A stretch of 21,880 bases of DNA from positions 1 through 21,880 of IMG/VR virus record IMGVR_UViG_3300045999_005449. One strand, written 5' to 3'. This DNA is from a virus. This document shows positions 1 through 21,880 of the stretch, in pieces (the stretch's first letter is position 1; each line of letters begins with the position of its first letter). Made by a program: the position numbers and the translations under genes. A model generated the notes under the pieces. The model did no database searches, was not told the DNA's origin, and saw nothing but the letters and a program-made list of their open reading frames with translations.

Positions 1-35
1 GTCAAAGAGTAAGTGAATTTTACAGATGAAAAAAT

Positions 36-326
36 ATGAATTTAGATAATTTAGATAAGTTTTTAGAAAAAGTACCGATGCACTATGGGGAAGCAATTCA
101 ATTATATCCTTGGATAAAAGAAACTGACTGCGAAGACTACGAATGGTGTAATAGAACTTCTCTTGAAAACGCTATTTGGTTAATTGAACAGATGGAATTA
201 TTATTATTCAAATATCAATCTTTCCAAGCTAATATTTATAAAAAGTTAGAGCATGACAATTGTCATAATTGTGGTGATCCACTTTATCCTAATGCAGTAT
301 CGGGTTATTGCTATAAATGTATGTAA
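36..326 (+). CDS. Small zinc-ribbon protein, function unknown
   Basis: A 96-residue acidic protein whose C-terminal end carries two CxxC pairs (C76/C79 and C92/C95) with 12 residues between them, the layout of a zinc ribbon. The rest is probably helical, with an aromatic-rich stretch at residues 45-65. I do not recognise the family. A TAA at 10-12 could be the end of an upstream gene. It lies left of the phage repressor, where in Mu the phage end and then host DNA would be found, so it may be a host gene next to the prophage or a cargo gene. The ATG at 36 is chosen because the upstream ATG at 26 leads to an early stop. Confidence 0.6.
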   Translation: MNLDNLDKFLEKVPMHYGEAIQLYPWIKETDCEDYEWCNRTSLENAIWLIEQMELLLFKYQSFQANIYKKLEHDNCHNCGDPLYPNAVSGYCYKCM

Positions 327-449
327 TTTTAATTTTCTCTATCAATTGTCTAAAACGATGGTTTTAATATCATTTAGCCTTTGTAATCTTCCTCCAAATC
401 CAAACCAATCCCTCCCAAATCAGTTTAGGAACCATCAACCTTGTATCTT
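327..449. other. Non-coding gap left of the repressor; possible phage left end
   Basis: This gap lies between the zinc-ribbon gene and the 3' end of the repressor, where a Mu-like phage should have its left end. I see a weak AT-rich hairpin (TAAAAC 351-356, loop GATG, GTTTTA 361-366) that could end repressor transcription. There is also a C/A-rich stretch at about 388-440 with the near-repeat CCTCCAAATC (391-400) and CCTCCCAAATC (411-421). I cannot define transposase-binding repeats or a target-site duplication, so the end is not placed. Confidence 0.3.
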
Positions 450-1115
450 TCATTCTAATCTTATTGATCCAATTACTAGAGCTATTCCTGTAATCTCATT
501 TTTTGGCACATCAAAAGCTTCATACTCCTTATCTTCAGAAATCATTGTGAGATAACCTTCTGTTTTGCTTTTCTTCACTCTTTTCAAAAGAATCCCTTGC
601 TCACGAGTTGCCACAACGTGAATTTCATTCCATTGAATAAATGAGTTCTCTCTCACAATCGTACAAGCAACCATATCACCAGGTTGATACCTTGGAAGCA
701 TTGAATTTCCTCTCACTGGACAAATAAAGTCAACTTTCTTGTTTTTGAAAAGTGGTATGTCATAGTAGTTGGTAATGTTCGACTGATCTATTGCAAAATC
801 ACCTGAACCAAAACCACCAATTGCCTCAATATCAACAGCAGGAATTAAGTTACGAACATTTGGAGTATTTGTCTCAATTGGAACCTTTTCAGTCGGTTTT
901 TTTATCATTTCACCCTTTCCAGTAAGAAGCCATTCAGGGTTTAAATCTCGATATTTATCTAGTATTATTCTTAGATTTTCAACACTAAAACTACTTCCAC
1001 TGTCTAAAAAACCATTACTGAAGCTAGTTTCTTTGTAAAATTTATTCTTGCTAATATCTTTAAAATCAAGATATTGAATAATTTTTTGTTTGTCAGTTGA
1101 GATTTTTATCGACAT
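450..1115 (-). CDS. Phage repressor, HTH plus S24 (LexA/CI-like) peptidase domain
   Basis: A 221-residue repressor. Residues 8-70 form the N-terminal DNA-binding region, ending in NPEWLLTGKGEM, a tail common in Bacteroidetes XRE-type phage regulators. The C-terminal half has the S24 signature: RGNSM with nucleophile Ser138, followed by PxxxPGD, and the general-base Lys178 in GILLKRV. A flexible glycine-rich hinge (AIGGFGSG, about residues 98-105) is where self-cleavage would be expected. Known S24 repressors cleave themselves when RecA is activated and so release the prophage. It is transcribed away from the early operon, and a palindrome at 1148-1162 sits between the two starts. It takes the place of Mu c, although Mu c itself is not an S24 protein. 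The recognition helix is not clear by eye. Confidence 0.92.
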   Translation of the reverse strand: MSIKISTDKQKIIQYLDFKDISKNKFYKETSFSNGFLDSGSSFSVENLRIILDKYRDLNPEWLLTGKGEMIKKPTEKVPIETNTPNVRNLIPAVDIEAIGGFGSGDFAIDQSNITNYYDIPLFKNKKVDFICPVRGNSMLPRYQPGDMVACTIVRENSFIQWNEIHVVATREQGILLKRVKKSKTEGYLTMISEDKEYEAFDVPKNEITGIALVIGSIRLE

Positions 1116-1118
1116 AAA

Positions 1119-1151
1119 TTTGTTTTTATAGATTTTTATCTATTACATTTG
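1119..1151 (+). promoter_or_regulatory. Predicted rightward early promoter (Bacteroidetes type)
   Basis: TTTG at 1119-1122 and TACATTTG at 1144-1151 match the Bacteroidetes -33 (TTTG) and -7 (TAnnTTTG) boxes. The 21-base spacing is at the long end of the usual range. It points to the Ner-like gene 26 bases downstream and would drive the transposition operon. The last four bases of the -7 box are also the first four of the palindrome at 1148-1162, so a bound repressor would block it. Confidence 0.65.
1128..1143. repeat. Second dyad in the switch region
   Basis: ATAGAT, TTTT, ATCTAT is a perfect 6+4+6 inverted repeat lying in the promoter spacer. Its core GATTTTTATC (1131-1140) also occurs at 1101-1110, inside the first codons of the repressor, exactly 30 bp away. 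That is close to three helical turns and so on the same DNA face. This would suit a second regulator, perhaps the Ner-like protein, or repressor autoregulation. AT-rich dyads arise easily by chance. Confidence 0.4.
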
Positions 1152-1162
1152 TACCGTACAAA
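1148..1162. promoter_or_regulatory. Probable repressor/Ner operator, perfect palindrome
   Basis: TTTGTAC, centre C, GTACAAA is a 7+1+7 perfect dyad in the 62-base gap between the divergent repressor and Ner-like genes. It overlaps the rightward -7 box, as an operator should. Either of the two flanking DNA-binding proteins could be the ligand. Confidence 0.65.
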
Positions 1163-1177
1163 AGAACAAACGAGACA

Positions 1178-1390
1178 ATGAGCGAAAATAGAACAAAAAT
1201 CACCAACCGCAAAAAGTATAATGTTTTAGTAATTAACCGACTTAAGGAAAAGTACGGATTGAGTATGAGATACATACACATGTCTTTGAATGGAGATCGC
1301 AAAAGTGAAACAAGCGATTTAATAATTAAAGATTACAAGGAACTATGTACTGAAGTTGATAAGGCATTAAAAAGTAATCCAATAAAATAA
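1178..1390 (+). CDS. Ner/Cro-like small DNA-binding regulator
   Basis: A 70-residue basic protein in the position of Mu ner, directly right of the divergent operator and left of the transposase. Residues 16-55 (VLVINRLKEKYGLSMRYIHM, then SLNGDRKSETSDLI) look like a compact helix-turn-helix with a recognition helix around 28-38, of the type seen in small Bacteroidetes phage regulators. In Mu, Ner turns down both the early and the repressor promoters; a like role is inferred here from position. The start ATG is 16 bases after the operator. Confidence 0.7.
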   Translation: MSENRTKITNRKKYNVLVINRLKEKYGLSMRYIHMSLNGDRKSETSDLIIKDYKELCTEVDKALKSNPIK

Positions 1391-1420
1391 TTCCACAATT
1401 CTAAAACCAAAACAGACGCT

Positions 1421-1485
1421 AACCCTCCGAAAGTTGAAAACCTGGGAATTTAAAACTGACGTGAATTAACACAAGGAGGGTTTTT
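1421..1485 (+). terminator. Long-loop inverted repeat with T-run before the transposase
   Basis: AACCCTCC (1421-1428) pairs with GGAGGGTT (1475-1482) across a 46-base loop and is followed by a T-run (1481-1485). It lies in the 113-base gap between the Ner-like gene and the transposase. It could be a terminator or attenuator that limits transposase expression. The right arm also contains AAGGAGG (1473-1479), 24 bases before the transposase ATG, which is too far for ordinary Shine-Dalgarno use. Confidence 0.45.
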
Positions 1486-1503
1486 AAAAACAAAACATTA
1501 ACT

Positions 1504-3480
1504 ATGGCAGCTTACGAATATTACAATCAAGTGCTTTGTGTCAATGTAAATGAATTGATCGAAAAACAAATATTTTCATTTTCTCATTATAAACAACTTG
1601 TACATAGGAGTTTCCTAAATGTCATTAGACGCGGTGGGAATGGTCGCACAGCATTAGTTGAATTTTCGTCCATCAAACGTGAAGACATCAAAGGTAAAAT
1701 CATTCAAATGTTTGGTGATCCAAAAGAGACAGCACAAAAAACAATCTTTGAATCTTACTTAAAACCTGATACTGATGCAGCTGCTTATTTCTCCAGCTTC
1801 AGAAAATCAAATGGTAAAGCGCTCACTTTCGAGAAACAAAAAGAATACGTTACTAATGCAATTATCTTAAATGCAATAGATACAGTACTTATCAATAACC
1901 TATCAAATAAACGCAGACTAACCGGGAATAAAACTCGCATTTGGGAAAACATAAGCAATGCGATTAATCAATTACCTTCTAAACAGTACACACATTCAAT
2001 TCCCGGTAATTATAGAAGTGTTAAAAGAGTCTATGAGAAATTCAAGGCTGAGGGTTTCACTTCTTTGGTTCATGGTGGTTTGGAAAACGACAATCGTAGA
2101 AAAATCTCAGGTGATATTGCAGATTTCCTTCTAGCAAATTACTGTTTGCCTACCAAACCACTTGTTCCAACAGTTCTAGCAATGTATGACAGCGTAAGAA
2201 TTGATAAAGGTTGGCCCACACTTTCAGAATCAGCAGTTCAATTGTATTTAGATCAACCTGAGATTAAAAGATTATGGGTTTTGGCTCGACATGGCAAAGA
2301 TGAATATTCAAAATCATTCGGTCATAAAATCAAACGTGATAGAGCTGACTGGTTCCCGAATGCATATTGGGCTATAGATGGAACAAAACTAGACTGGGTT
2401 CATTACTTGGATGTTGTTACAGGAATGGCTGCTAAATTGAAAATTAACCCTGTGTTTGATGTTTTCAGTGAAAAGATTATTGGTTACTCCCTTTCAGAAT
2501 CAGAAGATCACACAGACCATTTTACAGCGCTAAAATCTGCAATGAATACAGCGCAATCTAGACCATACAAATTGACTTATGATAATCAATCAGGTCACAA
2601 GTCAGCAAGAATGCAAGAGTTGTACGACAGCATCATTGCTAAAGAAGGTGGTGTTCATCACCCAACTAGAGCTTATGCAAAATCAAATCCAGCTGAGCAA
2701 ATCTTCAACCGCTTACAACAGCAAGTGATTTCTACATTTTGGTTCTCAGACAAACAAGGTGTACGAGTGAGAGACATGAACAATGTAATGAATGTTGATT
2801 TCTTGAAAGCTAACAAACATTTGCTTTTGTCGAAAGATGAATTAGTAAGAGCTTGGGAAATGGCAGTTAAAATGTGGAACGAAGCTAAACATCCACTTTT
2901 AGAATGCACACGCAATGAAGCTTATGCTCAGCAAGCGCCTTTAAGCGAATCAGTTGATTATATGGACCTGGTGAATATGTTCTGGGTGAATGAAACCAAA
3001 TCAATTACTTATGAAGGTGATGGTTTGACAATGAAGATTGCAGGACAGCGCTATATGTTTGAGGTACTTGATGAAAATTCAGCAATTGACCTTGAGTTTA
3101 GAAAGTTCAATACAGGTAAAAAGTTCATTGTTCGCTATGATCCTGAACACTTAGACAAATATGTTCAACTGTTAGAACTTGATGCACAAGGAAACAAATC
3201 CTTTGTAGCACTTGCAGAACCAAAAAGAGCGCACCAGGAGATTCCAGTTTTAATGAAAGAAGGTGATAAGAGCAAATGGCAAAAAGACTTTGAAGTTCGC
3301 GATTTAGAATATCAAAGAGACCTTTCAGAAATTGAAGCATTACGCCAAAGAACAGGAATCACACCTGAGAAACTAATCCAAGATCAAAACCTATCCATCA
3401 AAATGGGTGGTAAGCTTCCAAAGGTACTTAGAACCGAAGTTGAAAGCGAAGAAATCAACATTTATGACTTAATGAAATAA
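1504..3480 (+). CDS. MuA-like DDE transposase
   Basis: A 658-residue transposase close in length to Mu A (663 residues). The catalytic RNase H-fold core is visible. The first Asp is D292 in WAIDGTKLDW, the second is D360 in LTYDNQSGHKS, and the Glu is E398 in AKSNPAEQIFNRL, giving the D-D-E triad of the retroviral integrase/MuA superfamily. Residues 1-280 would hold the end-binding helix-turn-helix domains, and residues 500-570 a beta-rich region like the MuA non-specific DNA-binding barrel. The last 90 residues are charged and helical, and would be where MuB and ClpX contact MuA in Mu. It would cut and join the phage ends to target DNA and replicate the phage by transposition. The MuB-like gene follows after 8 bases. 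Confidence 0.95.
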   Translation: MAAYEYYNQVLCVNVNELIEKQIFSFSHYKQLVHRSFLNVIRRGGNGRTALVEFSSIKREDIKGKIIQMFGDPKETAQKTIFESYLKPDTDAAAYFSSFRKSNGKALTFEKQKEYVTNAIILNAIDTVLINNLSNKRRLTGNKTRIWENISNAINQLPSKQYTHSIPGNYRSVKRVYEKFKAEGFTSLVHGGLENDNRRKISGDIADFLLANYCLPTKPLVPTVLAMYDSVRIDKGWPTLSESAVQLYLDQPEIKRLWVLARHGKDEYSKSFGHKIKRDRADWFPNAYWAIDGTKLDWVHYLDVVTGMAAKLKINPVFDVFSEKIIGYSLSESEDHTDHFTALKSAMNTAQSRPYKLTYDNQSGHKSARMQELYDSIIAKEGGVHHPTRAYAKSNPAEQIFNRLQQQVISTFWFSDKQGVRVRDMNNVMNVDFLKANKHLLLSKDELVRAWEMAVKMWNEAKHPLLECTRNEAYAQQAPLSESVDYMDLVNMFWVNETKSITYEGDGLTMKIAGQRYMFEVLDENSAIDLEFRKFNTGKKFIVRYDPEHLDKYVQLLELDAQGNKSFVALAEPKRAHQEIPVLMKEGDKSKWQKDFEVRDLEYQRDLSEIEALRQRTGITPEKLIQDQNLSIKMGGKLPKVLRTEVESEEINIYDLMK

Positions 3481-3488
3481 CCCTTACC

Positions 3489-4328
3489 ATGAATACTGAA
3501 CACAAAGAACAAATCGTAGAGCAGTTGGCATTGATTGCTCAAAAAACATCACAAAACAAACTAGCTGTTAAAGCTGGTGTAAGCTCAGCAACACTTTCTC
3601 ACATGATGAGTAGTAAATGGGAGTTGATTAAGCCTGAATTGTGGCGCAAAGTTCAATCCACTTTAAAAATTGATTTGAATTGGAAACATGTAGCAACTCG
3701 CAACTTTCTAATCATTACACAGCTTTTAAATGCTTCTCAGAAAAATTCAGTTTCAATTGGAATTGCATTCAATGAAGGACATGGTAAATCACACGCTTTC
3801 AAGCAATACGACAGAATGAACGAAAATGTGATTTATGTTGAATGTATGAATCACTGGTCAAAGAAAAACTTTGTTCGTGAATTGCTCAGAGCTTGTGGTA
3901 TAGATGCTGAAGGAACAGTTCATTATCTGATTGAAAAATTCATTGACCACATGCGAACATTAGAGTCTCCATTGGTGATCATTGATCAAGCAGATAAATT
4001 AAAAGACCCATCACTTGATTTGTTTATGGATTTCTATAACCAATTGGAAGGTAACTGTGCTTTTGTTTTGTCAGGAGTTAAATCACTTCAAAAACGCATT
4101 GAGAGAGGTGTTAGAAACGATAAACAAGGCTACAGAGAGCTTTACTCAAGAATTGGAAGAAAGTTCATTGAGCTTCAAAAAACAAGCCTTGATGATGTAG
4201 TTAAAGTTTGTAGAGGAAATGGAATTGAAGATGAAGAAATCATCATTGAGCAATACAACCTATGCGAAGGTGACTTGAGAAAAATCATGTCGAATGTAAA
4301 AGCATATAAGCAAGCGAAAAACAAGTAG
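3489..4328 (+). CDS. MuB-like target-capture ATPase with N-terminal HTH
   Basis: A 279-residue AAA+ ATPase directly after the transposase, as in Mu. Residues 13-45 (IAQKTSQNKLAVKAGVSSAT onward) form an N-terminal helix-turn-helix, as in Mu B. The Walker A motif is NEGHGKS (95-101), which lacks the usual first glycine but keeps the GK[ST] core. The Walker B motif is LVIIDQAD (162-169), and a sensor-like LSGVKSL follows at 194-200. In Mu, B binds target DNA as ATP-dependent filaments, delivers it to A and gives target immunity. The next gene starts 4 bases after the stop, so the two are probably co-translated. Confidence 0.93.
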   Translation: MNTEHKEQIVEQLALIAQKTSQNKLAVKAGVSSATLSHMMSSKWELIKPELWRKVQSTLKIDLNWKHVATRNFLIITQLLNASQKNSVSIGIAFNEGHGKSHAFKQYDRMNENVIYVECMNHWSKKNFVRELLRACGIDAEGTVHYLIEKFIDHMRTLESPLVIIDQADKLKDPSLDLFMDFYNQLEGNCAFVLSGVKSLQKRIERGVRNDKQGYRELYSRIGRKFIELQKTSLDDVVKVCRGNGIEDEEIIIEQYNLCEGDLRKIMSNVKAYKQAKNK

Positions 4329-4332
4329 TAAG

Positions 4333-4953
4333 ATGGGAAGAGCGCTAACAGTTGATGAATTAACCAGCAAGAAATTTAAGACAATGAAATTCACAGGACC
4401 CTTTGCAGATTCATTTGGGATTGAAGTTGATACCTCAGGTTCTTGGATTATCTATGGTGAGTCCGGGCATGGCAAAACAGAGTTTTCACTACAGTTAGCT
4501 AAGTACCTGACAAACTACGGAAAAGTAGCTTATGATACAATTGAAGAAGGTGCAAGATTATCATTTCAAAAAGCAATCAAGCGCCAAGCATTCCAACCTG
4601 CAGAAAAGAGAAGATTCTCTATCATCTCAGAACCAATTGAAGAATTAAGATTGAGATTGAAGCGCCAAAAATCACCTGACATCATTTTCATTGATTCGCT
4701 CCAGTTCTCATTGCTTACCAAAGTATCTTATAACAAATTGGTAGCTGAGTTTCCTCGCAAGCTTTTCATTTGGATAAGTCACGCTGAAGGAAGAAAACCA
4801 AGAGGCTCATTTGCTGAATATGTGGAATACCATTCAGATATGAAAATTAGAGTTGAAGGTTTCAGAGCAATTCCAAAAGGAAGGTTTGAAGCATCAAAAG
4901 ACTTCATCATCAATGAAGCATTATCAAGTAAATATTGGAACGAAATAATTTAA
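4333..4953 (+). CDS. Second P-loop ATPase of the transposition operon (RecA/AAA-like)
   Basis: A 206-residue ATPase with a canonical Walker A, GESGHGKT (42-49), and Walker B, DIIFIDS (116-122). The D121-S-x-Q arrangement and a KLFIWISHAEG strand that could act as a sensor look like the RecA/RadA or AAA_24 type of phage nucleotide-binding proteins. Mu has no counterpart between B and its downstream genes. Its position four bases after the MuB-like stop suggests a role in replication or transposition with A and B, such as loading or recombination, but the function is inferred only. Confidence 0.75.
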   Translation: MGRALTVDELTSKKFKTMKFTGPFADSFGIEVDTSGSWIIYGESGHGKTEFSLQLAKYLTNYGKVAYDTIEEGARLSFQKAIKRQAFQPAEKRRFSIISEPIEELRLRLKRQKSPDIIFIDSLQFSLLTKVSYNKLVAEFPRKLFIWISHAEGRKPRGSFAEYVEYHSDMKIRVEGFRAIPKGRFEASKDFIINEALSSKYWNEII

Positions 4954-4970
4954 CCCCTAATAAATCACCC

Positions 4971-5360
4971 ATGAACACAACGACAACACAAACAGCTCCA
5001 CACACACACATTGATGCAGTTAGAGCAACTTATTCTGAAAACACAGCAACTGTTAAAAGAATGCTTGGATTTTCAGATGAAGATTACTTTGAAATCATTT
5101 CTGTTTTAGGATTCAAGTTCCTAAAAAAGCACTTGTTGTTTGATGATTTAAAATCAAACCCTTTGTTTTGGAACTGGCTTCGCTTAAGAATTTCAAAATC
5201 AGAAAGAATGTTTTTAAGCAGATTCACAGAGCCTGAATTAAGAAGCAGACTTAGAATAGCTTATATGTGTTTAATTGAATTTGAAGTACTCAACAGTTTC
5301 AATACAAAGCAAAGTTTCAACACTTATCTTAAAATCCTTCGCAATGAAAACGTGGGATAG
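4971..5360 (+). CDS. Hypothetical early protein, 129 aa
   Basis: I do not recognise this 129-residue protein. It has a Thr-rich N-terminus and then a helical, aromatic-rich domain (FSDEDYFEIISVLGFKFLKK, then FWNWLRLRISKSERMFLSRF). The ATG at 4971 is preferred over a TTG at 4935 because the latter overlaps the preceding ATPase and the ATG has an A/T-rich leader (CCTAATAAATCACCC). Its last 17 bases overlap the start of the next gene, so it belongs to the early operon. Confidence 0.7.
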   Translation: MNTTTTQTAPHTHIDAVRATYSENTATVKRMLGFSDEDYFEIISVLGFKFLKKHLLFDDLKSNPLFWNWLRLRISKSERMFLSRFTEPELRSRLRIAYMCLIEFEVLNSFNTKQSFNTYLKILRNENVG

Positions 5361-5556
5361 TCTTGATAAGCAAATCAAGAATGTAAAAGGTAAAATTGAT
5401 GTTTTGACCGCCTACATTCAAACCAACACTAGAGCGCCTGATTGGTCAGCCAAAGTTTCTGAGAAAAACGCATTGTCAGTTAAGTTAGAATCACTCAGAC
5501 AGCAAAGAAGAAACGATTGGAACAATCAATCTCACCCACAATACCTAAAAGTTTAA
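5344..5556 (+). CDS. Small coiled-coil protein, 70 aa
   Basis: A 70-residue protein beginning MKTWDSLDKQIKNVKGKIDV. It is mostly helical, with heptad-like leucines and isoleucines (residues 7-55), and basic at the C-terminus. The ATG at 5344 lies inside the preceding gene, giving a 17-base overlap. An alternative upstream frame start would overlap far more. Function unknown; the context is transposition/early replication. Confidence 0.6.
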   Translation: MKTWDSLDKQIKNVKGKIDVLTAYIQTNTRAPDWSAKVSEKNALSVKLESLRQQRRNDWNNQSHPQYLKV

Positions 5557-5576
5557 TCAAATAATAAATAAGTAAA

Positions 5577-6236
5577 ATGTCACAAACAATTAACCTTAAA
5601 AACCTTTCTGCAGATGAAAGGAAATCATTAGCTGAGCAATTAGCAGCTGAAGAAAAACAAGAGCGTTTGGCTCGTTCTAAAAAGAGAGCTTTATATGAAA
5701 AGTCTCGTGAAAAGCGTATTCAATTTGTAATCAAGGAAGTTGAGAAATTGGAGAAAGCAATGTTGAAGTTTAAAATGGAGCTTGGAGAGAAAATGCAAGA
5801 GCAACACGATGAACTTGATGAATTTGGAATGTTGAATGGAAAATCTAAAGGTGGTTTTTCAATCATTTCTAAAGATGGTAATTTCAAAGTAACTCGCTCA
5901 AGAGATACCAATCCAAAATGGGATGAAACAGCTCACAAAGGAGTTGAGTTAGTACAACAGTTTTTGTTGGAAGAAGGAGCAGATGCTGCTAAGCCAGGAA
6001 TCTTCAATTTATTGATGGGATTGATTTCAAAAAATTCTGAAGGAGAATTGGAATACTCTAAAGTCATGCAATTTCTTAAAAATGAGAATGAGTTTGATCA
6101 TCCAAAATGGAAAGAAGGTTTACGTTTGATTCGTGAAGGTTATTCGATCGACTTCAAAAAATTCGCTTACCAATTTGAAAAAAAGGACAATGAAGGTAAG
6201 TTCCAAAAGATTTCTATTAACTTCTCAAACTTGTAA
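5577..6236 (+). CDS. DUF3164 family protein of Mu-like phages
   Basis: A 219-residue protein. The N-terminal third is a highly charged coiled coil (residues 10-85). It is followed by KGGFSIISKDGNFKVTRSRD and a C-terminal domain ending in FEKKDNEGKFQKISINFSNL. That layout, of a short beta region with SxDGxxKVxR, a helical region, and a final strand with xxxG-KxxxISI, is that of the DUF3164 proteins found in the early region of many Mu-like phages. Biochemical role not established. The leader is TAATAAATAAGTAAA, typical of Bacteroidetes starts. It ends two bases before the next ATG. Confidence 0.8.
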   Translation: MSQTINLKNLSADERKSLAEQLAAEEKQERLARSKKRALYEKSREKRIQFVIKEVEKLEKAMLKFKMELGEKMQEQHDELDEFGMLNGKSKGGFSIISKDGNFKVTRSRDTNPKWDETAHKGVELVQQFLLEEGADAAKPGIFNLLMGLISKNSEGELEYSKVMQFLKNENEFDHPKWKEGLRLIREGYSIDFKKFAYQFEKKDNEGKFQKISINFSNL

Positions 6237-6237
6237 T

Positions 6238-6528
6238 ATGAGCCTAATTTCAAAATTAAAAGCTTGGTGGACAGGTAAACCTGAAAACATTGAAGTAATT
6301 CCAAAATCAACAAAAGTAAAACTGAAAAATTGGAGACCAGTTGGAGGTTTTAGAGATTTAAAACCTAAGAAGAAAAACCACACAGTTGAGTTTGCAATCA
6401 CATACGAAGGTAAAGCTATCAATGTTGCTCAAGTGAATATTCCTGGTTACAGTAATAACCATGTAGCAAATTTAGCTCAAGAGCATCTGAAGGTTAAGGT
6501 CATGTCAGTTGTAGAAGCTTCTAAGTAA
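6238..6528 (+). CDS. Hypothetical basic protein, 96 aa
   Basis: A 96-residue, lysine-rich, probably beta-rich protein (KNWRPVGGFRDLKPKKKNHT, then VEFAITYEGKAINVAQ). Family not recognised. The ATG at 6238 follows the DUF3164 stop by one base, which fits tight early-operon packing. Longer in-frame starts would lie wholly inside DUF3164 and are rejected. Its stop codon overlaps the ATG of the next small gene. Confidence 0.65.
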   Translation: MSLISKLKAWWTGKPENIEVIPKSTKVKLKNWRPVGGFRDLKPKKKNHTVEFAITYEGKAINVAQVNIPGYSNNHVANLAQEHLKVKVMSVVEASK

Positions 6529-6644
6529 TGAGCCAAAAAATCTTTAAAAACATTGCAATAGTGCTTATAGTCATAGTTTCAGTTGCCTTACTAATGGCTA
6601 TAAGTGTTGCAGTTATTTCACATGTATTAAAAGGCACAATTTAA
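6528..6644 (+). CDS. 38-aa single-pass membrane peptide
   Basis: A short gene whose ATG overlaps the preceding stop (TAATG). It encodes a basic N-terminus (MSQKIFKN) and about 22 consecutive hydrophobic residues (IAIVLIVIVSVALLMAISVAVI), then HVLKGTI. It is probably a small inner-membrane peptide. Translational coupling and the clean membrane segment are the reasons to call it real. Function unknown; small membrane peptides in this place can be lysis-control or superinfection-exclusion proteins, but nothing in the sequence decides. Confidence 0.55.
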   Translation: MSQKIFKNIAIVLIVIVSVALLMAISVAVISHVLKGTI

Positions 6645-6684
6645 ATAGTATTTAAACAATCATTAAATCAGGCTCTGGTAAGCC

Positions 6685-6729
6685 ACTCCCCAACGTACGA
6701 AATCGGCAATTGTGCCTTGGGGAGTTTTT
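6685..6729 (+). terminator. Intrinsic terminator closing the early operon
   Basis: ACTCCCCAA (6685-6693) pairs perfectly with TTGGGGAGT (6717-6725), followed by TTTTT. The 23-base loop itself contains a small hairpin (GGCA 6705-6708, loop ATTG, TGCC 6713-6716), and another short one lies just upstream (GGCT 6671-6674, AGCC 6681-6684). It sits between the 38-aa gene and the next operon. Confidence 0.65.
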
Positions 6730-6757
6730 AAATCAAATCATTAAAACTTCACTCACT

Positions 6758-7015
6758 ATGAAAAACTCAATCCCAAAACGTCAACAGGAAAAAGCCTTTT
6801 TTGGCTTAATGCTTATCGCAGTTGTAACTTACATTGTAATGGTTATCAATACGCTTTACGGCATGGAAATAAACAATTACCATTTAGCGCTTCCTATGCT
6901 GTGTTACTTAGCTATTTTGGTTGTAATCTTCATCTGTATAAGACTCAAGCTATGGTATGACATCTTTACTATTTGGTTTAATAGAAAATCAGAAGATGAA
7001 AGGACAAAAGATTAA
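6758..7015 (+). CDS. Small two-pass membrane protein
   Basis: An 85-residue protein with a basic N-terminus (MKNSIPKRQQEK), two hydrophobic segments (about residues 14-34 and 43-63) and a charged C-terminus (RKSEDERTKD). Both ends are probably cytoplasmic. It opens the second early operon just after the terminator at 6685-6729. The ATG at 6758 is chosen because the upstream TTG lies in the terminator stem. A holin-like or host-envelope role is possible, but no family is recognised. Its end overlaps the next gene by 20 bases. Confidence 0.6.
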   Translation: MKNSIPKRQQEKAFFGLMLIAVVTYIVMVINTLYGMEINNYHLALPMLCYLAILVVIFICIRLKLWYDIFTIWFNRKSEDERTKD

Positions 7016-7406
7016 GTGGACTGAGGAAATGGTTCAAAAACTTATTTCTGATTTTCCTAATCGAATTACAATTGATATAGCAAAAGAAATAGGAGTTTCA
7101 TTAAGGACAGCCATTCGAAAAGCAAGAGAGTTGGGAATCGAAAAGAAAGAAGGATTCTTAGATGAATTTAGAACCGAAATCACAAAGCGAGCACAAAACA
7201 ATAAAGCTCCTAATCCCAACAAAGGAAATAAAGACTTTCGCATTCCTGGAGGCGAAAACTTCCAGTTCCAGCCCGGTCACAAACCAATCAACCAAAACTA
7301 TGAGTTGATTCGACAAAAAAGAAATGAAACCATCAAGCGAGAAAAACTAAGACTCAAGTACGGTTTAAGACAAGAAACAAAATTAAAATTAGTCAATTAC
7401 TATTAA
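6996..7406 (+). CDS. HTH DNA-binding protein with HNH-like accessory motif
   Basis: A 136-residue basic protein. Residues 8-47 (WTEEMVQKLISDFPNRITID, then IAKEIGVSLRTAIRKARELG) form a clear Trp-containing helix-turn-helix. The middle (PNKGNKDFRIPGG, QFQPGHKPIN) resembles the linker seen before HNH or AP2 domains in phage proteins, but no HNH catalytic residues follow. It may be a transcription regulator of middle or late genes in the place of Mu Mor or C; that is inference. The ATG at 6996 is preferred to the one at 6957, which lies deeper in the preceding gene. Confidence 0.65.
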   Translation: MKGQKIKWTEEMVQKLISDFPNRITIDIAKEIGVSLRTAIRKARELGIEKKEGFLDEFRTEITKRAQNNKAPNPNKGNKDFRIPGGENFQFQPGHKPINQNYELIRQKRNETIKREKLRLKYGLRQETKLKLVNYY

Positions 7407-7418
7407 AATTCCCTCACC

Positions 7419-7700
7419 ATGGAAAAAACCTTTATCAAGGTAGTGCAAACCTACCAACCAAAAAACAAGCTTCAAAATGCTATTCTTAGCACACTCAAGG
7501 AAGATGATGGAACACTTCTACAGCATAAGCGCTTAGAGACTTTTATCAATGAACAAAAAAAGCTAGTTGCTGATTTCAATGAAAAATTTCCTAGATGTAA
7601 ACCTGAACGATTACACACATATAATTATGAAGATGATACTCGAATTTACATCGATGGCTTAATTATCATTAGTGCTTACACAGTAAAAATTGAGTCATGA
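7419..7700 (+). CDS. Hypothetical protein, 93 aa
   Basis: A 93-residue mixed alpha/beta protein, lysine-rich at the start (KTFIKVVQTYQPKNKLQNAI) and ending in a beta pair (RIYIDGLIIISAYTVKIES). Family not recognised. The stop overlaps the ATG of the next gene (ATGA), suggesting translational coupling in the accessory operon. Confidence 0.6.
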   Translation: MEKTFIKVVQTYQPKNKLQNAILSTLKEDDGTLLQHKRLETFINEQKKLVADFNEKFPRCKPERLHTYNYEDDTRIYIDGLIIISAYTVKIES

Positions 7701-7981
7701 GATATAGTACAAACATAGCATTGAAACTTGAAGCTAAAGATTATGAGTTTCGTTCATCAATTGAAACCCCTGAAGTATTTGTTGAAGATTACAAAAAGGA
7801 TGATATTCAAATCACAATTGATCACAAGGAGAAAAAAGTAACAATTGAATTGATGCCTGACAATCCATTCAGTGACACAATTGAGGTCAAAGGAGTAAGA
7901 ACCTTAAATGAGCTTGAATTATTGCACAGGTTTATTTATGGAGCACAAAAGCAAATCATTAATAACGAGGAAGGAGACTAG
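7697..7981 (+). CDS. Hypothetical acidic protein, 94 aa
   Basis: A 94-residue acidic protein, beta-rich in its first two thirds (DDIQITIDHKEKKVTIELMP) with a C-terminal helix. It is coupled to the preceding gene by an ATGA overlap and followed two bases later by the GemA-like gene. No family recognised. Confidence 0.6.
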   Translation: MRYSTNIALKLEAKDYEFRSSIETPEVFVEDYKKDDIQITIDHKEKKVTIELMPDNPFSDTIEVKGVRTLNELELLHRFIYGAQKQIINNEEGD

Positions 7982-7983
7982 CC

Positions 7984-8394
7984 ATGGAAAACCCAAGAGA
8001 AGTAAAAGCTTTCTTTATGTATGAAAGCAGAATCAAAAGAACCAATCTAAATTTTGACCGCAAACAGTTGATGCTTGAAATGTTCAATAAAGACAGCATA
8101 AAAGCGCTAGAGCATCGAGAACTCATTAAGTTGATTGATGAAATGAAGCGAAGTATCTATGAAATCAATGTGAAAGAGATTCGCCAGCGAAGAAAAGTAA
8201 TAGCGTTGTTTTGCCAAATGGAATATGTTTCAAACAAAAAGGCTGATATGGAACGCATAAATGCTTGGTGTGTGAAATATGGTCACAAACACAAAGAATT
8301 GAATGATTACTATGGAGCTGAACTTACTGCCCTGGTATCACAAGTTGAAAAGGTTTATTCCACATTTATTAATTCAGCATTTAAAGTAAAGTAA
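7984..8394 (+). CDS. GemA-like (Mu gp16, DUF1018) protein
   Basis: A 136-residue basic protein. The C-terminal half, QRRKVIALFCQMEYVSNKKA through DMERINAWCVKYGHKHKELN to the final helix, follows the GemA/DUF1018 pattern: a helix after RRK, an aDMxRInaWvxxYG motif, then a last helix with LxxQVEKVY. In Mu, GemA/gp16 affects host gene expression and DNA topology, and its family is found near the middle of the Mu early region, as here. The N-terminal half is less typical. Confidence 0.6.
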   Translation: MENPREVKAFFMYESRIKRTNLNFDRKQLMLEMFNKDSIKALEHRELIKLIDEMKRSIYEINVKEIRQRRKVIALFCQMEYVSNKKADMERINAWCVKYGHKHKELNDYYGAELTALVSQVEKVYSTFINSAFKVK

Positions 8395-8395
8395 G

Positions 8396-8743
8396 ATGAA
8401 ATTGAAACTAATAAAATCAGAGCTTTTGTTTTTGATGTCATTTCTTGAGGAGTTTCAACAAAATATCGACTTTACAATCAACACTGAACAGCTTGAATTG
8501 ATAAGAGCAGCTGCGAGGGATTTCATTATAAAGAATGTGCCTCGCCTTCTTTCACAAAAAGACAGTTATAAAATCAAGCTTACAGCAACTGATTTAGTTA
8601 TGCTAGATTTCTGCATCAAGTATTTGGATGAAAACAACTCAGCTGAAGTAATTGATTTCAAATCAAGAATGGTGATAATTCTGAATCAAGAAATGATTGC
8701 TGTAAGAACTAATTTAAATAATCCTTTAAACTTCTTTGCATGA
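8396..8743 (+). CDS. Hypothetical helical protein, 115 aa
   Basis: A 115-residue, all-helical, leucine/isoleucine-rich protein (LLFLMSFLEEFQQNIDFTIN at the start, LVMLDFCIKYLDENN later). Not recognised. It begins one base after the GemA-like stop and ends with an ATGA overlap into the next gene. Confidence 0.6.
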   Translation: MKLKLIKSELLFLMSFLEEFQQNIDFTINTEQLELIRAAARDFIIKNVPRLLSQKDSYKIKLTATDLVMLDFCIKYLDENNSAEVIDFKSRMVIILNQEMIAVRTNLNNPLNFFA

Positions 8744-9156
8744 AATACCTGATTGAATTTACCAACCATAAAGCTTCCATCCTTATTGAATTAAATGAGG
8801 AAGGCTTAGCAAAGTCACTTGTTTTGGAACATGGAACTTTGCCTATCGAATCAAGAAAGTTTTTGTGGCAAAAGTTCCCATATAACTTGCACAGGATAGA
8901 ACAATACAAAACACTTGCAAATGTAAAGGTTACTGAGGTGTTACCTGATTTAAGCTTTGATTCCTTTTGGAAAACTTACAACTACAAAGTAGGTAAGAAA
9001 ATGCGAGCAGAAAAGCTGTGGAACGCATTGGATGAACTGAATAGAGCATCAGCACTCAAACATATTTACAAGTATGAAAAATGGCTATTAGAGCATCCAA
9101 ACACTGACAAGCAATACCCGGAAACATTCTTATACAATCAACCTTGGAACTATTGA
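8740..9156 (+). CDS. Putative DNA-binding/replication-associated phage protein
   Basis: A 138-residue protein with two parts. Residues 1-60 are an alpha/beta region. Residues 70-138 (FDSFWKTYNYKVGKKMRAEK, LW..L..., then YPETFLYNQPWNY) carry the FxxFWxxYxxKxGKxxAxxxW and terminal YPxTFLxxxxW patterns that often end phage replication initiators and DnaD-like proteins. In those families this tail is thought to contact DNA or replication partners. The role here is inferred from that motif only. Confidence 0.6.
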   Translation: MKYLIEFTNHKASILIELNEEGLAKSLVLEHGTLPIESRKFLWQKFPYNLHRIEQYKTLANVKVTEVLPDLSFDSFWKTYNYKVGKKMRAEKLWNALDELNRASALKHIYKYEKWLLEHPNTDKQYPETFLYNQPWNY

Positions 9157-9157
9157 T

Positions 9158-9394
9158 ATGAAGCCAAACAAATACAACGACAGAACCCAGCGACTTTTGA
9201 AGCGCAATGAAGAAATAAGAGCAGAATTTGAAAAGCTAAGTGAAAAGAAAATTCATGGTCAAAAGTTGTACACTCAGCAGGCAAAGTTCGCGATCCTGGC
9301 AAATCAATTCTACCTATCCAAAGCAACCATTGAAGACATTGTGTTTTTCAATGATAAGAACTCAAAGAAATCTAAACAATCAAATAACCAATAA
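9158..9394 (+). CDS. Small HTH-like protein, 78 aa
   Basis: A 78-residue, strongly basic protein. Residues 33-63 (IHGQKLYTQQAKFAILANQF, then YLSKATIEDIVF) could be a helix-turn-helix resembling those of small Bacteroidetes phage regulators, followed by a Ser/Lys/Asn tail. It begins one base after the preceding stop. DNA binding is probable but not proven. Confidence 0.55.
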   Translation: MKPNKYNDRTQRLLKRNEEIRAEFEKLSEKKIHGQKLYTQQAKFAILANQFYLSKATIEDIVFFNDKNSKKSKQSNNQ

Positions 9395-9396
9395 TC

Positions 9397-9594
9397 ATGA
9401 ATATAGTTTTCACAAATGATTGTGCAGCTGATGGCTGTTACAAAAAAAACAAAGGAAAAGGTTCTCAGCTTTGCAAAAACCATCAATTAATGTATGATAT
9501 TGGAGTATCATTTAAGGGATTTTATGGTAAAACTGTTTTAAAAAAAGAGTTTCAAAAACCTAAGGAACAAACAATTGAAACCAATGAAGACTGA
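9397..9594 (+). CDS. Small zinc-finger protein, 65 aa
   Basis: A 65-residue protein with C9, C14, C26 and H29, a C-x4-C-x11-C-x2-H zinc-site layout, followed by a basic tail. This looks like a short zinc finger as found in phage NinF/HNH-associated proteins. It overlaps the next gene, also Cys-rich, by 11 bases. Confidence 0.55.
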   Translation: MNIVFTNDCAADGCYKKNKGKGSQLCKNHQLMYDIGVSFKGFYGKTVLKKEFQKPKEQTIETNED

Positions 9595-9847
9595 AAGCCA
9601 AACTATCACTTGTGACTTTTGCAAAAAGCAAACAGGAACACACCCAAGCAATAGTAATCTATTCAATGGCTTTAGATGTAGTGACACAGGAATGTTCATT
9701 GCATCTGACTGCAGAAAGAAATACTACCAGGAGAAAAACAGAGGTTTGTACGGTACGCAGCACATGCATAAAATAAGTGAAATACCTGTTCCGGTTCCAG
9801 TGCAGCTTCAACCAAATTTAGGTAAACAATTATCTATTAAATTTTAG
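9584..9847 (+). CDS. Small four-cysteine zinc-binding protein
   Basis: An 87-residue protein with C10/C13 (CDFC) and C32 and C43 in RCSDTGMFIASDCRKKYYQE, consistent with one zinc site, then a Pro/Val-rich tail. The ATG at 9584 is preferred to a TTG at 9575. Function unknown. The coding sequence contains an operator-like 12-mer at 9745-9756. Confidence 0.55.
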   Translation: MKTESQTITCDFCKKQTGTHPSNSNLFNGFRCSDTGMFIASDCRKKYYQEKNRGLYGTQHMHKISEIPVPVPVQLQPNLGKQLSIKF

Positions 9848-9850
9848 AAA

Positions 9851-10015
9851 ATGGACAAAATCAACATTAAAAAAGATCAGTTTCAATTTCTCATAATTGA
9901 GCCAATTGATAAAGAAACCGAAATAGAGTTTAGAACGCTTCACGACACTATTTGGATCACCAAAGAAGAAGCTAAAAAAGTAATCGAATTTTTACAAAAA
10001 CAAATAACAAAATGA
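9851..10015 (+). CDS. 54-aa acidic/basic small protein
   Basis: A short gene between the zinc-finger gene and the lipoprotein. It encodes MDKINIKKDQFQFLIIEPID, a middle strand with a Trp (DTIWIT), and a helix (KEEAKKVIEFLQKQI) to residue 54. It fills an otherwise empty 164-base gap, begins 3 bases after the previous stop and overlaps the lipoprotein ATG by ATGA. Those features make it likely to be real. No family recognised. Confidence 0.6.
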   Translation: MDKINIKKDQFQFLIIEPIDKETEIEFRTLHDTIWITKEEAKKVIEFLQKQITK

Positions 10016-10275
10016 GAAAATCAATTTTAAGTATTATGCTATTAGGATTATTAGCATTTAACTCTTGTACAAGTGAAGAAGATTTCCAAAAAGGAAAACA
10101 ACAATTGGAACAGCAAGGCTACACTGAAGTTGTGAACACAGGTTATCAGGCTTTTTGCTGTTCTGATAAAGACGAATTTTCAACTGGATTCAAGTGTAAA
10201 GATAAAAAAGGAAATACTGTAAGAGGTTGTTTCTGCAGTGCTTGGTTGAAAGGTGTAACTATAAGATTTGAGTAA
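10012..10275 (+). CDS. Small Cys-rich lipoprotein
   Basis: An 87-residue lipoprotein. Residues 1-18 form a signal peptide (MRKSILSIMLLGLLAFNS), with a lipobox ending at C19 as lipidated cysteine. The mature part has a helix and then a compact Cys-rich domain (AFCCSDKDEFSTGFKCKDKK, then RGCFCSAWLKGVTIRFE). The final GCxCSxxLKGxTIRF block is one I associate with small unnamed phage proteins. It would be anchored in the host envelope. Superinfection exclusion or lysis are possible roles; nothing in the sequence chooses between them. Confidence 0.65.
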   Translation: MRKSILSIMLLGLLAFNSCTSEEDFQKGKQQLEQQGYTEVVNTGYQAFCCSDKDEFSTGFKCKDKKGNTVRGCFCSAWLKGVTIRFE

Positions 10276-10277
10276 CT

Positions 10278-10490
10278 ATGAAAGCATTAAATGATATCCT
10301 AGATTCAGAAGAAAAGATAACCACCTTAGTTAAAGTCTTTTCTGCATACGAAAAGAAATGCAACCAATACATAAATAGACCAATGCAAGGTTATGGTTCT
10401 GCATCTGAAGAAATGAAAAAACAAGCTTGGCAAGATAGCAAAGATGCTGCTAATCTTCTCCTAAGCGAAATACTCGAAGAATTAAATTAA
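10278..10490 (+). CDS. Hypothetical helical protein, 70 aa
   Basis: A 70-residue, helical, slightly acidic protein (MKALNDILDSEEKITTLVKV at the start, LLLSEILEELN at the end). Not recognised. It begins 2 bases after the lipoprotein stop and is the last gene before the 201-base non-coding stretch. Confidence 0.55.
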   Translation: MKALNDILDSEEKITTLVKVFSAYEKKCNQYINRPMQGYGSASEEMKKQAWQDSKDAANLLLSEILEELN

Positions 10491-10511
10491 AACAAATCAT
10501 TTTCAACGGAA

Positions 10512-10541
10512 TTTGATTTTTAAAAAAAAGTTGTATGTTTG
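10512..10541 (+). promoter_or_regulatory. Strong Bacteroidetes-type promoter of the non-coding RNA
   Basis: TTTG (10512-10515), 18 bases, then TATGTTTG (10534-10541) match TTTG and TAnnTTTG exactly. This is the best promoter match I see in the window. Transcription would begin at about 10546, which is where the long 5' pairing arm of the predicted RNA begins. Confidence 0.7.
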
Positions 10542-10688
10542 TCGTGCAATCATACTTCAGATGAAAATCTGAATTTAATTTTTACGATAAGTCGTTGCCT
10601 TTATGGGTAACTCGTCCGAAAGGCTTGTATCTATCTCTCTGAGGTATGATTGCAACCCTAAGGAGGCAACGGCGCATACAACTTTTTT
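10524..10688. repeat. 14-bp perfect inverted repeat flanking the RNA
   Basis: AAAAAAGTTGTATG (10524-10537) and CATACAACTTTTTT (10675-10688) are perfect inverted copies bracketing the RNA. The left arm includes half of the -7 box, so RNA started at the local promoter lacks it, while read-through RNA from upstream would form this outer stem followed by a T-run and might terminate. No target duplication was seen that would make it a transposable element. Confidence 0.7.
10545..10688 (+). ncRNA. Predicted structured non-coding RNA, about 145 nt
   Basis: There is no open frame in this stretch, but the pairing is strong. 10545-10560 pairs with 10639-10654 over 16 bp with one G-U (arms TGCAATCATACTTCAG and CTGAGGTATGATTGCA). 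Inside are three smaller elements: TCAGAT-GAAA-ATCTGA (10557-10572, GAAA loop, competing with the last pairs of the long stem); ACGA/TCGT (10584-10595); and GTTGCC/GGGTAAC (10594-10611). CGTTGCCT (10593-10600) can instead pair with AGGCAACG (10664-10671), giving a pseudoknot or switch. A T-run lies at 10683-10688. It matches no RNA family known to me. Confidence 0.6.
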
Positions 10689-10691
10689 AAA

Positions 10692-10925
10692 ATGCAAATA
10701 GAAAAAGAAAGTATCCTAATGACTCCGGAAAGGATTATTAGAGAAATTGTCCAATGGGATGACCCGGACAAGATGAGGGAAAACCTCAAAGAAATGTTTA
10801 TCGCTTTTTATTACCTGCATGATTGTCCAGGAGAAGAATGGAAAAGCGAAATAGCAGGCACTTATCAAACCTTAGATAAGGCACTCAAACAAATGTCTCC
10901 CTTTAAATTAATCGAAAAAAATTAG
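10692..10925 (+). CDS. Hypothetical protein downstream of the RNA
   Basis: A 77-residue helical protein (TPERIIREIVQWDDPDKMRE, then FIAFYYLHDCPGEEW). Not recognised. The ATG at 10692 is three bases after the T-run of the RNA element, so its expression may depend on read-through or structural rearrangement. An alternative in-frame ATG at 10719 would give 68 residues. It is followed after 3 bases by the antirepressor gene. Confidence 0.55.
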   Translation: MQIEKESILMTPERIIREIVQWDDPDKMRENLKEMFIAFYYLHDCPGEEWKSEIAGTYQTLDKALKQMSPFKLIEKN

Positions 10926-10928
10926 ATC

Positions 10929-11558
10929 ATGACAACACAAAATTTAAAATCGTCAAATTTGAGTAAAATCTCAATTATCGCAGTTGAGCGCGATGAAAAC
11001 AATAATCTATTTGTTGATGCAAGAAAATTACATCAAAAGTTAAATGTTAAAACAAGATTTAATGACTGGATTGAAAGAAGAATTGAAGAATTTGATTTTC
11101 AGGAAGGTTTGGAGTTTTACTCAAATTTGAGTAAAACCTCAAAAGGTTCTAAAGGAGGTCGTCCTACTATTGAGTATCAATTAACTATCTCAATGGCGCA
11201 AGAGTTATGTATTTTAGATAATTCAGAAATTGGAAAATCAATTCGATTATACTTACTTCAACTATTGAATGAAAAGAATAATCCTTTGAGTGTTTTGGAA
11301 GGTGTTCCTTTTCTAACTGTAAATGGTCGAAAATTGTATTGTTATAGAGAAATTCAACGCCTGTTAGGTTTCTCAACCAAAAGTAGTATTAACAATGTTC
11401 GTAGAAGGTTTGCATCTCAACTTTACATTTTTGAGCGAATAGCATACATTACAGAAGAATACGTACGTTTAATGTTCAGTCGCGCAGCTGTTAGAATTGA
11501 ATCAAAACTTTGTATTGCTGCACCTGAGGTCATAACAAATCAATTATCAATATTTTAA
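10929..11558 (+). CDS. AntA/AntB-type antirepressor
   Basis: A 209-residue antirepressor. Residues 18-110 form the AntA/AntB domain: FVDARKLHQKLNVKTRFNDW, IERRIEEF, then GGRPTIEYQLTISMAQELCI and a final helix with SIRLYLL. Residues 118-209 form a second domain with a repeated DNA-binding-like layout (TVNGRKLYCYREIQRLLGFS). In other phages, AntA proteins bind the repressor and lift repression. Here the target would be the S24 repressor at 450-1115. Two near-identical 22-base repeats, one inside a 24-bp palindrome, lie within its 5' part and both encode SNLSK[IT]S. Confidence 0.88.
   Translation: MTTQNLKSSNLSKISIIAVERDENNNLFVDARKLHQKLNVKTRFNDWIERRIEEFDFQEGLEFYSNLSKTSKGSKGGRPTIEYQLTISMAQELCILDNSEIGKSIRLYLLQLLNEKNNPLSVLEGVPFLTVNGRKLYCYREIQRLLGFSTKSSINNVRRRFASQLYIFERIAYITEEYVRLMFSRAAVRIESKLCIAAPEVITNQLSIF
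10953..10974 (+). repeat. Direct repeat copy 1 inside the antirepressor gene
   Basis: TCAAATTTGAGTAAAA, then T, then CTCAA. It differs from copy 2 (11121-11142) at only one of 22 positions, and contains the palindrome TCAAATTTGA and a TTGAG/CTCAA hairpin with a six-base loop. It encodes SNLSKIS. Confidence 0.75.
11114..11142 (+). repeat. 24-bp perfect palindrome and repeat copy 2 inside the antirepressor gene
   Basis: 11114-11137 is a perfect palindrome made of GTTTTACTCAAA and its exact reverse complement. It overlaps copy 2 of the repeat (11121-11142), which lies exactly 168 bases (56 codons) after copy 1. It may be an operator, an RNA hairpin or a recombination substrate. Confidence 0.75.
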
Positions 11559-11591
11559 TCTAAATTAGTAACCCCAAAACCCAAATAAAAA

Positions 11592-11915
11592 ATGAAAACA
11601 ATTTTCAAACCTTTAATTTTAATCTTGCTAATGGTAGCAATGACATCATGCTCTAACTCAGTAAATGAAACTGATGCTTACTTTGAATCAATTCCAATGA
11701 TTAAAGAGCAAACAAACGGTGTTTTATTTCATCCTAATTTTGATGAACATGATTGGTCGTATAATATTCAAGATGAAAACAATTACTTGATTGAAGCTAA
11801 AGTTTCAGGAACTGATGAACTTGGAACTCCAGTTAGCATGTACTACACTATCAAAATGAGTTATGACCCGGAAACGGAGAAATGGACTGGTTCAGATGTG
11901 AAATACTCAAATTAA
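11592..11915 (+). CDS. Small lipoprotein, 107 aa
   Basis: A 107-residue lipoprotein with signal peptide 1-19 (basic MKTIFK, hydrophobic PLILILLMVA) and a lipobox ending at C20 (AMTSC). The mature part is acidic, with aromatic and Asn residues, and probably a small beta domain (SMYYTIKMSYDPETEKWTGS). Not recognised. It is the last plus-strand gene before the terminator shared with the packaging module. It could be a lysogenic-conversion gene acting at the envelope; this is inference. Confidence 0.6.
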   Translation: MKTIFKPLILILLMVAMTSCSNSVNETDAYFESIPMIKEQTNGVLFHPNFDEHDWSYNIQDENNYLIEAKVSGTDELGTPVSMYYTIKMSYDPETEKWTGSDVKYSN

Positions 11916-11933
11916 ACTAAATCAATTAAAATG

Positions 11934-11964
11934 AAAAAGGCTTACATCACTGTAAGCCTTTTTT
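11934..11964. terminator. Strong intrinsic terminator, probably bidirectional
   Basis: A 13-bp stem (A4 plus AGGCTTACA at 11934-11946, its complement at 11951-11963) with loop TCAC. T-rich tails lie on both strands. It sits between the convergent lipoprotein gene and the last minus-strand morphogenesis gene, and would stop transcription from both sides. Confidence 0.9.
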
Positions 11965-11965
11965 G

Positions 11966-12442
11966 TTATCTATTAACTTTAAATCCAAGTTCAATAGTTT
12001 GTTCAGGAATTTGCCTGCTGAAATCATAAACAGTTCCTGCAAAGTCAATTTTAATGATTTTCAGGTTCTTTGCTCGCTTTGGTGAACTGGAACCAATTCT
12101 TTGAAAATTGCTTGAGATAACAGTTTCTGCTTCATCTTGTAAGTATTTGTTTTGAAAACCTTCAAACACAGCTTGCGAAAAGTCATAAACCTTAGCCTTT
12201 GTTTTCAAGAGTGATAGATTCACACAATGCAATCTTATTTTAGTTGCTCCAGCTTGAACTTCGTCTCCCATATCTTTCCAAACGATATCATCCAATATCT
12301 CCACAAATACAGCTGGATATTTAATAGGATCATCTTTATCGCTGTTCTCATACTGCTCATTGTAAACAGCAATGTGTTTTAAACCTTCAACTGCTTCTAA
12401 CTTAGCAATTACAGCCTTTTCAATTTCATCGTAAATTTTCAT
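11966..12442 (-). CDS. Tail-terminator/gp37-like morphogenesis protein
   Basis: A 158-residue protein with an N-terminal helix (IYDEIEKAVIAKLEAVEGLK), YPAVFVEILDDIVWKDMGDE and a strand IRLHCV, then a helix with YDFSQAVFEGF. This fold pattern and its place after the gpG-like gene suit Mu-type tail completion/terminator proteins (gp37/DUF1834-like). The match is by layout rather than by a firm motif. Its ATG overlaps the preceding gene's stop by ATGA. Confidence 0.5.
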   Translation of the reverse strand: MKIYDEIEKAVIAKLEAVEGLKHIAVYNEQYENSDKDDPIKYPAVFVEILDDIVWKDMGDEVQAGATKIRLHCVNLSLLKTKAKVYDFSQAVFEGFQNKYLQDEAETVISSNFQRIGSSSPKRAKNLKIIKIDFAGTVYDFSRQIPEQTIELGFKVNR

Positions 12443-12969
12443 CTTAAAATTTGTTTAATATCATCAGCAATCATTTGTTCCAACTTCGCTTTTAAAACAG
12501 CTGATTTTCCCATAAACTGCCTTTGTTTCATTTTGCGAGTAGTTTTACCAAACACCTTCATATCACCTCCCTCATTCATCAGCTTTGCATAAGGAACAGT
12601 TGCTTTAATGCGTATGATGTTCCCGATGCGCTCCCATTGAATAGAGTTCTTTAATTCCTGAGTAGTTCCAGTTAAGATTGCTCTCTGAGTTGCTGCAGGT
12701 GAATAATTGGAACTGGAGTTTTCTTTTCTTCGCTTCACTTCTGGTTTATTTGCGTTTGCCTTGTATTGAAAGCCATACCAACCGCTGCTAGATTTCCTAC
12801 GTTCTACTTCATCCCATTTGTCCAGCGACTTATCTGTAAACCCTTCATTTTGGAATGATTCTTTAAAATGATTCACAGCTTCAGTTCCAATGATCACCGG
12901 AACATCATTGTGTAAGTAATCAATCAACTTTTCAATCTTACGTGAAGTTTGTGGAAATCGCTTTGCCAT
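12439..12969 (-). CDS. Mu gpG-like virion morphogenesis (tail completion) protein
   Basis: A 176-residue basic protein. Residues 75-176 show the phage virion morphogenesis family pattern: AILTGTTQELKNSI, then VPYAKLMNEGGDMKVFGKTT and the closing RQFMGKS with a final helix. In Mu, gpG works in joining tail and head. It begins one base after the MuF stop, in the usual F-G order of Mu. Confidence 0.75.
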   Translation of the reverse strand: MAKRFPQTSRKIEKLIDYLHNDVPVIIGTEAVNHFKESFQNEGFTDKSLDKWDEVERRKSSSGWYGFQYKANANKPEVKRRKENSSSNYSPAATQRAILTGTTQELKNSIQWERIGNIIRIKATVPYAKLMNEGGDMKVFGKTTRKMKQRQFMGKSAVLKAKLEQMIADDIKQILR

Positions 12970-13716
12970 TTAATCAGTATTTGAACGCTGTTTAATCAAT
13001 GTTTTGTATTGCTTTTCAATCTCCTTTTTAGTTGCTGCAGAAACATTCATATAAGGATGTGTTTTCGTGAATACTTTCTGTTCCTTTCCTGCATTTCCTG
13101 AAATTCCTGCAATTGGTTCTGGAGCTTCTACATCTTTTGTGGTTGGTTCATCCCTGGACTGTTTAACCCAACATTTACAACCCCAACCATTAGGAGGCAA
13201 AGCGCTGTTCCAAAAGTTGTCAGTAATTGGCAAAATAACACCATAGTATTTTTTGTGTGCCTCACGAGGTTCAGGAGAAAGCGATGGCATATATTCCAAG
13301 TTTGGATAAACTTTTGAATCCCTTTCAAATGATTTCCATTGCACCGCTGCACGAGCTTGTTTTATTGCGATGTTGTATTCACTTTCAAGCCATGTTTGGT
13401 TATAAGTGGCATCAACTGTTCTAGCTTCCTTTAAGAACTCAGCAAAGGTTCTTTTTTTGCCATCAGCATCCACAAGAGCAGCTAGCAGTTCATTAGATTG
13501 TCTAAACGATTTGAATGCAGTAAATACCGCCAAATTTGACTTTAATTCATCAATCAACTTGCTGTCCTGGTCTTCATAAGTCACTTCAGAAAATACCTTA
13601 TCAAATTGATCCAATGTTTTGTTGAATAATTCTGCAGGTATTTCATTTTCCTTGATTTCACCTTTGAAGTACTTTTTCACGAAAGCAGTTAAATCTTTCA
13701 ATTTAAACAATTTCAA
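12970..13716 (-). CDS. MuF-like minor head protein, probably made as portal fusion by -1 frameshift
   Basis: A MuF (Mu gpF/gp30) head-morphogenesis protein. The hallmark PPNGWGCKC lies at residues 174-182 counted from a TTG at 13716, with a helical domain at 55-130 (FTAFKSFRQSNELLAALVDA) and H154 near the C-terminal domain. No ATG lies anywhere near the start: the first in-frame ATG is at about codon 143. The frame is open upstream for 25 more codons, through the gap and into the portal 3' end, to a T-heptamer at 13791-13797. It encodes protein-like sequence there (SLSPALSRAWLTDHYKSITG), suggesting the real product continues from the portal. Confidence 0.85.
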   Translation of the reverse strand: MKLFKLKDLTAFVKKYFKGEIKENEIPAELFNKTLDQFDKVFSEVTYEDQDSKLIDELKSNLAVFTAFKSFRQSNELLAALVDADGKKRTFAEFLKEARTVDATYNQTWLESEYNIAIKQARAAVQWKSFERDSKVYPNLEYMPSLSPEPREAHKKYYGVILPITDNFWNSALPPNGWGCKCWVKQSRDEPTTKDVEAPEPIAGISGNAGKEQKVFTKTHPYMNVSAATKKEIEKQYKTLIKQRSNTD

Positions 13717-13765
13717 AGCATTAAAATCTGTTCCAGTGATTGATTTATAATGATCAGTTAGCCAC

Positions 13766-13797
13766 GCCCGACTTAATGCCGGGCTTAGTGAAAAAAA
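13766..13797 (-). promoter_or_regulatory. Probable programmed -1 ribosomal frameshift site
   Basis: On the minus strand, the heptamer T TTT TTT (13797-13791) is followed by CAC TAA, the portal stop. Then comes a stem-loop of GCCCGGC (13784-13778), loop ATTAA and GTCGGGC (13772-13766), with one G-U pair. The spacer is 6 bases. All three elements of a bacterial/phage -1 frameshift signal are present, and the -1 frame leads into MuF without a stop. Confidence 0.65.
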
Positions 13798-14993
13798 TCT
13801 TCAGAAGCAGCTGCAGTGATATTGTTTCCAGTTGGAACTACTTTCTTTTTAACTGGAACTCCAAAAGTGTCAGTGATGTACTTTTCTTCAATGTCAAATT
13901 CAGTAATCAATGTTTTGACAATCTCCAGCAACATCTTTAAATCCTTGCTTCGCTCAAACTTAAAAGTTAAATCTTTGAATGGATATCCATAAGCAATCAA
14001 TTTTGGTAAAACAAACTGATTCATATAACCTTCAAACCATTTCATATCGCTATCTGTAACGATTGCTTGAATGTTTTGACCAACTTCTTCCTTTGCTAAA
14101 GAACCACCTTGAGAAGCTTCACCAATAGATGCTCCATTGATAATCTTCGCTATTTTGGCAGCACAAGTAGCAATTAATTTTTCAAAGACACTTGAACCAT
14201 CTGTTTTAGCAGTTTCCAGGAATGTGAACTCTTCATCCTTATCAATGATAGCATAAGAAGCGGTTGCCATGTCTATTAACATACGTTCCAAGCGATTCAA
14301 TGAAGATTTATCTCTCGAATTGGTTTTTACAACTCTAACTGGCATAACAAACTTTTCACTGTATTCACTCCAAGCGCTTAAAGCAAATCGACTGAATAAA
14401 ATGTATGGAACCACCTTTGCCAACAATCCTAAATCATCAGAGTCTCCAAATTCAAAAAGCCATTGTGAATACTCAGGACTTAATTTGTAATTGATACCAT
14501 CAGCATCACCAACCTTTTTAATAATTAAGTTGCGCTCAGGAATCACATGGCGGCGGTTGATTAGCTTCACATCATTGATAGAACCATCTGAAAGCAAATC
14601 ACCAACCATCACCAAAGAGTGACCATAAATGATTGAATCAAGCGCATGTTTCATTAAGTCAGTGAACCATTTGTTTTCAAGCAATTTTGTAGCATCTTCT
14701 ACAGGCTCATTATTGGCATTAACCAAGTTAAACTGTGCTCCAGTAACTCGTAGCTTTCTACGAGTTTCCCATTCTGCAGTAAAGTCAGCATCAATGATAA
14801 CATTCTTATACACTTTGTATAATTGCTCACGTCTTGGATTCAATGGATTTTCAGCTGCATTCAAAGCCTTAGTCCAATCATCAATGATTTGTCTCCCTCT
14901 TGTTTGCTGTGCTGCAATGAAAATTTGTTCTGTTACCTTGTTAGGACGTTCTTTAACAGTTTTTTCGCCTTTGTTTTTATAACCAATAGCCAT
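13785..14993 (-). CDS. Mu-type portal protein (DUF935/gp29-like)
   Basis: A 402-residue portal. The arrangement of PRREQLYKVYKNVIIDADFT, EWETRRKLRVTG near the N-terminus, and a long central domain, with a SIGEASQGGSLAKEEVGQNI loop at about residues 290-310, is that of Mu gp29/DUF935 portals. These form the dodecameric DNA channel at one head vertex. It starts 2 bases after the gp36-like gene. The last codons GAT TTT TTT CAC TAA contain a T-heptamer, and the -1 frame continues into MuF, so a fraction of product may be a portal-MuF fusion of about 674 residues. Confidence 0.88.
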   Translation of the reverse strand: MAIGYKNKGEKTVKERPNKVTEQIFIAAQQTRGRQIIDDWTKALNAAENPLNPRREQLYKVYKNVIIDADFTAEWETRRKLRVTGAQFNLVNANNEPVEDATKLLENKWFTDLMKHALDSIIYGHSLVMVGDLLSDGSINDVKLINRRHVIPERNLIIKKVGDADGINYKLSPEYSQWLFEFGDSDDLGLLAKVVPYILFSRFALSAWSEYSEKFVMPVRVVKTNSRDKSSLNRLERMLIDMATASYAIIDKDEEFTFLETAKTDGSSVFEKLIATCAAKIAKIINGASIGEASQGGSLAKEEVGQNIQAIVTDSDMKWFEGYMNQFVLPKLIAYGYPFKDLTFKFERSKDLKMLLEIVKTLITEFDIEEKYITDTFGVPVKKKVVPTGNNITAAASEDFFH

Positions 14994-14995
14994 AA

Positions 14996-15412
14996 TTAAT
15001 AATATTTGTTTTCGGTTGTTGATGAATTACCACTTCTAAGCGGCCCGAGTGGTTCTACTTCTTTAATTGGAAGATCAGGTGCTACAAAACCACTAGCCAC
15101 TTTCTCAAGCCAGGTGATAGACAAATCATATCGCTTTTGTCTTAAAGTTGGAATATTGTCAGGCATCACACGAGAATGAATGTGATACAATACCATATCC
15201 ACCAATCTTTGAATAACTGTTTTGATTGATTTGTTTTCCAGTTCCCGGTCAAAGCATTTTGTGGCATCATAGCGAATGGATAAGTAACCAATCATTTCAC
15301 CAATTGCATCCAATTCAGCATTGTCAAGAATCGTTTCATCATCTTCAATGATTTCATCCAAATTATCTTGAGATATGAGACTTTTAATGTCTTCAAGTGT
15401 AAGTATATCCAT
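14996..15412 (-). CDS. Mu gp36-like (DUF1320) protein
   Basis: A 138-residue protein. The helical layout (LTLEDIKSLISQDNLDEIIE, LDAIGEMIGYLSIRYD, RLVDMVLYHIHSRVMPDNI, then RYDLSITWLEKVASG) follows Mu gp36/DUF1320 head-tail connector-like proteins, which bind beneath the portal. In Mu, gp36 lies after the capsid gene; here it sits between large terminase and portal, a different order. Confidence 0.75.
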   Translation of the reverse strand: MDILTLEDIKSLISQDNLDEIIEDDETILDNAELDAIGEMIGYLSIRYDATKCFDRELENKSIKTVIQRLVDMVLYHIHSRVMPDNIPTLRQKRYDLSITWLEKVASGFVAPDLPIKEVEPLGPLRSGNSSTTENKYY

Positions 15413-15414
15413 GT

Positions 15415-16935
15415 TTAATATTTACGTGATTCAGCTTTTCCAGTCTTATGAGTGGATTTAATGTGGTTTTGGAAGGAGTCCAAATAATCAAAAGCATACA
15501 CATCAGCATCAGGTGCATCATCTTTTGTTTTATAACCAGGTTCAATTCCTTTAATTTGTGATGTGCCAACAGTTGTATCATTATGGTTTTTTAATTTTTC
15601 ATTAAAGAAAACCCTTCCATTTTGATATTGAGGTAACATTGTAATTATATGATCATACTTGCTTCCTGTCCTACGGTCAATTTTAATTAAATTGAGTTTT
15701 ATCTTTTCTTCAGTTTCAATTTCTTCAATTGAACGATAAACTTCATCATTCCAAAACTGAGACTCAAAACCAATTTGACAGTTAATGTTTTCTTTCAGAT
15801 TCTTTTGAAAATAAGCCATCCACCTTAAAGCCTCTTTCATTTTACATTGCTTAACAAAACAATCAATTAAGTACTTTTTGCCATCTTTTAAACCCCAAAT
15901 ACGAATTGCATTGTAATCTGAAGTTGGTGTTCCTGCATAGGCAACATCCCAACGTCCACAAATTGCATCCATACTTTTAAGCGCTGGAAGTTTTGTCCAT
16001 TGAAAATAGGAGTCAAGAAATAATTTACCTTCAATATGTGGTTGATTGTTATACTCAGCAAGTACACGAAGCACTCCTAGTTCCTGCTCCAATGTTTTAA
16101 AGAACCATCTGTCATACTTGTTACTCCAAGTTGGCATATAGTCAACAGGATTGTAAGCATTCACCTGGTCAACATCCCATCCTTTCAATTCTTCAATTAT
16201 CATTGAGAATATCATTCGAGGAGTCCAATGGTTCTGACAAATCAAAACTCTTGCTCCTTTAGCATCTGCAGTTGGAATTACACCTCTTAAAAACCATTCA
16301 GTTAATTCATTTTGGCGCATTGGGTTCTTAGCAGTCTCACGAGTTTCCCAATCATCAGCAACAATCATATCAGGTCGATGTGGACCGACACGAATACCAC
16401 GAGGGTCTTGACCACAACCAATAGCTTTTGCAATGAATCCACTATTTGTAACAAACAAACCATCCGTCCAGCTTCCAACATTATGTTGAACTCCAAAGTC
16501 ATTTATAAGCAATGGATTGTGTTCAAATTCAGCTTGTAAATCTCCAAGTAGTATTTTGGCTTTATCTTCATTTTGCCCTACTACTAATAAAAAGTTTACT
16601 TCACCATTCATCCATAACCAAATAGGTAACAAAACAATTGCTACAACAGATTTAGCATGTCCACGAGCCCATTTTAACCAGCCTTTATAGGTTTTACTTC
16701 TACGAACTTTACGAGAGATTCTAATATGAAAATCAGGAGTTTCACTTTCTGCATAATGCTTGAAGTAAGTTTCAACCATATATCCAAAATCTTTCTTAGC
16801 ACGAGAAATTCTAGCCAACTGATCCTTTTTGTCTTCAAATGGATTTACTTGGTTATCAGCTGCAATACGTCTGCATAATTCTGCATACCGTTTGAGAGCT
16901 TCTTTGTCCTTGGTTTTATGTGCTATTGTAGCCAT
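15415..16935 (-). CDS. Large terminase subunit (Mu gp28-like)
   Basis: A 506-residue packaging motor. The ATPase has Walker A ARGHAKS (90-96), typical of large terminases, and Walker B MIVADDWE (190-197) with the acidic pair D194/D195. The C-terminal nuclease shows RWDVAYAG (D330), D340 in TSDYNA, E391 in GFES and the DDAPDADVYAFDYL block (472-485), matching the RNase H-like metal site of phage terminases. It would drive DNA into the procapsid and cut it; in Mu this is headful packaging starting in the phage end. It overlaps the small terminase stop by one base. Confidence 0.92.
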   Translation of the reverse strand: MATIAHKTKDKEALKRYAELCRRIAADNQVNPFEDKKDQLARISRAKKDFGYMVETYFKHYAESETPDFHIRISRKVRRSKTYKGWLKWARGHAKSVVAIVLLPIWLWMNGEVNFLLVVGQNEDKAKILLGDLQAEFEHNPLLINDFGVQHNVGSWTDGLFVTNSGFIAKAIGCGQDPRGIRVGPHRPDMIVADDWETRETAKNPMRQNELTEWFLRGVIPTADAKGARVLICQNHWTPRMIFSMIIEELKGWDVDQVNAYNPVDYMPTWSNKYDRWFFKTLEQELGVLRVLAEYNNQPHIEGKLFLDSYFQWTKLPALKSMDAICGRWDVAYAGTPTSDYNAIRIWGLKDGKKYLIDCFVKQCKMKEALRWMAYFQKNLKENINCQIGFESQFWNDEVYRSIEEIETEEKIKLNLIKIDRRTGSKYDHIITMLPQYQNGRVFFNEKLKNHNDTTVGTSQIKGIEPGYKTKDDAPDADVYAFDYLDSFQNHIKSTHKTGKAESRKY

Positions 16936-17369
16936 TATTTGCGCTTAGATACTTCTGTGATAAACTCTTGAGATAAGTTGCCAAAAATTGACACCTGTGC
17001 AGGATGATTCTTTTGTAAGTATTGAATCATTTCCTCAAATACTTCAATGTACTTGTGAAGCGGTTGACTTGAAAAGGTTTCAATTTCTTTTCGAATAACT
17101 GACTTAACATCACTCAGTTCCTTGGTTGGTGCATTACCATATTCCTCCCTAATCTTTTTATTGATAGCGGCTAATTGTTGGTAAGCTTCATCTAGTAATT
17201 GATTCCTGGTAACATGAATTGATTCTTTGATAGTTTCCCAGTTTCCTGCATCAATCCAAGAGCGAAGTGTTTTCTCAGTAACACCGACATTGGTAGCAAT
17301 TTCTTTGCGAGTTAGTGCGCTTTTAATGAATAATTCACGTGCTAAAGCTTTCTTTCCTTCATTCTTCAT
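16935..17369 (-). CDS. Small terminase subunit-like protein with HTH
   Basis: A 144-residue protein. An N-terminal helix-turn-helix (residues 16-45, TRKEIATNVGVTEKTLRSWI, then DAGNWETIKES) of the kind common in small terminases is followed by a coiled-coil central region (about 52-95) that would make the ring, and a C-terminal tail that would contact the large subunit. It comes directly before the large terminase and is the first gene of the minus-strand packaging operon. Confidence 0.8.
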   Translation of the reverse strand: MKNEGKKALARELFIKSALTRKEIATNVGVTEKTLRSWIDAGNWETIKESIHVTRNQLLDEAYQQLAAINKKIREEYGNAPTKELSDVKSVIRKEIETFSSQPLHKYIEVFEEMIQYLQKNHPAQVSIFGNLSQEFITEVSKRK

Positions 17370-17420
17370 TCTTCAAAGTTCACTTTATAGGTGTGCTTTT
17401 CAAAATTGCAAAAGTTTAAT

Positions 17421-17462
17421 ACATAGCATTTTAGTATTCTAATACTGCCACTATGTCAGTAT
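17421..17462. promoter_or_regulatory. Nested inverted repeats between the divergent late operons
   Basis: The 184-base gap 17370-17553 holds AGTATT (17433-17438), CT, AATACT (17441-17446). This is nested almost concentrically within ACATAG (17421-17426) and CTATGT (17451-17456). A third half-site, CAGTAT (17457-17462), is an inverted partner of ATACTG (17442-17447). It lies between packaging genes (minus) and protease/capsid genes (plus) and would suit a shared late-gene activator. I see no convincing TAnnTTTG box on either strand, as expected for an activator-dependent promoter. Confidence 0.5.
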
Positions 17463-17553
17463 ATTACAAACTCAATTTTGAAACTGACAAAATGACCTCC
17501 AAATTTGTAACCACAACGAACGGGAAAACCGATTTAACTTAAAATTGAGAAGC

Positions 17554-18696
17554 ATGCTAATAGGTATTGATGGTAATGAAATCAAAATGTATGGTAGAAT
17601 ATGGAGCGGTGACGGTCCTTATATACTTTCTGCAATCAATCCATTATTACAATCAGGTGAAGATGTAACTATTAGATTGCATTCACCAGGTGGAAGCGTA
17701 ATTGATGCAAACCTAGTTGGTAATGCCATTAAATCTTCTCCTTCAAATGTTCACATTATCGTAGATGGTATCGCTGCTTCAATGGGAGCAATATTGTTAA
17801 CCAAAGCGAATAAGGTTTCAATGGCATCCAATGGACTTATCATGGTTCATGCTCCTTCAGGTTTTGAAGAAGGAAGTGCTAAGAAGTTTGAGCAAACAGC
17901 TAAAGTACTTCGCTCAATGGAGAAAGATTTCAAAGCAAACCTAAAAGCTCGCACCGGTCAAGATGATAACATCTTAAATGATTGGATGGTTGGAGACAAC
18001 TGGTTTGATGCTGAGGAAGCAATAGACCTAAAGTTAGTAGATGAAATTGTTGATCCTATCATGGTTGATACAGATTTCACAGCCTTTAGAGAATTAAATA
18101 TCGCAGCTTCATTATTCGATGCTCGCAAACCATCAATATTTGATCAGTACGATAACATTGAAGCAGGTAGAACCTCCTCAATTATCACAACAAAAGAAAC
18201 TGTTCCTCCAACAGTTCCACCAACATCACAAACAAATAATCCAGATACAATGTCTAAACACACGATTGAGGCACGTCACTTAACCTTATTAGGTTTGGGC
18301 GAAAATGCCACACAAGCTGAAGTAGATGCTGCACTTGAAAGTCAAACTAAACAAGTTACTGACTTACAAGCACAATTAGCAGCCGAAAAGAAAAGCAAAG
18401 CAAAAGCATTAATTGCTCAAGCAGTTGCTGAAGGTAAAATCTTAGGTTCTGAATCAGAAGCTTATGAAAAAGATGCTGAGGAAAACTATGACTTGACAGC
18501 AAGAATGATTGCAAAATTAGTTGCTAAACCAAGTGCCAATGGAATCACAACTCCTGAAGCTTCAACTGAAGATAATGGTGATGCTCGCAAAGATTGGACT
18601 TTCGATGATTATCGAAAAAAAGATCCTCAAGCTTTATTGAAGTTGAAAGTGTCAAATCCAACTGCGTACGCTACGCTTTTAGCAAACAAAAAGTAA
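17554..18696 (+). CDS. Capsid maturation protease (ClpP-like) with C-terminal scaffold
   Basis: A 380-residue fusion. Residues 1-170 form a ClpP/S49-like protease: SPGGS (44-48), nucleophile S76 in DGIAASMGA, catalytic H99 in MVHAPSG. Residues 200-235 are a Thr/Pro linker (KETVPPTVPPTSQTNNPDTM). The rest is a coiled-coil scaffold (TKQVTDLQAQLAAEKKSKAK). In Mu, gpI protease and gpZ scaffold share one frame in the same way. The ATG at 17554 is preferred over a TTG at 17545. The capsid gene follows after 29 bases. Confidence 0.9.
   Translation: MLIGIDGNEIKMYGRIWSGDGPYILSAINPLLQSGEDVTIRLHSPGGSVIDANLVGNAIKSSPSNVHIIVDGIAASMGAILLTKANKVSMASNGLIMVHAPSGFEEGSAKKFEQTAKVLRSMEKDFKANLKARTGQDDNILNDWMVGDNWFDAEEAIDLKLVDEIVDPIMVDTDFTAFRELNIAASLFDARKPSIFDQYDNIEAGRTSSIITTKETVPPTVPPTSQTNNPDTMSKHTIEARHLTLLGLGENATQAEVDAALESQTKQVTDLQAQLAAEKKSKAKALIAQAVAEGKILGSESEAYEKDAEENYDLTARMIAKLVAKPSANGITTPEASTEDNGDARKDWTFDDYRKKDPQALLKLKVSNPTAYATLLANKK
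18250..18696 (+). CDS. Possible internal start for the scaffold alone
   Basis: An in-frame ATG at 18250 begins MSKHTIEARHLTLLGLGENA right after the Thr/Pro linker, giving a 148-residue scaffold protein. It is preceded by an A/T-rich AATAATCCAGATACA leader, as is usual for starts here. In Mu, gpZ is made from an internal start in gene I, so the same arrangement is expected. Confidence 0.5.
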   Translation: MSKHTIEARHLTLLGLGENATQAEVDAALESQTKQVTDLQAQLAAEKKSKAKALIAQAVAEGKILGSESEAYEKDAEENYDLTARMIAKLVAKPSANGITTPEASTEDNGDARKDWTFDDYRKKDPQALLKLKVSNPTAYATLLANKK

Positions 18697-18725
18697 CAAT
18701 TTAACCCGTATAATTTAAAGAAAAG

Positions 18726-19754
18726 ATGAAAAATTTAATTCATTTAGCAAACGCCAGAACATTCGCATTGTTAGCAATCTTGTCTGTCGTATTAATACCA
18801 TTCGCTGGAATGGCAGCTCCTGTAGGAGTATTTGGTTTATCAGTGATTAAAGCATCAGCTGAAAGCTCAATGTCTTATGCTGGATTAAACAAAGAAGTGT
18901 GGTTAGCAGAAATCATGGAAGATTTCTATGCTGATGATATGTTTATTAGCGAATGTCGTGATTTATCGGCTTTTGTTACAAATGACATTATCAATTTAGC
19001 TGAAGCTGGAGTTGATCCTGCAGTATTAATCAATAACACTACTTATCCAATTGCAATTAGTGAGAGAGAAGATGGTAATATAGCTATCGAAATCGACACA
19101 TTTGACACTGAAAATACAGCTGTTAAAAACATTGAAGCTGTTGAGTTGGCTTATGATAAATTATCCTCTGTTGTTTCCGGACATAAACAAGCGCTTCGTA
19201 TGGCAATCATGGAGAAAGCAGCACACGCTATTGCTCCTGCATCAAATGGAACATTTACACCTAAGTTAGTTACAACAGGTGAAGACGATGGAACAGGAAG
19301 ATTGAGAATGAGATTTGCTGACCTTATTAGATTAAGAAAGAAATTCAATCAAGCAGAAATTCCAGCTGAAGGTAGAATCTTAGTCTTATCATCTGAGCAC
19401 GAAGAAGATTTAGAGTTAGAAAACTCAACTTTATACAACCAAATCTTAGGAAAAGGTATTGTGTATGGTTTTAAAATATACAATTTGGCTGACTCAAGAC
19501 TACCTCGCTACCACAAAACAACTGGAGCAAAGATTGCTTTCGGAGCATCAGTTACTTCTGATCATAGATATGCTACAATCGCATTCCAAAAGAATGAAGT
19601 ATGTAGAGCAAAAGGTACAGAGGATATGTTCTGGGGTAAAAAAGAGAACGATCCTGTTTACAGACGTGATGTAGTAGGATTCCAACAAAGAGCAATTGTT
19701 TTACCTATCCGAAACAAAGGAGTGGCAGCAATTTACTCAGGAGTACCAGCATAG
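18726..19754 (+). CDS. Major capsid protein with signal-like N-terminus
   Basis: A 342-residue protein in the capsid position after protease/scaffold. Its central region (YDKLSSVVSGHKQALRMAIM, and the loop before LRMRFADLIRLRKKFNQAEI) and its beta-rich C-terminal part (KIAFGASVTSDHRYATIAFQ, PVYRRDVVGFQQRAIVLPIR) suit a HK97-fold capsid protein. Residues 1-31 are unusual: a basic start, a hydrophobic stretch (residues 12-30) and AGMA|AP, resembling a signal peptide. In many capsid proteins a leader is removed by the prohead protease, so this may be such a leader. Confidence 0.8.
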   Translation: MKNLIHLANARTFALLAILSVVLIPFAGMAAPVGVFGLSVIKASAESSMSYAGLNKEVWLAEIMEDFYADDMFISECRDLSAFVTNDIINLAEAGVDPAVLINNTTYPIAISEREDGNIAIEIDTFDTENTAVKNIEAVELAYDKLSSVVSGHKQALRMAIMEKAAHAIAPASNGTFTPKLVTTGEDDGTGRLRMRFADLIRLRKKFNQAEIPAEGRILVLSSEHEEDLELENSTLYNQILGKGIVYGFKIYNLADSRLPRYHKTTGAKIAFGASVTSDHRYATIAFQKNEVCRAKGTEDMFWGKKENDPVYRRDVVGFQQRAIVLPIRNKGVAAIYSGVPA

Positions 19755-19782
19755 ACTTTAAAGACAATTCATAGGTGAGAAG

Positions 19783-19873
19783 AAACCGCTGCTAGGCTAT
19801 TATTGAAATGAGCGAAACGATTGATTTATCAATGAACGCTAAAACAGTTCACAAGTCACACGCAGCGGTTTTT
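19783..19873 (+). terminator. Long-loop inverted repeat with T-run after the capsid gene
   Basis: AAACCGCTGC (19783-19792) pairs perfectly with GCAGCGGTTT (19862-19871), followed by two more Ts. The 69-base loop holds smaller pairs (AGCG/CGCT 19811-19840, enclosing TTGA-TTTA-TCAA 19821-19832). It fills the 136-base gap between capsid and next gene. It could lower transcription after the abundant capsid message or be a structured RNA. Confidence 0.5.
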
Positions 19874-19890
19874 ACTAAAATATCATTAAA

Positions 19891-20256
19891 ATGTTTGAAT
19901 CAATTCTAATATACGTAGTAGGCCCAATATTTACCATCATTACAACTGTAGTGGCTTGGTTCCTGGCTCGCAGAAAAAACCGTTCAGAGTATGAAGGCTT
20001 AGACCTTCAGAACATTGCATCTGTTACTACGATGTATCAAAACATTTTAGAGAACCTTGAGGCACATATCAAAACCAAAGACAAAGCGCTAGAAGAAATG
20101 CAATTGAAAATGGCAGAAATCATAGCGCAAAACACAATCATCACCGAACAAAACATTGCTATCAAAGCACAAAACTCAAGCTTACTGGAAGAAATCAAAG
20201 CAATCAAAGATGAATACCTGGAACTTGAAAAGAAATACCATTTATTAAAATCATAA
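19891..20256 (+). CDS. Membrane-anchored coiled-coil protein
   Basis: A 121-residue protein. One transmembrane segment (residues 4-25, SILIYVVGPIFTIITTVVAW) with a basic stop (RRKNR) is followed by a long coiled coil (about 50-119) with heptad hydrophobics and many Glu/Lys. This topology is that of an i-spanin or other envelope-spanning lysis protein, but it is also seen in structural accessory proteins. Placement between capsid and tail genes is odd for a spanin. No family recognised. Confidence 0.6.
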   Translation: MFESILIYVVGPIFTIITTVVAWFLARRKNRSEYEGLDLQNIASVTTMYQNILENLEAHIKTKDKALEEMQLKMAEIIAQNTIITEQNIAIKAQNSSLLEEIKAIKDEYLELEKKYHLLKS

Positions 20257-20276
20257 CTCACTAAAAGACAAGCATT

Positions 20277-20816
20277 ATGTCAACTATTAACAATTCAATT
20301 AAAGAGGTTTTTCAGAAAAACCCAAAAGTATCAGAAGTATATGTAACATCTGATGATAACATTTTTCATGGTGAAGCAGGATTGAGATTCTGTAAAAACC
20401 ATTGCAAGTCAGCTGGAGTTAAATACAACACAATAACTCGTGAGCAATCTAATGAAATTGCTGAATCAACAACTGCTCCAACAGGAACAGATACAAATAC
20501 AGCAGGTTCAGAAGTAACACCAGGAACAACTACAACTCCTGCACCGGTTGCTGACTGGAAAACTTTAAAGTTTGGTGAAATTGTAGAGTTTGCAGCTGCA
20601 AAAGGTTTAGTTGTTAAAACTAAAAAAACTGATGGTACAAAAAAACTGATTGAAGAAGTTGAAGCTTTTTTAGAAGTTTATTCTGCTACTCCTGCTAATG
20701 TTCCAGCAACACCAGGAGCTAAAGGAGCAGGAAATGAATCAGCTGGAGAAGGAACTGAAGGAGAAGGTGAAGATTCACAATACACTCCAGTTACTGATCA
20801 CAAATCACAAGATTAA
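20277..20816 (+). CDS. gp35-like structural accessory protein
   Basis: A 179-residue acidic protein in three parts. Residues 1-55 form an N-terminal domain with FHGEAGLRFCKNHCKSAGVK. Residues 64-90 are a Thr/Pro-rich low-complexity linker. Residues 93-136 are a small helical LEM/SAP-like unit (LKFGEIVEFAAAKGLVVKTK, then KKLIEEVEAFL). A Gly/Glu-rich tail follows. It lies between capsid and sheath, where Mu-like phages have gp35, and the domain order is like those; the match is not firm. Confidence 0.5.
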   Translation: MSTINNSIKEVFQKNPKVSEVYVTSDDNIFHGEAGLRFCKNHCKSAGVKYNTITREQSNEIAESTTAPTGTDTNTAGSEVTPGTTTTPAPVADWKTLKFGEIVEFAAAKGLVVKTKKTDGTKKLIEEVEAFLEVYSATPANVPATPGAKGAGNESAGEGTEGEGEDSQYTPVTDHKSQD

Positions 20817-20838
20817 TTACCTTTTAAATACTATTTAA

Positions 20839-21880
20839 ATGAACGATGTAAGAGTTGAGCGCACTATCGGAGGACTTGGAAGAGTCCTTGATGCAACTGA
20901 TGGAATATCAGGTTTAGTGTGTACAGGTGTTGCTACAAGCGGTTGCCAATATGGAGTAGCTTATAAGTTACAAAGTGTTGATGATGCAATCGCAATGGGT
21001 ATCACTGCTGAATATGATACTGAAGAATCAGTATTAGTGTATGAACACATTAAAGAGTTCTACAGAATGAAGCCAAATGAAACACTTTGGTTCATGATGG
21101 TATCAATGGTTAAAACTGTTGGAGAAGATGATGATGTTCCAACTGAGTATATTGATTTAGTTGATCCAGTATTTGCAAATTCTGCTTTGAAATTACTTAC
21201 AGCAGCAAATGGTGTGATTAACCAATTAGGAGTTGTTTACAACACTTTGAATAACTCATATACTTACACATTGGCAAATGTTGTAACGAAAGCAAAAACT
21301 TTAGAAGTTGCTGCATTCAATGCACACATGCCAGTTGTAATTCTTTTGGAAGGTTATAACGTAACACCATCAACTGCTCCTGATTTAACTGCTTTAGATT
21401 CTTCAGGAGTTGCAGTAATCATTGCTCAAGACAAATCTGTAGCAGATGAAGAAATTTATGTGAGACGTAAATATTATGCTGCTGTAGGAACTGTTCTAGG
21501 AGCGCTTTCTAAAGCTGCAGTAAACATCAACATTGGATGGGTTCAAGAGTTCAATCTTTTGGGAGACACTTTGCTTTTTGCTTCATTGAGAGGTTTAGGA
21601 TTGGATTCATACTCTAATTCAGTATTTGAAACCTTGCAAGATAAAGGTTTTGTTTTCTTCCGTAAACACGTTGGTTTGAGTGGAATCTATTTGAATGACA
21701 CAAATACTGCTACAGCTTTAACGAATGATTACTTGTACTTGGAAAACTGTAGAACAGTCAATAAAGCTGCAAGAATCGCACGTATTGCAACAATCAATGA
21801 TTTAAACGGTCCTTTGAAAATTGGAACTGATGGAAAAATTGACATTGTTACAATTAATTCTTTGCAACAAAAAGGTACTC
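20839..21880 (+). CDS. Contractile tail sheath protein (DUF2586-like), partial
   Basis: Open to the window edge; 347 residues are visible, starting MNDVRVERTIGGLGRVLDAT. The N-terminus, GVAYKLQSVDDAIAMGITAE, and later GALSKAAVNINIGWVQEFNL and RGLGLDSYSNSVFETLQDKG are typical of the sheath-like DUF2586 proteins of Bacteroidetes phages. The sheath contracts around the tail tube to drive DNA injection. It implies a myovirus-like particle. The C-terminus and the tail tube gene would lie beyond the window. Confidence 0.82.
   Translation, partial: MNDVRVERTIGGLGRVLDATDGISGLVCTGVATSGCQYGVAYKLQSVDDAIAMGITAEYDTEESVLVYEHIKEFYRMKPNETLWFMMVSMVKTVGEDDDVPTEYIDLVDPVFANSALKLLTAANGVINQLGVVYNTLNNSYTYTLANVVTKAKTLEVAAFNAHMPVVILLEGYNVTPSTAPDLTALDSSGVAVIIAQDKSVADEEIYVRRKYYAAVGTVLGALSKAAVNINIGWVQEFNLLGDTLLFASLRGLGLDSYSNSVFETLQDKGFVFFRKHVGLSGIYLNDTNTATALTNDYLYLENCRTVNKAARIARIATINDLNGPLKIGTDGKIDIVTINSLQQKGT

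Follow-up and report, generated by a model that had tools for sequence, protein, structure and literature searches.

A probable C4-type antisense RNA locus upstream of the antirepressor operon in a Mu-like phage of Bacteroidota

In phages P1 and P7, RNase P processes the C4 RNA on the 5' side of its stem, and the RNA acts in trans and blocks translation of the icd-ant mRNA; in this way, superinfection is prevented and lysogeny is maintained (PMC5320573, PMC12197685). The sar RNA of phage P22 is an antisense RNA that represses antirepressor translation (PMC12197685). In the annotation of the P1 record, the parts of the module follow each other in the order promoters, a1 (TTGACAG), b1 (GTTAGTGC), C4, a2 (TTGACAG), b2 (GTTAGTGA), icd and ant1. 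The processed, trans-acting RNA of such a locus measures approximately 77 nt. Rfam also holds the c4-2 RNA (RF02944, clan CL00128), and its clan is that of the C4 antisense RNA. The locus described here is very probably a C4-type antisense RNA locus, that is, a Bacteroidota variant of the P1 immI module (c4-icd-ant).

The window, which is the whole stretch of 21,880 nucleotides that was analysed, is a virus record of 21.9 kb and belongs to a Mu-like phage of Bacteroidota, namely, of Flavobacterium-type bacteria. By its terminase, the nearest annotated phage is Winogradskyella phage Peternella_1 (44% identity). A DUF3164 protein is also encoded in the window; the early operon runs rightward, with the AntA antirepressor followed by one more small ORF at its end, and the portal and terminase genes lie on the strand opposite to this operon. 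The RNA lies directly 5' of a small ORF and the antirepressor on the same strand, as in a C4-type locus. This small ORF of 77 aa gave zero matches in Pfam and PHROG searches and shows weak similarity to the 95-aa ORF of locus L034 (E 2e-5). The features of the window are as follows.

450-1115, minus strand: S24-type repressor, presumed partner of the antirepressor (PF00717, E 2.6e-13).
1504-3480: transposase-like ORF.
10512-10515, plus strand: TTTG resembling a -33 element, at N18 spacing to the -7 box; unconserved among homologues and therefore weak.
10534-10541, plus strand: -7 box TATGTTTG of a Bacteroidota TAnnTTTG promoter, with conserved TAnnTTTG.
10545-10561, plus strand: arm A, the upstream target copy (comparable to P1 a1/b1), at or adjoining the predicted transcript start; 17-bp covarying pairing with A'.
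10556-10573, plus strand: GAAA-loop hairpin (loop 10563-10566; stem 10556-10562/10567-10573).
10591-10673, plus strand: C4-2-like core, with closing stem 10591-10600/10664-10673, inner pairing 10605-10608/10655-10658 and CCGAAAGG hairpin 10616-10623.
10638-10654, plus strand: A', the antisense segment, at the position of b'/a' in C4; complementary to A and, family-wide, also to the downstream start codon region.
10692-10699, plus strand: B, the start codon region ATGCAAAT of the 77-aa ORF, a partial copy of the beginning of A (TGCAA is common to A and B).
10692-10925, plus strand: 77-aa ORF from the ORF list, at the position of P1 icd.
10929-11558, plus strand: AntA/AntB antirepressor (PF08346, E 7e-22; PHROG Ant).

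Promoters of Bacteroidota carry the -7 consensus TAnnTTTG at a set spacing to the RNA start. The 5' end at or near arm A is a prediction from this consensus and this distance. An exact TTTG-N18-TATGTTTG promoter, to which a sequence-only reading of the window had pointed, is present; on its own, however, the motif is not significant (three TTTG-N17-21-TAnnTTTG matches in the window vs 1.9 expected), and it becomes convincing only by comparison. In all 47 of the 47 analysed copies found with R1, the covariance model of the RNA used for the genome searches, TAnnTTTG stands at the same place, 2-5 nt 5' of arm A. The variants mainly differ in the two free positions (TATG, TACG, TAAG, TATC and others, each followed by TTTG), and the -33 TTTG is present in few copies. 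Since TAnnTTTG is constant while nn varies across the 47 copies, the feature kept at the box is the -7 consensus and not a pairing. These results support the proposal that the structured RNA has its own promoter and that its predicted 5' end coincides with the pairing arm.

The arm itself, first described as 16 bp long, proved real; 10545-10561 and 10638-10654 form 17 pairs, one of them G-U. As a helix it scores 39, vs 19.8 +/- 2.7 and a maximum of 28 for shuffles, and folding of 10515-10700 and of 10546-10691 gives z values of -7.6 and -3.7, respectively. The hairpin with a GAAA loop was likewise confirmed, and it occurs in 14 of 14 close homologues, often with a GNRA loop; the bases of its 5' strand are also the last ones of arm A, so that this hairpin and the full A-A' duplex cannot form together. 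An 8-bp pairing of 10593-10600 with 10664-10671 had been described as an alternative or pseudoknot pairing. It exists as part of the 10-bp closing stem, which is supported by covariation. The hairpin at 10594-10611, with which it was said to compete, is possible in the window, but the covarying stem takes the same bases. The RNA core contains no listed ORF, as the sequence-only reading had stated, and the 77-aa ORF begins only at 10692.

For the A-A' pairing, covariation was scored on an alignment that was not fitted to the structure, and for the closing stem, the alignment was anchored by flanking motifs. In A-A', 15 of 17 pairs have changed on both sides, and 94.5% of cells are paired; the covariation score is 0.800, vs 0.239 +/- 0.033 for shuffled alignments and at most 0.17 for slid controls. 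Relatedness is preserved by the slid controls, not by the shuffles. The closing stem is paired in 98.6%, with a covariation of 0.975 vs 0.21 +/- 0.04 shuffled. Arms that vary in homologues without compensation would have spoken against a structured RNA, and the double-sided changes at 15 of the 17 pairs are the opposite of this.

A perfect 14-bp outer inverted repeat, 10524-10537/10675-10688, had been overlooked in the sequence-only reading, and its 5' arm overlaps the promoter. The repeat is the point in favor of a DNA-level element, in which the inverted repeats would be a transposition, replication or regulator site and no RNA would be made. This is highly improbable, since only 6-7 bp of the repeat are left in close homologues and none in distant relatives, whereas the GNRA loops, the tolerance of G-U pairs, the covariation and the directional linkage to the downstream start codon indicate RNA. 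As a part of the RNA, this outer stem was attractive in the close homologues and was rejected, as distant ones keep only the promoter consensus; the stem TTGTCG/CGAYAA was rejected in the same way.

No exact DNA match to the element was found in viral contigs, and the matches that similarity searches of phage and plasmid records returned were all short and without significance. The first homologue came from a contig found via its transposase (L007), where a 66%-identical copy lies just 5' of a KilA-N-like gene. A DNA pattern derived from the window and L007 copies then retrieved 14 distinct copies from virus contigs and genomes, the window copy being one of them. Pattern matches at L019, L021, L024 and L036 lie in unrelated sequence and look like chance. 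With R1, copies were found in 47 of 399 Flavobacterium genomes, in 5 of 150 genomes of a Crocinitomicaceae family and in 9 of 395 genomes drawn from the phylum, and phages and genomes of Flavobacteriia yielded more than 45 copies. The weaker R1 matches that were read are true copies, in which the promoter box is kept together with both A and A', the stem and the copy at the start codon downstream; the L079 copy looks degenerate. The genes 3' of homologous loci are of antirepressor type (AntA, KilA-N, Bro-N, Rha), and for many copies in Flavobacterium chromosomes, the sequence read beyond the small ORF shows no antirepressor.

Several of these loci have features of their own. One 42-kb contig (G478:C80) carries three RNA copies, L076, L080 and L081, whose different arms match different start codons, as if three separate specificities coexisted. 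In many Flavobacterium chromosomes, among them those with L053, L055, L058, L061 and L067, the RNA lies 5' of a 91-93-aa ORF, and the sequence that was read showed no antirepressor; at L061, another such ORF follows approximately 0.7 kb further on. Such an RNA and ORF could form a stand-alone antisense RNA/small protein pair. Adjoining the C4-type RNA, L050:144-226 matches the Rfam RT-17 RNA barely above the cut-off (40.6 vs 40.4 bits). In a related Mu-like contig (L006:17173-19475), a reverse transcriptase-like ORF stands beside ORFs with similar ends, an arrangement that, judged by eye, resembles a diversity-generating retroelement.

The beginning of A (its first 5-9 nt) is repeated in the great majority of copies, where it stands at or immediately 5' of the start codon of the following ORF. 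In L027, for example, A is TGCTAGAAA and the ORF start is ATGCTAGAAAAA; the corresponding sequences in L017 are TGCAACAA and ATGCAACAAGAG. From copy to copy, changes in A and A' go along with changes in the start codon region: the fit of A' to its own start region is 17.1, vs 12.8 +/- 0.43 when start regions are permuted among copies, and 0 of 5000 permutations reached it. The match in the window is among the weakest (UGCAA, a mismatch and two more pairs; rank 25 of 30). A downstream site resembling b2 did not emerge, as the 3' half of A is not enriched there.

In a narrow search, positions 10592-10674 of the window matched RF02944 with 23.4 bits (E 0.0044). The 79-position model aligns over its full length, including the closing stem, the inner ACCC pairing and the hairpin with the GAAA tetraloop. 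The curated cut-off of RF02944 is 41 bits, and the window lies below it; four relatives lie above it, namely, L055 (57.2 bits), L058 (53.6 bits), L067 (41.7 bits) and G008 (L032; 44 bits). RF01695, the C4 antisense RNA of P1/P7, gave no match. Through the full-length sub-threshold match and the relatives above threshold, the RNA, which had been called undescribed, is recognized as a divergent relative of the Rfam c4-2/C4 antisense RNAs. The suggestion of a 6S-like decoy or another host-directed small RNA, which had only the sequence-only reading and the long bulged stem in its favor, is extremely improbable: the Rfam 6S families gave zero matches at the gathering cut-off or at E up to 10, the RNA is strictly linked to the start codon of the ORF that follows, with A, A' and B changing together, and the architecture is that of P1 immI.

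Twelve loci of c4-2 matches in Flavobacterium chromosomes, found independently of R1, were also read. In most of them, a target copy follows a TAnnTTTG box that is exact or nearly so, and a second copy stands just 5' of the ATG of a 77-aa-type ORF. This second copy matches a' (TAGGA/TCCTA) and the b' loop, as with loop CTCTTGCA and target TGCAAGA. The window family looks like a c4-2 variant with the a and b sites merged into a single arm of 10-20 nt; its target, instead of being split into a2 and b2 ahead of the start codon, is placed on this codon or just 5' of it. Because the window copy falls below the c4-2 cut-off and is without b2, the RNA, which is real and functional-looking, is best filed as C4-type and c4-2-like rather than as a strict c4-2 member. 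A similar design without a c4-2 match was seen in Peternella_1 (L015:19460-19635, minus strand), with the box TATATTTG, an A of TGTACGATAATAAATATT paired with AATATTTATTGTCGTACA over 18 bp including one G-U, and a KilA-N start ATGTACGACAA that is complementary to it over 10 nt. In this cultivated phage, the element may be a C4-type RNA that has diverged very far or arisen by convergence.

The C4-type reading thus draws on the full-length c4-2 match with relatives above the cut-off, the covariation of A-A' and of the closing stem, and the fit of A' to its own start region, as well as on the P1 order of parts, the R1-independent c4-2 loci, the antirepressor-type genes downstream and the published C4 mechanism. 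Against it stand the score of the window itself (23.4 vs 41), its weak A'-target match, the lack of a b2-like site and the many Flavobacterium chromosomal copies with no antirepressor in the sequence read. As had been proposed, the RNA adjoins the 77-aa ORF/antirepressor operon and probably controls it, and hence lysis/lysogeny. In the most likely mechanism, A' prevents the small ORF/antirepressor operon from being translated, and A serves as a built-in decoy. The promoter at 10534-10541 would start a transcript at arm A, which would fold a C4-2-like domain presenting A' and run on into the 77-aa ORF and the AntA antirepressor. As the anatomy and the covariation show, A' can pair either with A or, family-wide, with the start codon region of the downstream ORF. 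By analogy with P1, the C4-like form, probably after removal of the A leader, would block translation initiation of the small ORF, and with it that of the antirepressor, in cis and in trans; the prophage would be kept repressed, and the cell would be immune to superinfection. In a fresh precursor, pairing with A may keep A' inactive, so that the operon would be on until enough processed RNA accumulates.

The energies of the two folds also bear on this mechanism. When the A-A' and C4 folds were forced on 24 copies, with pseudoknots ignored, they lay less than approximately 4.5 kcal/mol apart in most copies, the exceptions being L007, L055 and L078. This near equality, the overlap of A with the GAAA hairpin and the lack of a terminator, by eye, between the RNA and the ORF are consistent with a leader switch that works only in cis, in the manner of a riboswitch or attenuator; A would be the anti-antisense, A' the antisense and B the start site, and the RNA would respond to a ligand, a protein or translation and never be processed to a trans-acting form. 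Such a switch is unlikely, as the core is a relative of C4, which in P1/P7 is processed and acts in trans (PMC5320573), and no sign of a separate ligand-binding core is seen beyond the C4 fold. Returning to the C4-type antisense RNA, we can only tentatively suggest a three-strand switch, in which the continuous A-A' duplex of 10-20 bp and the C4 fold have evolved as two near-isoenergetic states of the precursor that exclude each other, and the upstream target copy is a decoy that times the antisense RNA or makes it self-reinforcing. If this is true, mature RNA that binds A on new transcripts would free A' and turn them into the repressing form, which would be an RNA-based memory of lysogeny.

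These findings extend lysogeny control of the P1 immI type to Mu-like and other phages of Flavobacteriia, and they give the Rfam c4-2 model a concrete target in the start of the ORF that follows. In addition, a1 and b1 of P1 are annotated only as "putative", whereas their equivalent here is conserved by covariation in many diverged copies; for this reason, it becomes possible to test directly why an antisense RNA should carry its own target.

Based on the results presented above, the regulator is of an already known kind, the C4/c4-2 antisense RNA, and the window RNA is a variant of it, not an unknown RNA. The order in the window (promoter, A, C4-like core with A', B, 77-aa ORF and AntA) matches that of P1 immI, and CAACCC in the antisense region and AUGGG in the core are common to this RNA and the C4 of P1/P7. 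Like P22 sar, it would act by antisense control of antirepressor translation; in PMC12197685, neither a C4-type fold nor a duplicated target is described for sar. The c4-2 loci of Flavobacterium also have the promoter box, the upstream target copy and the copy before the ATG. The Rfam model leaves out arm A and the target. The C4 of P1/P7 uses separate 7- and 8-nt sites, while the window family has one continuous A-A' duplex of 10-20 bp. In the window, moreover, A lies directly at the predicted RNA start, b2 is lacking, and the promoter is of Bacteroidota type. Judged from the sequences, what is new relative to P1 is this continuous duplex, near-isoenergetic with the C4 fold, and a target on or adjoining the start codon.
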